In this document: positions 1 through 64,000 of the stretch, piece by piece
Layout: each line of letters starts with the position of its first letter
Position numbering within the stretch: position 1 is the stretch's first letter
Virus record (IMG/VR): IMGVR_UViG_3300050015_000878
Coordinates: 1-64,000 of that record
Reading direction: 5' to 3' (one strand)
From: a virus
Length of the DNA: 64,000 nucleotides
Position numbers and translations under genes: made by a program
The notes under the pieces: generated by a model
Databases searched by the model: none
The model's input: only the letters and a program-made list of their open reading frames with translations
What the model was told of the DNA's origin: nothing

Positions 1-40
1 TATTTTTTACCAATTTTCCACAATTCAAACAATTATTCAT
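1..40 (-). CDS. Partial Cys-rich protein, N-terminus only
   Basis: A leftward gene starts with ATG at 40 and runs off the window edge. Only 13 residues are visible, MNNCLNCGKLVKN. The CxxC pair resembles the zinc knuckle opening many phage HNH homing endonucleases; the HNH gene at 57665 also starts with a CLNCG motif. A GTATTTATA late-promoter motif lies 13 nt upstream, which supports a real start. Function is inferred from the CxxC pair alone. Confidence 0.45.
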   Translation of the reverse strand, partial: MNNCLNCGKLVKN

Positions 41-53
41 AATACATATTTAT

Positions 54-62
54 TATAAATAC
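54..62 (-). promoter_or_regulatory. Late promoter motif GTATTTATA
   Basis: Core GTATTTAT on the coding strand, 13 nt before the partial gene starting at 40. Confidence 0.6.
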
Positions 63-141
63 TGCGGACTTTTAAATCGAACCATAGTTTTCAAAGAACA
101 TTATAAGGTAAAAAGGATAATTCGTTTGTTATTTTTGTTTT

Positions 142-210
142 AAACAATGAGGTTTCGACACCCCAACATTCTGCCTGAAAAGCGGACACTCTACTTTGAG
201 TTAATTGTAT
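142..210 (-). tRNA. Degenerate tRNA-Glu(UUC)-like fold
   Basis: On the minus strand the 69 nt can fold as a cloverleaf: acceptor ATACAAT/ATTGTTT (6 of 7 pairs), D-stem ACTC/GAGT, anticodon arm TCCGC-TTTTCAG-GCAGA (4 of 5 pairs) with anticodon TTC, 5-nt variable region, T-stem GGGGT/ACCTC. Against it: the D-loop is only six bases and lacks GG, the T-loop is GTCGAA rather than a TTCRANN loop, and no CCA is encoded. It may be a decayed phage tRNA or a chance fold. Confidence 0.3.
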
Positions 211-357
211 ACTGTAATAACGAACAGTTTCCTTTTGTATTTTAAATCTTGTTAAAGAACATTTGTCATTTCGGACGATGCAAACATAATACACTTTTAT
301 TTAACATGCAAGTGTTTTCTGAAAAAAATTAAAAATATTTTTACTATCGTCTGGGAT

Positions 358-366
358 TATAAATAC
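358..366 (-). promoter_or_regulatory. Late promoter motif GTATTTATA
   Basis: Leftward motif with no clear protein gene directly downstream. It would transcribe the tRNA-like element and possibly the partial gene at the window edge. Confidence 0.45.
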
Positions 367-406
367 GTAATAGTTTTAAAAAAGTTACAAAAAAATATAA
401 AAATTT

Positions 407-2437
407 TTATCTTAATCTTATATCTTCCTCATTTACACGCATTTTACCCAAGTAATCAAACACATGTTTTTGGTCAGAACTTACTTCATCGGGGTCAATT
501 AACAACTTTTTTTCTGCCTCACTAAGGTCAATTTTTTTCTTAGAAATCGGATTTTTATTCACATTGCTGACCATTTCGTGCACAGATTTTCGAACTTCTG
601 GCTCAATTTTCGGCTTAATATCTTCGAATTTTACCTCAGTTTCATTCGTGGCAGTAGTAAAAGTTTCTCCCGACCAATTTAATAACTCTGGTTCTACACC
701 ATCATTTACACCCTCACTTACACCATCATTTACACCATCACTTTTTTCAATAGGTTTGTCTTCAAGTATGAATTTATCGTCACTTGCTTCCTCATTTGCA
801 CCCTCATTTGCACCCTCACTTACACCATCATTTACACCATCATTATTATCTATTTCACGTGTTGAGATTCCCGGAGATACAAATTGTGAAGTATCTATGG
901 GTTTCTTTTCCTCGATATTTTCTGATTTTATATATGCACTTCTCAATAACTCGTCTTCCGCAGTTAATCCCCCTGCATTGCTTACAAGAGTATTAAATAA
1001 ACCACCCGGAGAATGAGATTCAATTGATTCTGCTTTTCCAGCTATTACATCTTCACTATATTTTTTCTTTACACTATATGTTGTACCTACATATCTTTCG
1101 TCAGTAATTTTAATTTCCATTGTATCGTTGTTAAAGATACAGTCTTTAAATGTCTGACCGTCTTTAGCAAACCTTGCCTTAATAATACGTATACTTGCGA
1201 GACTTGCTTCTTTCTGGTCAGGAGTTTTAGCTACCGACATAAAGAAGTGTGCTTTCTGTACTCTCTTGATGTTACCACCAGACTGATGCGCCTCAACGAG
1301 TTCAGCATCAAAACCTGAACGATTACTCTGAATTGCAGACCAACATGGAATGTCAAAATCACTTGCCATTGCTTCAAACGACTTAACAATTTGAAGTTCA
1401 GCCTCATTACGGTCATTGACTTTCTTGTGAGATTCTAAACAATCAAGATAGTCAAGTATAATAATATCGAATTTAATACCTGTTTTTTTCTGTTCTCTGA
1501 GAATCCAGTCTTTAATATCCGTCATTGTGGTATTTTCCTGGCTGAACTTTTTCACTTTAAGTTTACCCGGATTCATGTGTGCAATATGGTCATTTGCCTT
1601 TTGAAGTGCTTCGTCATTTCTTTCATCGAGTTCACTTAAAGGTATTCCTGTCCAAATAGTAACATGCTTTCTCTTAATTTGTTCTTCGGTATCCTCAAAA
1701 ATAATCTGACATACATTATAATCATGTGCACGTGCAGTATTGGCAATTTTAGTCAGTAATGTTGTTTTACCAACACCTGAAGGAGTCAAAATTAATCCAA
1801 TTTCGCCTTTACCCAATCCACCACCAGTAAGTGTGTCAATAACACCAACACCAGTAGGAATTGTTTTACGAAATTCTTTCATTAGTGCTTTGTCAAGACC
1901 CTCTGTTGCATCACTACCATTATCTTCTGTATTGCCGATAAGTGCAATTTTTTGCATTTTTTCGTCAAACTCAGGTAAGAAGGTCTTGCTACGAATCTCA
2001 CCTGTTTTTACTTTTGCAAGAACACCCTCTGCCCATTTGCGTATTTCTTGCTGTTTAATAAATTCAGTAGTTGCCTGTTGAACAACTATTCCATCGTGCA
2101 TTAAAGTCTGATTGAGAATTCTTTCATTCCACAACTTAACTCTTTCGATTACAGCAAAAAGTGATTCTTCCTCAATAACATTATTGGGAGATTTGAATTC
2201 GTTTATGGCTTGGATTACACTCTGATTCTGTAGATTAGGTACTTTACCGTATCTCTTGACGTATTCCAACATAATAAGGAATAACCTCTTTATGTTAGGG
2301 TCATCAAAGTATTCTACTGCTAAGATTGGTATTGTTCTCTCGGCATATTCTGGTTCAACCAGAAGTTGCCACAATAATTTTTGTTGAAATTCCGGACCTT
2401 TGTATGCCGTTAAGGTATTATCTAATTGTTCGCTCAT
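407..2437 (-). CDS. Replicative DNA helicase, DnaB/T4 gp41-like
   Basis: This is the ring helicase that unwinds DNA at the phage fork. An N-terminal helical domain (about residues 1-170) is followed by a RecA-fold ATPase with Walker A PSGVGKTT at 219-226, a downstream acidic motif FEDTEE near 247, and Walker B DIIILDYLD near 324-332. At 676 residues it is about 200 longer than T4 gp41. The excess is a hydrophilic C-terminal tail containing DGVNDGVSEG-type repeats (about 526-582). It lies downstream of the 203-residue gene at 2506 and in the same direction as RNase H, UvsX and SSB, so it belongs to the replication block. Confidence 0.9.
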   Translation of the reverse strand: MSEQLDNTLTAYKGPEFQQKLLWQLLVEPEYAERTIPILAVEYFDDPNIKRLFLIMLEYVKRYGKVPNLQNQSVIQAINEFKSPNNVIEEESLFAVIERVKLWNERILNQTLMHDGIVVQQATTEFIKQQEIRKWAEGVLAKVKTGEIRSKTFLPEFDEKMQKIALIGNTEDNGSDATEGLDKALMKEFRKTIPTGVGVIDTLTGGGLGKGEIGLILTPSGVGKTTLLTKIANTARAHDYNVCQIIFEDTEEQIKRKHVTIWTGIPLSELDERNDEALQKANDHIAHMNPGKLKVKKFSQENTTMTDIKDWILREQKKTGIKFDIIILDYLDCLESHKKVNDRNEAELQIVKSFEAMASDFDIPCWSAIQSNRSGFDAELVEAHQSGGNIKRVQKAHFFMSVAKTPDQKEASLASIRIIKARFAKDGQTFKDCIFNNDTMEIKITDERYVGTTYSVKKKYSEDVIAGKAESIESHSPGGLFNTLVSNAGGLTAEDELLRSAYIKSENIEEKKPIDTSQFVSPGISTREIDNNDGVNDGVSEGANEGANEEASDDKFILEDKPIEKSDGVNDGVSEGVNDGVEPELLNWSGETFTTATNETEVKFEDIKPKIEPEVRKSVHEMVSNVNKNPISKKKIDLSEAEKKLLIDPDEVSSDQKHVFDYLGKMRVNEEDIRLR
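690..850. repeat. 12-bp tandem repeats in the helicase gene tail
   Basis: Two short arrays (about 694-747 and 790-848) are built from the 12-bp unit TTTACACCATCA and variants such as TTTGCACCCTCA. The unit length is a multiple of three, so gain or loss of copies changes the helicase tail without a frameshift. The encoded peptide is a run of NDGV, SEGV and NEGA tetrads. Confidence 0.8.
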
Positions 2438-2505
2438 TAAAATGTATGTGTTAAGAACAGGAGGTCACTGAAAATTATCAGTAACCGCCCGTATGAATAC
2501 CCCAA

Positions 2506-3117
2506 CTATCGTCTCATTTTTCTGAGCAGTTCTTCCCGTTTTCCGGTAGAAAGTTCTCTGATTTGATTTATTGACATCCCTCTGACGTTGATTAAATCAT
2601 AATCGTCCCACATATTTTTAATATCGTTCCCTTTGATTTTTGTGAAAATGTCTTTTGTGATTTCTGTGACTGCATCAACCACATCAGTTGACCATCTTGC
2701 AACAGGATTAAAACCATCTACATAGAAAACTCTTTCTACGATAGGATTTTCGTTGATGTAGAAACCAATTTTACATTCTACGCCTCTTATTGTTTTTTCC
2801 TCGATTTGCTGGATGATTGCCTGTGGATTGTATCTCAAATCATTCTTAATTTGTGAAGGATATGATTCAAGAATGTCTTGATTAAAATGGTATAGGTCAT
2901 AGCAGGTATTACTGCCACAATCCCATAATATGTCGTACTTTTTTCTCGAAAGGGTTTTCTGCAACTTAGTAATTGCACGTGGAAGGATATCCCGAATGTC
3001 TATGGAATATCTTGTAAATGGGTTGAACTTATCTGCATCAAAAATTTTCTCACACAATAATACGTTACCTTGCATTAATGCAAATCTGAATGTATTGCTG
3101 TATTCTTTTTCGTTCAT
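2506..3117 (-). CDS. Hypothetical protein with internal duplication
   Basis: No family is recognised for this 203-residue protein. Two segments look like copies of one module: around residues 18-50 (VLLCEKIFDADKFNPFTRYS, followed by a D-I-D/I-L-P-AIT stretch) and around 123-155 (PIVERVFYVDGFNPVARWS, followed by a D-V-V-D-A-V-TEIT stretch). Both share a [CV]E[KR][IV]F..D.FNP..R[YW]S core. It sits between the exonuclease and helicase genes, so a replication or DNA-binding role is possible but inferred only from position. A TATATTTG -7 box lies at 3152-3159 upstream. Confidence 0.75.
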   Translation of the reverse strand: MNEKEYSNTFRFALMQGNVLLCEKIFDADKFNPFTRYSIDIRDILPRAITKLQKTLSRKKYDILWDCGSNTCYDLYHFNQDILESYPSQIKNDLRYNPQAIIQQIEEKTIRGVECKIGFYINENPIVERVFYVDGFNPVARWSTDVVDAVTEITKDIFTKIKGNDIKNMWDDYDLINVRGMSINQIRELSTGKREELLRKMRR

Positions 3118-3151
3118 GGGGTCTGTTATTTTTAATTGTTAATACTATGTA

Positions 3152-3181
3152 CAAATATAATGTGAATATGCCGAAGATGAA
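3152..3181 (-). promoter_or_regulatory. Weak host-type promoter before the 203-residue gene
   Basis: The minus strand has a perfect TATATTTG box (3152-3159), and 19 nt upstream TTC (3179-3181) stands in place of TTG. The start codon follows at 3117. Confidence 0.45.
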
Positions 3182-3189
3182 AGACTTTT

Positions 3190-4242
3190 TTATAATTTAC
3201 CCTTATTATTTTTATAATATTCGTTAAGTAGCTGTTTCTCATTCTCTATGACAACATAAAAAGGTTCTACGTAATTCGGAAAAGTGCCAGTGTATATCGT
3301 CAAGAACTCATCTTCCGTCATCATCTTAATCAGGTTTTTACTACCTCTGTCTGTCGGATTTAACGGCATTTTTAGCTGTTCGAGTTCTTCTCTTGCCTGT
3401 TCGTTTAAAAATGGTTCTCTGAGGTTAACTAATTTGTAATTCATTATAAGTCTGTCAACATTTGCCAAAAGACTTTCAAATACTTTCAATGGTTTTTGTT
3501 TGTTAGCAATGCGTTCCTTGTTAATCCTGTCGGCTTCCCGGCAAATTTCCCTTACAGTAAACTTTTTATACTGCATATCGGGGAAATGTTTAACGAGTGT
3601 ATCTTCTCCAACACCTGGAATTCCTTTAATATTATCTGCCTTGTCACCCGTAATTACCTTCATAATAAGCGAGTTAGTATAGTGGTGACCAAAGTTCAAG
3701 GAATAATTTGCCTTTGTGATTGGCATATCGATGTTTGCGAAAAGTATTGTAATATTTAAGTCTAATAATTGTCCGAAGTCCCTGTCATTAGTATAAAGAT
3801 AAATTTCTTCACGATTTTCATATTGCATACAATAAGCTGCAATTATATCATCGGCTTCGATATCATCTACCTCAATTTGTCTCAGAAATAAATCTTCGGC
3901 ATATGCTTTTATTCTCTGTCGTTGTTTTAAAATGGATTCTTCTTTCTCTGCTTCCCGTTTAATTTCGGCATCGCTCAATTCAATTTTTTGATGCCAACTT
4001 TTGTTTTTACGATTGGCTTTATACGCAGCGTCAATATGGTGTCTGTAGACACCACCGTTTTGACCGTCCCAGACTAAAACGACTTTATTGATTTTATGTG
4101 CTTTTATTAATTTGCGTACAGTTGTGAGAAAAGAATATAACCCACCAATATGACCAAACTTATTGGTGTGTACATCCTTTGCCCCGTTGAACGAGCGTTT
4201 CAACAGATAGGAAGAATCCACTAACAGAGTTCTTGTTCTCAT
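3190..4242 (-). CDS. 5'-3' exonuclease, T4 RNase H/FEN-like
   Basis: This 350-residue flap/RNA-primer nuclease would process lagging-strand primers. The N-terminal LLVDSSYLLKRSF provides the first metal-binding aspartate. Further acidic motifs are the D of VLVWDGQ, the EADDII cluster and TNDRDFGQLL. A helix-hairpin-helix DNA-binding motif follows (KADNIKGIPGVGEDTL). Length and motif order match T4 Rnh and the FEN/PIN superfamily. Its start overlaps the stop of uvsX by four bases (ATGA), suggesting translational coupling. Confidence 0.9.
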   Translation of the reverse strand: MRTRTLLVDSSYLLKRSFNGAKDVHTNKFGHIGGLYSFLTTVRKLIKAHKINKVVLVWDGQNGGVYRHHIDAAYKANRKNKSWHQKIELSDAEIKREAEKEESILKQRQRIKAYAEDLFLRQIEVDDIEADDIIAAYCMQYENREEIYLYTNDRDFGQLLDLNITILFANIDMPITKANYSLNFGHHYTNSLIMKVITGDKADNIKGIPGVGEDTLVKHFPDMQYKKFTVREICREADRINKERIANKQKPLKVFESLLANVDRLIMNYKLVNLREPFLNEQAREELEQLKMPLNPTDRGSKNLIKMMTEDEFLTIYTGTFPNYVEPFYVVIENEKQLLNEYYKNNKGKL

Positions 4243-5336
4243 CCTATTTCGAAGGTATCTTCTTTTGTGAAATCAGTGTACTTGTCGCCCAAGTCACCTA
4301 CTTCAACATCAGTTCCAAGAATATCACGGAAGAATCCAAGATTTTCCTTTTTATATGCTTCAATACTATCTTTGTCCGGAAGTATGAATCCGTGTGGGGT
4401 ACTTACTACCTTTCCTTCAAAGGAAATTCCACCAAGAGGTCCGTCAATTTGGTTTTTAGCAACGTTTACATTAGCCTCAATACCATATGCGATATCCCTG
4501 CTTTTGCTTGTAGCAGTTACTTTCTTAGCACCATGAGCAGCAATACCACCAAAATGATAGATTAGTCGTGAACCATAAAAGAATGTTTCACCACCTTTGT
4601 GTTTTACAACACCTGCACCCATACTGTCAATCCAGATTTTCTGTACGCCAATAACTGTATTGGTATACTTTTTACTTTCTTTTCTACTGTTTGGAATTGT
4701 GTTGTTGAGCATGTATTTGAAAGATTTCTCAAATGCTCCGGCATTCCACATGTTGTTATCTGAGGTATTTTTTTCTTGTGCATTGATTGATTTAATGCAA
4801 TCAAGCGTACCCAATGAGTCGATTGCGAACAATAAATCATACGGTAAATCACCGTTTTCCTGTTGGTCGATTAGGAAAAACATTGCTGCAGCCATATCTT
4901 CAATGGCAGCTTCTTTTCTTTTTGGGTCTTGTTTCTTACCGAATTGGTTAAGAAGATATTCGTTATCGATTAAAATAAAAAATTCGTTATCCCAATCGAA
5001 ACCCATTTTTCTTAAACGTTCATTTCCAAGGTTATTTTCAGTATCAATGATGACAGGTAATACTCCCATTTTCTGTGCACTTACAATGCCTTCACAAACT
5101 GCTGTTGATTTACCTGTATTACTAAAACCACGTGCCAATGAAACATATCCCTTTGGAAAGCCGGGAAGACCTGTTGATTGTTGTAATGCTTTTGAACTTG
5201 GAATCCATATTAATGGTTTGTCTGGAGAATCTTCTCCACCAATTTTTTTCTTGAAATCGTTTAAGGAAAAAGTTTTTTTTGCCGTAGGTTTCCTAACAGG
5301 AGCTGCAGGAACTCCACTTTCGTTATCTTTTGCCAT
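4239..5336 (-). CDS. uvsX: RecA-like recombinase, UvsX-like
   Basis: The 365-residue strand-exchange ATPase has Walker A GFSNTGKST near residues 70-78, a Walker B LLFAIDSLGTL near 164-174, and a RecA-like core ending in a short acidic tail. Function: loading on SSB-coated single strands for recombination-dependent replication, as in T4. The first 40 residues are basic and low-complexity. It lies downstream of the SSB gene with a GC-rich hairpin between them, and is coupled to the exonuclease gene by a 4-nt overlap. Confidence 0.88.
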   Translation of the reverse strand: MAKDNESGVPAAPVRKPTAKKTFSLNDFKKKIGGEDSPDKPLIWIPSSKALQQSTGLPGFPKGYVSLARGFSNTGKSTAVCEGIVSAQKMGVLPVIIDTENNLGNERLRKMGFDWDNEFFILIDNEYLLNQFGKKQDPKRKEAAIEDMAAAMFFLIDQQENGDLPYDLLFAIDSLGTLDCIKSINAQEKNTSDNNMWNAGAFEKSFKYMLNNTIPNSRKESKKYTNTVIGVQKIWIDSMGAGVVKHKGGETFFYGSRLIYHFGGIAAHGAKKVTATSKSRDIAYGIEANVNVAKNQIDGPLGGISFEGKVVSTPHGFILPDKDSIEAYKKENLGFFRDILGTDVEVGDLGDKYTDFTKEDTFEIG

Positions 5337-5363
5337 TTAATAAATTTGTTTAGAGTAAATTAA

Positions 5364-5384
5364 GGGGGAACATTATATTCCCCC
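5364..5384 (-). terminator. GC-rich hairpin between SSB and uvsX
   Basis: GGGGGAA (5364-5370) pairs with TTCCCCC (5378-5384) around a 7-base loop. No strong U-run follows on the minus strand, so it is more likely an attenuator or RNA-processing/stability hairpin than a full terminator. It could set a higher SSB:UvsX ratio. Confidence 0.55.
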
Positions 5385-5409
5385 TCAATTCGATTTAATA
5401 ATTTTTTCC

Positions 5410-6627
5410 TTAGAAAGGTAGGTCTTCGTAATCACCTGAAGGTGGAAGTTCTTCATTTTCATCACCTACAAGGTCCTCGTGCTCGTCATGAACTAAAGCA
5501 GAACCCGCATTTTCGGTAAGGTCAACAGAGTCTTCCTTGTACGTACCCACTGTTGTAGGTGTTATGTTTGCAATAGTTGTACGTGGTCCTTCTTCAAGGT
5601 CAGATGCGTATTCGAAGTTCTCGTCATCATCTGCATCGAGATTCTGCTTACGTGTGTTAGCAGCGAGTTCAAGGTCTGGACGACCAGGAAATACCCAATG
5701 CTTGTTACTTGCATCACTATCTTCCCAATATGGGTTAGTACCTGCAGCAACCATTTGAAGGAATTCCAACGGTGTGATTCCCGGTGCTTTCTTTGGTAAG
5801 AAAACTTGTCTCCATGAAGTTGTGTCTTCGAGCCACTGTCTTGCAACGATTGGGTCGCTGTGAAGTGGTGACTTAGCACGAGTACTCATGGCAGTAATTT
5901 GTTTGTAACTGATTTTGTTGAATTCAGTATCTGCCGTTGTTATACTGATATCAGTACCGTTAATCGGGTCTGCGAAACTTACACCATTCTGAGTGTTGAA
6001 GTCATCGAGAATCGGGAACAATTTATCAAGAGTACCTTGGTTCTTGAAATTATGTTTGAATCTCCAGAATTTAACACCGTCTTTTTCAGCACCCTTGTCG
6101 ATACCTTTGATGATGTAGAATTTTTTAGCATCCCATTTACCTGCCTCAATAAAAATCTCACGGTTTCTGTCCCATATGACTTTCTGTGCAGAGGTCAAGT
6201 CCTCTTTCTTAACTTTCTTAAGAGAAGGGTCTTGTGTTGCAAGAATTCTTTTTGCTTTTTCACAAAGCGGACATGGAGCAGGAATCATAATTTTGTTACC
6301 ATTTCCATCGAGCACTGGATTACCATCTTTGTCAACTTTGACAATTTTTGGGTCATTGTGTGCAGGGCAATAAACTTTCGCATATACCCTCTTACCACCA
6401 GCGATGGTCATAGGTACTGCATGGAAGAACGCCTCAACGAAAAAGAATTTCGTCTTGTACGGTAGAATCCTGAAAGTTTCTTTAGGTTTGCGGGGAGTGA
6501 AATACTTTGAAAGTATATCCTCTTTTGATTTGCGTTTGTTTTTTACTTGATTTTTCTGATAAGTACTAAACGCTTCTTTGAAATTTGACAAATCGCCACT
6601 TTGGGCATTTACATTTTGATTTTCCAT
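5410..6627 (-). CDS. Single-stranded DNA-binding protein, T4 gp32-like
   Basis: The 405-residue protein has a basic N-terminal region (KNKRKSKED near 30-37), an OB-type core interrupted by a zinc site (C87, H90, C119, C122) and a long acidic tail ending in DLPF. This is the organisation of gp32: zinc ribbon within the OB fold and an acidic tail that binds helicase, recombinase and polymerase partners. It heads the replication block. Upstream is a perfect host-type promoter overlapped by a late motif. Confidence 0.88.
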   Translation of the reverse strand: MENQNVNAQSGDLSNFKEAFSTYQKNQVKNKRKSKEDILSKYFTPRKPKETFRILPYKTKFFFVEAFFHAVPMTIAGGKRVYAKVYCPAHNDPKIVKVDKDGNPVLDGNGNKIMIPAPCPLCEKAKRILATQDPSLKKVKKEDLTSAQKVIWDRNREIFIEAGKWDAKKFYIIKGIDKGAEKDGVKFWRFKHNFKNQGTLDKLFPILDDFNTQNGVSFADPINGTDISITTADTEFNKISYKQITAMSTRAKSPLHSDPIVARQWLEDTTSWRQVFLPKKAPGITPLEFLQMVAAGTNPYWEDSDASNKHWVFPGRPDLELAANTRKQNLDADDDENFEYASDLEEGPRTTIANITPTTVGTYKEDSVDLTENAGSALVHDEHEDLVGDENEELPPSGDYEDLPF

Positions 6628-6677
6628 TTTGTTAATTAAATTACATTAAGTTATTTTTACAATATATAATTGTGCTA

Positions 6678-6708
6678 CAAATATAGCCTACATTAACTAT
6701 AAATACAA
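6678..6708 (-). promoter_or_regulatory. Host-type promoter for the SSB gene, overlapped by a late motif
   Basis: On the minus strand TTG (6706-6708) is followed by exactly 20 nt and then TATATTTG (6678-6685), matching the Bacteroidota TTG-N19/20-TAnnTTTG form. A late motif GTATTTATA (6698-6706) overlaps its -33 region, so the gene could be read by both host and phage sigma factors. Confidence 0.75.
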
Positions 6709-6745
6709 GGATTTTTAAAAATAAACTAAAAATCCGAAACTTTTT

Positions 6746-8179
6746 TTAAGGTAAAATACCATCATTAACGACTGTGAATGATAACGTTTGCTTGTTCTCA
6801 TAATAGTCGCCATTTTTTAATCTTATCTGCAAATAATAATCCTGCGGAATCAACCATGATGTGTCCAAATCGAAATCATAACCACTTGAAGTCCTATTAA
6901 CTTTAGTAAAAGGTATAATATCTATCTCATATTTTGCTCCGACTGTCGTAAATAGTCTATATTCAATATCCAAAGGTAAGAAATTACTTTGATTTGGGTA
7001 TAGTTCTTTTATACTCAGCCTGATTTTTCTGATATTTCCTGCTCTGACATTCTCTTTTTCGTTGATTCCCCAGAAATAAAAGAAATAATTTCTTGGGTCA
7101 ATCTGATTGCTCTGATTAAAGGTATAATACTTGTCTGCAGAGATAAGATAAAACTCACCATTGTATTCTGTAGTTCTACTATTAATGGTTACTGACCATA
7201 CATCACGGAATATTACTGCATCAGGATATGTTAGAGAATCAATGTTTATGTTTATTTTGTAAACACCCCTTGACACATGTGTGATTGAATCACCTGTAAG
7301 GGTCAGCACAAGATTATCTTCGTAATCATAAATGTCTACCTTATTTACTGTGATGTTTTGACTGAAGTTACCGACATTTACATATAGATAAAGGTCATTA
7401 TCCTTATCCATGTAAAAATAATTTCTGTCGTCCGTAATTTCGTCCGCAATAATTGTTTCAATGAAAGGTTCGTAAAAAGTATTTGTGTGTTTAGCATGAA
7501 ATGCAACTGCCTGTCTGAATTCAGTCTCTAATGCTTCGATATTATCGGGAAATTTAATTCCTAAACCAAAAGAACTACCCGTATATGCCGATGTTCCTGT
7601 ATAACCTGTACCAAAAAGTCGTTGATTAATGTAATGTGTAACGTCAATTTCCATATTTTCATTACCTGCCTCGAATCCCTGTGTACCGATTATCTGTGTT
7701 ACACCACTTATATATGCACCCGCAACTGTCCAACCGCTTGCTGTTGTTCTTGCGGTCCAGTTAGATGCCTGTTCGGGAATTACCGGAACAGGTCCTAAAG
7801 TAAATAAATCCTGTTTATCGGAATACGTAAAAACATAGCCATTACCTTCTCGCCAATCTTCGTTAACATTAAAAAGGTCTAAAGTAAAAGCTGCAGCACG
7901 GTCAATACCCATACTATATGACTTTTTTCCAATGAATTGCGGTGCATATGCAATAGTATTAGTCATATGTAATACGTGTCCGATAATCCTTTGTGGATTT
8001 ATTGAACCCTGTACAATTCTATCACGTAAACCCTGTAAATCAACATCAAAAATAAATCTACTAACCTTTGCATCGAATGTACCATAAGATATTTCGGTAA
8101 CGGGGTTCTGAGAGTTATTCGTAAGGTTACTTTCGATTAACGTGTTATTCTTGGAAAAATATGACCTGAATACTGACAT
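6746..8179 (-). CDS. Putative virion structural protein (477 aa)
   Basis: The family is not recognised. The protein is rich in aromatic residues, Asn and Thr, and looks beta-rich throughout, as in tail, baseplate or fibre proteins; no enzymatic motif is visible. It is preceded by its own late motif (8192-8200, 12 nt before the start) and by a strong terminator separating it from the prohead-like operon, so it is an independent late transcript. Its exact place in the virion cannot be read from the sequence. Confidence 0.7.
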   Translation of the reverse strand: MSVFRSYFSKNNTLIESNLTNNSQNPVTEISYGTFDAKVSRFIFDVDLQGLRDRIVQGSINPQRIIGHVLHMTNTIAYAPQFIGKKSYSMGIDRAAAFTLDLFNVNEDWREGNGYVFTYSDKQDLFTLGPVPVIPEQASNWTARTTASGWTVAGAYISGVTQIIGTQGFEAGNENMEIDVTHYINQRLFGTGYTGTSAYTGSSFGLGIKFPDNIEALETEFRQAVAFHAKHTNTFYEPFIETIIADEITDDRNYFYMDKDNDLYLYVNVGNFSQNITVNKVDIYDYEDNLVLTLTGDSITHVSRGVYKININIDSLTYPDAVIFRDVWSVTINSRTTEYNGEFYLISADKYYTFNQSNQIDPRNYFFYFWGINEKENVRAGNIRKIRLSIKELYPNQSNFLPLDIEYRLFTTVGAKYEIDIIPFTKVNRTSSGYDFDLDTSWLIPQDYYLQIRLKNGDYYENKQTLSFTVVNDGILP

Positions 8180-8191
8180 GTTACTTTTCTA

Positions 8192-8200
8192 TATAAATAC
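8192..8200 (-). promoter_or_regulatory. Late promoter motif GTATTTATA
   Basis: Sits 12 nt upstream of the 477-residue virion gene and directly downstream of the terminator at 8211-8235. Confidence 0.7.
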
Positions 8201-8210
8201 GAGCAAACAA

Positions 8211-8235
8211 AAAAGACTACTCGTGGTAGTCTTTT
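8211..8235 (-). terminator. Bidirectional rho-independent terminator
   Basis: A 10-bp stem (AAAAGACTAC/GTAGTCTTTT) with a 5-base loop and T-runs on both strands ends the operon 12404-8257. Confidence 0.85.
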
Positions 8236-8256
8236 TATTATCTGAAATATTGTATT

Positions 8257-10956
8257 TTATTTCATGTTATGCTTAATTAAAATCTGCACAGCCTCTTTTT
8301 TACTCATTCCTGTTGGAACTCTACGATATGTTAGGGTTTCTCTTGCAATTTTAATCTGACCTTCGTTTAATTCTTCTTTCTTCTCTTCTTCGGGTTCTTC
8401 CTCTTTTTCTTCTGGTTCTTCAACAGGTGCTTCTACAGGACTTTCTGCAGGAGTTTCCTCTGCTTCTGGTTCTTCGTCACCTTCTACTTCGTCACCAACA
8501 TTATGAGGTTTAAATCCAAGTAACACATCTGTTGTTGCTTTATCGCCACCTTGAGCATCTGTTGATGCATTTGCCTGTGCTGAATCTTCAGGTGTTTCTT
8601 TGCTTGTATAATACTCTGGGTCTTCTGTAAGATGGTCCAAAACGATTTCCAATGCGTACATCGGGTCATCGGTATGTTCCATTTCAACTTTCAATCCCAT
8701 TAATATTTGTTCTTGACTGAATTCCATTGGAGATTTACCTTCACCCTTACCGCCAGGAATTAATTCACCTACTTCTTCTTTGTCTTGTGCAAGTTGTTCA
8801 ACATTATCTGTCTCTGGTTCCATTGACATTCCTATTTTATCGAAATCCGGCTCAATTGCAGGTATTGGCATACCCTCATCATCAGTACCAATTCCCGGCA
8901 TTTTACTCATATCTTCTTCTTCATCACCAACTTCGCTTGGACTTGGATTATCGATATCTTCAATGCCCTTTTGAGCATTTGGTTCTGCTTCTTCTGCAAA
9001 CTCTGCAGGTTCTTCTACTGGTTGTGCTATTCCACTATAACTTCTTGCCATATCTTTTTGAGCAAGTCCCTTTTCACCATATCCCTTTGGAACTTCTGGT
9101 AAATTAGAAATGTCGTCATCGCCATACACTTCAGTTTCATTCATGTTCGCCATATCATACTGTAAGCCAATATAGCCAAGACGTGAATTCCAAGACATAA
9201 TATAACCGTCTTTTTCGTAAGTTTGGTCTTCTGTACCATTACCAAGTTCCTGTGAACCTTGGTGTTGACCAGGATTATGCCATTGTTTAAGGTATTCCAT
9301 TGCAGCGTCTTTACCTTTAGTATCAAGAATTTCTAATGGCTGATATGCTTCATCACCCTGTAAGAAAACAACATCCTCATATTTGTCACGGTCTGTACTT
9401 TCATTTATTTTAACTGTTGACACCGGATTTTTCTTTTTCTTCGGATATTTTGACTGTGATTTTGGCTTGAAAGTTTTACCCAATTGTTTAAATGGAGAAA
9501 ATGCATCAGTATTTTCTTTTTTCTTATCCTCTTTTTTCTTCTCGTCTTTCTTCACTTCCTTCTTCTCTGCTTCCTGCAAGAAAGGTTCTGCCTCTTTAGG
9601 ATATGTTCTCGTTTTAGCGGGTTTTTTAACGCCTGCCATCCTATCAAGTTCAGCCATTACTTCGGGAGTAGTCGGAGAATAATTCGGATTTCTTGTACCG
9701 TTTCTTTGTACTAAAGCATCATATGCCTGTAATATTTTGTCTCTTTTTTCTGGAGATACTTCAGGAACTGGCTCATTGTCAGTAGGTAACACATCATCAA
9801 CAGTTGGAGTTTCTGGCTCTTGTTGTGGCATATCTTCTGCATTTTCAACATCATCTGGATTGTATTCCATTGTATCTACTTCTGAACCATAGCCGGGATT
9901 TTCTTCGTCATATTCATTTTCAACAACACCGCCCAATGTCATACCTGCAATAGGTTTGTCCATTTCCAAAACGGGTTGCATTTTTAATTTCATTGCTGGT
10001 TTATCGGTTTCACCTAATCCCAGACTTTTAAGACTATAACCTTCTTCTTTGAGTCTTTTGTTAACTGCTTTTTTTACGTTTGCAAGCAATTGCTCAAATG
10101 TCATACCTTCTCTGATATAATCCCACATAGAATTAACGTCAGCCAAATCATCCCAACTCATTGGTAACATTTTGTTTGCCAATCCCATTGCAACCTTATA
10201 AAGTAAATCTTTATGTAGGTTTGGAACATCTGCCTTTGTTAATTTTCTACCAAGTTGTTTTATATCGGTAATTTTACCACCAATCGGACTAACACCGCCA
10301 ATTGGGGGAACAGGAGCAACCTCTTCTTTTACAAATTTGTCGAGTTCCGGAGATTTTACTCTTACAGAAGGATTTGTAGGTTTATTGTCTGCGTAATTAT
10401 GTCCTGTTTGCATTTTATCGAAACTATTTTTGCCAAACGGCATAGTATCGATAATATTAATTGCCTCTTGAAGTTCCTCTGCATTTGGTCCTTCTTGACC
10501 TTTCACGTCAATATACTTGTCGATAATATCGAATAGTTCGTTTGTATAGTTGCTGTTGAAGTTCTGTAAAGCATTTTCATCCAACTCAAAAGTTTGTGAA
10601 CCATTTGCATTGGCATATGAGAATTTCTGTAACTGTACACCTTGAACATTGTACACACCCTGTTGGTCACCATCATTGAATTCTAATTTGAATACGAATG
10701 TATATTGGTTTTTATCTTTATCAACACCGTTGATTGAAACTACGCTGTTGTCATCAGTCATTTGTACTGTAGTCGTATTGCTACCACCATCATTTATTGT
10801 TAACTGACCATTTTTTAATGCCATGAAGCCACGGGTTAAAATTGTTTTAGCATCGGGTGTACCGAAACCTAAGTCTTCATTTAGCTTAACCTTATTGACT
10901 TTCTGAAACACTTCAAGAAGTCTGTCTGTACTGCCAACTGGTTTATATATTCTCAT
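8257..10956 (-). CDS. Large acidic protein, probable prohead core/internal virion protein
   Basis: The 899-residue protein is strongly acidic and low in complexity, with Pro/Glu-rich stretches and a Lys-rich patch near 465-500. It starts with a leader (MRIYKPVGSTDRLLEVFQKV) ending in LNE at residues 25-27. The same arrangement opens the next gene upstream, and T4 prohead proteins are cut by the gp21 protease after [LI]xE. Further candidate sites are KINE-S in the middle and ELNE-G near the C-terminus. A scaffold or internal-protein role is inferred from these sites, the acidity and the late operon; no direct homolog is recognised. Confidence 0.72.
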   Translation of the reverse strand: MRIYKPVGSTDRLLEVFQKVNKVKLNEDLGFGTPDAKTILTRGFMALKNGQLTINDGGSNTTTVQMTDDNSVVSINGVDKDKNQYTFVFKLEFNDGDQQGVYNVQGVQLQKFSYANANGSQTFELDENALQNFNSNYTNELFDIIDKYIDVKGQEGPNAEELQEAINIIDTMPFGKNSFDKMQTGHNYADNKPTNPSVRVKSPELDKFVKEEVAPVPPIGGVSPIGGKITDIKQLGRKLTKADVPNLHKDLLYKVAMGLANKMLPMSWDDLADVNSMWDYIREGMTFEQLLANVKKAVNKRLKEEGYSLKSLGLGETDKPAMKLKMQPVLEMDKPIAGMTLGGVVENEYDEENPGYGSEVDTMEYNPDDVENAEDMPQQEPETPTVDDVLPTDNEPVPEVSPEKRDKILQAYDALVQRNGTRNPNYSPTTPEVMAELDRMAGVKKPAKTRTYPKEAEPFLQEAEKKEVKKDEKKKEDKKKENTDAFSPFKQLGKTFKPKSQSKYPKKKKNPVSTVKINESTDRDKYEDVVFLQGDEAYQPLEILDTKGKDAAMEYLKQWHNPGQHQGSQELGNGTEDQTYEKDGYIMSWNSRLGYIGLQYDMANMNETEVYGDDDISNLPEVPKGYGEKGLAQKDMARSYSGIAQPVEEPAEFAEEAEPNAQKGIEDIDNPSPSEVGDEEEDMSKMPGIGTDDEGMPIPAIEPDFDKIGMSMEPETDNVEQLAQDKEEVGELIPGGKGEGKSPMEFSQEQILMGLKVEMEHTDDPMYALEIVLDHLTEDPEYYTSKETPEDSAQANASTDAQGGDKATTDVLLGFKPHNVGDEVEGDEEPEAEETPAESPVEAPVEEPEEKEEEPEEEKKEELNEGQIKIARETLTYRRVPTGMSKKEAVQILIKHNMK

Positions 10957-10967
10957 GTTTATATCTA

Positions 10968-11414
10968 TTATTCGAAAATTATTGGGTTTTTCTGACCGAA
11001 TTCTCTTAATAAAACACCTGCAAGAGCATTTGCTTCGTTTTCATGCTCACTACCCGTTTCATTTGAACCATCTTTCAAAACACCCGCTTTACGTTGTTTA
11101 TCGTGTACTAATTCATGTGCAAGCGTCCTTAAAACGTCTGCTAAATTCCTATTTGTTGCCACCACTCGCAATTCATTTGTCTTTGGTGTGTACTTACCGA
11201 AGGAATGCATTGTTGGTGCTTCAGTTTCATCATACGAAATCACTATGTCTGGCATACTTTCACCCAAACCAAGTTTATTCTTAGCAAACTCAACGAACTG
11301 ATTAATAACCTCTTCCTTCTTCTCCTTTGGGAGAATCGACTCGTTGAGATTATTAACTCTTCTCATCATTTCAAAGAGTCGTTGTGGACTGCCGTATGCA
11401 TGAAATACTCTCAC
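10968..11414 (-). CDS. Putative zinc metallopeptidase, HELVH motif
   Basis: The 148-residue protein carries LAHELVHDKQ near residue 99, a gluzincin-type HExxH zinc site, followed by an acidic EHENEANA segment about 27 residues later that could supply the third ligand. This spacing fits small SprT/ImmA-like metallopeptidases. The N-terminus (MRVFHAYGSPQRLFEMMRRV) resembles that of the 899-residue neighbour and ends in LNE at 23-25, so the enzyme may be packaged in the capsid and released from a leader. Substrate unknown; it could act in head maturation or be injected. Confidence 0.72.
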   Translation of the reverse strand: MRVFHAYGSPQRLFEMMRRVNNLNESILPKEKKEEVINQFVEFAKNKLGLGESMPDIVISYDETEAPTMHSFGKYTPKTNELRVVATNRNLADVLRTLAHELVHDKQRKAGVLKDGSNETGSEHENEANALAGVLLREFGQKNPIIFE

Positions 11415-11416
11415 TA

Positions 11417-12208
11417 TTAATTAAAATCATTAAAACTATTCTGAACATCTGTTTTGGAACTCTGTGGCAGGTCATCAAAGTCTGCAATAAAACTACCATC
11501 GGGTAATTCTCTTACACCCTTCTCGTGCTCTTCATTACGTTTCTCACTGAACCAGTTACCCGACCAAAAATCATTTAAGTTAAAATAATATGGATAACTC
11601 ACATTTTTCTTACTCATAAGTTTCTCGGTATTAGTCGGTTCACGGACTTCCTCAACATCGACACTAAGAGTTTCTAACTTCGCATTTAAACCTTGTACGG
11701 TTGCGTTTAGACCTTCTAATTGGTCGTGTATGCTTTGCATTGCTGCAATATTATGTTTAATAATGTCATTCTGAATGTCATCAACTTCCTGTTGTGGCTC
11801 TGCACCCATACCCATAGGGTCAGGATTCATACCACTTGGGTCTACTGGTGGTTCAGGCATTGTGCCACCGCCTGCTGTCGGAGCATCTGTTCCGGGTGGT
11901 GTTTCTGCAGGTGGACCTGCTGCTGGTGGTTCGGGTAATGCACCCGGAGCACCTGTATTTCCTGCAGGGGGTTCACCCATACCCAAAGGCTGGTCATTGG
12001 AAGGCGCAGGAGGCACTTCGCCCCCACCTGGTTTAGGTGCGTCTTCTTGGTCACCTGCTTCGTTAGTAATCGCAGGTATCTCATCGAACTGGTCGTTAGC
12101 ACTAACTAAAGAACGATATCTTGGCGATTCATTAATCGTATAGCCAACACGATACTTAAAGTTTCTAAGACCTTCCTCAAAAACTTTATCTTTCTTATTA
12201 TCTTTCAT
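11417..12208 (-). CDS. Pro/Gly-rich putative prohead or internal protein
   Basis: No family is recognised for these 263 residues. Order: a basic N-terminus with an INE-S site at residues 25-28; a Pro/Gly/Ala-rich linker (about 50-130); a predicted coiled coil of leucine/isoleucine heptads (about 140-190); and an aromatic segment (YPYYFNLNDFWSGNWF) before an acidic C-terminus. The [LI]NE site is at the same position as in the next two genes, pointing to shared processing during head assembly. It is followed at once by the metallopeptidase gene. Confidence 0.65.
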   Translation of the reverse strand: MKDNKKDKVFEEGLRNFKYRVGYTINESPRYRSLVSANDQFDEIPAITNEAGDQEDAPKPGGGEVPPAPSNDQPLGMGEPPAGNTGAPGALPEPPAAGPPAETPPGTDAPTAGGGTMPEPPVDPSGMNPDPMGMGAEPQQEVDDIQNDIIKHNIAAMQSIHDQLEGLNATVQGLNAKLETLSVDVEEVREPTNTEKLMSKKNVSYPYYFNLNDFWSGNWFSEKRNEEHEKGVRELPDGSFIADFDDLPQSSKTDVQNSFNDFN

Positions 12209-12221
12209 CTATATGAAATTA

Positions 12222-12404
12222 TTAATATTGCTCTCTTAATAATTGTTTACCGTCTTTAGTAACATAGATACGGTCAACACGTTCAATCAAGCCTTCACGT
12301 TCATCGAGAATGACTTTTTTTGCAGTGTCAACCTTTGGTTTCACTTCCTCAGTTTGAGGAACTTCAACAAAGTTATCAAGTGCGTTTTCTACTTTAGTTT
12401 CCAT
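12222..12404 (-). CDS. Small hypothetical protein, first gene of the late operon
   Basis: A 60-residue charged protein with a C-terminal half IERVDRIYVTKDGKQLL suggesting a small beta-hairpin. It has a late motif 19 nt upstream and is 13 bases ahead of the 263-residue gene, so it opens the operon that ends at the 8211-8235 terminator. Function unknown. Confidence 0.65.
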   Translation of the reverse strand: METKVENALDNFVEVPQTEEVKPKVDTAKKVILDEREGLIERVDRIYVTKDGKQLLREQY

Positions 12405-12423
12405 AGTACTTATAATTATTTCA

Positions 12424-12432
12424 TATAAATAC
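12424..12432 (-). promoter_or_regulatory. Late promoter motif GTATTTATA
   Basis: Lies 19 nt upstream of the 60-residue gene that begins the prohead-like operon. Confidence 0.7.
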
Positions 12433-12487
12433 TATGTTTTGTTAGAAAATAATTATTTTGGGAGTATCGTAGATGTGTATTTGAAAT

Positions 12488-13267
12488 TTATTTTAAATCT
12501 TGTAGTGTATAGCCACCAATTCCACCAGTTTTACACCTATTTAATGGTATCCAACCCTCAGAAACATATTTATTTAATGTTTCACGTTCTAATTTAATCG
12601 CATTTTCAACTGAAACATATTCAGTTAATTGTTTTCTTATTGGTACTAAACCTGTCATTTTCATGTGAATTGTGACACTATCCCTTTCATCAGAATTTCT
12701 AATGTATTGTCTTTTAACTATATTATATGTTAATCCAACATATACGTGATTGTCTGAAAACTCATATGCGTATATACATCTTTTATATTTACTACCCACA
12801 GGAATCATGTGTTGACAAATATCATCAAGCCAACCACTTTTCAACGAAATAGTATATACGTGTGGTGAGAATTTACAAAATTCGGTTTTTGTCTTATATT
12901 CCAATGCTCTATTTCGGCAATTTTCAACATTATTCCAATGTCCATTCGGCAATTTTTTAAATTTCATATGCCGACAAACATTTTCAAGCCACCCATTGTG
13001 TTTTGCTGATTCATATGCTTTTTTATCTCCTTGTTGAAATTCTATTCTATGTTGATATTTTAACGCAACAGTGCGACATTTTTCCTCAGTCCACTTAAAT
13101 GTATCTTCATACGGCTTTTTCATGTGTTTACATGCAATATCAAGCTGTCCACCTTTTCTCAATATTTCGTATGCTCTCGAAGATATTTCTCTGAAATCAC
13201 GTCTATTCGAAAATTTAAGTGCTTCGTCAAAACACATTTTTTCAGTCCACTTATTGTATTTTTTCAT
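12488..13267 (-). CDS. GIY-YIG homing endonuclease with three N-terminal repeats
   Basis: The first 150 residues hold three copies of a roughly 45-residue unit with pattern W(T/N)xExC..xAL(K/E)(Y/F), followed by a G-(W/Q)-L-(D/E)-xxC-xHM segment, probably a repeated DNA-recognition domain. The C-terminal half begins CIYAYEFSDNHVYVGLTYNI and continues with an arginine (KRQYIR) and a glutamate in a LERETLNKYV helix, the GIY-YIG catalytic layout. It stands alone between virion and sugar operons with its own late motif inside a hairpin, as expected of a free-standing homing nuclease. Confidence 0.8.
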   Translation of the reverse strand: MKKYNKWTEKMCFDEALKFSNRRDFREISSRAYEILRKGGQLDIACKHMKKPYEDTFKWTEEKCRTVALKYQHRIEFQQGDKKAYESAKHNGWLENVCRHMKFKKLPNGHWNNVENCRNRALEYKTKTEFCKFSPHVYTISLKSGWLDDICQHMIPVGSKYKRCIYAYEFSDNHVYVGLTYNIVKRQYIRNSDERDSVTIHMKMTGLVPIRKQLTEYVSVENAIKLERETLNKYVSEGWIPLNRCKTGGIGGYTLQDLK

Positions 13268-13274
13268 AATAAAA

Positions 13275-13300
13275 AACCGTTAATATAAATACTAACGGTT
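13275..13300 (-). terminator. Hairpin terminator with a late promoter in its loop
   Basis: AACCGTTA (13275-13282) pairs with TAACGGTT (13293-13300), and on the minus strand a T-run follows. The 10-base loop contains GTATTTATA (13284-13292), a late motif 16 nt before the GIY-YIG start, so one element can end the sugar operon and start the next transcript. Confidence 0.7.
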
Positions 13301-13321
13301 TACATAAATTTTAAATTATAT

Positions 13322-13963
13322 TTATAATATTGTAACTAAATATCTTTTAAGTAAAGTAAAATTAGGGAGAATTTTATAATATGTCAGGTACGTATCACCG
13401 CTTAAATCTTCGTGAGATTTAATTGCCCTATTACATAAACCCAATTTTATTTCATCTATACTAATCCGAAAAAAACCATACATATTGAGATTCACACCCC
13501 AAATACATTTTTGTTTTGAAATGGCTGTTCCTAACACATATAACATTTCGTCTTTGTAATTATAAAGCATGTCTATTTCTTTCGGCAAAACATCCATTAA
13601 ACCCTGTACATCAACGATTTGAAAGAATATTGGGTCTAAATTTACGTATAGGTATTTTGGACTGAAATAAAATTGTGGTACGGCTGCGATAAAACTTTCA
13701 ATGCCTCTGACGTGCGATTGTTTGCTTTCTTCGAAGCTGCATTCCCAATAAAGTTCATTGCTAACTATGCGTTTTTTCAGAATATCCGCATTCTGAATTA
13801 TCTGATTGTTGGGGTTTGAAGCCTTCATGAACGACCATCCAACGTATAGTGTAGGAAGTTTGTCGAGACTGTCATACTCTTGTGGTCCTTTATAGTAGTT
13901 AATATAACTGACTTCGGTATGATTTACCAGTTCTTTTTCATAAATAATGTTACCTATTTTCAT
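13322..13963 (-). CDS. Hypothetical protein, last gene of the sugar operon
   Basis: The 213-residue sequence is not assigned to a family. Visible features are a KLPTLYVGWSFMKAS segment near residue 37, an aromatic-rich core and several charged turns. No sugar-nucleotide or methyltransferase motif stands out. Its start overlaps the epimerase gene by 14 bases, so it is probably co-translated with the heptose genes and may belong to the same pathway. Confidence 0.7.
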   Translation of the reverse strand: MKIGNIIYEKELVNHTEVSYINYYKGPQEYDSLDKLPTLYVGWSFMKASNPNNQIIQNADILKKRIVSNELYWECSFEESKQSHVRGIESFIAAVPQFYFSPKYLYVNLDPIFFQIVDVQGLMDVLPKEIDMLYNYKDEMLYVLGTAISKQKCIWGVNLNMYGFFRISIDEIKLGLCNRAIKSHEDLSGDTYLTYYKILPNFTLLKRYLVTIL

Positions 13964-14867
13964 TTTTTAGCTTATTTACGTATTTCAAAACACCATCTTC
14001 TAACTCATGAAAAGGCTTTTTATAGCCAGCAACCCTCAACTTATTCATCTTAGCCTCAGTAAAATACTGATACTTGTCTCTGATTTTAATTGGGGTGTCA
14101 ATATAATTAATAGTTCCGGGATTACCAAGACTTTTAAAAACTGCTTTCGCCAAGTCATTAAAAGTACGTGCTTTTCCTGTTCCGACATTATAAATACCCG
14201 AAAGTGGTTTTTCTGTTGCCATAAATATGCAAACGTCAACAATATCATCCACATATACAAAATCACGTAGCTGTTCACCGTCTTTGTAGTCTGGACGATG
14301 TGACTTAAATAATTGAATTTTTGCAGGACCTGAACAAAACTCAATTTGGTGATATAAATGTAAAACAACAGAAGCCATTTTACCTTTATCGGCTTCTCCG
14401 TAGCCGTAAACATTAAAAAATTTTAGTCCGTACCAATAAGGTGGTTGTTTTTCCTGGACTTCTGCCCAAACATCGAACTGTTGCTTTGACCAACCGTAGG
14501 GATTAAGTGGTTGTAACTTAATGATATCCTTCTCGTCATTAAAACCTAATTCTCCGTCACCATAGGTTGCTGCACTTGAAGCATAAACCAAAGGGATTTG
14601 GTATTCTGCGCAGATATTCCAGATAAATATACTTGCGCCAACATTATATTCGTCAAAAAGATTTCTGTCCATAACAGTAGTATCGGTAATAGCACCTAAG
14701 TGATAAATAACATCTATATCTTTGGCGTGAATTAAAAGCCATTCATATATCGACTGCAGACTTTCGGTACGGGTATCAAGTACCACAACACCAATTGCTC
14801 CACGTCTTTGCAATTCTGCAACGAGATTCTGACCAATAAAACCTAAACCACCTGTTACTACTATCAT
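13950..14867 (-). CDS. NAD-dependent sugar epimerase, HldD-like
   Basis: The 305-residue short-chain dehydrogenase has the Rossmann signature VTGGLGFIGQN at residues 4-14, YASSAATYGDGE near 95, and the catalytic tyrosine-lysine pair in PYGWSKQQFD near 131-141. With the kinase and nucleotidyltransferase nearby it most resembles ADP-L-glycero-D-manno-heptose 6-epimerase, the last step of nucleotide-activated heptose synthesis; another NDP-sugar epimerase is possible. Start and stop overlap both neighbours. Confidence 0.82.
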   Translation of the reverse strand: MIVVTGGLGFIGQNLVAELQRRGAIGVVVLDTRTESLQSIYEWLLIHAKDIDVIYHLGAITDTTVMDRNLFDEYNVGASIFIWNICAEYQIPLVYASSAATYGDGELGFNDEKDIIKLQPLNPYGWSKQQFDVWAEVQEKQPPYWYGLKFFNVYGYGEADKGKMASVVLHLYHQIEFCSGPAKIQLFKSHRPDYKDGEQLRDFVYVDDIVDVCIFMATEKPLSGIYNVGTGKARTFNDLAKAVFKSLGNPGTINYIDTPIKIRDKYQYFTEAKMNKLRVAGYKKPFHELEDGVLKYVNKLKNENR

Positions 14868-15292
14868 AAATTTTTTATTTTCTCAATAATATTTGTGCTT
14901 GACCTTTTATCTGTTGGGTAAAAAACCACACCAAACCTTGAATTTTCACTGCCGATTACCTCTTTATTTCTATATTGGTCACCAACAACCATATAATCAA
15001 TATCTAACTTATCGACTAAGTTTCTCAACTCATCATCTGTGTCAAAGATAAATACTTGATGAACCATTCGCAAATTTCGCATTATTGTTATTCTTGTGTT
15101 AATGTCATTAATGGGTCGTTTATCACCCTTTAACCTCTTAACACGCTCATCTGTATCAAGTCCAACATATAGCTTATTTTCCGCATCGAGAACTGGATAT
15201 ACATCACCGGGTTGATAGTTCTTTGCATACCAAAGTAAGTCTATGTGTCCCGTATGTAAGATGTCAAAGCACCCGTTTACCCAGATATTCAT
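14864..15292 (-). CDS. Sugar-phosphate nucleotidyltransferase, HldE C-domain-like
   Basis: The 142-residue enzyme belongs to the cytidylyltransferase-like fold: GCFDILHTGHIDLL at residues 7-20 holds the HxGH nucleotide-binding motif, with KGDKRPINDINTR in the middle and KRSSTNII near the end. It would join a nucleotide to heptose-1-phosphate. In E. coli this domain is fused to the kinase as HldE; here the two halves are separate genes (kinase at 16721). A 4-nt overlap links it to the epimerase. Confidence 0.82.
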   Translation of the reverse strand: MNIWVNGCFDILHTGHIDLLWYAKNYQPGDVYPVLDAENKLYVGLDTDERVKRLKGDKRPINDINTRITIMRNLRMVHQVFIFDTDDELRNLVDKLDIDYMVVGDQYRNKEVIGSENSRFGVVFYPTDKRSSTNIIEKIKNL

Positions 15293-15576
15293 ATTTCTTC
15301 GATTCTTTTAGTTTTGTCATCAATAAGTAGGTCGTATGAGGGTTTAGTTTGGGTGTCAAGTCTGTGAAATTTACAACCCCAATCAGCAAGTTGTTTCGCT
15401 GTTAATTCTTTCCAATCTATACCAGTATTTCCACCCCTGGCGGTCCAATAGGTAATTGAATGTCCTTCGTCAAAGAGTTTGTTGATTTTCTCAATCATAT
15501 CATATCTTGGCTTGGCATTTGGATATCCCTCACTACTGTCACAGATTGTTCCGTCTATGTCTACTAAAATTTTCAT
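15289..15576 (-). CDS. Small HAD-family phosphatase
   Basis: The 95-residue protein opens with MKILVDIDGTICD, the HAD motif I with nucleophile D6 and acid D8. Later come YWTARGG (motif II region) and YDLLIDDK (motif IV acidic pair). It is much shorter than GmhB (about 190 residues), being a cap-less small capsule-type HAD. In this operon the obvious substrate is a heptose bisphosphate, removing the phosphate between kinase and nucleotidyltransferase steps. It overlaps both neighbours by four bases. Confidence 0.78.
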   Translation of the reverse strand: MKILVDIDGTICDSSEGYPNAKPRYDMIEKINKLFDEGHSITYWTARGGNTGIDWKELTAKQLADWGCKFHRLDTQTKPSYDLLIDDKTKRIEEI

Positions 15577-16724
15577 TGCTGGCTATCTCCTTTCTCTATT
15601 CTTATTGAATCTTCCGGAAAATCGGTTGTTGACACTTCAACTATAATCGAATTTGTAATCGCCATTAACTGATGTTCTACGTTTTGTTTAATTTCTATTT
15701 TGTCTCCTCTTTTAAAAAGAAAATAATCGAAAAAATCACCGTTTTCACTATTCATAACACATTCCAAACTACCCCACATACAAAACCACAATTCTTGTTT
15801 GAGAATATGTTTATGCCAACTAAATTTTTTTCCTTTGAAAAATACTAAATATTTTAAACAATATTTTTCGTTATTTACTAAGTGAATTTCCAACCCCCAC
15901 CCCTTCTTAACTACCTTCGAGTTCGAATTTAATCCAATAAAAACTTGTGTCCAGAATTCTCGATTGAAATTTGTAATATTATGACACTTTTTACATAATG
16001 TAATTAAATTATCTTCACCATTATTTTTTTTATTATAATCAACGTGATGTACATGTAAGTCTTCGGTTTCGCCACACAATTGACAACAATTACCGTCCCT
16101 CTCTTTTATTCTGTCTTTTAATCCTTTATTAAATCCTCTCGCATATTTATGGTCTAACCTAACATTATCTTCAATTTCTTTATTATTTCCATTATTTCTG
16201 GAACAATTTAGTGAACAAAATACCACATTCTGTCCCTTATGTAAATTTCTCCTTGTGTATTCAAAAACTTTACCACATCTTTTACACGTAGCCTTTTCTT
16301 TATCTTCAATCCACGCAGGATTATTTTCATTTAGTCTTTGTTGACTCAAGTACACGCTTAGACATTCTCTTGAACACACAATTCTTTCGCCATAATGCTT
16401 AAATTCATTACCACAAACCTCACAATTACTCGTTGTTCTTATATCGGTCTTTGGTCTTACTGAATCTAACTGACATGTTTTTGAACAATATTGTCTGTCC
16501 TTCTCCCAAGTTGGTGCATTAAATTCTTTCTGACATTGTTTACAAACCAATGTTGATTTACGATTTTCATCAGTTTGTTTTTTATTTCGATTTCGCTTAC
16601 ACTCATAACAAATATCACTTTTAACATATCTCTTATCGACATGTCCATATTTACAAGGTTCACCAGTAAAGTACCACTTCTGACCGATTTCTTTAGCTTC
16701 TTCCCTTGTAATTATCTCAATCAT
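15573..16724 (-). CDS. HNH endonuclease fused in frame to a sugar-pathway cupin
   Basis: One 383-residue reading frame holds two unrelated proteins. Residues 1-265 are a multi-zinc-finger HNH nuclease: several CxxC/CxxxC knuckles, then CQLCGETEDLHVHHVDYN...LCKKCH near 214-246. From about 270, VVKKGWGLEIHLVNNEKYC starts a complete-looking cupin, with SWHKHILKQELWF as metal motif 1 and the VEHQL turn as motif 2, like phosphomannose-isomerase-type cupins in capsule clusters. The frame keeps 4-nt overlaps with both flanking operon genes, so the nuclease seems to have entered near the cupin start without breaking coupling. Whether the cupin still works is unknown. Confidence 0.85.
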   Translation of the reverse strand: MIEIITREEAKEIGQKWYFTGEPCKYGHVDKRYVKSDICYECKRNRNKKQTDENRKSTLVCKQCQKEFNAPTWEKDRQYCSKTCQLDSVRPKTDIRTTSNCEVCGNEFKHYGERIVCSRECLSVYLSQQRLNENNPAWIEDKEKATCKRCGKVFEYTRRNLHKGQNVVFCSLNCSRNNGNNKEIEDNVRLDHKYARGFNKGLKDRIKERDGNCCQLCGETEDLHVHHVDYNKKNNGEDNLITLCKKCHNITNFNREFWTQVFIGLNSNSKVVKKGWGLEIHLVNNEKYCLKYLVFFKGKKFSWHKHILKQELWFCMWGSLECVMNSENGDFFDYFLFKRGDKIEIKQNVEHQLMAITNSIIVEVSTTDFPEDSIRIEKGDSQQ

Positions 16725-17509
16725 AATTTTGCTTTATTTAAATCCACAACAACCACACCCTTTTGAGTAACAACCCAAGCTGCGCACTTGTTTGCAAACT
16801 GAATTGCTTTGGAAATATCTTTATTTTTCATATAATCTGCAACCAAAGCCGCAAGGAAAGTATCTCCTGCACCACTTAAATCTCTGACTGGGTGTTCATC
16901 GTCTTCATTTAAAATCTCTTGATAATCAAAAATACCTACTTTATTGTGTGAATACATTGCCCCCTTTTTACCGAGAGTTACAACTAATATATTACTGTAT
17001 TGAAAGTCCAACCATTGTTTATTTTTCAGAAATTCTTTTTCGTTTATTTTAACACAAAAAACCTTATCACACCAATGACCAAAATCTTTCTTCGTGTCCA
17101 TAAAAACCAACGGATGTGAATTTGCAATGTGTTCTATTACTTCCTCACTAATAAAACCCTTATCATAGTCACTAATAACAATTGCTTCGTATTGACTATA
17201 ATCAAACGCCATTTGCCTATCATATATGTTTGGTCCAACAAATATCATGTCGTTTTCATCAACCCGAAGTAACATCTGATTTGAAACTTCATCAACATAT
17301 CGGGTTTTTGTTATGCCACTATATGTGTGGATATCTGCATCAATACCTAATGCAAGTAAGTTTGCATAGACATTCACAGCCATACCACCATTAGACTTAT
17401 CACCCAAAGGTTTAAAAACGGGTACTGGTGCTTCAGGACTTAACCTGTCGCATTTTCCATAGCGAAACACATCTTTACAACCGTCACCGATTACTAATAC
17501 TTTACTCAC
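16721..17509 (-). CDS. PfkB-family sugar kinase, HldE kinase-domain-like
   Basis: The 262-residue ribokinase-fold protein has the substrate motif near the start (GDGCKDVFRYGKCDRLSPEAP), a GGMAVNVYANLLALG stretch typical of heptose kinases, and the catalytic/anion-hole motif DLSGAGDTFLAAL near residue 210. It likely phosphorylates heptose-7-phosphate at C1. It is shorter than the usual 300+ residues of the HldE kinase domain. A 4-nt overlap joins it to the WecB-like gene upstream. Confidence 0.83.
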   Translation of the reverse strand: MSKVLVIGDGCKDVFRYGKCDRLSPEAPVPVFKPLGDKSNGGMAVNVYANLLALGIDADIHTYSGITKTRYVDEVSNQMLLRVDENDMIFVGPNIYDRQMAFDYSQYEAIVISDYDKGFISEEVIEHIANSHPLVFMDTKKDFGHWCDKVFCVKINEKEFLKNKQWLDFQYSNILVVTLGKKGAMYSHNKVGIFDYQEILNEDDEHPVRDLSGAGDTFLAALVADYMKNKDISKAIQFANKCAAWVVTQKGVVVVDLNKAKL

Positions 17510-18537
17510 TGTAATCTCTTTAAAATCTCAATTATTTTTTCCGCAGCGTGACCATCACCAAATGGGCACTCTACATTTATTTCATAATCATTATGTACTT
17601 CGTCAAAAAAGTACTTTAAGTCTTCTGGTCTTGTTACCAAAAGACCATTTACACCAATTGCTTCCGGACGTTCTGTAACAATTCGGCAAGTTAAACATAT
17701 TTTATTGAAAAAACAAGATTCTTCCTGAAGTCCACCACTATCAGTTATTACCATACGACACTGAACCAGTAATTCAAGCATATCCTCATATGGCAATGGG
17801 TCAATAACTACAACATTTTTTAATAAATGCTTCCATTTCTGCACATTTGGATTTGGATGCATTGGTAATATGAAAGCATATTGTGGATATTCCGTTGCAA
17901 GTTTTTCCAACTCAGTAAACCATCTGTCCATCCAATGATGATTTTCACGCCTATGTAATGTAACCAAAATTTTGTTGGTATATATGCATTTATCTTTATA
18001 TAACAAGAGATTATCAATGACCGTATTACCAACAACATAAACATCATCCAAAATTTTTTCTCCCGCAAGATTTCTTGCTGCCCAATCAGTTGGACATAGG
18101 TGAATATCTGCAATTTGTGATATTATTCTCCTGTTGACTTCTTCGGGATATGGGTTTTCTTTGTCGTATGTTCGGAGTCCGGCTTCCAGGTGTATTACTT
18201 TAATACCATGATGAAATGCAGACAGTGCTACCGCAAATGCCGATGTGGTATCGCCTTGGACCATTACATATGCATCAACGAATTTACCTGTTTCTGTGTT
18301 GAGTTTACAGAAAGACCGAAAAAATTCCCACAACTGTCCTGTTATCGAACTAACAATCGAATCCAGTCTGTTGGGTTTATTCTCGATATTAAGAATCCAA
18401 TCATATTCGAATTCTCCTATGTGAACCTGTTGTCCAGTGAATAGTATGTTAAACTCAAAATTATTCTTCCTTAATTCATCGATAATCGGCTTAAGTTTAA
18501 TGTATTCTGGTCGTGTGCCGTATGCTAATAATATCAT
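17506..18537 (-). CDS. UDP-N-acetylglucosamine 2-epimerase, WecB-like
   Basis: The 343-residue GT-B-fold epimerase interconverts UDP-GlcNAc and UDP-ManNAc. Recognisable motifs are the N-terminal GTRPEYIKLKP, VQGDTTSAFA near 95, HLEAGLRTYD near 118, PEEVNRRIIS near 131 and TDSGGLQEES near 268, all at the usual places in the family. Length is normal. The product would feed the glycosyltransferases encoded upstream in this operon. Confidence 0.9.
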   Translation of the reverse strand: MILLAYGTRPEYIKLKPIIDELRKNNFEFNILFTGQQVHIGEFEYDWILNIENKPNRLDSIVSSITGQLWEFFRSFCKLNTETGKFVDAYVMVQGDTTSAFAVALSAFHHGIKVIHLEAGLRTYDKENPYPEEVNRRIISQIADIHLCPTDWAARNLAGEKILDDVYVVGNTVIDNLLLYKDKCIYTNKILVTLHRRENHHWMDRWFTELEKLATEYPQYAFILPMHPNPNVQKWKHLLKNVVVIDPLPYEDMLELLVQCRMVITDSGGLQEESCFFNKICLTCRIVTERPEAIGVNGLLVTRPEDLKYFFDEVHNDYEINVECPFGDGHAAEKIIEILKRLQ

Positions 18538-19301
18538 TGTAAATCTTTTAATACTTCAGGTAATTCTTCGTTAAACTCAACTGCCTTACACCAAGCAGGT
18601 GGATTAACAGGATGCATATTAACCATGTCTGGTGTCCATTTAAGCCATATATTATTAAACCACGCATCTACATCAAAATCATTATGATGACCCCAAGTTT
18701 TTAACTTTTCTCTGAGTTCACTATCGGTTAATACGTATGATGCATGATAACAAATGGCATTTGGAATATTAATGGTTGATATCCCCGTAGGTTTTCTTTT
18801 TCTTTCGAACCTATTTCCTCTGTTTAGGTTAATAAATATTTGGGGGTGACCAACAATTTGACTGCCTAAATTAGCTACTGTTATATGTTTAAATGATTTC
18901 CAGAAACTTATCCACCCACAAGTATAAATGTCGTAGCCGGGATGATTAACAATAAACATTTTCATCTGCTCAAAGCCATCGTGAAAATAAAATTCGTCTG
19001 CATCATGAATCATAAGATAGTCAATACCATCTTCTTTGGCTCTGTCAACACATGCATTCCTTTGTGCTTCTTCGGTAAGCCAATCACCTAAAATCAAGAC
19101 AATTTTATCAGCAAATCTCGATTCTCTTATTATTTTCAAGTCAAAAGAATTTACATATTCTTGTCTTGCGGTGGGGTTATATCCCCAAGGCTTATCGCTA
19201 TATGCAATATAAATTTTATCTACATGTGGATATGCATTTTCAATATTTCTCATAATCCACTTGTCTTGACCGAACAATACTATGTGTGTTGCAAATTTCA
19301 T
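18534..19301 (-). CDS. Glycosyltransferase-like protein (GT-A type)
   Basis: The 255-residue protein has a Rossmann-like start and a DxD-type metal/nucleotide motif in YLMIHDADEFYFHD near residue 97. The C-terminal third has a histidine near CYHASYVL. This is the layout of small GT2-like transferases in capsule and LPS clusters. Donor and acceptor cannot be read from the sequence. It overlaps both neighbours by four bases. Confidence 0.72.
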   Translation of the reverse strand: MKFATHIVLFGQDKWIMRNIENAYPHVDKIYIAYSDKPWGYNPTARQEYVNSFDLKIIRESRFADKIVLILGDWLTEEAQRNACVDRAKEDGIDYLMIHDADEFYFHDGFEQMKMFIVNHPGYDIYTCGWISFWKSFKHITVANLGSQIVGHPQIFINLNRGNRFERKRKPTGISTINIPNAICYHASYVLTDSELREKLKTWGHHNDFDVDAWFNNIWLKWTPDMVNMHPVNPPAWCKAVEFNEELPEVLKDLQ

Positions 19302-19933
19302 TTCTTTTTAGCTATTAAACATCCACAATCGGTTACAGAATCTTTAAATCCCTGAAAACCATCAAACATATGTTTCATTTCATCCCACGCACGCCAAACC
19401 CCGCATTGGTCTGGTTTACTTCTTTGCCAATAATCGTGCGTCCAAACATAATATTTATTTTGCATGTTATATTTAAGTATTAACTCAATTTCTTTTCTTA
19501 CGTGCTCTTCTGTGTGGTCACCATCCTGTATAATTAAATCGAAATCAAATGGTTCTGACAATATTTTCAGCGAATCGTCAAGAACACGTTTAAAATTATT
19601 TGAATGTAACTTGTCATATTCAAGTCTTTCTTGAATGTCAAGCAATGTGACTTCACCGCAACCATTCATTTCAACCGCCTGCAATATGTGATTAGAACTT
19701 CTACCAAGAAAATTACCGATTTCCAATATTCTTTTTGGCTTTAAAATGCGCATCAACACAAATATTGACTTGCCCTCACTTTCCCATATGCTTCCTGCAG
19801 GTTCTTCGGGATAGCCACCATATAACGACTCATCATAATAACCACAAAAATCCGTAAGATTAACTCCCGTTAGTTTTTCAAACCCAATAAAATACGTCTT
19901 TATAAAGTCTTCCCTTTTATCCATTTTTTTCAA
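19298..19933 (-). CDS. Class I SAM-dependent methyltransferase
   Basis: The 211-residue protein shows RILEIGNFLGRSSNHIL near residue 69 as a glycine-containing SAM motif I, an acidic LLDIQE at the end of strand 2, and FDLIIQDGDH near 133 as motif IV. It resembles class I methyltransferases of polysaccharide clusters, so a sugar residue is the likely substrate. The start at 19933 overlaps the next methyltransferase by 17 bases; the ATG three codons later is an alternative. Confidence 0.75.
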   Translation of the reverse strand: MKKMDKREDFIKTYFIGFEKLTGVNLTDFCGYYDESLYGGYPEEPAGSIWESEGKSIFVLMRILKPKRILEIGNFLGRSSNHILQAVEMNGCGEVTLLDIQERLEYDKLHSNNFKRVLDDSLKILSEPFDFDLIIQDGDHTEEHVRKEIELILKYNMQNKYYVWTHDYWQRSKPDQCGVWRAWDEMKHMFDGFQGFKDSVTDCGCLIAKKK

Positions 19934-20480
19934 ACATAAAAAATTTTGCTGAAGTCAATAAAAAATTATCAACCTCTTCTATTAATTTAAAATCTTTACG
20001 ATTCTCTTCCACCCAATCAGTAAACTTGCGATGAATGACATGTGGTGCACTACTATCGTAGCTATTAAAATTTGACGAAAATATTAACACGTATTTCTTT
20101 GACCCATCAAACAATCTGGTCAAATATTTTTCATATTCCTCTTGAGAAAGAATGTGATATACTACGTCTAAGGATATACACAAATCTGCTTGGGGCAAAT
20201 CCGACATTAATGAACAAAAATTCATGGCTTTATTGTTCTTAAACTTTTCGTGGCATAAATAAAGTGCATATGAAGATATGTCATAACCCATATAACTATC
20301 AAAACCCTTTAACAGACTAATTTGATTACCATCACCACACCCAAAGTCCGATATTGTTTTAATTCCGAACTTCGTGATATAATTATTAATCACAGTCGCT
20401 TTATGGTCGGCAGTTTCGCCATACGACCCATTACCCGAATTACCGCCTGCTCTATATCTCTCTTCCCAATAATTATTCAT
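19917..20480 (-). CDS. Class I SAM-dependent methyltransferase
   Basis: A second, unrelated 187-residue methyltransferase: ISDFGCGDGNQISLL near residue 43 is a textbook motif I, MGYDISSYAL the motif II region and ADLCISLDVVYHI motif IV. It belongs to the Methyltransf_25-like group. The target is probably a sugar or glycan intermediate, given the operon. Confidence 0.78.
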   Translation of the reverse strand: MNNYWEERYRAGGNSGNGSYGETADHKATVINNYITKFGIKTISDFGCGDGNQISLLKGFDSYMGYDISSYALYLCHEKFKNNKAMNFCSLMSDLPQADLCISLDVVYHILSQEEYEKYLTRLFDGSKKYVLIFSSNFNSYDSSAPHVIHRKFTDWVEENRKDFKLIEEVDNFLLTSAKFFMFEKNG

Positions 20481-20490
20481 AATTAATTTA

Positions 20491-21144
20491 TTAATCGCTC
20501 CACCCTCTTAAACCTGCGTTTAGATGAATATACCCAACTTGTGGTGGCATTTCAACATTATATAGCATAGATTCACTGTGTACATATTTAATTATATTTG
20601 ATTTTAAGTTTGTTGTTGCAATTTTTTTATAAAACCAAAGTTCGGGACAAATACTACCATTTTTATATTTGTCAATTTCCGATTCACTTTTTAATAGCGA
20701 AATTTTAGTAAACAATGCTTCAACCGCCCTTCTATTCATAAATATCACTTCCATCATTGCATATTCATTGCCATACCACACGGGGTTTCTATATACTAAA
20801 TCACATTTATTTTCGAAAACACTTGTTATATGGTTCATAACAACATCAATAGACTTTGGATTTATTCTGACATCATCGTGTGAAAAAATTAAAACATCGA
20901 AATCTGTTTCCAATGACATATTACATGACAACATCAGTCCATTAACACATCCAATTTTATGTTGGGGTGTTTCCATGTAATATTTAATACTTAGGTTATT
21001 TTCTTGACTAAAAAACTCATCATTTTTATAACTATTACACGCAATAAACTCTTGTGCGTCAGGAAAAAAACTTCTTTCAATATTTATTGTTTCCTTTAAC
21101 GTTTTAAATCTATTATAAACATTATGTGCAAAAACTATTTTCAT
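20491..21144 (-). CDS. Putative glycosyltransferase (GT-A type)
   Basis: The 217-residue protein contains DVLIFSHDDVRINP near residue 87, a DD-type metal motif following a beta strand, and an N-terminal strand with an FKTLKETINI helix. The pattern matches small GT2-like transferases found beside methyltransferases in surface-glycan clusters. A 10-nt gap separates it from the methyltransferase downstream. Confidence 0.65.
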   Translation of the reverse strand: MKIVFAHNVYNRFKTLKETINIERSFFPDAQEFIACNSYKNDEFFSQENNLSIKYYMETPQHKIGCVNGLMLSCNMSLETDFDVLIFSHDDVRINPKSIDVVMNHITSVFENKCDLVYRNPVWYGNEYAMMEVIFMNRRAVEALFTKISLLKSESEIDKYKNGSICPELWFYKKIATTNLKSNIIKYVHSESMLYNVEMPPQVGYIHLNAGLRGWSD

Positions 21145-21153
21145 CTTACTAAT

Positions 21154-21882
21154 TTACCATATACAAACTTTATTTAATGTGTCAGCACCACGCAAATACC
21201 CTCTTGTTGGACCAAGACTCATCATTGAATCTAATGTCGAACCTGCGTCCAGATAAGTGTTGTTGGGGGAAGACTTAAAACATTCCATGATTAGAATGTT
21301 CGAAAACGGACCTGCACAGAAGAGAAACAAATGATTTTCAATTTTTTTCTCTTCGATATATTTTTTCATCTTACCAACCAACTCAAAATCTTGCATCCAC
21401 GCATTAGTACCAACGTAAAACGTCTGTACTATTTTACCTGCAAAGGGCAAGTGATTAATAACTGCCTTGTTGTTTACTACCATAACAACATTATAATTGT
21501 TAAACTCAGGAATTATTGTTTTCACATAGTTGGGATAGTTTGCATTGACAAATATATTACCCCATGTCAGATGCTCATCGTCCTGTCCTGTTAGTGCTTT
21601 TAATTTTTCGTGTTTCTCGTTACCAACACAACATCTACATGCAATTCCAACATAATAATTGTCTGCCTTGTATTGTGCAGATTCAAGTAATTTTTCCCTG
21701 AAGTATCCGTGGTCTGGTTGATTTGGGTCATAAATAAACTCACCGTTTAATTTTTGCCTTAAGTCAATGAATTCGTTGAAAAGAATAATCATTTCACCGT
21801 CATTGTTTCTTGAAACAGCAAAAGGTATGTGATTTTTTATCTTTTCTTGAAACTTTATAAAATCTCCACCAAATGTTTTCAT
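21154..21882 (-). CDS. GT-D-fold glycosyltransferase (DUF1792-like)
   Basis: The 242-residue protein carries FAVSRNNDGEMIILF near residue 23; an R..DGE signature is the key nucleotide-sugar motif of the GT-D (DUF1792) family, known from Streptococcus glycoprotein glycosylation. Mid-protein strands (YNVVMVVNNKAVI; HLFLFCAGPFSNI) fit the Rossmann core. Assignment rests on the motif and the operon; the sugar is unknown. Confidence 0.65.
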   Translation of the reverse strand: MKTFGGDFIKFQEKIKNHIPFAVSRNNDGEMIILFNEFIDLRQKLNGEFIYDPNQPDHGYFREKLLESAQYKADNYYVGIACRCCVGNEKHEKLKALTGQDDEHLTWGNIFVNANYPNYVKTIIPEFNNYNVVMVVNNKAVINHLPFAGKIVQTFYVGTNAWMQDFELVGKMKKYIEEKKIENHLFLFCAGPFSNILIMECFKSSPNNTYLDAGSTLDSMMSLGPTRGYLRGADTLNKVCIW

Positions 21883-21883
21883 A

Positions 21884-22618
21884 TCATTTAATATTATTTA
21901 CAGTTTTCCAACCATTATTTATACAATGTACACAAATCTCACCACGTAAATCCAGGTGATTTCCAATTCTCCATGAAGCATTTGCATCACTGCCAACCTC
22001 ATTACCTGTTCGAAAATCCGAACTCCAGAGATTCTGATTATTATCTGGATGTGGTGGAACAAATGTATTAATGTTGCCGTACTTTTGTGCTAAGTAAGAA
22101 AATGTAATATCTTCACCATTATCCCAAGAATATGGCTTTTCATACCACATATATTTTGCCCATTCTTGTCTAAAAAACCAAGCATGTCCAACTAAATCAA
22201 CACGTTCAACTTTATTGGAGTGTCCACCATTCCAACCGAACTTATGATGAGGATAATACCCTTTACAGTCAACAATTACACCACTACCACCAAGTATACC
22301 GTTGCTTTCAGGTTTTTCAATTGTTTCTACACAATTTTTAAACCAGTCCTTCTGTGGAAGTATATCATCATCAAACATTGCAACGAACTTTGTTTTAAGC
22401 ATTGGTAGTATGGAAAATCTACCCCAAAATTTAGTGTTCCAGTTACATGCATATGTTCGTATATCTTTATCAACAGGAAAATATTGTGCAACATCTGTTT
22501 TATTGTACCAAACATGAATGTTTTCGCTTTTAATTTCAACTGACTGTGCCTTTACTGCTTGAATTTGTCTTTCGAGCATATAGGGTCTTTTATATACATT
22601 TAATACAACACTAATCAT
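21884..22618 (-). CDS. Family 2-like glycosyltransferase
   Basis: The 244-residue protein begins MISVVLNVYKRPYMLERQI, the usual GT2 first strand, and has FVAMFDDDILPQKDW near residue 75 as the DxD metal site. A later FRQEWAKYMWYEKPYSWDNGED segment probably holds the catalytic base. It overlaps the adjoining glycosyltransferase gene by four bases. Confidence 0.8.
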   Translation of the reverse strand: MISVVLNVYKRPYMLERQIQAVKAQSVEIKSENIHVWYNKTDVAQYFPVDKDIRTYACNWNTKFWGRFSILPMLKTKFVAMFDDDILPQKDWFKNCVETIEKPESNGILGGSGVIVDCKGYYPHHKFGWNGGHSNKVERVDLVGHAWFFRQEWAKYMWYEKPYSWDNGEDITFSYLAQKYGNINTFVPPHPDNNQNLWSSDFRTGNEVGSDANASWRIGNHLDLRGEICVHCINNGWKTVNNIK

Positions 22619-23592
22619 AATTTTTCAATATATTTTTGAGTATAAACACCGCCACCCCTTCTTGAGTCTGCATGAAGTTGTGAATCATCATTGCCGTCAT
22701 GATAAACCATAGAATATTGTGTTCTGAAAATCCAACAACTCATTTCTTTAATTGCATCGTTTATTTGATTCCACGCACGCACAGGTGTTCCTGGTTTACT
22801 CACCGCAACAGCATCAACGGGTTTCATCTTATATTCCATGTGTTTAATAACAGCATCGTCTATTAGTGCAATTCCATCCACAAAATCTTTTCTCTGCCAC
22901 CATTGTTCGTGCTCAGTTATTTTTTTAAATGACCATAAATGTGGTGCAATTGCCATAATTCTGCCATTTTCTGCCTTTTTACTAAAAAACATATCCACAA
23001 CCGCATCCAAGAATCCTTTAGAAAGTATAAAATCGTCATCCATCTGTAAAACAACATGACAAGTAATATTCTTTAAAAATTCCCACATCTGATTATAACA
23101 ATACCAGTGCAACACCTTTCCGTTGGGGGTTTTATTTTCAATGTATGTAAGATTTGAAAACTCATTTATTAAACTACCATATCTCGTATCAGTTGAACCG
23201 TCATTGAGAAGTATTATTTTTATTGTATATTTTGTTGGTTGCTCGTGAAATTGTTGTATTAATCTCCGAACCTTTTCATATCTATTGTGTGACGGTATGC
23301 AAATAACTACGTCATAATCAACAAATGCTTTTTTTTCATATATTCTAAAGCCACTTGCGCCATTTTCAGCACGTAAAGCAGTACGTTCAGAATTATTTAA
23401 TCGACTCACATCAATATATGTGTTCTGTTTATCTTGTAAATAGACATCAGCACGTTTTCTATTTCTAATTTCATCCAAATCATCCATTGCTTTATTTCCT
23501 CTTTTATCGAGAAATAATAATTTCTGATTTCGTAATTCGATTTTCTTCTCGATTAACCTCTTTCTCGAAATTTTTTGCCTTTTCATTACCAA
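22615..23592 (-). CDS. Family 2 glycosyltransferase with basic N-terminus
   Basis: A 95-residue Lys/Arg-rich N-terminal segment precedes a standard GT2 domain: VVICIPSHNRYEKVRRLIQQ near 95-115, ILLNDGSTDTRY near 127 and VVLQMDDDFILSKGF near 181. The basic extension is unusual and could bind a membrane surface or polyanion. The 325-residue gene overlaps its upstream neighbour by 7 bases. Confidence 0.8.
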   Translation of the reverse strand: MVMKRQKISRKRLIEKKIELRNQKLLFLDKRGNKAMDDLDEIRNRKRADVYLQDKQNTYIDVSRLNNSERTALRAENGASGFRIYEKKAFVDYDVVICIPSHNRYEKVRRLIQQFHEQPTKYTIKIILLNDGSTDTRYGSLINEFSNLTYIENKTPNGKVLHWYCYNQMWEFLKNITCHVVLQMDDDFILSKGFLDAVVDMFFSKKAENGRIMAIAPHLWSFKKITEHEQWWQRKDFVDGIALIDDAVIKHMEYKMKPVDAVAVSKPGTPVRAWNQINDAIKEMSCWIFRTQYSMVYHDGNDDSQLHADSRRGGGVYTQKYIEKL

Positions 23593-25196
23593 CTTTCAGC
23601 TATAACTTCCTCATATAGTGTAAATACTTTATTGGCAGAAAAGTCCGAGTGATATTTTTCCAAGTCCTGTGGAACTTCCTGTAATTCCTTATTTTGAATG
23701 TTTCCTTGGTCATCCACAACATATATCCAACCTGGTTTTCCACATAAAAATCCCTCAATGGTTGTTCTGCCTTTAAAAATTCCTGCAGTATAGTCACACT
23801 TCTTAATGTATTCTTCGACATTCTGCTTAACCCCAAGATATTTCACATGGTCGCCAACGAGAATATTAGCATACCCGCCATTATCCGCACCGATTATCTG
23901 TAATAATTGACCATTCGTTCTGGTCATTTCAACTAAGTCGAGTAAAATGTTTTTTCTTAAATGGTCAAGTGTACCAATAAACAGTACAATCTCTTTGGGA
24001 TTCTTAACAGGCGTATAGTTTGTATTAAACCTCTTAGTATCGAATGGATTGTCAATTGTGACAATCTTATCAGCCTCAATACCGTAAGACCTAATATAAT
24101 CGGTGATGCTATCACGAATACTTATGTATCTCGCAATTCTTGGATTGATAATTGGTTCTTCGAAGGTAGGTATGACTTCGCTTCTGACATGCATAACTGC
24201 AGGAGTATTCGGGTATAAGCCTAACATAAGTTCCCCGATAGGTTTGTGGTTAATGTGAATGATATCGAATTCCTGCTCATTTTTAATAAAATGAAATTTA
24301 CCGTCTTGGTCCAGTACATAATTGGGTAAATTTATGTAACTGCAAACTCTTACACCATTTGCAAGTGCTTTCTTGTGTAATGGTTCGCCAACAACTTGAG
24401 AAATTATAGTAACATCACAACCCTGTTTAACAAGTTCCTTTGAAAGTTCGTAATTTGACATTTCAGAACCCGTGTAGTTTTTAAAGAACTGACAGCAGAG
24501 CAGTACTTTTAATCTACCCTCAGAAACATGACGAATAGGTAAATTATATTCACTGGCGAACTTTATCCTATTTCTGTCCCAATCTGGATTAGTTTGACCC
24601 ATTGACTTGTGTAATACTCTTATTGAGGCGGTTACACCAATATTAACATCTTTCAGATAGTTATCTACACAAAATGGTAAGTCATAAAAGTGAAATAAAC
24701 CATAATTCTCGTTGAAATTTTTAACTATTTGGTCGGGGTCAACACCCATGAATAAACCATCAATAATTATAACTGGTTTTACTCCGTTGAATTGTGGTGA
24801 ATACTCACTTACCCATGTACTCATGCCGTTTGTGTGTTCAACAATACCATACATTTTGCTTCTGTCTTCCCACCACATGCCAGATGCCGGGAGAAATGTT
24901 GTCCCCGCAAGTCCAATAATTGCGTAGTCGGTATGATTAAATTGGTTTAACAATACTTTTCCCCAGTTTTTTGTCTTATATACCATGTCGTTATGACAAA
25001 AAACAAACACACAATCTTTTTCTGCGTGGGTTTTTAGTGCATCGTTATAAATCTGTGGCAAACCAAACTGTCCAAAGTTCGGATAACAAATGGTTTTATG
25101 TTGAACTCCAATAGTCTCTTTTATGTGTGATATGAATTTATTATTTTCTTCCTCAGACAAATGTGAGGAAAACACTACGACAATATTATTTTTCAT
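23586..25196 (-). CDS. Two-domain glycosyltransferase (GT-A plus GT-B)
   Basis: The 536-residue protein seems to join two transferase modules. Residues 1-205: GT-A-like, with CVFVFCHNDMVYKTKNW near 63-79 as an acidic nucleotide motif. Residues 206-536: GT4-like GT-B fold starting KVLLCCQFFKNYTGSEMSNY, with a C-terminal LFIGTLDHLRKNILLDL strand and a donor-site glutamate in TTIEGFLCGKPG. Such fusions add two sugars in sequence. It is the first enzyme gene after KilA-N, overlapping it by 11 bases. Confidence 0.8.
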   Translation of the reverse strand: MKNNIVVVFSSHLSEEENNKFISHIKETIGVQHKTICYPNFGQFGLPQIYNDALKTHAEKDCVFVFCHNDMVYKTKNWGKVLLNQFNHTDYAIIGLAGTTFLPASGMWWEDRSKMYGIVEHTNGMSTWVSEYSPQFNGVKPVIIIDGLFMGVDPDQIVKNFNENYGLFHFYDLPFCVDNYLKDVNIGVTASIRVLHKSMGQTNPDWDRNRIKFASEYNLPIRHVSEGRLKVLLCCQFFKNYTGSEMSNYELSKELVKQGCDVTIISQVVGEPLHKKALANGVRVCSYINLPNYVLDQDGKFHFIKNEQEFDIIHINHKPIGELMLGLYPNTPAVMHVRSEVIPTFEEPIINPRIARYISIRDSITDYIRSYGIEADKIVTIDNPFDTKRFNTNYTPVKNPKEIVLFIGTLDHLRKNILLDLVEMTRTNGQLLQIIGADNGGYANILVGDHVKYLGVKQNVEEYIKKCDYTAGIFKGRTTIEGFLCGKPGWIYVVDDQGNIQNKELQEVPQDLEKYHSDFSANKVFTLYEEVIAESW

Positions 25197-25875
25197 TTAG
25201 CTTATATATTTCTACCTGTGCTTCCAATAATGCTTTTGTTTTTTCCATAGAATAGTCTCTATTAAAACATCCAATTAAAATGCTTTGTAAATTTTTTCTT
25301 AATTTTAATTCTGATTCGCTTGCATGTTGCCAAGGATTAGCTGGAAAAGTTTTTCCAAACACTAATATCTGAATTGTTCTTGCTTTATCCTTATAATCTT
25401 CCATTGTGGCTTCTTTATCAAAACGTCTCATGTAATACATATTTACCGCATTACACAATTCGCCATACAAATCAGAAGTTTCTTTACGTAATTCAATGAG
25501 GCTATCATAAACAAATTTTATTACATGATACTCAAATTTAGGATTAAGCCACATTGAGAATTTAATGAAAAGATATGGATGCATCCATATCTCATCTGGC
25601 TTTCTTCCCATAAGAGTGTTTCCACCCTTTTTAATCGTAAATGCCTGATTTTGAGCCAAGTCACTATTCTGACTTGGGATATTTTCTTCTTTAAAAAGGA
25701 CCTCAATGAAATCCTCTGTCTGTTTTAAACCCAAAAAATTTGCAATTTTTTTTGTGTCGTTATTAGACCTGTTCCATTGTTGAATTAAATAACTTGCATT
25801 GAACATTTCGTCTTTTGTACGCTGATTAACTAAATAATCACCCATTTGACGAACCATTATCACACTACTTTTCAT
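25186..25875 (-). CDS. KilA-N domain DNA-binding protein
   Basis: The 229-residue protein has the KilA-N/APSES-type core: FNASYLIQQWNRSN near residue 25, a GGNTLMGRKPDEIWMHPYL segment near 87, and KFSMWLNPKFEYHVIKFVYDSL near 108-130. The C-terminal 100 residues are helical, as in the extra domain of phage antirepressors. It heads the glycan operon behind a host-type promoter, so it may regulate that operon, but this is inferred from position. Confidence 0.82.
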   Translation of the reverse strand: MKSSVIMVRQMGDYLVNQRTKDEMFNASYLIQQWNRSNNDTKKIANFLGLKQTEDFIEVLFKEENIPSQNSDLAQNQAFTIKKGGNTLMGRKPDEIWMHPYLFIKFSMWLNPKFEYHVIKFVYDSLIELRKETSDLYGELCNAVNMYYMRRFDKEATMEDYKDKARTIQILVFGKTFPANPWQHASESELKLRKNLQSILIGCFNRDYSMEKTKALLEAQVEIYKLNEK

Positions 25876-25902
25876 TTATTTCTATTTACGATTTAATTTT
25901 CG

Positions 25903-25933
25903 CAAATATAAACAATAAAAAAGTCAATGTCAA
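25903..25933 (-). promoter_or_regulatory. Strong host-type promoter for the KilA-N/glycan operon
   Basis: On the minus strand TTG (25931-25933, part of TTGACA) is followed by exactly 20 nt and TATATTTG (25903-25910). Transcription would begin near 25895, 20 nt before the KilA-N start. Confidence 0.75.
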
Positions 25934-25941
25934 GGTATTTT

Positions 25942-26223
25942 TTAAACTTCGATAAATATTCCGTTTTTCAGCCACCCATGATAGGTACACTTCAGTCCTT
26001 CATCGGTTATCGAGTTACAAACTATTGACGGATGTAAGGTTTTGGTGTCTTGGTCATAAATGTGAGGACCAGTAGAAGTTTTACCGCATTTGGGACAGCA
26101 AATGATTAGTCCACGTGAGATTAATTTACCGTCTTTATCGTTTCTGACGTAAACAATACATTCACCACGGACTAATTCATCCGGATATGCGTCTTGTTTT
26201 ATTACTGCCAGTAATTCTGCCAT
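25942..26223 (-). CDS. Small zinc-binding protein, DUF6527-like
   Basis: The 93-residue protein has CCPKCGKTSTGPHIY near residue 42 and KCTYHGWLKNGIF near 78, giving a CxxC...C.YH metal site plus a W/NG motif. This is the pattern of the small DUF6527 family, often found in phage and plasmid DNA; its biochemical role is not known. It resembles a Rieske motif only superficially. It closes the baseplate operon, two bases after the 103-residue gene. Confidence 0.6.
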   Translation of the reverse strand: MAELLAVIKQDAYPDELVRGECIVYVRNDKDGKLISRGLIICCPKCGKTSTGPHIYDQDTKTLHPSIVCNSITDEGLKCTYHGWLKNGIFIEV

Positions 26224-26225
26224 GT

Positions 26226-26537
26226 TTATTGTGAACGAAATGCAGTCAACGCAGCTTCATAGTCTGCTTTTACCTTTGCAAGCGGGAATGGAATACGAAT
26301 TAATGCGCCATCAGGTATGTCAAATTCATTCATATAGCCGTTTGCGTATAAAATCAAAAAGTCATAGAATGGATTACCATAATATTTATTTGCTATTTTA
26401 TCCAACCTACTAAATTCAGTATTCCAATTTTCAAATTTATCACTCTGATTAACTGGCAACTGAACAAAAGGCATCATATCGGTAGTACCGTTACTATTAA
26501 CGAGTATTGCGTATCTATTATAATCTCTCTGTGCCAT
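26226..26537 (-). CDS. LysM-like tail/baseplate protein
   Basis: The 103-residue protein contains a LysM-like core from about residue 42 (SRLDKIANKYYGNPFYDFLI, then GYMNEFDIPDGALIRIP). Small phage proteins of this type (P2 gpX-like) sit in the baseplate hub or inner tail. It is encoded directly after the 1106-residue baseplate protein, with two bases between them, consistent with a hub assembly role. Confidence 0.68.
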   Translation of the reverse strand: MAQRDYNRYAILVNSNGTTDMMPFVQLPVNQSDKFENWNTEFSRLDKIANKYYGNPFYDFLILYANGYMNEFDIPDGALIRIPFPLAKVKADYEAALTAFRSQ

Positions 26538-26539
26538 AA

Positions 26540-29500
26540 TTATTGTTGTTTAGGTGGAAATTTTTTAATATATGCTGCATTTAATATGTCTGATTCTGCT
26601 TTTAATATGCCATTCATATATGTTTGTTGGTTTTCTGCTTCTTTCCAAGGTCTGTTGTATAATCCCTCTGATGTAAAGTTTGAATTAGCATAATAGTTAA
26701 ATGTAATAGCATTCTGTAAAGCATCAATTGGTCCTTTGAGTGACTGACCACCAATAACTTTCATTTGTAACGTTACTTTTGCTATCATTGGTTGCATACC
26801 AAAACCTTCGGGGTTCATATCCCAAGTAGTTTCAGCATAGTCAATGCTCAGGTTTTCAATAATAACCTTAGTAAAGAAAAAGTCACCAACTCTCAATATA
26901 CATACAGGTTGTCTACCAAAAACTGAATTCTTTGCTCTTGGAATTCCAGCTTCATCAACAACATCATAACGTTTTGCAGCTCCCTGTCTCATACATTGCT
27001 GTAAGAAGGTCAATCTCTTATGAAAATCTTCTGGTGTTTGAGTATGAAAAACAGGATTATAATAATTGCTTTCAACAGACTGAAAACCTTTCTGCATTGC
27101 AGCATCCTCTTTACGAACACTCATAACACACTGACTCGCATTATTACTGTTCTGTGACTTAACAAGCGGTTGATTACTTGCACGTAATCCCGCAACAATT
27201 ACTGTATCGGGATAAGAAAGCGGTGGAATCTTCTTGGGTGGTGCTTCTCTCGTTCTCCTAAATTCAATTGTAGCATAACGCTCTTGTGTGGTTGCGGGAA
27301 GTTCAAGTTTAGCCTCAATTTCCTTTTGGGTTTTACCTGATGAGTTTGCAGGATTAGCACCTGTTGCACCCACACTATCTATGCTAATTTGTATACTGCT
27401 AATATCTTCGCCAGGAAATATGGCTTCAAGTCTACCTAATACAATTTGTCTTGCTGCCTGTGCTCTTCTTCTGCCAAGCATATAATTATAGCCAGATTTA
27501 CTGTCATTTAATTTAGAAGCTGCTCCGACTATTTTAATACCAAACATTCTTCTATTACCGACAGGCTTAAACAATTCGTTGAGTTTTTTATCTAAAGCAC
27601 TTTTAACACCAACATAATTATATTGTGAAAATCCGGGTGGTAATAAATTCTTATCAAGTACTGGTGGGTCTGTTTTGGTCATACCTGTAACAAAGAATAT
27701 GTCTTGATTAAACCCCGAACTAATAACTTTTTTTTGTTGTCTACTACCCGGCATAATTTGATATTCATAATCCAAATACATAGTATCAACTATCTGAGAA
27801 CTTTCACTTGCATCTTTAGGTAAGTCATTAGGAAATACCATTGTTACTGGTTCGGGTATTGTAACTTCAGGTTCAGGAGTATCAACAGGACCAGTAATTT
27901 GCTCTATATGGTCGTCATTGACTCTTTGTTTTTGAGCAGGATTTTCTAATATTGGAGCAGGACTATATGGGTCACCACCAAATGCGAAAAATTCTGCAAT
28001 TGCACGATGTTTATCAGTACCTTTATATGTGGCATTTTTCAACTGTTGTGGATAGTCAATAAGCATGGTAAAGTTCAAAGTAGCTGACCTTTCACTGTGC
28101 ATGTAGTTATACATTGGTTCGTTTCTGCCAACCATAACAGTCTTGTCAAAGTTTGATTGCGTACTTTCGTTTATTTCGAGATTATATGGTGGAAACCACA
28201 TAAGTCTGCCATTAAACTGTCCAACTTCACAAATAGGTATCTGTGAACCATACTCATCGTCAATAATACCAACACTGTCTTTACTAATAACTCTAACTGC
28301 AAGGTTTTCAATTGAAAACATTAAATTACGATTATTTGGTTGGTCCGAACTGCTTTCGTGCGGTGGTAAGGTAGGGTGAATTCTTGGCATTACTCTGTCA
28401 TAAATTACTGAGTTCTCGTTGCCACCATAAACATAGTTACCTTCGAATCTGATTGCTTTGGCAAATCTATCGTATTGGTCAAGCATAGAATGCTGTCGCA
28501 CACCTGTAAGACCTGCAGTTTCCGCATTCATTGCATAATCACTGTCATTAGCCACCCACAAACCAGAGCCGTTAAAACCAACAATGTTTTTATTTTTATT
28601 TTGAAATGCTTTTCTTGTAATGTCAACGACTGCACCATCACTGGCATTAAGTAAGTTACGTGTATATTCAAGCAATCCCGAATATGCACGAAAACTAACA
28701 TTTCTTTGATTTGTTGGATTTACCTGTTCGTCTGCATGATTTGAAGTACCTAATAATTTATTAATATTATCACTTGCATTAGGTGATATTCCATTCATAC
28801 CCCAAACAAGTTTATTACTTACTGCATCATCACCAAATTCGTCTGAAGTATTAATCCATTCATTTGCGGTTTCACTTAATTTAAAACCGTTTACTTCTTT
28901 AAATCTGATGTTTGCAACACCAAAGTTTTTTTCTACAAAGTCTGCAGTAGGAGCATACTCTTGAGTATTATTTGAATCTAATTCCAAAGTATTTAATGCA
29001 AACGAAGTTGCCGTATTTGCCTGACTAATACTATCATCACTTGGCAAAATATTGCTATATGGATTGGTTTTAAAATAGTTAAAGTAACTTCTATAATGAC
29101 TAAGCGGAGCATTAACTAAATCACTTCTTAATAATAATTGAGTGTCTGCAAATCCCTTACCACTATATTGAAGTAATGCCTTATCGTCCAATATGCTCTG
29201 ACCAAAATACTCTGAACTTGCAAATCCTTGTTTATAAACGTTATTATTTAAAGCTGAATATAAAAATGAAAGTTGTCCCGTACCACTATTTTTAATATAA
29301 TCGGCTTCGGTAGAATTCGGAGTAAAAGGATAATCAACAGCAGGAAAATAATATACTACAGCATTAAGAAAACTTTGAAAGTTTGATATTGCTGGTTTTT
29401 TTGTAATTCTTACGTCTAACCTCTTGGTAAATAGGTGAGTATTCTTAGCACCGTCAAATAAGTTTGAAACCTTTATAACAGGAAAATTCTGTTGTGCAAT

Positions 29501-29860
29501 ATGTGAACCTGCGTTCATTGCAAACTGTTTACCTAACATAGCCAAGCCTATTTTAGTCAAAGGACTTGCTTCTGCAGGATTTAACAGTCTACCATAAACG
29601 GTATTCTTGAGATTATATGACTTGAATGGTGCGATAATACTTGCAATACCATTGACAGCATTAATAATATTTTGTGCTTGATTCTTTTCAGTAACAGGAT
29701 AAAGATTGTTTGGGGTATAGAGATTCCTTGTCTGCAAGTCATTTCTTAGACTATCAGTATTAAGTAAAAGTCTTGAAGGAGTGATACCTGCATTCTGCGA
29801 AGCATTACCAGTATTATTAGTACCTCTTACGAGTGTTGGGGGTGTATTGCTACCTGCCAT
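26540..29860 (-). CDS. Large baseplate protein with embedded OmpA-like domain
   Basis: At 1106 residues this is the largest protein here. The first 600 or so residues are Asn/Ser-rich structural sequence. About 765-870 looks like an OmpA C-terminal (peptidoglycan-binding) domain: IKIVGAASKLNDSKSGYNYM, LGRRRAQAARQIVLGRL and later ERYATIEFRR. The last 200 residues (RVGDFFFTKVIIENLSIDYA, WDMNPEGFGMQPMIAKVTLQ) look like a baseplate hub/wedge module. It may contact cell wall during injection. A late motif lies 13 nt upstream. Confidence 0.75.
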   Translation of the reverse strand: MAGSNTPPTLVRGTNNTGNASQNAGITPSRLLLNTDSLRNDLQTRNLYTPNNLYPVTEKNQAQNIINAVNGIASIIAPFKSYNLKNTVYGRLLNPAEASPLTKIGLAMLGKQFAMNAGSHIAQQNFPVIKVSNLFDGAKNTHLFTKRLDVRITKKPAISNFQSFLNAVVYYFPAVDYPFTPNSTEADYIKNSGTGQLSFLYSALNNNVYKQGFASSEYFGQSILDDKALLQYSGKGFADTQLLLRSDLVNAPLSHYRSYFNYFKTNPYSNILPSDDSISQANTATSFALNTLELDSNNTQEYAPTADFVEKNFGVANIRFKEVNGFKLSETANEWINTSDEFGDDAVSNKLVWGMNGISPNASDNINKLLGTSNHADEQVNPTNQRNVSFRAYSGLLEYTRNLLNASDGAVVDITRKAFQNKNKNIVGFNGSGLWVANDSDYAMNAETAGLTGVRQHSMLDQYDRFAKAIRFEGNYVYGGNENSVIYDRVMPRIHPTLPPHESSSDQPNNRNLMFSIENLAVRVISKDSVGIIDDEYGSQIPICEVGQFNGRLMWFPPYNLEINESTQSNFDKTVMVGRNEPMYNYMHSERSATLNFTMLIDYPQQLKNATYKGTDKHRAIAEFFAFGGDPYSPAPILENPAQKQRVNDDHIEQITGPVDTPEPEVTIPEPVTMVFPNDLPKDASESSQIVDTMYLDYEYQIMPGSRQQKKVISSGFNQDIFFVTGMTKTDPPVLDKNLLPPGFSQYNYVGVKSALDKKLNELFKPVGNRRMFGIKIVGAASKLNDSKSGYNYMLGRRRAQAARQIVLGRLEAIFPGEDISSIQISIDSVGATGANPANSSGKTQKEIEAKLELPATTQERYATIEFRRTREAPPKKIPPLSYPDTVIVAGLRASNQPLVKSQNSNNASQCVMSVRKEDAAMQKGFQSVESNYYNPVFHTQTPEDFHKRLTFLQQCMRQGAAKRYDVVDEAGIPRAKNSVFGRQPVCILRVGDFFFTKVIIENLSIDYAETTWDMNPEGFGMQPMIAKVTLQMKVIGGQSLKGPIDALQNAITFNYYANSNFTSEGLYNRPWKEAENQQTYMNGILKAESDILNAAYIKKFPPKQQ

Positions 29861-30222
29861 TTATTCTTTTTTAAATAAATACTTGCAATTTAATTTATTT
29901 GAATTATCTTTACATTGCCAAATTCTATACAAACCTGGCGCACGGGTCGAACCTTATATCTATCGTAAAATTATTGGGTTGAAATGTTAAAACATAAATT
30001 ACAAGGCGATTTAATTTGTTTCTTTTGTCAAAAAGAAATAAATATAGTATCCCGAATTTACCACAGGTTTTTTGAAAGTCTGAAAGAATTTCGAACAAAT
30101 CTTTGTAATTTCGTGTTTGATTCGGAGAAGCGAACAAGCGTTTGAGTTTTCACGAAAAACGTGGCGAAGTTACAACTTTTTTTCGAGATTATTACTATGT
30201 TTTTAAAAATATTTGAAAAATT
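29861..30222. other. Non-coding stretch between baseplate and HTH-HNH genes
   Basis: Apart from the leftward late motif at 29874-29882, no gene is supported. A 53-codon rightward frame (29984-30145) encodes a CFFC motif but has no promoter or other support. The right part (about 30110-30185) has more CG dinucleotides than its surroundings, which hints at imported DNA. Confidence 0.5.
29874..29882 (-). promoter_or_regulatory. Late promoter motif GTATTTATT
   Basis: Sits 13 nt upstream of the 1106-residue baseplate gene. Confidence 0.7.
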
Positions 30223-30813
30223 ATGAAATTAAACACAAAAAAATTTGCAGGACTATGTGGAGTTAGTACAAGTACTATTAGATGTTGGTCAAGAAAAAAC
30301 AAATTAAATTTTATATGTACTAAAGGTGGTCAAAGAAGATATGATGAATCTGAAGTTATAATATTTTTAAATAAAAGTAAAAGAAATTCTATTAATATAA
30401 TTGAAGATTTAAAAAAATATGAAACATCATCACCAGAATATATGAAAGCATGGTGAAATAATAATCGTGAAAAATGTCGTGAATATACAAAAAATAGAAA
30501 TCATAAAAATCTTCAGTTATCTGCAATTAAATGGATGAGAAATTTTTTATATAGAACAGAACAACAAGGATTTAAAAAAACTAAATTAAATACTATTACT
30601 GAATTTGGTTATACTCCAGAGCAATTAATAAAAAGAATTGAATGTCAGTTTCAAGATGGTATGTCATGGAGTAATAGAAAAGAATGGCATATTGACCACA
30701 GAAAACCAATTTCTATGTTTATTGAAGGTACAAGTCCAAGAATAATTAATATGTTATGTAATTTAAAACCTGTATGGGCAAAAGATAATCTATCTAAAGG
30801 TTTTAAGTTTTAA
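30223..30813 (+). pseudogene. MerR-type HTH plus HNH nuclease, interrupted by TGA
   Basis: Residues 1-45 form a MerR/IS607-like DNA-binding motif (KFAGLCGVSTSTIRCW, then GGQRRYDESEV). After 77 codons a TGA (30454-30456) interrupts the frame. The same frame continues as NNNREKCREYTKNRN and an HNH-like domain with EWHIDHRKPISMF. The whole frame would encode about 196 residues. TGA is a normal stop elsewhere here, so this is most simply a recently broken mobile gene; read-through cannot be excluded. Its very AT-rich codons differ from the neighbours. It lies opposite to and overlaps the end of the tape measure gene by four bases. Confidence 0.75.
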
Positions 30814-33350
30814 CCCTTACCCTTATAACCTCTTTTTGACTCATAGCTGTCATTTCTGATGTAAGCACCTGTCTGAGTGGCTTCATGAAACTTATAGCCG
30901 TCAATATTCATAGTAATATTTGAAACTACTGCAACTTGTTTGTCACTGAATTCAACTTTTAATGGATTTTTAAGTAAATTTGTTAATTCTGAAAGTCCGC
31001 TACCGCCCTTGAAGTTTGCTTTTGAGATTCTTTCAACTGCATCGGCAACTGCCATAAAGTCTTCACGACTTCCAGACATAACTGCCTTTATGTTTGCAAA
31101 TGCTTCACCAACTTTTGAAACTTTATTTGCTGTAAGAGCAATAATACCTAAAGTACTACCAAGTACTGCTAAACCAACCCAACCACCTACACCTGCGATA
31201 GCCAAAGCTGCACCGATTTCTGCAATACCAAGTCCGACTTCCATCATGTCTTTACCTGCACCTTTACTATTTTTTACAAGGTCACCTAAACCAAATCCTA
31301 ATACTCCAATACCCGCTGCAGCCAAACCAATGCCTGCACCAATTAATGCAACACCTGCACCGAAAGCAATAAGTGGACCTGCTGATGCACCAGCTGCTGT
31401 ACTAAATGCTAAAATGCCAACGGCAGCCAAAGAAGTTACACCAATTGAAATACCTAATGTTAATACAATATCTCTTAAAACTTTTGCTTGTTTATCGTCA
31501 AGTTTACTCATGGAATTTGCAAGTAAACTAATACCTGCGGCAGCAGTTCCAATACCTGCACCTATACCTAATGCAGCAGCCCCAACACCTGCACCTGCGC
31601 CAGCAAGCATTTTTCCTTTTCCTGCCATTGCAGCACCTTGACCAATACCTTCACGTTGTTTACCTAAACTACTAAGACCACCACCACCTTTACTTTTACC
31701 CATGCCCATACCACCACTAACCCATTTTTCTATAGTGTGATTTAGACCTGCAGTAACTGCTTTCCATGCAACGGCTGCGGTAATTAAGCCAGCACCAGTT
31801 ATCCACGGACCAACTGATTTAAATAAAGCAGTAAGTGGTTCTAAAACATTTGCCCTTGTCCAAGTTAAAACAGTATTAACAGTTTCAAGTATGGGTAATA
31901 AACCCGATTTTATTTCAAGTAAAGTATTTTTAAGTGCATCTTCGAAGGTCTGTGAATCTATTGCACGGTCTTCCAAGGACTTACTTTCTTTCATAAATGA
32001 ATTTGCCTGTTCTTTAGTAAGTGTTGAAATATCGTGCATATGACCTGCAAGTTTAACTTCATACCCCATAGTATTCTTATTAAAGATTGCAGCACCCTTA
32101 ACTAATTCCTTTTCTCTATCAGATAATCCCAGACCAGCTAAGTCTTGATTCATTTTATCTAAGTCCAGTCGTCTTTTAGTAGTTTCAAAGATTTCTTCTT
32201 TAGAAATAATACCCAATGACTCTGCAACACTTGCAAGACGCTGTTTATCAGCAGGACTAATAAACTTTTCAAATGTACCGTCTGCTTGTTTTCTGAAAGT
32301 AGCAATGCCCTTAGTCATTTCAGAGATTTTTTCCATGACTTTTTCAGGTTCATTACGCATCTGATAAAACATCTGCATTGGGTCTACCTTTGCAAATTCT
32401 CCACCCATAACCTGCAAGTTTGCAGTTAATTCGATTACCTTTTCAAGACTATCACCCATGTCAGCAACTTTAAGTGCTGAGTCCATGCTGACTTTCATCT
32501 TTTCAGAGTTCATAGCCATTTCAGCCATTGCTTTTGAACCTCTCTGGAAAGTATATGTATTTAATTTTTTAAAATTATCATTTAAATTCTTAAGTACTTT
32601 AATTGTATTAACACCCATACGTTCTGAAGTATCAACAATACCTTGTACATAATTCATGGTGTTTTTAGCGTCAAAACCCATTAATTCAAATTGTGCACCG
32701 AGTTTGGTTGCCTGTTCAACACCAAGTCCAGTACCTTTACCAATTTTCATAATATCATCAACCATTTCAGAAGATAATGCACGTGCACGTCCTGTTTCAT
32801 CAGCATAACCTGTCATGATAGTGCCAACATCTTCAAGACTTCCACCTAATTTAGCAGCAAATCCTGCAGATTGTTCAAAGGTTTGACGGAGTTCAGCAGC
32901 TTTAGCACCCGACATACCAAGATTTAAAACAGTAGTTTTAATAATCTTGTCTTGGTCCATTAAAAACTTAATACCTGCACCAATTTGCTTATTGGTTTCA
33001 CTAATAGTATTAACAAGATTTTTTCTACAATTTTGCTGTTTTTCTAATTGAGCATTAACTTCTTTTTCATTTTTAATTTGCTCCTTTTGTAAATCAACAA
33101 GTTTTTTTAGTGCGGCTTTCTGTGGGTCACTTAATTTATTTTGATTGGCTAATAAGTCATTAATCATACGCTGTCTCTCAGCGATTTTCTCTGATTCTTT
33201 CGCTCTGGCAGTCTCCATATCCCCAATACTCTTATACCACTTAGCTTCTTCGCTTAATGCGTCTTGGATAGCCTTGTGGTTTTCAAGTTCGTCTCTCAAC
33301 TGATTTTGAATCTGCCTTCTTGATGGACCTGCTGCTGGTGTTGTAGCCAT
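30810..33350 (-). CDS. Tail tape measure protein
   Basis: The 846-residue protein has a charged, helical N-terminal region (about 1-130), a long stretch of helical repeats, and an Ala/Gly-rich hydrophobic central-to-C-terminal region (about 550-740) with several membrane-like segments, the usual composition of tape measure proteins, which set tail length and pass into the host envelope. It follows the gp26-like/frameshift pair, the classical position after tail assembly chaperones, and has its own late motif. Confidence 0.8.
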   Translation of the reverse strand: MATTPAAGPSRRQIQNQLRDELENHKAIQDALSEEAKWYKSIGDMETARAKESEKIAERQRMINDLLANQNKLSDPQKAALKKLVDLQKEQIKNEKEVNAQLEKQQNCRKNLVNTISETNKQIGAGIKFLMDQDKIIKTTVLNLGMSGAKAAELRQTFEQSAGFAAKLGGSLEDVGTIMTGYADETGRARALSSEMVDDIMKIGKGTGLGVEQATKLGAQFELMGFDAKNTMNYVQGIVDTSERMGVNTIKVLKNLNDNFKKLNTYTFQRGSKAMAEMAMNSEKMKVSMDSALKVADMGDSLEKVIELTANLQVMGGEFAKVDPMQMFYQMRNEPEKVMEKISEMTKGIATFRKQADGTFEKFISPADKQRLASVAESLGIISKEEIFETTKRRLDLDKMNQDLAGLGLSDREKELVKGAAIFNKNTMGYEVKLAGHMHDISTLTKEQANSFMKESKSLEDRAIDSQTFEDALKNTLLEIKSGLLPILETVNTVLTWTRANVLEPLTALFKSVGPWITGAGLITAAVAWKAVTAGLNHTIEKWVSGGMGMGKSKGGGGLSSLGKQREGIGQGAAMAGKGKMLAGAGAGVGAAALGIGAGIGTAAAGISLLANSMSKLDDKQAKVLRDIVLTLGISIGVTSLAAVGILAFSTAAGASAGPLIAFGAGVALIGAGIGLAAAGIGVLGFGLGDLVKNSKGAGKDMMEVGLGIAEIGAALAIAGVGGWVGLAVLGSTLGIIALTANKVSKVGEAFANIKAVMSGSREDFMAVADAVERISKANFKGGSGLSELTNLLKNPLKVEFSDKQVAVVSNITMNIDGYKFHEATQTGAYIRNDSYESKRGYKGKG

Positions 33351-33369
33351 TTGTAATAGTTATTATAGA

Positions 33370-33378
33370 TATAAATAC
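33370..33378 (-). promoter_or_regulatory. Late promoter motif GTATTTATA
   Basis: Lies 19 nt before the tape measure start and just after the terminator of the gp26-like transcript. Confidence 0.7.
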
Positions 33379-33381
33379 AAA

Positions 33382-33408
33382 AGACCGAGATTTTTATCGT
33401 CCCGGTCT
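33382..33408 (-). terminator. Terminator after the gp26-like/59-aa pair
   Basis: On the minus strand AGACCG pairs with CGGTCT, followed by TTTT. It overlaps the last codons and stop of the 59-residue gene. Confidence 0.7.
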
Positions 33409-33573
33409 AAAATTGTTTTTACTTCGTGCTTGCTCTTGAAGTTTTTCTATTTCTTCATTCTCTCTTTGTAGTAAAAATAAGAAGTGTCGTCTTCTGTAGA
33501 TTGGCAAGTGTTCGATATAATCTGCTTGGAACTTAGCGTGCTTGGTCAAGACGTATATCTCTTCATCGACCAT
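33394..33573 (-). CDS. 59-residue protein, probable frameshift extension of the gp26-like protein
   Basis: The frame starts with ATG at 33573 and encodes a highly charged helical peptide (MVDEEIYVLTKHAKFQADYI, then LPIYRRRHFLFLLQRENEEI). The frame stays open upstream through the T9 run at 33604-33612, so it can also be read as a -1 frameshift tail of the preceding gene. The join reads DFFFPLNLTGEYKKMV. Tail chaperones upstream of tape measure genes commonly use this arrangement. Internal initiation at the ATG is the alternative. Confidence 0.7.
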   Translation of the reverse strand: MVDEEIYVLTKHAKFQADYIEHLPIYRRRHFLFLLQRENEEIEKLQEQARSKNNFRPGR

Positions 33574-33590
33574 TTTTTTATATTCGCCCG

Positions 33591-34505
33591 TTAAGTTGAG
33601 GGGAAAAAAAAATCTATGCCCACAGTTAGGTTAGCATGAAATTTATATCCGTCTTTAGCCATGAACTCGTAATCCATATCAACATCAGGACTGACATCCA
33701 TAATTTTTCTACGAATTGTAAAAGCATCCAAAGCAGGCATTGCATCAACAAACTTGTCAATATATGACCTGTCGGTTTTCTCGTTGATAGCAACAATATG
33801 TGATTTTAATTTCATTGTGTTGAAGTCTGAAAACTCTTGATTATAAGTTTCTTGTAATGCCTGTGCTTTCTTAAATAATTGATTTTCATCACCCGAACTA
33901 ATAAGTCTGAATGTTACAGTCTTCTTACGCATAGGAATTTCAACAGTGAAATGACCATACTGGTCAGGTTCTTGCTTAACTATCTTATACTTAAGTTTAG
34001 TTAAATCAATGGTATCTTTAAAAGGTATACCACTTCGTGGGTCAGTAACTTGTACGGTATAATCTGGACCATAACTTGAAGTCCTTAAGAACAATATAAC
34101 CGCATTTCTGTCGCCTGCAAGAAGTTCTTCGGGAAGAATACCTGGAGTTTTAATCTTTCTACGGAGTAAAACATCCAATACAGTACCATTTTCTATTAAA
34201 GAAGGTGTAGTAAGTAAGTCTTCGTCTTTTGAAGTCATGTATTCAACATTAACTTCGGCAATACGACTTTGATAAAACTGACCTTTTGACGGAAGTTTAA
34301 TGGCTTCATAAGAAGTCATCAAGTCTGGGTCGGTCTCTTTCGACATGGTTTTTTCAAAGTCCTGTGGATTAAAAACAGGCATTTTAGGTATTCCTGCACC
34401 AACTACTGGTGGCTGACCCTTTTCCTGACCTACAGTCGCTTCTTTATATTTTTTAATGGTTTCAGAGATATTCTGCTTTTTTGGTTTGTCGTTAATTTCT
34501 TCCAT
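33591..34505 (-). CDS. Baseplate hub/tail assembly protein, T4 gp26-like
   Basis: The 304-residue protein matches the T4_baseplate (gp26) family pattern: LPSKGQFYQSRIAEVNVEYM near residue 71, DEDLLTTPSLIENGTVLDVL near 94, LLAGDRNAVILFLRTSSYG near 127 and a later IDLTKLKYKIV stretch. The first 60 residues are polar and likely disordered. It ends GIDFFFPST, and the codons for FFF form the T9 slippery run allowing a -1 shift into the 59-codon frame and a product of about 370 residues. A late motif lies 33 nt upstream. Confidence 0.72.
   Translation of the reverse strand: MEEINDKPKKQNISETIKKYKEATVGQEKGQPPVVGAGIPKMPVFNPQDFEKTMSKETDPDLMTSYEAIKLPSKGQFYQSRIAEVNVEYMTSKDEDLLTTPSLIENGTVLDVLLRRKIKTPGILPEELLAGDRNAVILFLRTSSYGPDYTVQVTDPRSGIPFKDTIDLTKLKYKIVKQEPDQYGHFTVEIPMRKKTVTFRLISSGDENQLFKKAQALQETYNQEFSDFNTMKLKSHIVAINEKTDRSYIDKFVDAMPALDAFTIRRKIMDVSPDVDMDYEFMAKDGYKFHANLTVGIDFFFPST
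33604..33612 (-). promoter_or_regulatory. Putative -1 ribosomal frameshift site (T9 run)
   Basis: The coding strand reads GA-TTTTTTTTT-CCCC. Slippage by -1 joins the gp26-like protein, 15 nt before its own stop region, to the 59-residue frame with no intervening stop. Confidence 0.6.
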
Positions 34506-34538
34506 AATTATAAAATTTTATATTTTATTATTGTTTTC

Positions 34539-34547
34539 AATAAATAC
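34539..34547 (-). promoter_or_regulatory. Late promoter motif GTATTTATT
   Basis: Sits 33 nt upstream of the gp26-like gene in the divergent region facing phoH. Confidence 0.65.
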
Positions 34548-34643
34548 GTAGAAAAAAATTTTCGACATAAATTCAAGATTTTTTATTAAGACTCGTATAA
34601 GTGGGTATTGAAGTAAAACATTAGATAATTTAACATAAATTTT

Positions 34644-35507
34644 ATGAGTAGAGATAGATATAAAGAAGAAAAAGACTTTCAGGAACTAACTTCGGTTTCA
34701 GTAAATAGTGGTGAACAAATATCCCAAATAAAAGCAGAAATAAGTAAATTACTGCCACCGGACATTAAAATCATCGCAAAAAATGAAAGTCAAAAAAAAC
34801 TTATAAATTCTATAAAAAATAATGAGATAACGATTTGTGCAGGTCGGGCAGGAACTGGTAAAACCTTTGTTGCAATGGCAATAGCACTTGGATTACTGAG
34901 AAAACCGTCAAATAGATTTAAAAAAATCTACTTGGTCAAATCAGTTACCACGTTAAAGGGTGAGGAACTTGGATTTCTTAAAGGCGATTTAAAAGAAAAA
35001 ATTGACCCGTTTATGTGGAGTTTCTACATTAATATGGAAAAGCTAATACTTGAATCTTCGATGAAGTCCCTTCTTGAAAAGGATATTATCAGACCATTCC
35101 CGCTTGCATACATGCGTGGTGCCAGCTTGGATGATTGTATAATCATTGCAGATGAAATGCAGAACGTCAACATTGACAACTCTTTAACACTTATGACTCG
35201 TATTGGTAGTAACTCAAAGTTAATATTACTTGGGGACATGAACCAAATCGACATGAAGAACAAGCACGAGAGTTCATTAGAGGCTATTTTAGACATGTTT
35301 ACTGACACACAGAACATCGGAACTATAATGATGTCAGGTGAGGATGAGAATGTCAGAAACCCTCTTATTGTTGTAATAGAAGCAAAATATCTCGCATATC
35401 AGAAACTGCCGAAGAAGAAAAAGGTAACAATGGTCAATTCTACAACTCTTATGGTTGAAAACCGATATGTTGACGCAAATAAAATAACAGTAGGAAGTAG
35501 TGAATAA
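34644..35507 (+). CDS. PhoH-like ATPase
   Basis: The 287-residue protein has Walker A GRAGTGKT at 67-74, a YLVKSVTTLKGEELGFLKGD segment near 97 and the DEAD-like acidic box IIADEMQNV near 170, all characteristic of PhoH. PhoH proteins are common in large phages and are thought to act on RNA or in phosphate stress. It opens the rightward block; no clear promoter of either class is seen ahead of it. Confidence 0.88.
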   Translation: MSRDRYKEEKDFQELTSVSVNSGEQISQIKAEISKLLPPDIKIIAKNESQKKLINSIKNNEITICAGRAGTGKTFVAMAIALGLLRKPSNRFKKIYLVKSVTTLKGEELGFLKGDLKEKIDPFMWSFYINMEKLILESSMKSLLEKDIIRPFPLAYMRGASLDDCIIIADEMQNVNIDNSLTLMTRIGSNSKLILLGDMNQIDMKNKHESSLEAILDMFTDTQNIGTIMMSGEDENVRNPLIVVIEAKYLAYQKLPKKKKVTMVNSTTLMVENRYVDANKITVGSSE

Positions 35508-35508
35508 T

Positions 35509-35790
35509 ATGGACACAAAAATATTAGTAATATACATTGGTGTTGCTGGAATTCGTAGTGAAGATATTCCAGAGTACGTACAGAAAGTATCGAGCAAAAT
35601 AACACCACAAACTTTTGAGGGTGAAATAATTTTATTACCCACACAATCATACGATACAAAGGTCGTATGCATCAACCCTGAGTATATAACCGAACCAGAA
35701 TTGGTCGAGCGACACAGGACTATGATGAAAGAATTACAGGAAGCACTCCAGAATCAATTGGAGCAATTAAAAACAAAAAGCAATGAGTAA
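35509..35790 (+). CDS. Hypothetical protein (93 aa)
   Basis: ATG at 35509 is preferred over an in-frame GTG at 35500 that lies inside phoH. The protein starts with a beta strand (KILVIYIGVAGI), continues with an SEDIPEYVQKV helix and ends in a Glu/Gln-rich helix. No family is recognised. It lies just after phoH and overlaps the next gene by eight bases. Confidence 0.68.
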   Translation: MDTKILVIYIGVAGIRSEDIPEYVQKVSSKITPQTFEGEIILLPTQSYDTKVVCINPEYITEPELVERHRTMMKELQEALQNQLEQLKTKSNE

Positions 35791-36526
35791 AAAACTTAAA
35801 ATCGGAATTGACATTAATGAAGTACTGAGGGCAAGATGGCTTCAGTTTGACAGGTTTTACGACCAGGAATTTGGTACTGAGGATAGTGAAACAAAATATG
35901 AGTTTGACCTATTTGGTAAATATCCTTGGAAAGATACCGTTGAGGTAGAAAAGGAATTAAAAGAACCTGACGATATGCCTGCAGATATCAACCCAATTGA
36001 TTATCAACTGGATAAAGACGGTGAAGCACCTGCTGACATTTTCTTATTTAAAGCACCTGTGGAGAAACATCTTACCGTAAAGGAAGTTTATAATCGTTTC
36101 ATGTATGAAGATTTTCTATTTGAAATCTTCGCAAGTGCACCAATGATGTACAAGGACATGGATGTGCACGTAAACAGATTTCAAGAAAAATATCGTGACA
36201 CGGTTGATTTTACAATTGTTTCAAAAGAAAATCGTTTCAGCATACCATCGACATTGTTCTTTCTCAGTAAAATTCGCAGTAGATTTACTGAGTTTCGCTT
36301 TGTTGAAACCAACGAAGAAATGTTTGAAGGTCTTGATATTCTTATCACTGCAGACCCTGAACTTCTCGATGGCGTTGTTCCAAGCAAAAGCGTAGTAAAA
36401 CTATTAAGACCATATAACGAAAAATGTTTTAGTGGCGAAATTACTCCGGTATTTCAAATCAATGACTTGATTGACAACGAAGAATTTGAAAAATTAATTG
36501 ACTATATAAAACCAGTAACAGAATGA
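35783..36526 (+). CDS. HAD-like protein with altered motif I
   Basis: The 247-residue protein begins KLKIGIDINEVLRARWLQFD, resembling the HAD motif I (DxDGxLR) but with Asn at the second aspartate position. A VSKENRFSIPSTLFFL stretch near 145 and ILITADPELLDG near 190 match where HAD motifs III and IV fall. Loss of the second Asp suggests altered or lost phosphatase activity. It is coupled to the following glycosyltransferase by a 4-nt overlap. Confidence 0.6.
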   Translation: MSKKLKIGIDINEVLRARWLQFDRFYDQEFGTEDSETKYEFDLFGKYPWKDTVEVEKELKEPDDMPADINPIDYQLDKDGEAPADIFLFKAPVEKHLTVKEVYNRFMYEDFLFEIFASAPMMYKDMDVHVNRFQEKYRDTVDFTIVSKENRFSIPSTLFFLSKIRSRFTEFRFVETNEEMFEGLDILITADPELLDGVVPSKSVVKLLRPYNEKCFSGEITPVFQINDLIDNEEFEKLIDYIKPVTE

Positions 36527-37737
36527 GCACAGACGTATTAAATGTAGAAGCACAAAAAGCCGAAACAGAAAAAATCGAAAAGATTAAAACATCTTTAAAT
36601 AACATCGTGACCAAGAAATCAAAATTCTTGTTTTGCGTATCTGAATCTCAAAGTCCCGCAGCAAGTGTGTATGAAATTTATTTTCATGCAACAGTTGTAA
36701 AAAACATGGGATACGAAGTCCTTATCTTAGTTGAAAAGGGCGATTACGTTATTCCTACTTGGATTGAAAAGGAACTCACAGCATTTAAACACGTATCAAT
36801 GGCTGACCCAAAATTAGCAGTTGGACCTGAAGATGTAATGATAATTCCTGAAGTATATTCCAACGTAATGGAACAGACCAAAAACTTACCTTGCGTAAGA
36901 GTTGGATTATTGCAGTCAGTTGACTACATGGTTAACTCTTTAATTCCCGGCACAGACTGGAAATCATTTAACATTAACGATATTGTCACAACTTCAGAAA
37001 CATTGAAAGAGTGGGTTGAAACTTTCTACGGTAAGAATAAATTCAACATTAAAACTTACAACATTGGTATTCCCGATTACTTCGAAAGAACAGAAGTTCC
37101 ACAGAAACCAATAATTTCTGTTGTAGGTAGGAATGCCAATGAAATCTCAAAGTTTGTTAAATTGTTTTTCAGCAGGTTTCCGCAGTACAGTTGGGTTACT
37201 TTTGACCCGATGCTTACAAAATCAAAACCACCACAGCAAATGCGTAGGGTTGACTTTGCAAAAAGACTTCAAGGTAACTTCGCAGCCGTTTGGATTGACA
37301 GGATTGCCAGCTTTGGTACATTTCCACTTGAGTGTATGAAATCCGGTACAATTCCTATTTGTTTGAAACCCGATATTACACCTGAATATATTCTCGAAAG
37401 AGATACTGTAAGCGGTAACACCGTTGTAAAAATTGCCGATGGTGCAGGAATTTGGACTGATAATTATTATGACCTTCCGGTTATAACAGGTGAAGTTCTT
37501 GTTAAGTTCCTTGACGATGCAATTTCTCCCGACCTATATACTTCAATGGAAAAAATTGCAAGTAAATACAGCCAGGAAAATGCAGAACTGCAGCTTGCAG
37601 AAATCTATCAAGGATTTCTTAACACAAGAATTGCATTATTCCAAAGTGCTTTAGGACTTCCAGAAGTACCTGCAAACGGTCCTGTTCAAGAAGAACACGC
37701 TCCAGAAGCACCAAAAAATAACTTAAGAATTGTATAA
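36523..37737 (+). CDS. GT-B-fold glycosyltransferase-like protein
   Basis: The 404-residue protein has two Rossmann-like halves. The second starts KPIISVVGRNANEISKFVKL near 190 and carries SFGTFPLECMKSGTIPICLK near 265, the position of the donor-binding glutamate in GT4-type enzymes. The C-terminal 30 residues are Pro/Glu-rich. It is followed by a GT2-like gene, so these may form a second glycosylation pair outside the main operon. Confidence 0.68.
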   Translation: MSTDVLNVEAQKAETEKIEKIKTSLNNIVTKKSKFLFCVSESQSPAASVYEIYFHATVVKNMGYEVLILVEKGDYVIPTWIEKELTAFKHVSMADPKLAVGPEDVMIIPEVYSNVMEQTKNLPCVRVGLLQSVDYMVNSLIPGTDWKSFNINDIVTTSETLKEWVETFYGKNKFNIKTYNIGIPDYFERTEVPQKPIISVVGRNANEISKFVKLFFSRFPQYSWVTFDPMLTKSKPPQQMRRVDFAKRLQGNFAAVWIDRIASFGTFPLECMKSGTIPICLKPDITPEYILERDTVSGNTVVKIADGAGIWTDNYYDLPVITGEVLVKFLDDAISPDLYTSMEKIASKYSQENAELQLAEIYQGFLNTRIALFQSALGLPEVPANGPVQEEHAPEAPKNNLRIV

Positions 37738-37746
37738 TTTATAAAC

Positions 37747-38577
37747 ATGAATACAACAGTAATAATTCCAATACATGAGTATAACGATAAGATTTCAAGT
37801 CTTTTAGACCACGCAATTGAATCGGTACTTAAACAAGAAAAACTAACAGAGCAACCACAAATTCTTGTGGTATATGCTTCTGCAATAGAAGAAGGTATAA
37901 TCGCCTTTCAACAGAGTCTGTTGAGAAAGTACCAGAATGCTCTTGACATTCTTTTTATTAAGAATGACGGTAAAACCGATTATCAGTCACAAGTTAATCT
38001 TGGAGTAGAGTCGGTAACTACCGCATATTTCTCGGTACTTGAATTTGATGACGAATATGGTACTACCTATTTCAGCATTGCAAACAAATACATTAAAGCA
38101 TATCCGGAAATTGACGTATTTCTTACCATGATGATTGAGGTCAACGAACAGAATATGGGTATTAAGTTAACCAATGAAACCGTATGGGCACAACAGTTTG
38201 TAGGTGAGAACGGTGAAATGGGTTACTTGAACCTTAACGCATTGAAACAGTACACAGACTTTAAAATGAGTGGTGCTATTATTAAAAAGTCAGAATTTGT
38301 CAACGTAGGTAAGTTTAAATCAAACATTAAGTTAACCTTCATGTATGAATTCTTACTCAGAGCATTAAACAATGCCTGCAAAGTCTTCAGTATTCCAAAA
38401 ATCGGCTACAAACACCTTGCAACACGTGAAGACAGTATGTTTGATGTTTACCAGAAGAACATGCCTGCAGACGAAAGAAAATTTTGGTTTGATACTGCAA
38501 CTAAAGAAGCAAACTTTGTCAATGACAGAACTATTGACATGTCAAGAATGCTGAAGATAGTTGTAGATGAAAAATAA
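37747..38577 (+). CDS. Family 2-like glycosyltransferase
   Basis: The 276-residue protein opens MNTTVIIPIHEYNDKISSLL, the first strand of GT2 enzymes, and has YFSVLEFDDEYGTTYF near residue 95 as the acidic metal motif. A mid-protein GAIIKKSEFVNVGKF segment resembles the acceptor loop. It lies between the GT-B gene and the late sigma gene. Confidence 0.75.
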   Translation: MNTTVIIPIHEYNDKISSLLDHAIESVLKQEKLTEQPQILVVYASAIEEGIIAFQQSLLRKYQNALDILFIKNDGKTDYQSQVNLGVESVTTAYFSVLEFDDEYGTTYFSIANKYIKAYPEIDVFLTMMIEVNEQNMGIKLTNETVWAQQFVGENGEMGYLNLNALKQYTDFKMSGAIIKKSEFVNVGKFKSNIKLTFMYEFLLRALNNACKVFSIPKIGYKHLATREDSMFDVYQKNMPADERKFWFDTATKEANFVNDRTIDMSRMLKIVVDEK

Positions 38578-38600
38578 TCGTATACTGAATTCTACCGTGA

Positions 38601-39356
38601 ATGAAAGAGAAAGAGTTAGAATGTGCTCCGTATTTTGCAGAAAGGGAAGAGAAAGCAGTACTCGATTATATTAATTCAAATTCCGCACAGGAAAAGAATA
38701 AAATATACAACGAAATCCTGCTCGAACCCTTCCGCAAGATGATTCAATCCATACTTCGTAGGTATCCGATTCATATCGGAAACTACGATATGGAAGAAGT
38801 CGAATCTAATGCTTTGACACACCTTATAGAACATATGGTGAAGTTTAATCCCGACAAGATTACCAAGTCCGGAGTGAAAACCAAAGCATTTAGTTATTGC
38901 CAGACGATTATCAGAAACTACTACAAAGACCACAGTAAAAAAAGTTACACTGAGAAAAAAATCAACTTGAGTTTTGACGACTATGTTGATGAGATTAATG
39001 AAAATATCGAATACACCTATGAAATGGAAGTCGATACACACAATCAACTCGATAAACTTATTAAAACTGTGATAGATAAAATAGAGGATAAAATCAATAA
39101 TGACCCTCTAATGAAGAAGAATGAGGTAATTGTCGGTGATGCTATCGCCAACGTATTAAAAAATTGGCAGGTGTTATTTCAAGAAGACACTCCAGATGGC
39201 AAATACAATAAGAGAGTAACAAATAAGTTTGCAAAAAACAAAATATTACTTTTTTTAAAAGAGCAAACTGGTCTGTCAACCAAAGAGATAAGAATTGCAA
39301 TTAAACCTTTCAAGGATATTTACTTCCTGGAAAAAATTGACTATCTCGATGACTAA
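38601..39356 (+). CDS. Late-transcription sigma factor, T4 gp55-like
   Basis: The 251-residue protein has a sigma-70 region 2-like domain: a helix around residues 40-56 (LEPFRKMIQSILRRY), MEEVESNALTHLIEHMVKFN near 64-83, and KAFSYCQTIIRNYYKDHSKK near 95-114, comparable with the NPHAYITQACFNAFVQR region of T4 gp55. No region 4 is evident, as in gp55, which needs a sliding-clamp co-activator. It lies just ahead of the late baseplate operon and is the best candidate for reading the GTATTTAT motif. Confidence 0.7.
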   Translation: MKEKELECAPYFAEREEKAVLDYINSNSAQEKNKIYNEILLEPFRKMIQSILRRYPIHIGNYDMEEVESNALTHLIEHMVKFNPDKITKSGVKTKAFSYCQTIIRNYYKDHSKKSYTEKKINLSFDDYVDEINENIEYTYEMEVDTHNQLDKLIKTVIDKIEDKINNDPLMKKNEVIVGDAIANVLKNWQVLFQEDTPDGKYNKRVTNKFAKNKILLFLKEQTGLSTKEIRIAIKPFKDIYFLEKIDYLDD

Positions 39357-39373
39357 CATAAATTAAAAAACCT

Positions 39374-39382
39374 GTATTTATA
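39374..39382 (+). promoter_or_regulatory. Late promoter motif GTATTTATA (rightward)
   Basis: Lies 19 nt upstream of the 129-residue gene that opens the rightward late operon. Together with 49175, 52273 and 57642 it shows that the motif follows gene direction. Confidence 0.75.
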
Positions 39383-39401
39383 TGTACTAAAACTATAAAC
39401 G

Positions 39402-39791
39402 ATGGCAAGACCTGTTAGAAGAAAATTGGCATTTGACGAAGAAAGCGTGAATAAGCTACTTCAAGAAATCTATGATGATAGTCACAATTTAAAAGCTAAG
39501 ATTACCCGCTTATTTAATAAGTGGGAAATCAAGGTGAAAGAAAGTGGCGAAGTTGCCGCAATTGGCGACCAGATAATTAAACTTATTTTGGCTGAAGCTA
39601 AAAATCAAGACCAGAAAATCATGATATTAAAATATCTGAAGGAAGTGGTGTTTGATAACAAGGTAGGTGGACCGAACAACAGACCTGAACCTGAAAGGGA
39701 AGGTGAAATGACTACAGCAAGAAGAAATGAACTTCTTAAGATGGTGGAAGACGGTATTGAGAGAAAAGATAAAGAAAGACAGCAAAACTAA
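39402..39791 (+). CDS. Hypothetical late protein (129 aa)
   Basis: This charged, mostly helical protein begins MARPVRRKLAFDEESVNKLL and ends in a Lys/Glu-rich tail. No family is recognised; size and helical content would suit a small terminase or assembly chaperone, but nothing specific supports this. It is first in the late operon and overlaps the next gene by one base. Confidence 0.68.
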   Translation: MARPVRRKLAFDEESVNKLLQEIYDDSHNLKAKITRLFNKWEIKVKESGEVAAIGDQIIKLILAEAKNQDQKIMILKYLKEVVFDNKVGGPNNRPEPEREGEMTTARRNELLKMVEDGIERKDKERQQN

Positions 39792-41110
39792 TGGGATTAC
39801 TCGACCAAAAAAAGGATATTTTTACTACTATTGGTGCATATACTTCTATGTCGCAGTCTGGAAGTATGCCCGATACAACCAATATTTTTCCGTCAATTAA
39901 TAACAAAAAAGACATTGTACCGCTATTGCTTGATGTTATGAAAGTCGTGGTTGGTACGGATGCCCTACAACAATTGACTGGTCAACTTTTTACAAAATTT
40001 ATTACTAAGGTTGAACCTACATTAAAAGCTGCAGTTAAAAACCAAACTGTTCAGCCAAATAGCGGAACAGTAATTCCCGATGGTTTTAAAAATAACGGCT
40101 ATACCATTAAAGTAAGGGATGTTGACCCATATAGTTTATTGAAAATCAATCCTACAAGTACTTCGGGAAGTATGCTTTACGATACTTCTAAACCAAATTT
40201 TAATAAACTTGCATATCAAGCAATACAAAATGCTGGTACTGACACGATTTTTGGTAGTATAATTATAAACTACAGTCAATCAACAGATACTTTTAATTTT
40301 AAACCAAACTTAGCAGTTACGGGTGCAAATCCAAAAATAGGTGATTTTCTCGGTGGGTTTGTTGATGACATGGAGATTATAAATAAAAAAACTTTCACTA
40401 CCGATGTAATGAATAGCATTTATGGAACGATTTCACATGCTCAGAAAAAAACAGTCGAACAAATTGCCGCAGAACTTGAAATAAATAAACTTATTGAACA
40501 ATTAATAAACGACAACGATAGTTTTGTAATTTCACCCGAAGACTATGAAGCAATTCTCAGACAGGCACAAGAATTTGCCAATGGTGTTGTTTTTTACGAC
40601 ATGGGTTGCGGTGTTATGGGTGCAAGTCTGCCGTTAAGCGGATTATCTGCACTAATCGGCAGTATCAGTGGCTCAACCGACCCGTTTTTTGTTGGTAATG
40701 CAGTAAATGCTACAATTGACGCAAGTACAAAAAATACTCCCGAAATGGCAACTGCCAATAAACAGACAGTCAAAGACGGATTTTTTCAAAGACTCATAAA
40801 ATTAATAACACAATCACTTGCACAGGCGGTAACAACTGCCCCGCAGATTAGAACACTACAGGGAATTATAAGTGGATTTCAAAATAATGGTGTGGTGCAA
40901 CTCGGTAATCCAAAAGATGACTTGAAAAAATTTAAGGTGTATTTAAATTGTGTGATTAAAGCTGCAATGGCAATGATAAATAAATTTATCTTTGACTTGG
41001 TAGTTACACTTTTAAATAAGTTGTTAGTTCCGGTAATAAAAGCAATAATTAGAGAAAAAATAAATCAATATATAAAAATTTTACAAAGTTTAATACCAGT
41101 AAAGACATGA
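39791..41110 (+). CDS. Putative baseplate/tail structural protein (439 aa)
   Basis: There is no recognised family. The N-terminal half is polar and beta-rich; the region at about 265-310 is Gly/Ser-rich with YDMGCGVMGASLPLSGLSAL; the C-terminal 60 residues are a hydrophobic, Lys-studded helix pair (VTLLNKLLVPVIKAII). Its place in an operon with an OB-fold spike-like protein and a tube-like protein points to the baseplate. A 4-nt overlap couples it to the next gene. Confidence 0.68.
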   Translation: MGLLDQKKDIFTTIGAYTSMSQSGSMPDTTNIFPSINNKKDIVPLLLDVMKVVVGTDALQQLTGQLFTKFITKVEPTLKAAVKNQTVQPNSGTVIPDGFKNNGYTIKVRDVDPYSLLKINPTSTSGSMLYDTSKPNFNKLAYQAIQNAGTDTIFGSIIINYSQSTDTFNFKPNLAVTGANPKIGDFLGGFVDDMEIINKKTFTTDVMNSIYGTISHAQKKTVEQIAAELEINKLIEQLINDNDSFVISPEDYEAILRQAQEFANGVVFYDMGCGVMGASLPLSGLSALIGSISGSTDPFFVGNAVNATIDASTKNTPEMATANKQTVKDGFFQRLIKLITQSLAQAVTTAPQIRTLQGIISGFQNNGVVQLGNPKDDLKKFKVYLNCVIKAAMAMINKFIFDLVVTLLNKLLVPVIKAIIREKINQYIKILQSLIPVKT

Positions 41111-41355
41111 TAGTAGACCAGAAATTAAACAAACAGTTTGTGGGTGTATATCTTATCGATGGCGATATAGAAGGCACACAACTCGCAACAACAGTTAAGC
41201 CTAATTGGTTCAGGATACTGATGACCAATTGGTTTTTAGGTTGGAAATGGATGAGTATTCCAGTTTTAAAAACAAAACAAGAGCAACTTAAAAGAATGAA
41301 AGCAATTGCTACCGACATCGCAAATGGTGTTGAGGAAGCAAATAAAGCAAAGTAA
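41107..41355 (+). CDS. Hypothetical baseplate-operon protein (82 aa)
   Basis: This small protein has a beta-rich first half (QFVGVYLIDGDIEGTQLATT), a tryptophan-rich middle (NWFLGWKWMSIPV) and a helical end. It overlaps its neighbour upstream by four bases and is followed one base later by the 135-residue gene. Function unknown. Confidence 0.62.
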   Translation: MIVDQKLNKQFVGVYLIDGDIEGTQLATTVKPNWFRILMTNWFLGWKWMSIPVLKTKQEQLKRMKAIATDIANGVEEANKAK

Positions 41356-41356
41356 T

Positions 41357-41764
41357 ATGCCAATTAATTTCAACAGCGTAGAGTCAATAATCGGTGGTTT
41401 CGACAAGATATTGAAACTTACCTCTATTGGTGGTCCACCAAAAGTTCCACCGCCTTTGATATTGGTAGGTGTTCCCCAACGTCCGGGATTATCACCGACT
41501 AAAATTGCTTCACGCATTATTTCAAGAAAGTCAGAAGCGGGACTACCTGTTGGTGCATTACCTTCAGGTGGTGTCAGTCCAGATGAACTTATGGAAAGAA
41601 TTAGGGTTGAAGAAATTATAAACGCATTACAGCAAGAAGCTATTATTACTATTGTCATTCCACCAGGAATTACATTAAGTGCGTCAGGTATTGGACCTAC
41701 AGGACCTGTTTCTGTATTTGGTTCAACCATTTATTATGCTAAAGGTTATGGAGTAATACAGTAA
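41357..41764 (+). CDS. Hypothetical baseplate-operon protein (135 aa)
   Basis: ATG at 41357 is chosen because the longer frame starting at 41306 lies inside the previous gene. The protein has a Pro/Gly-rich segment (SIGGPPKVPPPLILVGVPQ), a short helix (SPDELMERIRVEEIINALQQ) and a Gly/Ser/Pro-rich C-terminus. No family is recognised; a structural role is inferred from the operon. Confidence 0.62.
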   Translation: MPINFNSVESIIGGFDKILKLTSIGGPPKVPPPLILVGVPQRPGLSPTKIASRIISRKSEAGLPVGALPSGGVSPDELMERIRVEEIINALQQEAIITIVIPPGITLSASGIGPTGPVSVFGSTIYYAKGYGVIQ

Positions 41765-41768
41765 AATT

Positions 41769-42164
41769 ATGGTGGAACATTTTAAATCACCGATGGCTTA
41801 TGAGCCATTTCGCCCAAATCGTTGGATACTAAGTTTTCCAGACGACTTTAATTTACCAGAATATTGTGTCAATAAGGTTTCAAAGTTGAAACATTATAGT
41901 GAGGGTAAGGGTAGTTGGAGAAAACTTACAATTACACTATACGATATAATGGGTGTAACCGTTACGAAAAATTTGCTTGATAATCTCAATCATGCACCAA
42001 TAAGGGTTACATTAAAAAAATTAGACCCCACGGGTGTATCTGTTGAAACCATTGAAATTTTTTCTAAGACGGTTGATATAAATTTTGGTGAGTTTGATTA
42101 TGCTTCTGATGGCATAAGTAAGATTAAGGTAATATTAAAACCAACAAAAGTACAGGTATCATAA
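41769..42164 (+). CDS. Tail-tube-like baseplate protein
   Basis: The 131-residue protein resembles the tail tube protein at 44849: both contain L(K/L)K/ALDPTG..VE followed by (I/V)..(I/S)(N/D)FG...Y and a closing beta strand with P. T4 builds its tube start from gp48 and gp54, which share the tube fold, so this is a good candidate tube initiator. It lies just before a coiled-coil protein and the OB-fold spike-like protein. Confidence 0.7.
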   Translation: MVEHFKSPMAYEPFRPNRWILSFPDDFNLPEYCVNKVSKLKHYSEGKGSWRKLTITLYDIMGVTVTKNLLDNLNHAPIRVTLKKLDPTGVSVETIEIFSKTVDINFGEFDYASDGISKIKVILKPTKVQVS

Positions 42165-42406
42165 TGGAAAATTTAAGCGGATATACCCCAACACAGTTAC
42201 TGAAGATGATAAATGATTGCAAAGCAAAGCATGAAACATTAAAACAGGAAATCATTGGTTTCGTTGACGAAGTTGAAACAATAGAAATGAAAATCAATGC
42301 AAGAATTGATGTTCTTGGTAAATGGGAAAAAGAATATGTTGAATTAATCGAAGAATTAAGTAATAGAGAAAATGGCATACGACAAACCGATATTACAAAC
42401 GAGTAA
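42164..42406 (+). CDS. Small coiled-coil protein
   Basis: The 80-residue protein is almost entirely predicted helix with heptad hydrophobics (TPTQLLKMINDCKAKHETLK and on to LIEELSNRE). Start and stop codons overlap as TAATG with the tube-like gene, and its end overlaps the spike-like gene by 35 bases. A baseplate linker or chaperone role is possible. Confidence 0.62.
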   Translation: MENLSGYTPTQLLKMINDCKAKHETLKQEIIGFVDEVETIEMKINARIDVLGKWEKEYVELIEELSNRENGIRQTDITNE

Positions 42407-43262
42407 TCCATATAAACAAGAGGGCATGCAGATTTCTGTAACCCGCACGATTTATTATGGTGAAGTGGTTGACATTGCCGACCCTACTGAGGGTGGTAGA
42501 ATTAAGGTAAAAATTCCAGACTTGGATAATAAAACAACCAATGCTGATTTACCTTGGTGTTATCCTATGATGCCTAAATTCGTACACATATATCCTAAAG
42601 TAGGTGAAATGGTAAGAATTTATCTCGAAGACGTAAAATATCCACAAAGAAGTCGTTATTGGATGGGTAGTATTATCTCACAGATGCAAAAAGTCGAATT
42701 TGACTCGATTTATACCGCACTTTCAACAACAAATATGGCATTGACCGCACCAGACCCTGCACCTTCAACATATCCGGATGCGGTTGGTGTATATCCACTA
42801 CAGGAAGACATTGCAATCGTTGGTAGAGTTAATACCGATGTAATATTAAAAGTAAATGAAGTTCAAATCAGAGCAGGTAAACACGAAGACGGTAATCCTC
42901 TTAAACTCAACGTAAGAAATCCCGCAACAATTGACATGAACTTCGAGCCGAAGACAAACGAAACAAACTATTATAGTAACACAGTTATCATGTCGGATAA
43001 AATTGCAATAATTTCTCACGATGGTAAACCACAGTTCAAAGCTGCAAGAATTACTCCCGAAGACCGTGTAAAGATTTTCGAAAACGGTCATCCTATGGCG
43101 AGAGCAGATGTTTTAGTTGAGGCACTGAATGTTATGAGAAATGCAATTATTCAACACATTCATGGCTATTCAAATCTTCCTGCGGATAAAACTGCTATAA
43201 TTCATAGCTTAGAGAATATTAATTTTGACGCAATTTTACAAAAAAACATTGTCATAAATTAA
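42372..43262 (+). CDS. Baseplate spike OB-fold protein, gp5 N-domain-like
   Basis: The 296-residue protein has an OB-fold like the N-terminal domain of gp5/VgrG: YYGEVVDIADPTEGGRIKVK near 29-48, LPWCYPMMPK near 60 and PKVGEMVRIYLED near 75, the classical gp5 OB order. The remainder is beta-rich (TVIMSDKIAIISHDGK) and probably forms the spike or hub part. No lysozyme domain is present, unlike T4 gp5. Confidence 0.75.
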   Translation: MAYDKPILQTSNPYKQEGMQISVTRTIYYGEVVDIADPTEGGRIKVKIPDLDNKTTNADLPWCYPMMPKFVHIYPKVGEMVRIYLEDVKYPQRSRYWMGSIISQMQKVEFDSIYTALSTTNMALTAPDPAPSTYPDAVGVYPLQEDIAIVGRVNTDVILKVNEVQIRAGKHEDGNPLKLNVRNPATIDMNFEPKTNETNYYSNTVIMSDKIAIISHDGKPQFKAARITPEDRVKIFENGHPMARADVLVEALNVMRNAIIQHIHGYSNLPADKTAIIHSLENINFDAILQKNIVIN

Positions 43263-43278
43263 TTTTATTGTACATTTG
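43249..43278 (+). promoter_or_regulatory. Host-type promoter for the PD-(D/E)XK nuclease
   Basis: TTG (43249-43251), 19 nt, TACATTTG (43271-43278). The ATG at 43285 follows so closely that the message would be almost leaderless. Confidence 0.6.
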
Positions 43279-43284
43279 TCCTGT

Positions 43285-44070
43285 ATGGATTTTACAATAC
43301 CTACCGAACTATTTACTGCATTTAATGATATTACGTTTTTTGACGTACCTCATAAATATTACATTGACAATAAAGAACTAATATCGGTAACCACATTAAT
43401 TCACAAGTATCAAGAGGAATTTCAAGAAGATTTCTGGGCAGAAATTAAGGGTTGTCAACATGATTTGACTCCAAATCAAGTTAAACGTGCATGGAGATTT
43501 ATTAATAAGAAAGGTACTATTAAGGGTTCTGCAATACACGACTATGCTGAAAATATGTTTCAGAATAAGGAGTTTGACTATCCTCTACATACAATTCTGA
43601 CCGAATTTGGCTTTGACCCTGTTTGGAACGAATACCAAACAACCAAAAAACACGTTGAGGCATTTTATAAGGCAGTTCAAGGTAAATTAATTCCTATCCG
43701 TACTGAATTTGTTGTTTATGACAGAGAATCCCTTATTGGTGGTATGCTCGACATGTTGTTTTATAATGTCAAAGCACGGGAATTTCAGATTTGGGACTGG
43801 AAGACTAACAAGAAATTCATTCGAGAAGAAAAATCCAGGCATTTACTCAATGAACTTTGTATGATTGAGGATTGTGACTTGGAAGTTTATAGTTTGCAAT
43901 TAGAACTCTACAAATACATCATAGAGAAGAATACAGGCATGAAACTCGGTAAGTCTTACATAGTATGGTTTTCTCATAATAACCCAACCTACGAGATAAT
44001 AGAGACCAAAAACCGCAAATATGACATCGGTGTTATAGTCAACAACAGAATTGCTGAACTTGCAGCTTAA
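43285..44070 (+). CDS. PD-(D/E)XK nuclease, RecB/Cas4-like
   Basis: ATG at 43285 is used instead of an upstream TTG because the promoter box lies over the TTG. The 261-residue protein has TEFVVYDRESLIGGMLDMLF near 150 (the GxxD motif with D), FQIWDWKTNKKF near 175 (D-x-K catalytic pair) and SLQLELYKYIIE near 210 (the QxxxY motif), the order of RecB-family nucleases. Likely a DNA end-processing exonuclease. It is outside the late operon and has its own host-type promoter. Confidence 0.82.
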   Translation: MDFTIPTELFTAFNDITFFDVPHKYYIDNKELISVTTLIHKYQEEFQEDFWAEIKGCQHDLTPNQVKRAWRFINKKGTIKGSAIHDYAENMFQNKEFDYPLHTILTEFGFDPVWNEYQTTKKHVEAFYKAVQGKLIPIRTEFVVYDRESLIGGMLDMLFYNVKAREFQIWDWKTNKKFIREEKSRHLLNELCMIEDCDLEVYSLQLELYKYIIEKNTGMKLGKSYIVWFSHNNPTYEIIETKNRKYDIGVIVNNRIAELAA

Positions 44071-44126
44071 TTCTGGCTCAGTACATTTACTGTTGTGGCT
44101 CACATATTAGCTATTGTGAGCCAGAA
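44071..44126. repeat. Overlapping inverted repeats with alternative pairings
   Basis: TGGCTCACA (44096-44104) pairs with TGTGAGCCA (44115-44123). TTCTGGCTCA (44071-44080) can instead pair with TGAGCCAGAA (44117-44126). The two stems exclude each other. The repeats lie between convergent genes and have no U-run. Confidence 0.7.
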
Positions 44127-44145
44127 ACCCGTTAGTAGCTAACAT

Positions 44146-44775
44146 TTAGGCTACGTGTGACCAAGTTTTTCTTGTGATTATTTTATTAATTGCACCATAA
44201 CTCACATTAAACATATTTCCAATTTTTTCTTGTGTTAACTTACCTTCGGCATATATCCTACGAATTTCAATGACTTCTAACAGATTTAATTTTAAATTAG
44301 TTTGTCTGTGTGTTGGAATACCCATTTTAGCTGATGATATTTTATCTTTTGTTTTAAGCGAAGTGGTCATGCCATATCTGGGATGCTTATTACCCGTTCT
44401 ACCATACATTGGATTTTTTTCACCTAATTTTTTAAATGAAAGTTTTTGTTTTGTCTTTTCACTATGTTTTCTATCTAAAAACGTATGCTCTGGGTCGTTG
44501 ACATTATAACCAAAGCTATTATCGAAAGAATTATGTGCCAATATAAAACTTAGTTCATGTGATAATAAATCATCTATTCTACATTCTAACAATATTGTAA
44601 ACTCAAATGATTCTGCCCCGTACTTATTCCACGATGACTGTAAATGTAAATTATGGTGTTTATTATGATTTAAGTGCCACTTATGGTCACGCCATCGTTT
44701 TTCAATAGTGGTAGTACTACCAATATATACTTTATTATTGATTTTATTTAATATTTTATATATTCCCGTTTTCAT
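44146..44775 (-). CDS. GIY-YIG homing endonuclease with NUMOD motifs
   Basis: The start at 44775 (MKTGIYKILNKI) fits the family better than the ATG five codons earlier. The 209-residue protein has GIYKILNKINNKVYIGSTT (GIY-YIG), EKRWRDHKWHL with the catalytic arginine, and LLSHELSFILAHN with the glutamate. NUMOD3-type repeats follow (HSEKTKQKLS, and a KNPMYGRTG..HPRYGM stretch), and a C-terminal helix-turn-helix (TQEKIGNMFNVSYGAINKII) completes the DNA-binding part. It is a free-standing mobile gene beside the tail tube gene. Confidence 0.85.
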   Translation of the reverse strand: MKTGIYKILNKINNKVYIGSTTTIEKRWRDHKWHLNHNKHHNLHLQSSWNKYGAESFEFTILLECRIDDLLSHELSFILAHNSFDNSFGYNVNDPEHTFLDRKHSEKTKQKLSFKKLGEKNPMYGRTGNKHPRYGMTTSLKTKDKISSAKMGIPTHRQTNLKLNLLEVIEIRRIYAEGKLTQEKIGNMFNVSYGAINKIITRKTWSHVA

Positions 44776-44782
44776 ATAAAAG

Positions 44783-44819
44783 AAAACCACAAATATACTA
44801 AATATTTGTGGTTTTACAA
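44783..44819 (-). terminator. 14-bp hairpin terminator with an embedded host-type promoter
   Basis: AAAACCACAAATAT (44783-44796) pairs perfectly with 44802-44815, ending the tail tube transcript with a T-rich tail. The same DNA carries TATATTTG (44790-44797) with TTG (44817-44819) 19 nt upstream, a promoter for the GIY-YIG gene. Confidence 0.75.
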
Positions 44820-44848
44820 TACTTTTTAGTTTATGTATAACTACTTGA

Positions 44849-45340
44849 TTACAAGTTGAGTATACATCTCCAGGGCTGGATTGAAAGTGTAATGTTGGTC
44901 AAAGTATCTTCATCGTAACTGTTGTCGCCAAAGTCGATTGATGTTATCATACATTGTTCCAAGAACCATTTTTCTACCTCAATACCTGTTGGGTCGAGTG
45001 CTTTTAATAGAATGTTCTTCTTATAACCTGCTGCGTAACCCATACGTCCTGTAAGAGATTCAGCGTGTAATCTAACCCATTCCATGAGTTGCTGTGATGT
45101 TGATGGACCAATTGGGTCAAGGAATGTGATATCCATTGATTCCCAGTTATAACGTCCCGCAACATAGTTACGCTCATTCATGAAGTTAATTTCTACTGAA
45201 TTGATTTTCATTGAAGGTCTTTTGAATTTTTGTACTTTCCAAACTTCAATGCCTAATTCATCTGCGAACTCCGCAAAGAATCTATTTACTCTTTTCGGTT
45301 CATATTCGAAAGGGATGCCCCTAATCATTTCTCCTGCCAT
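44849..45340 (-). CDS. Tail tube protein, T4 gp19-like
   Basis: At 163 residues it matches the length of T4 gp19. The sequence has the tube-family layout: an N-terminal FEYEPKRVNRFFAEF strand, NWESMDITFLDPIGPSTSQQ in the middle, LLKALDPTGIEVEKW near 110 and a closing SIDFGDNSYDEDTLTNITLS. It would polymerise into the inner tube of the contractile tail. It is transcribed from its own late motif (45378-45386) and followed by a strong terminator. Confidence 0.85.
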   Translation of the reverse strand: MAGEMIRGIPFEYEPKRVNRFFAEFADELGIEVWKVQKFKRPSMKINSVEINFMNERNYVAGRYNWESMDITFLDPIGPSTSQQLMEWVRLHAESLTGRMGYAAGYKKNILLKALDPTGIEVEKWFLEQCMITSIDFGDNSYDEDTLTNITLSIQPWRCILNL

Positions 45341-45377
45341 GTTTTTATCTGTTTAATTAAATAATGCTTATTTTTCT

Positions 45378-45386
45378 AATAAATAC
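45378..45386 (-). promoter_or_regulatory. Late promoter motif GTATTTATT
   Basis: Sits 37 nt upstream of the tail tube gene. Confidence 0.65.
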
Positions 45387-45406
45387 TTACGTATTTGAAA
45401 ATAAAA

Positions 45407-45922
45407 TTACAATAGCGGCATTATTCCGGTCTTATGAAATATGTTGATTTCACATGCAGTCATCTGTTCTAATGTTTTTTTCTTTGGTGCTTCAGTTACC
45501 ATGAGGGGAATATATGGTTCTTCTGCAGGAAGTGTCAAATCACATGTACAGTCTTTGTCGCATTTTTCATCGCATTTTTCGTCATCCTTACATTCGCAAT
45601 TTGGGTCTGCACATGCACATTTTGGTTCTTCGGGAAGTGTGTCAATTACTGCATCACCGTTTCCTGGTCCGAAATGATATTCGTCTTGAAATTCAAATTT
45701 AACTTCTTTTGGAGTCATTTCTTCCTCAAGCAATTTTGAAATTTCTGCTTCCGCATCAACATTATGATAATTTTCAAGATTTTCAGTGATTTTTTCCGGT
45801 GTTTCACCGACTTCATTGATGAAATGTTCACGTGCTTCTTCGTCTGTTATTATTTTTACTTCTTCTACAGGTGTGTTAAGTATTGGCTTAACATATTCCT
45901 TTTTATTATTTCTTGTACTCAT
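45407..45922 (-). CDS. Cys-rich protein between tube and sheath genes
   Basis: The 171-residue acidic protein has eight cysteines within 26 residues (about 100-125: CACADPNCECKDDEKC, then spaced Cys-Asp pairs), reminiscent of metallothionein-like clusters; a ninth Cys lies near the C-terminus (QMTACEINIFHK). The rest is Glu/Pro-rich and probably disordered. A late motif 28 nt upstream and the flanking tail genes suggest a virion or tail assembly protein. No family is recognised; metal binding is an inference from the Cys spacing. Confidence 0.7.
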   Translation of the reverse strand: MSTRNNKKEYVKPILNTPVEEVKIITDEEAREHFINEVGETPEKITENLENYHNVDAEAEISKLLEEEMTPKEVKFEFQDEYHFGPGNGDAVIDTLPEEPKCACADPNCECKDDEKCDEKCDKDCTCDLTLPAEEPYIPLMVTEAPKKKTLEQMTACEINIFHKTGIMPLL

Positions 45923-45950
45923 TTTATAAAAAATTATAATATTATTTTCT

Positions 45951-45959
45951 CATAAATAC
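45951..45959 (-). promoter_or_regulatory. Late promoter motif GTATTTATG
   Basis: Sits 28 nt upstream of the Cys-rich gene, after the sheath terminator. Confidence 0.65.
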
Positions 45960-45972
45960 TATATAAAAAAGA

Positions 45973-45996
45973 AAAGACCCACGGAAGTGGGTCTTT
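45973..45996 (-). terminator. Terminator of the tail sheath gene
   Basis: AAAGACCCAC/GTGGGTCTTT, a perfect 10-bp stem with a 4-base loop, followed on the minus strand by a T-rich tract. Confidence 0.85.
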
Positions 45997-46016
45997 GTCA
46001 ATATGAAAGTCATCAA

Positions 46017-48908
46017 TTATGCACCAACGTCAGCAAAGGATGCTCCGGTAGGAGTAATTGTAAATGTGATTCCGATATATTCAACTGCACGTGTTGGTTT
46101 GATGAAGATTTCGCCAAATAACTCGTTTCTGTCGATTGTTTCTGGAGTGTTAATAATGTCGTCCATTTTAATTCTGAAGTCATATAAACCTCTTTCTCTC
46201 TTAACTGTATCGAGTACAGGAGTTGCTTTTGACAAGAACTGGTCGATAGTAGTTTGGTCGTTCTGTTCGAATACCAATCTGATTGCGATGTTTGTAATAA
46301 GAACTTTAAGTTGAAGAAGTAATCTACGAACATTGATTCTATCAAGAGCACTTGCTTTAACCTGTAAGGTCTTCTGACCAAAGATTGCTGTACCTGCATC
46401 TGCAAAGTCAGCCATTGGATTGATTCTACCTGTGTAAAGAATATCACGTGCTTCCAGTGATAATTTATACATAGATTTTCTTGCATTTGTAACACCACGG
46501 TTCAAACCAGCAGGTGCGAACCAAGGGAATGCTGTATTGTCAGTATAAGCCATTGCTTTTACTACTTCACCTGTAGGTGGAATATAAACGTTGACGTTAT
46601 TCTGAGTATCCCTCATTTGAATCCAAGGGAAGTATGTACATGAGTAGTTGCTGTCAATACCTGATGTATCAAGTAAATCAACAATACCCTGTGCTGCAAG
46701 TACGTCCTGTTTTTCACTACCTGTTGTTTTAGGTATTTCAATGTCAGGAGTATCAATTACATAAAGTGTGTCAGTTCTTTGAGTAGTCAACATGTTGATT
46801 GTATCGAGAACTAATACGTTTTGGTCTGACCAGTTGATACCTGGAGTTGCAAATACGTTAATTGTTACCTGTTCTGGGTTTGAGAATGTATTTATTGCAG
46901 TTTCCCATGCTTGGAAGTCATTTGTTGCTGGAACTAATGGCTGAACACCATCATAAATTCCACCTTGACGATAAAAGTCACCGTATGAACGACTGTTTCT
47001 GTTAACATCCCAACCATCGAAACCACCTGCAGGTGCAAGAGTGAATTTTCTTGAAGCCAATAAGTAATAAGGATTTAATGGGTCAACAACATCTGCGATA
47101 CTTTCAAACGAACCTGCACCAACCTCAAAACTACCAATTAATTCAGCACCATCCATATATGTTGCACCAGTTGCGTTAATATCCATGTGGAAACCTTTAG
47201 TTTTTGTGTATCCAATTGGATTTGCATTTACATTATTGTAGCCGTCAAAGTTAAAGAAGTTCTGGTTGATACCATCACCAACAACACCCGGAGCATCATA
47301 ACCACTTGCTGACATACCTAAGTATACTCTTGCAACTCTTTCGTTTGACTCATAATGAGTTTTGTAGAATACCTTTGGTGTTATACCTGCATAGTTAGTA
47401 GGAACACTTCCTGTGGTAGTTGCACTTAATGCATAATCATTAAACCACAAACCTTCGAAACCTGCAGGGAATGAATCCTGATGTTCTTCTGAATCCATTT
47501 CAACCATGATGTATTTGCTCTGAAGGTCATATTCGCCATCAGTTGTACCGATACGCTGTGCAATATATGCATTAGTACCTTTTATTAATGTACATCTTGT
47601 GTATGTTTCCAAAACATTGGGAGCTGCGTCAGTATCGTAGAAAGCACGTACAAGTACGTCAAATTCCATTGTAATTGGATTGATATTTCCAATACTGATT
47701 TTTATTTCTTGGTTAGCTGCGTCACCGTCAGAGATACTTATGAATTTAAATAATCTTGCAACATTATTACCTTTAAGTTGTGACACAACCCAAGGAGTTT
47801 CTGGAGTTTTGAATTGTGTTTTATAGTCTCCAAATAAAGTGGTGTTTGTTCTAATCATATCGGTGTGAATACCATATGCATATGATTGAACGCCACTTAT
47901 TCCGTATTTTGTTAATCCACTTAAAACTGGGTCTGTAATTAAAACAGAAGTACCGTCTGCATCAAGTTTTTTAATTAATTGAGGATAGGTTGCTTGACAC
48001 CAAATTTTAGTTTTTTTGTCTTTAGGAAGGTTTCCTATTACGTTTGGTAAGAAACTTGAAGCATCTGGATTTAATGAAGCCGTATAAGATTCTGTACCAC
48101 CACTATAGTTATTAGGTGCTGGAACTGCAGGTACTTTAAGTCCTCTATTTGTTGCTTTCAAAGTAAATTGTCCAAACAAATCACCACTACCAATTAATGT
48201 GGTATTAGTCGAAGCTGAAATTGTAAGACCAGTACAATCAAATACAGTTGTTGATGGCAAGTTTACGTTATCTTGAACATAACCTCTGCTTCTTATAACT
48301 GCAAGCACCATACCTTCATATGCTGAATATGAAGTACCGCTTAAAACAGTTGTTATTTGACGAACAGTACCACCTGTAAGGTTTACTGTTGTTGCTGTGA
48401 AAGAATATGATGTTCCAAGGAATGAAGTTGGACCTGTTTTAGTAAAACCTGAGAATGATGTTCCTGTTTGACCACTACTATATATTGTAACACCCAAATA
48501 GGTATTGCCTGCATATGTTTTAGTCACAGCACTGCTCGTTGAAACAACACCCATTGTGTGAGGGTCAACACCCGCACTTAAGGTAATGTTCCACGCATTT
48601 CCTGCATCATATCCGCTTAAACCCAATACTCTTGTAACCCACATTTGGTTTGATTCATCCAAATATGCATTAGCTGTATAAGGTAATTGATATTGAAGTT
48701 GTCCGTTACTTGGAAACCTTTTAACGCTCTGAGGACCAAATCTATTTGCAAATTCAGTCTGGTCTTGAACATATACTGGTTCGAAAGCAGGACCTTTTGT
48801 TGTTTCGCCAACAACACCTAATGTTGTTATACCTACGTTACGTGTAACGAATGTTAAGTCACGTTCTCTAAATTTTATACCCGGAGAGGTAAATACGAAT
48901 TCTGCCAT
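46017..48908 (-). CDS. Tail sheath protein, T4 gp18-like
   Basis: The 963-residue protein begins MAEFVFTSPGIKFRERDLTF, the typical sheath N-terminus, with the conserved core in the last third: PLNPYYLLASRKFTLAPAGG, NVYIPPTGEVVKAMAYTDNT, WFAPAGLNRGVTNARKS, and near the end RLLLQLKVLITNIAIRLVFE and GITFTITPTGASFADVGA. It is about 300 residues longer than T4 gp18; the extra Gly/Thr/Ser-rich sequence (about 130-300) is probably a surface-exposed insertion. Contraction of this sheath drives the tube through the envelope. Confidence 0.9.
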   Translation of the reverse strand: MAEFVFTSPGIKFRERDLTFVTRNVGITTLGVVGETTKGPAFEPVYVQDQTEFANRFGPQSVKRFPSNGQLQYQLPYTANAYLDESNQMWVTRVLGLSGYDAGNAWNITLSAGVDPHTMGVVSTSSAVTKTYAGNTYLGVTIYSSGQTGTSFSGFTKTGPTSFLGTSYSFTATTVNLTGGTVRQITTVLSGTSYSAYEGMVLAVIRSRGYVQDNVNLPSTTVFDCTGLTISASTNTTLIGSGDLFGQFTLKATNRGLKVPAVPAPNNYSGGTESYTASLNPDASSFLPNVIGNLPKDKKTKIWCQATYPQLIKKLDADGTSVLITDPVLSGLTKYGISGVQSYAYGIHTDMIRTNTTLFGDYKTQFKTPETPWVVSQLKGNNVARLFKFISISDGDAANQEIKISIGNINPITMEFDVLVRAFYDTDAAPNVLETYTRCTLIKGTNAYIAQRIGTTDGEYDLQSKYIMVEMDSEEHQDSFPAGFEGLWFNDYALSATTTGSVPTNYAGITPKVFYKTHYESNERVARVYLGMSASGYDAPGVVGDGINQNFFNFDGYNNVNANPIGYTKTKGFHMDINATGATYMDGAELIGSFEVGAGSFESIADVVDPLNPYYLLASRKFTLAPAGGFDGWDVNRNSRSYGDFYRQGGIYDGVQPLVPATNDFQAWETAINTFSNPEQVTINVFATPGINWSDQNVLVLDTINMLTTQRTDTLYVIDTPDIEIPKTTGSEKQDVLAAQGIVDLLDTSGIDSNYSCTYFPWIQMRDTQNNVNVYIPPTGEVVKAMAYTDNTAFPWFAPAGLNRGVTNARKSMYKLSLEARDILYTGRINPMADFADAGTAIFGQKTLQVKASALDRINVRRLLLQLKVLITNIAIRLVFEQNDQTTIDQFLSKATPVLDTVKRERGLYDFRIKMDDIINTPETIDRNELFGEIFIKPTRAVEYIGITFTITPTGASFADVGA

Positions 48909-48968
48909 GTTTATAGTTATTAATAGTTTCTATTATTATTTCTGTAATTAAACGTTTTGTCGTTTTCA

Positions 48969-48977
48969 AATAAATAC
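48969..48977 (-). promoter_or_regulatory. Late promoter motif GTATTTATT
   Basis: Leftward, 60 nt upstream of the tail sheath start. Confidence 0.6.
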
Positions 48978-49098
48978 TAAAAATTTATTGAAAAGGTAAT
49001 TTACCATAATTTATATCACAGGGGTATTGGTACTGATAAACACAGATTTGGGGAAATTCGGGATTTTTCGCCAGGAATTTCGGATTTTTCTGGATTTT

Positions 49099-49136
49099 TT
49101 GCATGAAATTTTCAGAAATTTCATGCAATTTTTTTT
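49099..49136 (+). terminator. Perfect 13-bp hairpin with T8 tail
   Basis: TTGCATGAAATTT (49099-49111) pairs fully with 49116-49128 around a TCAG loop, then T8. It is a rho-independent terminator for rightward transcription, although no rightward gene lies before it. Confidence 0.7.
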
Positions 49137-49174
49137 CAGTTTTTTTTAAAGATTTTTCAGAAAATATCGTATAA

Positions 49175-49183
49175 GTATTTATG
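49175..49183 (+). promoter_or_regulatory. Late promoter motif GTATTTATG (rightward)
   Basis: Lies 20 nt before the ATG at 49204. The 16 bases GTATTTATGTGAAACA also occur upstream of the neck gene (63527-63542, minus strand). Confidence 0.7.
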
Positions 49184-49203
49184 TGAAACACAAATTAGTT
49201 ACT

Positions 49204-51378
49204 ATGAACAAATCACAACGCATTTATTTAAACACTGGAACTACTCAAAACGATAAATATATCCAGTTTCAACTCGAACAAGACGTGGATACTATTGAGT
49301 TCATGACAATGAACATCTATACCAAAGACGCATACCAAGACTTTAACTCAGACTACGGTGTATTGGTGGGTAGAGTCATAGCAAATGGTGGAATTGGTAT
49401 TCCTAATGCAAAAATAAGCATATTCATACCTTTGACTGATGCAGATGCCGACATTGGAGATATTGCAAGTATCTATCCATATAAAACCCCAAGGGATAAG
49501 AACAGTGAGGGTAAAAGGTATAACTTACTTCCAAGAGTCTCAGAGTTTGAACCAAGTACTGGCGTTTTTAAACCAAAACAACCTTTCGGCAGTTTTCCAA
49601 TTAAACCTGAAATAGTAACAAATCAAGCATTTTTGGATGTTTATAAAAAGTATTATAAATATACGGCACTAACTAATAATGCGGGTGACTATATGATATT
49701 TGGTGTACCAATTGGCGTACAGACGGTTCATTTAAGTGTAGATATTACTGACATTGGTAAATTTTCGATGACTCCTGCTGCTATGGTAACTAACTTAGGT
49801 TACTCACCGAACTTCTTTACAGACAATAATACGAGAATTAAGCCTTCGGAAGACTTAACCGACTTACCGAATATTGAAACCCAAGAAATTACCGTTGATA
49901 TTGTACCTTTCTGGGGTGATACAACAAACTTTACAATAGGAATTACACGTCAAGACTTCAGAATTCGTTCTGTACTCACAAATACTTTTACAATCTTTGG
50001 GTCGGTGTTTACCGATGCATATAAGTCAATGTGGGGACGTGGTATATCCGGTACTGATAGTACGTGGGCATTATATCAAATGGGAGTAGATAATGGTTTA
50101 ACAGTTAGACAAAATATTGGTGCTGCACAAAAAGCTGCGGGAACTGTAACGGAGAAAATATATTATTATCCAGTAAATATCAGTGATACACAAATTGCCA
50201 CTGGAAAATTTGTGGACCAAATGCTATTATTAGACACAACACAATATTCTGTATATAAAAGGGGTGGTGACTTTGCGGCTATTGTTAGTTGTAATAGAAG
50301 AAAAATTATTACAGATGATTTTGGTAATGAAGTGGTGGTTGCAGATAATGCACCAGACGGTATATTTACAAGATTCAGTGGATTTATGACACTTGAAATT
50401 TCTCCCGATACCATTCCTTTGGATTGGGAATCAATCGGTCATCACGTAGAAATGAAACCAATAAGACAAATAATCAAAATTCCACAATATGCAGATGCAG
50501 GAAAAACATTTGTTAATCCTAACACTTATCATGATTGTTGTAATAGTAGTTTTCATGGTAATGATACAGATATTGCACAAAATAATGCATGGAGAGCCGA
50601 ACATTATAGTTTTAGTGGTGGTGGACTTTATAGCGTAAGCAGATTTCATGGAATTGTTGCTAATGGTCTTGATAGGGAAAGTAGTTGTCCATATGGATTT
50701 ATTGCTGGTGATACCATAAACGTTGCATGTATTGCTTGGTCTCAAAATGCAGGGGTAATTCAAACAAATAATTATGATTCGGGTAATAATGATGATGTTG
50801 AATTTCCAACAAATTCTATTATGACTGGTTGCGCTGCTATTAGTGGTTTGACATGTGCGACTGTTTTTGGTGCTAACTGGATGAATTTATCGATATATCT
50901 GCCACAAACGGGATGGGTTTATAATAATTATGCTTATATACATTGTTGGAGAGTCAATTCTCAATTTACTTTTGCTGACCGAAATAAATATAATAATAGT
51001 TATTATCAATTACCCAACAAACAATTAATTGCGGGAAAATATACTGACACATGTAGTTTTACACGTTCAGACTTAAACTGGAGTGATTTTATTCCTATGA
51101 CAAAATGTGATGTGGTTAAGATGAACGAAACTGGAACCAAAGGATTTAAGACATTTAATGATGGTAAGACTATTACTACTATAAGTGGTAATTACCCATT
51201 ACAGGGCACGTATCGTAATGGAACATATAAACCTTCGTGTAATCCCACACCTGCCCCATTCTGTGGGGGTAAATGTAATGGTGTTTCCACATGTGCGTCA
51301 GATGGTAAAACATATTTCTTCAAGGGAATTGATACCTCAGACTGTGTTGCCTTTATTACTTGTTTAGGAATTATATAA
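49204..51378 (+). CDS. Large virion protein, probable tail fibre/baseplate component
   Basis: ATG at 49204 is preferred; a GTG seven codons earlier overlaps the promoter motif. The 724-residue protein begins MNKSQRIYLNTGTTQNDKYI. Early on it has VLVGRVIANGGIGIPNAKIS and later AGDYMIFGVPIGVQTVHLS, which resemble carboxypeptidase-regulatory-like beta domains. The C-terminal 40 residues are Cys-rich (FCGGKCNGVSTCASDGKTYF), perhaps disulfide-stabilised. No enzyme motif is seen. It is a single late transcript closed by a strong hairpin. Confidence 0.75.
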   Translation: MNKSQRIYLNTGTTQNDKYIQFQLEQDVDTIEFMTMNIYTKDAYQDFNSDYGVLVGRVIANGGIGIPNAKISIFIPLTDADADIGDIASIYPYKTPRDKNSEGKRYNLLPRVSEFEPSTGVFKPKQPFGSFPIKPEIVTNQAFLDVYKKYYKYTALTNNAGDYMIFGVPIGVQTVHLSVDITDIGKFSMTPAAMVTNLGYSPNFFTDNNTRIKPSEDLTDLPNIETQEITVDIVPFWGDTTNFTIGITRQDFRIRSVLTNTFTIFGSVFTDAYKSMWGRGISGTDSTWALYQMGVDNGLTVRQNIGAAQKAAGTVTEKIYYYPVNISDTQIATGKFVDQMLLLDTTQYSVYKRGGDFAAIVSCNRRKIITDDFGNEVVVADNAPDGIFTRFSGFMTLEISPDTIPLDWESIGHHVEMKPIRQIIKIPQYADAGKTFVNPNTYHDCCNSSFHGNDTDIAQNNAWRAEHYSFSGGGLYSVSRFHGIVANGLDRESSCPYGFIAGDTINVACIAWSQNAGVIQTNNYDSGNNDDVEFPTNSIMTGCAAISGLTCATVFGANWMNLSIYLPQTGWVYNNYAYIHCWRVNSQFTFADRNKYNNSYYQLPNKQLIAGKYTDTCSFTRSDLNWSDFIPMTKCDVVKMNETGTKGFKTFNDGKTITTISGNYPLQGTYRNGTYKPSCNPTPAPFCGGKCNGVSTCASDGKTYFFKGIDTSDCVAFITCLGII

Positions 51379-51382
51379 AATG

Positions 51383-51409
51383 AAAAACCCCCGAAATTCG
51401 GGGGTTTTT
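51383..51409. terminator. Bidirectional terminator between convergent genes
   Basis: AAAAACCCCCG/CGGGGGTTTTT, an 11-bp stem with an AAATT loop, serves the virion gene on its left and the lipoprotein gene on its right. Confidence 0.9.
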
Positions 51410-51410
51410 A

Positions 51411-52157
51411 TTATTTGTTAAAAGTGTAAACTGCGCTTGAAGACGGAGTGTGCAGAACAACCTTAGAACTCAAAAGTGATAGTTTAAGTTCTGTTTTTCC
51501 AGAATTAAGTGATTTTATTTTAAACACAAGTTCATCGGATTGATTTCCTTTACAATGAATGGTATTATCGGTTGTGTTAATGGTAACATCATAATCATAA
51601 CCATTAACATCAGCAGGAACGGCACAAAGGTCTTTGATATTTAATATGTCTGGATTTAAAGTAAATTTAAGATTCAGCGCACCATAATTAATGCCATCAT
51701 TTTTCAATGTAACAAAATCGGCAGATGTATTTCCGTATTTTTTTGTTGGTGTAGTTTCCAAAGAAATAAATCTCCAAGTACCGAGCAACATATTTACTGT
51801 TATGGGATTTACTTTTACAGTTACACTATTTGATGTGGCAGGACTACCAATTGCATCCGATGCATTTGATGTAAGTACACATGTTACCGCATCGTTATTA
51901 TTGGGAGTGTAAGTATATGTGGGACTATTTGTTCCAGCATTTACACCATTAACTTTCCACTGATATTGTGGTGATGTTCCACCAAATGTCGGAGTGGCTG
52001 TAAATGTAACAGAAATACCTGGGTCAACAGGATTTGTCAACGTTGCAATTGATACTTTTACATAATTAATGTCTTCATTAGCGGGTTTTTCACAACTGGT
52101 ACTCATAATTACCATTGCAAACATCAGAGTCATAAAATAAATAGCTTTTTTCATCAT
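51411..52157 (-). CDS. Lipoprotein with Ig/PKD-like and lipocalin-like domains
   Basis: The 248-residue protein has a classic signal peptide II: MMKKAIYFMTLMFAMVIMSTSC with the lipidated cysteine at 22, followed by EKPANED. Residues 35-115 look like an Ig/PKD domain (TFTATPTFGGTSPQYQWKVN). From 122, LLGTWRFISLETTPTKKYG resembles Bacteroidota lipocalin-like lipoproteins. It would be exported to the infected cell's surface. It is separated from virion genes by a terminator and has no late motif of its own, so it may be a moron-type gene altering host receptors or excluding other phages. Confidence 0.8.
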   Translation of the reverse strand: MMKKAIYFMTLMFAMVIMSTSCEKPANEDINYVKVSIATLTNPVDPGISVTFTATPTFGGTSPQYQWKVNGVNAGTNSPTYTYTPNNNDAVTCVLTSNASDAIGSPATSNSVTVKVNPITVNMLLGTWRFISLETTPTKKYGNTSADFVTLKNDGINYGALNLKFTLNPDILNIKDLCAVPADVNGYDYDVTINTTDNTIHCKGNQSDELVFKIKSLNSGKTELKLSLLSSKVVLHTPSSSAVYTFNK

Positions 52158-52210
52158 ACAAGTTTTTAGTTAAACAATAAAAAATTAAAATTAAGTTAAA
52201 CAACAACTGA

Positions 52211-52241
52211 TTATACGTATTTGCTCAGAAAATGTTACAAA
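52211..52241 (-). promoter_or_regulatory. Possible promoter for the lipoprotein gene
   Basis: The minus strand has TTGTAA, a 19-nt spacer and TATAAT (about 52211-52241). It matches neither the late motif nor TAnnTTTG well; low certainty. Confidence 0.25.
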
Positions 52242-52272
52242 AAAGTGCAACTATTTTAAAAAAAATTTCTGG

Positions 52273-52281
52273 GTATTTATA
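52273..52281 (+). promoter_or_regulatory. Late promoter motif GTATTTATA (rightward)
   Basis: Ends only 4 nt before the ATG at 52286, so transcription from it would give a leaderless message. Confidence 0.55.
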
Positions 52282-52285
52282 GAAT

Positions 52286-53437
52286 ATGAGCGAAAACATT
52301 CAAATATTACTCGGCAGTTGCCAAAATATCCACTCTGTCAATACGGATAATTTTCAGAAGATAGAATTGGAAAACAAACCTGCACAGATTAACGAATATG
52401 ACATAAAGAATGCTTTAAGTGCAACCGAGATTTTCGATGCGGAGCGAGAAGCAAATCAAAACTACAGAATTTATGGCAGAATTGAGTATTTGTCATTGTT
52501 GAATGGTCTTAAATTGGATTACACTAAATTACAGGACTTTTTTATTCCACAAACACTAAACAGTAAGAACATTTTTAGTTCGTTTAAGTTTTACTTGCTT
52601 AAGCCAGGAACAGGATATACTCAAATTGCTGGAAGTACTGTTGAATACATAAGATATTTCGATGTGATTGCAACTCCAGATGATTTCGAACTTTATAACG
52701 CTGGCTTTACCAATAATGTTTATGGAGAACAAGTATATGCGTTTAACTTCAACAAGGACTTTGATGTTTTACCATACGTAGATAACTTCGGATTTCCACT
52801 AATGGAATTGTTTCTATATGCGGTGTATCAACCCGCAAGAAACGGAAGTTTTCAACTTGAAACAATGTTTAGTACTTCTTTTGGTACAACTGGCGTTTCA
52901 ACAAAAGTACCATTTACACCCACAACACTTAATACTGGCAATAGAATATATGGTGACCTAATAGAATATTCAAAATCAGATTTTCTACAAGTGCCTTCAA
53001 CTCAGCACCCAAATGAGCAGCTAATGTATATTAATACACCATATGACGCAGGTACGCTTCAATGGGTATACAATTCGTTAATTCCATTCAGACTAAGATA
53101 TTTTTATGACAATCTTAATGCGGCAAATACAGGAAGTACTTCATATGAGCAATCTTCAACAATACCATACTATGCAACTTCGCTTGGTCAGGGTAATTAT
53201 GTTTGGAGAGATATTATACTACAGGGAAATATTGACCCACTAACAGGATTAGGTGTTGATTATCCGTTTGTTAATAAAAGGAGATATTTGTTTTCACCTG
53301 TTATTCTCGATGTATCTCCAAATTTAAATGACCCATTTACTCTCGGTGTATTCACTGAGATTAAGTTCGGTACACCTACAATAATGAACACCAAACCAAT
53401 TAGCGATTTAAAAAATATTGGAAAGCCATGTCTATAA
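52286..53437 (+). CDS. Putative virion structural protein (383 aa)
   Basis: No family is recognised. The protein is rich in Tyr, Phe, Asn and Pro, with beta-rich segments and no catalytic motif, as expected for a tail or neck component. It overlaps the next virion gene by ten bases. A late motif lies directly ahead, and no alternative start is available within the first 170 codons, so either the message is leaderless or another promoter is used. Confidence 0.7.
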   Translation: MSENIQILLGSCQNIHSVNTDNFQKIELENKPAQINEYDIKNALSATEIFDAEREANQNYRIYGRIEYLSLLNGLKLDYTKLQDFFIPQTLNSKNIFSSFKFYLLKPGTGYTQIAGSTVEYIRYFDVIATPDDFELYNAGFTNNVYGEQVYAFNFNKDFDVLPYVDNFGFPLMELFLYAVYQPARNGSFQLETMFSTSFGTTGVSTKVPFTPTTLNTGNRIYGDLIEYSKSDFLQVPSTQHPNEQLMYINTPYDAGTLQWVYNSLIPFRLRYFYDNLNAANTGSTSYEQSSTIPYYATSLGQGNYVWRDIILQGNIDPLTGLGVDYPFVNKRRYLFSPVILDVSPNLNDPFTLGVFTEIKFGTPTIMNTKPISDLKNIGKPCL

Positions 53438-54267
53438 TTAAAGAAACAATAAAATATCTTGGAGTTGATATGAATCTGAAAATTAATTTGGGTTCAACAG
53501 ATGGCTTTTTGGGTTTACAACAGGAAATAGACAATCTTACACAGGTTGTTGGTGTTGATTTAGTCAATCCACCTGTAGATGGCGAAGAGCGTAGACTTAA
53601 ATATTTGCCAAGTATTACACCGTTGTCATTGTCATTCAGATTCTACGACATACCTTCAAGCGGGTGGGGCGCAAGTTTCCAAAATGTGGGTTTTAGTTTA
53701 GATGATATTCATGGCTTAAGTTCAAACATGCTGAATAGTTTTTTCATTATGGATTACTATGACAGTGTTGATACGACAACACAGAATAAAATATTTACAA
53801 CATATTTAACAAAATTAATTTTATACGATGCTTATGGTAATAAAGTCTACACCCCGACATATACAATTGGTGGGACAATACCAAATCAGTTCTACTATCA
53901 ATACATACCGCTTTGGTACTTGAATTCATTTACTGGAAATACTATTACAGGTTACACTAAATTTAGTTTTTATAATGCAATCAACGGTAAAATTGTGTCG
54001 TTTTATAATTACGACAATGGCAATCCTTTGCCGGGAAACTATGTTAATCCGGAGAAAATGTATTTTAAGACTGAAATTAATCGTACAAACAAGACATGGA
54101 GAATAATAACGACATCATTCCCCAATGCATTTGCAAATGAATTGTGGGATGCACCTGCTTATAAGGATAAAGTTGATAAGACTGTTCAGAACTTCAACAA
54201 TGAAGCACAGGATTATCCTTCGGGTAATACGTTTAATTATGTAAATGGAACTTACAATACTATTTAA
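53428..54267 (+). CDS. Putative virion structural protein (279 aa)
   Basis: Not assigned to a family. Features: LKINLGSTDGFLGLQQEIDN near residue 15, then beta-rich sequence with many Tyr/Asn residues and FYYQYIPLWYLNSFTGNT near 155. Length and composition resemble the 383-residue gene it overlaps, and both were probably assembled into the same structure. It ends convergently with the gp15-like gene, overlapping by eight bases. Confidence 0.68.
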   Translation: MSIIKETIKYLGVDMNLKINLGSTDGFLGLQQEIDNLTQVVGVDLVNPPVDGEERRLKYLPSITPLSLSFRFYDIPSSGWGASFQNVGFSLDDIHGLSSNMLNSFFIMDYYDSVDTTTQNKIFTTYLTKLILYDAYGNKVYTPTYTIGGTIPNQFYYQYIPLWYLNSFTGNTITGYTKFSFYNAINGKIVSFYNYDNGNPLPGNYVNPEKMYFKTEINRTNKTWRIITTSFPNAFANELWDAPAYKDKVDKTVQNFNNEAQDYPSGNTFNYVNGTYNTI

Positions 54268-55024
54268 CAACAATACCAATTTGTGGTTTTCTCATAGTCT
54301 TAACAATGTCAAAGTCTTTTTCGTCTTGGATGAAACCTTGGACTTTCAAAGCATATTTAGCTACGAAAAATCTATCACCGTCAATATTCTCAATAGGATT
54401 GGCTTCTGCGAAACCTTCGAATAATAGTGGCATTGGTGCACCTTTAATCCACACGTATTCTTGACGTGATTTGAAATTTCTCAGAATTTGCTCATCGTAT
54501 TGGTTAACGTCTACACGGTATTTTGTAAAAAGAGTTGCCTCAAAGGTCAAATCGACATTTGTAGGTTCAGGCATCTTAAACATTAATGAGATTATTTCGC
54601 CTGCATCCATGATAGGCACGTTCATGTATCTGAATTTACGTGGTTGTGGAATACTGTATTTAGTACCAAGTCTTGTGCCGGGTTGTTTATCAATACGTCT
54701 GACTGTAATGTAGGGAGTTGGAACGTTTTTGTCATTATCTACGAATTTCCAAGTCTTAGAAAATTCACCCCAACGGTCATTGTCGAGATAAAAGGTCGGA
54801 ACTATCTGACCATCGATTGCAATTTTCATACCGTCAGTATTCACATAGTGAAACAAAGCTGCGTCAATATCTTCAAGTAAAATAGTTCTTGGTAGATATT
54901 TAGTCTTTTTGTCGGTATTGACCATCAGTTCCTCAATCCTGTCGAAGCCGTACTTAAGATATTCACATCCAGGCTTTGGTGGATTTATGTCAATGGTGTA
55001 TTTTATTTTCTTTGGTAATGACAT
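54260..55024 (-). CDS. Tail terminator/sheath-stabiliser candidate, gp15-like
   Basis: The 254-residue protein has an N-terminal KYTIDINPPKPGCEYLKYGF region and, near 140-200, the pattern MFKMPEPTNVDLTFEATLFT, VDVNQYDEQILRNFKSRQEY and GAPMPLLFEG. This resembles the T4-type gp15 layout, in which a conserved PxNVxFE...Q..EQIL..F segment precedes a beta C-terminus. The match is by pattern only, so the assignment is tentative. A late motif lies 16 nt upstream. Confidence 0.5.
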   Translation of the reverse strand: MSLPKKIKYTIDINPPKPGCEYLKYGFDRIEELMVNTDKKTKYLPRTILLEDIDAALFHYVNTDGMKIAIDGQIVPTFYLDNDRWGEFSKTWKFVDNDKNVPTPYITVRRIDKQPGTRLGTKYSIPQPRKFRYMNVPIMDAGEIISLMFKMPEPTNVDLTFEATLFTKYRVDVNQYDEQILRNFKSRQEYVWIKGAPMPLLFEGFAEANPIENIDGDRFFVAKYALKVQGFIQDEKDFDIVKTMRKPQIGIVVK

Positions 55025-55040
55025 TTAATTACAGTTTTTA

Positions 55041-55049
55041 TATAAATAC
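55041..55049 (-). promoter_or_regulatory. Late promoter motif GTATTTATA
   Basis: Leftward, 16 nt before the gp15-like gene and back-to-back with the rightward host-type promoter at 55052-55082. Confidence 0.7.
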
Positions 55050-55051
55050 TC

Positions 55052-55082
55052 TTGCCTTTTAATTAGATTAATACTATATTTG
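55052..55082 (+). promoter_or_regulatory. Host-type promoter of the nucleotide-metabolism operon
   Basis: TTG (55052-55054), exactly 20 nt, TATATTTG (55075-55082). Transcription would begin near 55089, just ahead of the ATG at 55102. Confidence 0.75.
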
Positions 55083-55101
55083 CCTTCTTAAATCACAGCA
55101 G

Positions 55102-55449
55102 ATGTTAATTGAACGCAAAGAAATACTCAATGAGGACAAGAGTACCGGATATATAGAAGCAGTTTTTAATTCGGACAATGTACTCAAAACTACCTACTTT
55201 CCTCAAGCACAAAGACTTTACATTGCATTTAGCAGAGGACACACATATTCTTACGGCAATGTTTCACGTGAAATGTATAATGAATTTGAAGCTGCGGACT
55301 CCCAAGGCAAGTACTTTCACGCAAAAATAAATAATAAGACAAAATTCCCGACACGCAAAGAATTTACTCTGTACCCAAGTGAAGTACAGGGTTTAAAGGA
55401 AACTGTTAAAAACAAAATGTCGGAATTAAAAGAAGACGAAGATGAATAG
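55102..55449 (+). CDS. KTSC-domain protein
   Basis: The 115-residue protein contains a KTSC domain: LYIAFSRGHTYSYGNVSREM near residue 38, then YNEFEAADSQGKYFHAKI, the usual W/YxxF...S.G.YF pattern, although the KTSC tetrad itself is degenerate here. The domain is found in phage and lysyl-tRNA-synthetase-linked proteins; its role is unclear, possibly nucleic acid binding. First gene behind a perfect host-type promoter, so probably expressed early. Confidence 0.75.
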   Translation: MLIERKEILNEDKSTGYIEAVFNSDNVLKTTYFPQAQRLYIAFSRGHTYSYGNVSREMYNEFEAADSQGKYFHAKINNKTKFPTRKEFTLYPSEVQGLKETVKNKMSELKEDEDE

Positions 55450-55747
55450 TATCGAAGAACGAGACAATCTTATTCAGTTAATGCAAGAAGCGTTGAAATT
55501 CTATGCAGACCCAACCAATTATATTGGTCCAATGGGAACTATTGCACCGATTTATTCTGATGATTATGGCTCACAAGCACGTTTTGCTTTAGAAAAGGTT
55601 AAACAATTAAATGAGCAAAATCAGAAAATTCAAGACGATTACGACAAACTTATATTGGAAGCAGAAGAACTCGAATCTACAGGTGAAACAAGTCCTTTGG
55701 ACCTAATTAACATATTTATACAAACCCGTGATGATAAAAACGTTTAA
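55442..55747 (+). CDS. Hypothetical helical protein (101 aa)
   Basis: A 101-residue protein with an N-terminal helix (ERDNLIQLMQEALKFYADPT), a central SQARFALEKVKQLNEQNQKI coiled coil and an acidic end. No family recognised. It overlaps the KTSC gene by eight bases and mazG by seventeen, so it is in the same early operon. Confidence 0.65.
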   Translation: MNSIEERDNLIQLMQEALKFYADPTNYIGPMGTIAPIYSDDYGSQARFALEKVKQLNEQNQKIQDDYDKLILEAEELESTGETSPLDLINIFIQTRDDKNV

Positions 55748-56103
55748 AGAATATCAGCAAGAAGCAAATTTTCTCAAAATATCTTTGGATAGGTTTCTTG
55801 AGAAATATCCCGACTTGCCTGCAGACGTAATTCTTTTAATGAGAGTTACTTACGATGGTTTAGGACTTGGTGAAGCAGGTGAAGTACAGGGTAAAATCAA
55901 AAAGATTATTCGGGATGATGGTGGAAAAATAACACCTGAACATATTGAAGCAATTAAGGGTACGTGAACAGTTCGGTTAAATCTACAAAAATCTATTAAA
56001 ACCTATGAAAATCTATGGACGAAATAATTTTAATAAAAACTGATATTTTTAATTAATATATACTATTTATAAAAGAGTATTAAAATTACCCAATTAAATT
56101 AAA

Positions 56104-57441
56104 ATGTTGAAAGCAATTAAAATTAGACTTTATCCGAACAAAACTCAAAGTAGTTATATAAATCGTCTATGTGGTTCATATAGAAAGGTATTTAATATGT
56201 GTTTGGAAAAAAAGATAAGTGCTTATAACAATGACAAGACAAGTCTGGGATTAAAGGAATTAGGAAATTATTTTCATCAGGACTTAATTAAAAAAGAAGA
56301 ATTTTTATATCTCAATGAGCACAACACCAAAGTATTAAAACAAACAATCATAAATTTACTTGATAGTTATAAAAGATTTTTTGTAAATGGTAATGGTTTC
56401 CCCAAATATAAATCAAAACATGATAACAATCAGTCAGCGAGATTTCCGCTGGAAGCAATATCAAAATTAAATAGTTATTCTGATAACAAGATAACATTAG
56501 GCAGACCATTAAAAAATATTAGTTTTGAATGTTCTAACAGAGATAAAAATTATTTAACAAATCACAAAGATAAAATCAAGTCAGCAACCATAAGTAGAAC
56601 AAAATCCGATAAATACTTTTTATCTGTTCTTATTGATAATATAATTGAAAAACAAATACCAGAACCAACTAATGATATTTTAGGTATTGATATTGGTATA
56701 AAAGATTTTATGGTTTGTTCTGATGGTCAAGTGTTTAATAACTTGAAACTTAAACGTAATAATGAAAAAACATTAATTAAATTACAAAGACAATTAAGTA
56801 AAAAACAATTAGTTGGGACTGGTGAATATCGGTTAAATAAATATGGTAATAAGGTTGAAATAAATAAACCTTCAAACAATAGATATAAAGCAAGAGTAAG
56901 ACTTGTAAAATTTCAAGAAAAATTAAATAATATAAAAATAAATTACATACATAACATTACAACTCAATTAGTTCGTGAGAACCAAACGATAGTTATTGAG
57001 AATTTAAATGTTAAAGGTATGTTAAAAAACCATTGTTTGGCAAAATCAATTCAAGATTTAAGTATCAACGAGGCATTCAGACAGTTAAAATACAAATCTG
57101 AATGGTATGGAAGAGATTTGATTATAATAGACAGATGGTTTCCTTCGAGTAAATTATGTAATGTTTGTGGTTATAAGTATAAGAATTTATCATTAAAAGA
57201 AAGACATTGGACTTGTCCAGACTGTGGGACACAACATGATAGAGATTATAATGCGGCAACAAATATTATGAAAGAAGGAAAGAGATTGATAGGGACACGT
57301 TATCCCGAATTTACGCTTGTGGACTATCCAACTATGGATGACAGACTCAGTAATGAGGTACTAAAAAGTAGTGATAGGTTGAGACAAGAAGAAAAAAGTA
57401 CAAATAGTGAACGAAGTGAACTTCGTACTAAGTTTTTGTAG
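56104..57441 (+). CDS. tnpB: TnpB, RNA-guided nuclease of an IS605-type element
   Basis: The 445-residue protein begins MLKAIKIRLYPNKTQSSYIN (TnpB N-terminus). RuvC residues appear intact: D196 in LGIDIGIKDFM, E299 in IVIENLNVKGM, and the HDRDYNAATNI motif near 378-388. The zinc finger has C352, C355, C371 and C374. TnpB proteins use an omega-RNA made from the 3' end of the element to cut matching DNA next to a short TAM. The 55-residue C-terminal extension overlaps the probable omega-RNA. A variant CTATTTATA box lies about 35 nt upstream. Confidence 0.9.
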   Translation: MLKAIKIRLYPNKTQSSYINRLCGSYRKVFNMCLEKKISAYNNDKTSLGLKELGNYFHQDLIKKEEFLYLNEHNTKVLKQTIINLLDSYKRFFVNGNGFPKYKSKHDNNQSARFPLEAISKLNSYSDNKITLGRPLKNISFECSNRDKNYLTNHKDKIKSATISRTKSDKYFLSVLIDNIIEKQIPEPTNDILGIDIGIKDFMVCSDGQVFNNLKLKRNNEKTLIKLQRQLSKKQLVGTGEYRLNKYGNKVEINKPSNNRYKARVRLVKFQEKLNNIKINYIHNITTQLVRENQTIVIENLNVKGMLKNHCLAKSIQDLSINEAFRQLKYKSEWYGRDLIIIDRWFPSSKLCNVCGYKYKNLSLKERHWTCPDCGTQHDRDYNAATNIMKEGKRLIGTRYPEFTLVDYPTMDDRLSNEVLKSSDRLRQEEKSTNSERSELRTKFL

Positions 57442-57456
57442 ATTTTTTTGAACGGT
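57380..57456 (+). ncRNA. Probable omega-RNA 3' end of the TnpB element
   Basis: The end of tnpB and the right end hold a hairpin ACGAAG-TGAA-CTTCGT (57411-57426) and a U-rich segment before the mazG junction. In known TnpB systems the scaffold ends at the element's right edge and the guide is the adjacent flank, here mazG sequence beginning GAATTATCTGATATA. The 5' limit is a guess. Confidence 0.5.
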
Positions 57457-57641
57457 GAATTATCTGATATATTATGGTATATCTCATCAATATGTGATAC
57501 ACTTGGATTAAAAATGGAAGATGTTGCCACATATAATATCGAAAAATTAAAGTCCCGTAGAGATAGGGGAGTATTACATGGCAGTGGTGATAATCGTTAA
57601 AAAAATATTATTGTGTTTATTGATTATTTCAATAACACCAA

Positions 57642-57650
57642 GTATTTATT
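57642..57650 (+). promoter_or_regulatory. Late promoter motif GTATTTATT (rightward)
   Basis: Lies 14 nt before ATG 57665 and supports that start for the HNH gene over the longer frame from 57578. Confidence 0.6.
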
Positions 57651-57664
57651 GTAAAAATAATACT

Positions 57665-58294
57665 ATGGTTGAAAAGGTATGTTTAAATTGTGGTGGTCAA
57701 TATAAAGTAATTGACAGTCGAAAAGATAAGGCAAAATTTTGTTCAAAAGAATGTGCCAATATACAATTAAATGGTGAAAAAAATACTGTATGTACTGAAT
57801 GTGGTGAATCGTTTCATTTAAAGGAATCGTCAAAGAGAAGATATAAGAGAACACAAGGTTATTTTTGCTCGACAAAATGTGTTGCAGATTTTAGAAAGAA
57901 AGCATATATAGGTATCAATAATCCTAATTTTAGAAATGCTGAAACAAGTAATGGCTATTTGCTTGAGCAATTACCTAAATTCGGAAGAATTAAATTACAT
58001 CATAAAGTAGTGTTTGAGTATTTAAACATCAATGAAATACCACACAATTATTGTATTCACCATAGAGATTGTCAAATTAATAACAACGACAAAGAAAATT
58101 TGGCACTATTAACAGGAAGCGACCATAGATGGTTACATAAAAATTTTGGCAATGCAACTTTATGGGCATACGTAAATAACAGAATATCTCTGAAAGAATT
58201 GTGTAGTTGGTGTAAAAATCCCGAAAAGGCTATGAAATTGTTACCATTTAACATTATAACACAAAAAGAATTAATTATATATGAAAACAGTTAA
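57665..58294 (+). CDS. Zinc-finger HNH homing endonuclease
   Basis: The start at 57665 (MVEKVCLNCGGQYKVIDSRK) is chosen for the late motif and the zinc knuckle; the upstream extension overlaps mazG. The 209-residue protein has two C4-type knuckles (CLNCG/CSKEC and CTECG/CSTKC), GINNPNFRNAETSNGYLLEQ, and the HNH core KLHHKVVFEYLNINEIP with IHHRDCQINNNDKENLALLT. A free-standing mobile gene next to the TnpB insertion; its stop overlaps the dUTPase start by 14 bases. Confidence 0.82.
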   Translation: MVEKVCLNCGGQYKVIDSRKDKAKFCSKECANIQLNGEKNTVCTECGESFHLKESSKRRYKRTQGYFCSTKCVADFRKKAYIGINNPNFRNAETSNGYLLEQLPKFGRIKLHHKVVFEYLNINEIPHNYCIHHRDCQINNNDKENLALLTGSDHRWLHKNFGNATLWAYVNNRISLKELCSWCKNPEKAMKLLPFNIITQKELIIYENS

Positions 58295-58706
58295 AATAAA
58301 ATTACTACATCCCGATGCACAAATACCACGAAAAATTATTAATAGTGATGCATGTTATGATGTTGTTGCAACAAGTAAACGAGATTTGGGTGATGGTAGA
58401 ATTCATTATGGACTTGGATTCGCATTAGAAATACCGGAAAATACACAATTGGATTTACGACCAAGAAGTTCAGTACATAAAACCGGACTTATATTAAGCA
58501 ATTGTATTGGAACTGGTGATGAAGAATATCGTGGAGAATTTCAGGCGGTTTTTTATCACATAATATCAACACTACCACCGTATGAAATTGGCGACAGAAT
58601 ATTACAAATACAATTAAGAACAAGGGAAGATGTTGAATTTGAATTAACAGACGAATTATCTAACACCCAAAGAAATAGTGGGGGTTTCGGAAGTACGGGA
58701 AAATAA
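58281..58706 (+). CDS. dut: dUTPase (trimeric type)
   Basis: The 141-residue enzyme has the dUTPase motifs in order: DACYDV near 23 (motif 1), LRPRSSVHKTG near 61 (motif 2), the NCIGTGDEEYRGEF stretch (motif 3), IGDRILQIQL (motif 4) and GGFGSTGK at the C-terminus (motif 5). It hydrolyses dUTP to dUMP, supplying the substrate for the thymidylate synthase encoded 0.7 kb downstream. The usual motif 3 G-x-I-D-x-D-Y is here GTGDEEY. Confidence 0.9.
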   Translation: MKTVKIKLLHPDAQIPRKIINSDACYDVVATSKRDLGDGRIHYGLGFALEIPENTQLDLRPRSSVHKTGLILSNCIGTGDEEYRGEFQAVFYHIISTLPPYEIGDRILQIQLRTREDVEFELTDELSNTQRNSGGFGSTGK

Positions 58707-58730
58707 CTTTATTAAATACAGGCAAATAAT

Positions 58731-58919
58731 ATGGAAGAAAGAATTTTAGAAGAAGTAGACCCAAAAGAAGTTTTGGATGAACAAGGACCAAACGTATTTC
58801 TTTATTATAGAGATACTAAATCGGTATTCATAACATCAGGTGAAGCATGGTATATGAGAATATGGCTATTGCTATCAAACCCATTCCGTTACTTATTTAC
58901 GGGACGTGTGAGATATTAA
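58731..58919 (+). CDS. Small hypothetical protein with hydrophobic C-terminus
   Basis: A 62-residue protein with an acidic first third and a hydrophobic, possibly membrane-associated stretch (WYMRIWLLLSNPFRYLFTG). No family recognised. Preceded by an ATAACTTTATTAAA motif repeated ahead of the next two genes. Confidence 0.6.
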   Translation: MEERILEEVDPKEVLDEQGPNVFLYYRDTKSVFITSGEAWYMRIWLLLSNPFRYLFTGRVRY

Positions 58920-58945
58920 AATAATTTTATTAAAAACAAACAATT

Positions 58946-59191
58946 ATGTTTACAAAAGAAGATTTCAAAAACGATTCGGGTCTTGAATTCAAAGACCTAT
59001 CCGATGAACTAATGCGTGTTTATGTATTTCCCGACATGAAAATAAGAATAAATGAACCTCTCCTGTTGAATGTTTCAACAAGCGGTGGTCATAGAATTTT
59101 TGACTCAGAAGGCAATTCAAATTATATTCCTTCGGATTGGAGACGACTTTATTGGGTCGTAAAAGAGGGCAAGTCTCACTTCGCTTTCTAA
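58946..59191 (+). CDS. Hypothetical protein (81 aa)
   Basis: The 81-residue protein is soluble-looking, with strands RVYVFPDMKIRI and LLLNVSTSGGHRIFD and a C-terminal WRRLYWVVKEGKSHFAF. No family recognised. It lies between dUTPase and thymidylate synthase genes; ATAATTTTATTAAA is 25 nt before its ATG. Confidence 0.62.
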   Translation: MFTKEDFKNDSGLEFKDLSDELMRVYVFPDMKIRINEPLLLNVSTSGGHRIFDSEGNSNYIPSDWRRLYWVVKEGKSHFAF

Positions 59192-59220
59192 AAATAATTT
59201 TATTTAAAATAATCTCGATA

Positions 59221-59427
59221 ATGAAGGGTACAACTGGAATCAGATTAAGAAGAGAAAGTGCTAAAAGACTACTTGAGGCACAACTATTACGTGGCACTAA
59301 GCCAGAAAAAATCAACAAGAAGACTACCGCTAAGATGATACCGCTAACTCCTGCGGACATCACCCGCATCAATAAAGAAATTGCTGCGTTAAATAATCCG
59401 AAAAACAAAAAGACCGTAAGTGCTTAA
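59221..59427 (+). CDS. Small basic hypothetical protein (68 aa)
   Basis: ATG at 59221 is preferred to in-frame starts inside the previous gene. The protein is Lys/Arg-rich (MKGTTGIRLRRESAKRLLEA) with a Pro-containing second half, and may bind nucleic acid. It overlaps the thyA start by one base (TAATG) and has ATAATTTTATTTAA 27 nt upstream. Confidence 0.62.
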   Translation: MKGTTGIRLRRESAKRLLEAQLLRGTKPEKINKKTTAKMIPLTPADITRINKEIAALNNPKNKKTVSA

Positions 59428-60506
59428 TGGAAAGTTATTTAGACTTACTTCAAAACATCATTGATAATGGTGTTGAGAAAGAAAGTGGTAGAGCAAACAT
59501 GCCGAATACCATAGGTATTTCACATGGAGTGATTAAAATGGACCTTCAAGAAGGTTTTCCACTACTTACCACAAAGAAAATGTACTGGAAGGGCATCGTA
59601 CATGAACTTCTTTGGTTTCTCCGTGGAGAAACAAACATAAAATATCTCGTTGATAACAACGTGAATATCTGGAACGGTGACGCATACCGTTGGTATTTAA
59701 AATGGTGGGATGAAAAGGGTAAAACATTGGGTGGACTTTGTAAACTCGAAACAATTGAAGAATTTGTTGAACAAGTTAAGCAGGATTCAAATTGTTCATA
59801 TACTTGGATTGATGTTCCATCAACAGGTCAAGGTGTAAAAGAATATACTATTGGTGACTTGGGTAAAGTCTATGGCTACCAATGGAGAAATCAGAATGGT
59901 GTTGACCAAATAAAGGAAGTTCTTGATGGTTTAAAGTCAAACCCATACAGTCGCTACCATGTAATTGATGCTTGGAATAAAGCAGACTTCAAGGAAATGG
60001 CATTACCACCATGCCACCTAATGTATCAGTTTATTGTCAGACCACTGAGTTTAAAAGAAAGAATTGATTATCATTTTAATGTACTGAAAGGCGAATTCTA
60101 TCTGACACCTGACGATAATGAAGAATTAGCATATCTCGATGCGGCAGGCGTTCCGAAGTTCTACTTGGACCTTAACATGTATCAGAGAAGCTGTGATACG
60201 CTATTAGGTGTACCATTTAACATTGCTTCGATGTCGTTACTGCTTAAATTATTCGCAACGGTAAACAATATGCTTGATGGCGTGGCTACTTGGATTGGCG
60301 GTGATACACATTTATATGTGAATCATATCGAACTTGCCAAAGAACAAATATCAAGAGTTCCTTATGACCTGCCACAACTATTCATTAGAAAAGAATTAAG
60401 TTGCCTTGACGATATTCTTGCATTGACCATTGAAGACTTTGAATTGGTTGGCTATAAAAGTCATCCTGCAATTAAAGCAGAATTGTTCACTGGCTTAAAA
60501 AAGTAA
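59427..60506 (+). CDS. thyA: Thymidylate synthase, ThyA type
   Basis: The 359-residue enzyme methylates dUMP to dTMP with methylene-tetrahydrofolate. LPPCHLMYQF holds the nucleophile C196; GVPFNIASMSLL retains the Asn that selects dUMP over dCMP, so it is not a dCMP hydroxymethylase. WNGDAYRWYL and an extra segment of about 50 residues after it match the long ThyA forms. The phosphate-binding SRR signature reads SRY in NPYSRYHVIDAW, an unusual change. It works with the dUTPase in the same operon. Confidence 0.92.
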   Translation: MESYLDLLQNIIDNGVEKESGRANMPNTIGISHGVIKMDLQEGFPLLTTKKMYWKGIVHELLWFLRGETNIKYLVDNNVNIWNGDAYRWYLKWWDEKGKTLGGLCKLETIEEFVEQVKQDSNCSYTWIDVPSTGQGVKEYTIGDLGKVYGYQWRNQNGVDQIKEVLDGLKSNPYSRYHVIDAWNKADFKEMALPPCHLMYQFIVRPLSLKERIDYHFNVLKGEFYLTPDDNEELAYLDAAGVPKFYLDLNMYQRSCDTLLGVPFNIASMSLLLKLFATVNNMLDGVATWIGGDTHLYVNHIELAKEQISRVPYDLPQLFIRKELSCLDDILALTIEDFELVGYKSHPAIKAELFTGLKK

Positions 60507-60510
60507 ACAA

Positions 60511-60801
60511 ATGGGTGACAAAAACTTCAAGCAAATCGGCAAATTTCAGTTTTCGGTAGAAGTGCCTGTAGATTCTGATTTGGCACTTGCTATCAGACTT
60601 GCTACTGAAAGACGTGATAAAAAACTTGAAGATTTTGTTGAGTTTATAAAATTGGGTGCAAACAGGGATGACAAGGATAAGATTCTTGAAAATCTTGACG
60701 GTATACTCAAAATGAACGAGAGCATTAAGCTAATGGAAGATGCAGCTATTGCCGTGAGAATGTATAAACTTGAAGAACAGAAAAATAAAAGTGTTGAATG
60801 A
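60511..60801 (+). CDS. Hypothetical protein (96 aa)
   Basis: The 96-residue charged protein is mostly helical, beginning MGDKNFKQIGKFQFSVEVPV; a DLALAIRLATERRDKKLEDF helix follows. No family recognised. It begins four bases after thyA and overlaps the membrane protein gene by four. Confidence 0.65.
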   Translation: MGDKNFKQIGKFQFSVEVPVDSDLALAIRLATERRDKKLEDFVEFIKLGANRDDKDKILENLDGILKMNESIKLMEDAAIAVRMYKLEEQKNKSVE

Positions 60802-61052
60802 TAATATTATACATAATAGTCACATTATTAACAGTTGCAGTATTACTACTTGCAGGTGCACTTTATTTCTTTGCGAGAAAGAGTCAGTACATTTCTGATA
60901 AGGAAAAAGAGTTTATTGTCTTCGTCATAGATATATTTGAGCAATACGGTGACGACTTAGGTGTTCAAACTAAAGCAGAACATAAGAGACTCTGTGAAGA
61001 ACTCGAAAAGATTAAAACAAAGTATTTTACAATAAAAAAAGAGGACAAATAG
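60798..61052 (+). CDS. Small membrane protein
   Basis: The 84-residue protein has one N-terminal membrane helix (ILYIIVTLLTVAVLLLAGAL) and a charged cytoplasmic-type tail. It is the last gene of the rightward operon and ends with TAG inside the terminator stem. Function unknown; small membrane proteins of this type in phages may modify the host envelope or help lysis. Confidence 0.68.
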   Translation: MIILYIIVTLLTVAVLLLAGALYFFARKSQYISDKEKEFIVFVIDIFEQYGDDLGVQTKAEHKRLCEELEKIKTKYFTIKKEDK

Positions 61053-61063
61053 TCCTCTTTTTT
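61035..61063. terminator. Bidirectional terminator at the end of the thyA operon
   Basis: AAAAAAGAGGAC/GTCCTCTTTTTT, a 12-bp stem, ends the rightward operon and also faces the leftward 60-residue gene. Confidence 0.88.
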
Positions 61064-61082
61064 ATTTCCGGTTTTTAAAGAC

Positions 61083-61265
61083 TTACCATTTCTCCATGAG
61101 AATTGATAATGCATCTAATGCTGCAAGTTGTGCTACAACGCTTGCGTCACTATTAGTTACTAAAGTCACACCTGGAGTACTGTTAAAACCACTACCTGCT
61201 AAACCTGCGCCAATTCTTGCCCATAGTCTGTAGGTATTTTGTGTTAAAGGTGATGTTGCTGTCAT
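61083..61265 (-). CDS. Short virion-type protein with LWARIG module
   Basis: The 60-residue protein consists of little more than the module YRLWARIGAG...SDASVVAQLAALDALSIL, which also ends the neighbouring 144-residue protein (YDLWAKIG...TDESIARQLAYLAAEAVI). A late motif is 32 nt upstream. A capsid- or tail-attachment role for the module is inferred. Confidence 0.65.
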   Translation of the reverse strand: MTATSPLTQNTYRLWARIGAGLAGSGFNSTPGVTLVTNSDASVVAQLAALDALSILMEKW

Positions 61266-61297
61266 TTCGTTTTAGTTTTTAAATAATATTATTTACA

Positions 61298-61306
61298 TAT
61301 AAATAC
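61298..61306 (-). promoter_or_regulatory. Late promoter motif GTATTTATA
   Basis: 32 nt upstream of the 60-residue gene. Confidence 0.65.
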
Positions 61307-61334
61307 TCAAAATTTCCCTAAAATCGAGATATAA

Positions 61335-61769
61335 TTAGGGTTGTTCATGAATAACTGCTTCTGCAGCCAAGTATGCCAATTGTCTTGCTATACTTTCATC
61401 TGTAGGTGTAACGCCAGGTATATAACCGATTTTTGCCCATAAATCGTAATCTTCGGTTGACAAATCTACTGCCAAACCTGCGGTAAAGCTAACTTGATTA
61501 CCATATGTGGTTACACCACCTGTGGTTGCATATGCTCTGACATAATATGTGTTATTTGCAAGCAATCCAGTTAATGAACTTACAAAAGGTGCTAAAGAAG
61601 TACCATTGGTTGTTTTACTGTTTGCTATGGTTGGGTTCGGTGAAGTATTCCATACTACACCCTTTGCTGTAAGAGTCACACCTGTGACTGTTGAAGTGAC
61701 TGTACCACCACCAGTTGCGGTTGCTGTGGTTATCGAACTTATTGCGGAAGTAGTAACTATAAGTGCCAT
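61335..61769 (-). CDS. Fibronectin-like decoration protein candidate
   Basis: The 144-residue protein has a Thr/Gly-rich N-terminal domain with NNTYYVRAYATTGGVTTYGN near 72, a fibronectin-III-like strand pattern often seen in phage decoration proteins, preceded by KGVVWNTSPNPTIANSKT. The last 45 residues are the LWAKIG module shared with the 60-residue neighbour. Late motif 32 nt upstream, the same spacing as its paralog. A surface decoration role is inferred. Confidence 0.68.
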   Translation of the reverse strand: MALIVTTSAISSITTATATGGGTVTSTVTGVTLTAKGVVWNTSPNPTIANSKTTNGTSLAPFVSSLTGLLANNTYYVRAYATTGGVTTYGNQVSFTAGLAVDLSTEDYDLWAKIGYIPGVTPTDESIARQLAYLAAEAVIHEQP

Positions 61770-61801
61770 AATTTTTTCTATATTTAGTTTAAGTTATTTT
61801 A

Positions 61802-61810
61802 TATAAATAC
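61802..61810 (-). promoter_or_regulatory. Late promoter motif GTATTTATA
   Basis: 32 nt upstream of the 144-residue decoration-like gene. Confidence 0.65.
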
Positions 61811-61826
61811 TTTGAAATATCTGGAT

Positions 61827-62384
61827 TTACTTAAAATCGCCTTTAGTTTCATTGAGAAAAGGTACAACGTCCTCTTTTACAGGGACTCCAGTTACCAATT
61901 TCCAGTATGTTTTAAACCCACCGATTGTTTTTTTAGTTTCATCGGTAACATTATTGGCAGTTTCAACTTCATAAAATCTGCGTTTTTCGCCACTCATGTT
62001 GTATTCGATGAAATCGCCACGGTTGATTTCTACTTGTAGTTCTTCCAGTTCTTTCAAATAAACACCAAAGCGTAGATTTCCCGTATCATCCCTTGTAATG
62101 CCACCTTGACCTGCACCATAATAATCCTGCTTGCCGTCTTCAACATCAACCATAACAGATATTTTAACTGGTGCCAAGAATTTCTTATCTTTGGTTTTTG
62201 CTTGACCATATAAGGCATGAACCTGTGTCTGATTAATGTTAACTCTGTGAAGTATAATAAATTGTGGGTTATCTGCTTTCAGATAATTTCTACCGTACAT
62301 TATATCCAAATCAAAAGAATTCTGGGTCATAAACATCCCATATCTGTCATTCTCAAGGTCAAGTAATTGCTTTTTCTTTTTCAT
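61827..62384 (-). CDS. Neck protein candidate, T4 gp14-like
   Basis: The 185-residue protein has NSFDLDIMYGRNYLKADNPQ near residue 22, a middle QDYYGAGQGGITRDDTGNLR, and INRGDFIEYNMSGEKRRFYE near 118-137 followed by a GGFKTYWKLVTG strand. This follows the gp14 neck pattern (metal-free beta domain with an RxGDFI motif). The preceding gene looks like gp13, its partner in T4. Assignment is by pattern only. Confidence 0.52.
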   Translation of the reverse strand: MKKKKQLLDLENDRYGMFMTQNSFDLDIMYGRNYLKADNPQFIILHRVNINQTQVHALYGQAKTKDKKFLAPVKISVMVDVEDGKQDYYGAGQGGITRDDTGNLRFGVYLKELEELQVEINRGDFIEYNMSGEKRRFYEVETANNVTDETKKTIGGFKTYWKLVTGVPVKEDVVPFLNETKGDFK

Positions 62385-62387
62385 TGG

Positions 62388-63506
62388 TTAAATAGCTATA
62401 ATTGGGAACATTGGTGGTTGATATCCACGTTCTCTGTTGACATTCTCTGCAATATCTGCACGAATCTTAGTCATGTTTTCCTGGCTTAAGTATGCCAATT
62501 GTTCCATTATAATTTTTTCTGTTGCTTCTTTTAGTTCTTTACCTTCGTCAAGTAAATGTCTGTAGTCCATAGTTAACTGCTTGTCAGTTACACCAAGTTC
62601 ACCACTGTAGAAACCTCTCATACCACCGATAACAATTTTCACTTTAGCCAACAATAGATTTCTTATTTGCTGATGTGCAACGTCATTCATCTTTGACCAC
62701 TCAAGTATTTTGGCAGGTGGGTCTGAAGGTAATTTAATAACATCGTTATTTTCCTCCAAACATTTATCTCTGTCGGCAGGATTCGTATCGTAATACCAAT
62801 ACCAAACTTTCCTACCTGCATAGTGTGTTCCCCACTGACCAGCAATTTCATGACGGTCACCGGGAACTGGGTATAAATGCAAAATCTTTTCGCCTGATGC
62901 CAAACCTGTAATACGATAGGTTAATATTGACTGTAAAACTCTTTGCTTCATTCTACGGTCCTGTGCAGCAAGTAATGTTGAAAAGGTCGGTTGTACATAT
63001 GATGCAGGACGACCTAAATATGACCATCCAACCATGCCGGGTGACCAAGCATTCATTGCGAATGGGTCAGCAAGTCCACCGTCAATTTCTGGTGGTGTTT
63101 CCCAAAGCACTTCATTAACTTCTCTACCCGCAGGTATGATATAGTGCTGAGTATGTCCCGAAGTTACAATAAAATCACGTTTTAGTTCCCATCCTTCTGC
63201 TGCAGGAGCATTAGTACCCAAACCTACTTGTTTAGAATAGGCATAGGTAAAACTCTCCATGTAATGGTTTGATTTATTGGTATATGCTGAGAGAAAGTCG
63301 CCTGTCTCTTTATCCATACCTTCCAATGAAATCCACTGCTGTTGAATTAACCAGCCATTTACAAGTGCGGAATAGTCCTCAACGACCATTTCAAGAAACG
63401 AAATCATCTGTTCGTCATCAAGTTCAAATGGTCTTTTTGGGTGACCCATTTCGTGTTTTATCTTAAGAAATAAATTATTTCTATCAACTGTTGTTATTAA
63501 TCCCAT
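62388..63506 (-). CDS. Neck protein candidate, T4 gp13-like
   Basis: The 372-residue protein starts with a helical connector-type domain (MGHPKRPFELDDEQMISFLE) typical of gp13-like adaptors. The last 100 residues (WSKMNDVAHQQIRNLLLAKV, MRGFYSGELGVTDKQLTMDY, then a GKELKEATEKI helix) match the helical C-terminal part of such proteins. The middle is aromatic-rich. In T4, gp13 closes the filled head with gp14, whose likely counterpart follows three bases later. Confidence 0.6.
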   Translation of the reverse strand: MGLITTVDRNNLFLKIKHEMGHPKRPFELDDEQMISFLEMVVEDYSALVNGWLIQQQWISLEGMDKETGDFLSAYTNKSNHYMESFTYAYSKQVGLGTNAPAAEGWELKRDFIVTSGHTQHYIIPAGREVNEVLWETPPEIDGGLADPFAMNAWSPGMVGWSYLGRPASYVQPTFSTLLAAQDRRMKQRVLQSILTYRITGLASGEKILHLYPVPGDRHEIAGQWGTHYAGRKVWYWYYDTNPADRDKCLEENNDVIKLPSDPPAKILEWSKMNDVAHQQIRNLLLAKVKIVIGGMRGFYSGELGVTDKQLTMDYRHLLDEGKELKEATEKIIMEQLAYLSQENMTKIRADIAENVNRERGYQPPMFPIIAI

Positions 63507-63521
63507 AATTACATATATTTG
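63491..63521 (+). promoter_or_regulatory. Host-type promoter for the rightward gene at 63558
   Basis: TTG (63491-63493), 20 nt, TATATTTG (63514-63521). It overlaps the start of the divergent gp13-like gene. Confidence 0.65.
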
Positions 63522-63533
63522 TGGTCTGTTTCA

Positions 63534-63542
63534 CATAAATAC
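63534..63542 (-). promoter_or_regulatory. Late promoter motif GTATTTATG
   Basis: 27 nt upstream of the gp13-like gene; extended identity to the site at 49175. Confidence 0.65.
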
Positions 63543-63557
63543 TTTAATAGAACTATT

Positions 63558-64000
63558 ATGCCTACAATTGAGTACGAAATTAAATTAAATGATGAGGGTA
63601 GACCTTGTATTGATTTACCTAAAGATTATGAGCATAGACCAGAAGACAAATTTTTCTGGATTGAAATGGCAAGATATTTCTTGCAAGTCACTCGTGGGCA
63701 CATGATTGCACCACCATACGACCAAAATACAATGAACATGATGGATGTCACAATTCCATTGCTCGGACAAATCGGTGATGAAATGGCGAGAATTGTATAC
63801 CACAACATGATTGCGGCAGGTGAGGCAAACAAACTCATTGGTATGGATTGGGATATGTCAGTTCAGACAATTGCAGAGCGTGACGCAATACCTGACGTGG
63901 GAATTGTATACAATAACAGACTATATTTAAGAAAAGAAGGACTGAAAGTCTTTGTTCTTGAAGGTGGTGCGATATACGAATTAAATGGTGGTACAACAAA
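63558..64000 (+). CDS. Hypothetical protein, 3' end outside the window
   Basis: ATG at 63558 opens a frame of at least 147 codons that reaches the window edge. It begins MPTIEYEIKLNDEGRPCIDL, has an RPEDKFFWIEMARYFLQVT helix, and later beta segments (VGIVYNNRLYLRKEGLKVFV). No family recognised. A host-type promoter precedes it; the neighbouring neck genes suggest, but do not prove, a virion role. Confidence 0.75.
   Translation, partial: MPTIEYEIKLNDEGRPCIDLPKDYEHRPEDKFFWIEMARYFLQVTRGHMIAPPYDQNTMNMMDVTIPLLGQIGDEMARIVYHNMIAAGEANKLIGMDWDMSVQTIAERDAIPDVGIVYNNRLYLRKEGLKVFVLEGGAIYELNGGTT

What the first reader, a model, noticed from the sequence alone, without database searches (positions are those of the whole stretch)
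55731..57600. TnpB-only element splits mazG, with its likely guide matching the disrupted gene
Seen: deleting 55962-57456 restores a 124-codon mazG in frame, joining the E..E half to the E..D half of the metal site. The inserted DNA encodes one TnpB with apparently intact RuvC and zinc-finger residues, and no TnpA. Known: TnpB uses an omega-RNA whose guide is the flank beside the right end. Inference: the nuclease would cut mazG in phages lacking the element, driving homing between co-infecting phages without a transposase, as HNH and GIY-YIG genes do.
Basis: partly seen in the sequence, partly recalled or inferred. Interest (0 to 1): 0.85.

Follow-up and report, generated by a model that had tools for sequence, protein, structure and literature searches.

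The report
Transposase-less TnpB element splitting phage mazG
A small mobile element that carries only an RNA-guided DNA-cutting enzyme has cleanly split a metabolic gene of a large phage; it looks like a transposase-less relative of IS607 insertion sequences, its guide points at the split gene, and whether it spreads by cutting rival phages remains an open, testable idea.

Summary
A 1,495-bp insert (55962-57456, ends ambiguous by 3 bp) splits mazG; 76 of 79 fetched mazG loci read through the site. It encodes one TnpB with intact RuvC residues and zinc finger and, at its right end, a covarying omega-RNA followed by mazG sequence as the expected guide.

The ends are IS607-type: GGG target, no duplication, AACGGT right end shared with a phage element that carries a serine tnpA. 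This copy has no tnpA, but a 299-kb contig of the same phage encodes two IS607 TnpAs elsewhere. Mobilisation in trans plus TnpB-driven retention is likelier than spread without a transposase. tnpB is under purifying selection (dN/dS 0.08-0.20 in 7 pairs).

Homing between phages is not shown. None of the 76 intact mazG alleles has the GGG motif this TnpB probably needs, and no divergent phage was found occupied at this site. In Lak megaphages related TnpB modules are polymorphic, and 4 of 8 genomes searched gave no serine-recombinase hit, so transposase-free spread stays open.

The parts
55731..55961 (+). 5' part of mazG (77 codons, holds the E..E half of the metal site)
55958..55960 (+). GGG at the left junction: IS607-type target and probable TAM
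   Evidence: TAM by analogy with ISXfa1 (PMC10711439 passages)
55962..57456 (+). the inserted element (equivalently 55959-57453; GGT shared at both ends)
55968..56020 (+). left end: AACAGTTC followed by repeats of about AAATCTA with 10-bp period, probable TnpA binding motifs
   Evidence: (0 of 500 shuffles as periodic)
56104..57441 (+). tnpB, 445 aa, RNA-guided nuclease
57277..57456 (+). omega-RNA scaffold (overlaps the 3' end of tnpB, ends with right end GAACGGT)
57430..57456 (+). right end ..TTTTTGTAGATTTTTTTGAACGGT
57457..57476 (+). expected guide (first 20 nt of the mazG right flank)
   Evidence: guide start inferred from IS607 work (PMC10711439 section 25)
57457..57600 (+). 3' part of mazG (holds the E..D half and WY motif), with stop

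Best explanation
It is a non-autonomous, tnpA-less derivative of a phage-borne group of IS607-type insertion sequences. A serine recombinase TnpA supplied in trans (for example by the IS607 tnpA genes elsewhere in the same phage) inserted it at a GGG in mazG by exchange over a GG dinucleotide, without target duplication. Its TnpB, loaded with the omega-RNA from its right end, is guided to mazG DNA that has the uninterrupted GGG-T-guide sequence, that is, the empty allele of its own lineage or a sister genome from which the element was excised. The cut is repaired from an occupied copy, so the element is kept and driven towards fixation among the many phage genomes replicating in one cell. Shown here: clean insertion, intact alleles in relatives, element ends, omega-RNA covariation, intact nuclease residues, selection on tnpB. 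Inferred: supply of TnpA in trans, TAM = GGG, guide, cleavage, copy-back.
For: Clean insertion and intact relatives at two sites: mazG and an HSP20 gene (Pfam HSP20 on the joined frame). Right end AACGGT shared with L099, a tnpA-tnpB element in another phage, and found after 17 of 122 omega-RNA core matches (the scan was capped). 9 of 10 unique left ends that hold the strict AACMGTTC-type motif have GGG 5-6 nt before it (56 upstream stretches scanned, most without the strict motif; L327 and L328 are one phage). IS607 hallmarks (GG exchange, (G)GG target, no duplication, direct repeats) from PMC6188088 passages; GGG TAM of an IS607 TnpB from PMC10711439 passages and section 25. G001, the same phage, encodes two TnpAs over the NCBIfam IS607 cutoff, one 69% identical to the TnpA of L099 over 190 residues. 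TnpB: Pfam, profile match to ISDra2 TnpB E 2.4e-73, AF2 model pLDDT 83 with Foldseek top hits 8iaz (ISFba1) and 8h1j (TnpB-omegaRNA-DNA complex), D196/E299/D381 invariant in 41 sequences. Omega-RNA: 95.1% of cells paired, covariation 0.358 against 0.102 shuffled, 0 of 500. dN/dS of tnpB 0.076-0.198 in 7 pairs. TnpB gene drive in plasmids: PMC11870625 passages.
Against: The TnpB scores higher with the IS200/IS605 TnpB model (335.7 bits) than with the IS607 TnpB model (170.2), neither over its cutoff. The TnpA of G001 closest to that of L099 has lost its last residues. The ends show an imperfect inverted repeat, which IS607 elements are said to lack. The 10-bp repeats do not exceed shuffles in 3 of 7 left ends. 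Right ends vary in some relatives (ACGAT, ACTGT). The two copies in this phage are only 82% alike in tnpB, so no recent jump is seen. Two of five covariation measures do not exceed shuffles (pairs changed on both sides 162 of 500; pair types 86 of 500), and the window RNA alone folds no better than shuffles (z -1.14, 27 of 200). Cleavage was not tested.
Confidence: 0.72

Rival explanations
1. TnpB-driven homing: the element spreads between different co-infecting phages by cutting their empty mazG and being copied in, with no transposase.
For: Intact nuclease and guide; related phages with intact mazG exist, one of them (L013) under an IMG number next to that of the occupied contig (3300050015 and 3300050014). 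L014 differs from the guide at 1 of 20 positions. In Lak megaphages related TnpB modules are present or absent at given sites, and 4 of 8 genomes searched have no PF00239 hit.
Against: No divergent phage was found occupied at this site: among 79 mazG loci only L035, the same phage, is known to be interrupted. 0 of 76 intact alleles have GGG at the expected motif position. The ends are those expected of a TnpA-moved transposon.
Confidence: 0.17
2. Recently stranded, decaying insertion with no current activity: mazG is simply knocked out.
For: No tnpA in the element; the only MazG match in G000 and in G001 is the C-terminal half; some relatives carry stops or remnants of tnpB.
Against: tnpB open and under purifying selection; omega-RNA, ends and RuvC residues conserved. 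mazG halves show no excess of amino-acid change (dN/dS 0.042 and 0.059 against 0.052 between intact alleles L013 and L014), though saturation (dS about 1) limits this.
Confidence: 0.15
3. An intron-like element (IStron) removed from mazG mRNA, so that MazG is still made.
For: Exact restoration of the frame; complementary ends (TCTACAAAAA / TTTTTGTAGA); no decay of the mazG halves.
Against: No Rfam match at E up to 5 in 55700-57650, group I intron included; only 142 nt before tnpB; clean removal in frame is expected for any IS607-type insert.
Confidence: 0.04

Closest known systems
IS607-family insertion sequences (IS607, IS1535, ISXfa1)
   Same: GG exchange, (G)GG target, no target duplication, short direct repeats at the ends, fixed nucleotide after the right end, GGG TAM (PMC6188088 passages; PMC10711439 passages and section 25)
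   Different: No tnpA in this element; TnpB closer in profile score to the IS200/IS605 type; imperfect inverted repeat at the ends; found in phage genomes
ISDra2 TnpB and ISFba1 TnpB (solved structures 8exa/8bf8, 8iaz)
   Same: Fold, RuvC D-E-D, zinc finger; right-end guide RNA
   Different: About 26-31% identity in the structure alignments; ISFba1 TAM is AGGAG (PMC11061315 passages)
TnpB gene drive of IS elements in plasmids (PMC11870625 passages)
   Same: Multi-copy replicon, guide records the insertion site, empty copies are the targets
   Different: Shown experimentally for plasmids; here a large phage and only sequence evidence
Phage homing endonucleases (HNH, GIY-YIG; e.g. PhiPA3 gp210, PMC11620839 abstract)
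   Same: Nuclease gene inserted at or near the site it would cut; occupied allele expected to be protected
   Different: RNA-guided, has transposon ends; transfer between phages not shown

Membership tests
IS607 family | serine-recombinase tnpA in the element | tested here: not met
   No PF00239 match in the window's record; only ORF over 70 aa in the insert is tnpB. tnpA is present in relative L099 with the same right end and elsewhere in the same phage. Hence filed as a tnpA-less derivative, not a full member.
IS607 family | (G)GG target, GG at the terminus, no target duplication | tested here: met
IS607 family | short direct repeats near the ends | tested here: met
   10-bp period best in 6 of 7 left ends; shuffles as high: win 0, L005 0, L098 9, L002 13, L004 104, L006 124, L099 127 of 500, so met for the window, not distinct in three relatives
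IS607 family | no terminal inverted repeats | tested here: inconclusive
   imperfect inverted match ACMGTTC...AAATCTACAAAAA between the ends
TnpB RNA-guided nuclease | RuvC D-E-D and zinc finger, TnpB fold | tested here: met
TnpB RNA-guided nuclease | structured right-end omega-RNA with flank as guide | tested here: inconclusive
   structure supported by covariation but not by single-sequence folding; the RNA and its guide were not observed, only inferred from position
TnpB RNA-guided nuclease | guided DNA cleavage | not testable with these tools
   needs an assay
IStron | group I intron in the element | tested here: not met
   no Rfam match at E up to 5
TldR (nuclease-dead TnpB repressor, recalled) | lost RuvC residues | tested here: not met
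   triad intact
homing endonuclease (as a mode of spread) | same site occupied in divergent genomes, or cleavable empty alleles | tested here: not met
   1 of 79 mazG loci known to be interrupted, the same phage, 2 of 79 unread; 0 of 76 intact alleles with GGG

The most novel reading that the evidence does not exclude
In large phages a group of TnpBs has become a transposase-free, RNA-guided homing system: TnpB modules, and even omega-RNA-only mini-elements served in trans by a TnpB, spread among co-infecting genomes by cutting empty alleles, while serine recombinases are only occasional helpers or absent.
Probability: 0.18. Interest if true: 0.82.

Novelty: new member of a known kind. Interest (0 to 1): 0.47.

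Why it matters
It ties a phage insertion, its empty allele, its ends, its expected guide and a likely helper transposase together in one phage, so the question whether TnpB acts as a gene drive or homing nuclease in phage genomes (shown so far in plasmids) can be tested with a defined target. The nearest TnpBs found are in other phages (nine of eleven loci at 51% identity or more), while the scan of one genome for each of 84,980 cellular species gave at best 41% by E-value and 45% in the best single segment. The group includes transposase-less and omega-RNA-only copies.

Tried and rejected
Intron reading: Rfam scan of 55700-57650 gave nothing at E up to 5. IS605 reading (Y1 TnpA): PF01797 in 0 of 11 records. 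Same-site homing at group level: an all-against-all flank comparison of 51 elements (50 of the 78 loci, those with 44% identity or more, plus the window) found shared sites only between records with near-identical flanks (L310/L311 share the left flank but not the right, unexplained). First structure prediction with 6 sequences was poor (pLDDT 44); redone with 41 (pLDDT 83). One search used a wrong guide offset and a too narrow motif (35 of 79); corrected. Junction joins: L004 and L334 gave long frames through the site; L006 gave two, with the site near the end of one and the start of the other; L314 gave none; L331 gave an open frame whose first half does not look coding. Some omega-RNA loci have no tnpB. 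The Lak comparison shows modules with diffuse edges, not the clean GGG/ACGGT ends, and one further Lak-B4 site is rearranged and could not be read as a simple insertion; so it is not direct evidence about the window element. Literature: in the listings (titles and starts of abstracts) I saw no paper that describes TnpB spreading between phages; only openly licensed papers are searched. No family tree was built.

Full report
What is there. The window is bases 1-64000 of an 84,923-bp virus record. A 9.3-kb stretch around the finding matches part of a 299-kb contig (L003/G001) without mismatch and with one 13-base gap, so I take both for one phage. Between KTSC and dUTPase genes lies mazG, split by a 1,495-bp insert. 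Removing 55962-57456 gives 124 codons in frame. Because GGT stands at both junctions, four boundary choices give the same join. The only ORF over 70 aa in the insert is tnpB (56104-57441).

Empty alleles. A viral-contig scan with the joined MazG gave 79 loci (101 candidates encoded a relative and the best 80 were kept). 76 of 79 read through the site, one (L035) is the same interrupted allele, and two were not matched by my motif. L013 (93% aa) and L014 (89%) have the same neighbours as the window. A second copy of the element (L002/L008, TnpB 82-86% identical) sits in a gene whose joined frame matches Pfam HSP20 (E 5.8e-22); five relatives, L460-L464, read through that site. L099 lies in antisense in a gene whose remaining part matches Pfam Band_7. 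For L004 and L334 the join gives long frames; L006, L314 and L331 are unclear or negative.

Ends and family. Window and L002 elements begin to match at the same left point and stop at the same right point (by eye). Of 56 upstream stretches scanned, 10 unique ones hold the strict AACAGTTC motif at a left end; 9 of these 10 have GGG 5-6 nt before it, the exception being the mini-element in L206 (L327/L328 are one phage; an L334 match far from the end was set aside). By eye, L004, L005, L006, L331, L334 and L098 also have GGG and L099 has CGG. Right ends read AACGGT or ATACGGT, with variants such as ACGAT (L327) and ACTGT (L313, L340). A 10-bp periodic repeat follows the left end (0 to 13 of 500 shuffles as high in 4 of 7, 104 to 127 in 3). 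L099, in another phage, has the same right end and a serine tnpA directly before a TnpB 62% identical to the window's. Its TnpA and both TnpAs of G001 pass the NCBIfam IS607 transposase cutoff; G001 TnpA-1 is 69% identical to it over 190 residues but lacks the last ones. Published IS607 features, seen as passages of PMC6188088 and passages and section 25 of PMC10711439, fit: exchange over GG, (G)GG target, no duplication, direct repeats, a fixed nucleotide after the right end, and a GGG TAM for ISXfa1. Against a plain assignment: no tnpA inside, a TnpB that scores better as IS200/IS605 type than as IS607 type, and an imperfect inverted repeat.

TnpB and its RNA. Profile search against PDB sequences: ISDra2 TnpB E 2.4e-73, 8iaz (ISFba1) 2.7e-63. 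AlphaFold2 with 41 sequences: pLDDT 83, below 50 only from residue 398; the omega-RNA overlaps the gene from residue 392. Foldseek puts 8iaz, 8h1j and 8exa on top. D196, E299 and D381 are invariant in 41 sequences. The omega-RNA alignment of 15 elements supports helices 16-20/26-30 and 48-52/97-101 with compensatory changes (95.1% of cells paired; covariation 0.358, shuffled mean 0.102, 0 of 500; slid versions at most 0.117); the third helix, 40-44/108-112, hardly varies. Two of the five measures do not exceed the shuffles: pairs changed on both sides (6 against 5.0; 162 of 500) and further pair types (12 against 10.0; 86 of 500). The window sequence alone does not fold better than shuffles (z -1.14). 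The covariance model finds the RNA at 57277-57456 (154.5 bits; the window is in the training set) and 3 copies in G001.

Selection and spread. tnpB dN/dS is 0.076-0.198 in 7 pairs. mazG of the window shows no excess of amino-acid change; synonymous sites are near saturation, so a recent insertion and retained function cannot be told apart. Of 50 viral relatives examined (of the 78 loci, those with 44% identity or more; several are the same phage and one is the window's own), 7 have a tnpA motif within about 1 kb upstream. Serine recombinase (PF00239) is present in 3 of 11 and 8 of 29 records (two of the latter eight lie in frames of 320 aa or more and may be other recombinases). In one genome for each of 84,980 cellular species the best relative is 41% identical by E-value, 45% in the best single segment (best 80 of 193 kept); in viral contigs nine of eleven loci have 51% or more, and among named phages the best are Lak phages with 47.6%. 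The closest relatives found are thus phage-borne; no tree was built.

Would it cut other phages? The guide is the mazG flank by position. If the TAM is GGG, none of the 76 intact alleles is a target: the nearest, L014 and L013, have 1 and 2 mismatches in 20 but AAGG before the T. The occupied junction reads ACGG, so the element should spare its own copy (inference). A GGG allele must have existed when it inserted. The predicted target is therefore the empty allele of the same lineage, above all sister genomes from which the element has been excised. That is the retention and gene-drive role; drive by TnpB has been shown in plasmids (PMC11870625, passages). Retention after excision in bacteria is from Meers et al. 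2023, which I know from recall and a reference list only; the paper was not held.

Lak megaphages. Related omega-RNAs occur 2-5 times per complete genome in the 9 records searched. At three sites one genome is occupied and a near-identical one empty; a fourth, in Lak-B4, is rearranged. At the three sites the modules lie just upstream of what reads as a start codon, with diffuse edges, so the guide would be the start of the next gene (by eye). PF00239 has no match in 4 of the 8 genomes searched (A2, B1, B3, B4). This leaves room for transposase-free spread, or for loss.

Verdict. The element is best read as a tnpA-less IS607-type element with an active-looking TnpB, mobilised in trans and kept by TnpB. 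Homing between phages is possible but unproven, and the motif evidence speaks against it for the relatives now known. The parts are of known kinds; the phage-borne group and the mini-elements add interest.

Noticed in passing
57578-58294: HNH endonuclease gene starting inside the end of mazG (PHROG HNH E 6.6e-13; Pfam HNH_3 below its cutoff). L013, L014 and L015 have a different-looking ORF of about 220 aa in this place, L016, L019 and L021 no such ORF (by eye): perhaps a second, separate mobile gene at the same locus.
   Followed up: partly
L206 5041-5196; L122 6973-7136; L397 around 3257, 7420 and 8091 (G025 306256, 310419, 311091): Omega-RNA with right end but no tnpB beyond the C-terminal tail that overlaps the RNA: possible omega-RNA-only mini-elements, three of them among 15 tRNA genes of a 387-kb phage contig with 9 omega-RNA copies.
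   Followed up: partly
L441-L453 (Lak-A1, A2, B1, B4, B7, C1): TnpB-omega-RNA modules present or absent between near-identical complete Lak genomes, placed just before what reads as start codons.
   Followed up: partly
L098 2690-5312 (G001 112-120 kb): A truncated IS607 tnpA abuts a second IS607 tnpA-tnpB pair; another TnpB-like ORF lies at 6195-7328.
   Followed up: partly
L310 and L311: Two contigs with nearly the same element (99.8%) and an identical 1,500-bp left flank but different right flanks after the right end; one contig ends 15 bp later, so it may be an assembly effect.
   Followed up: no
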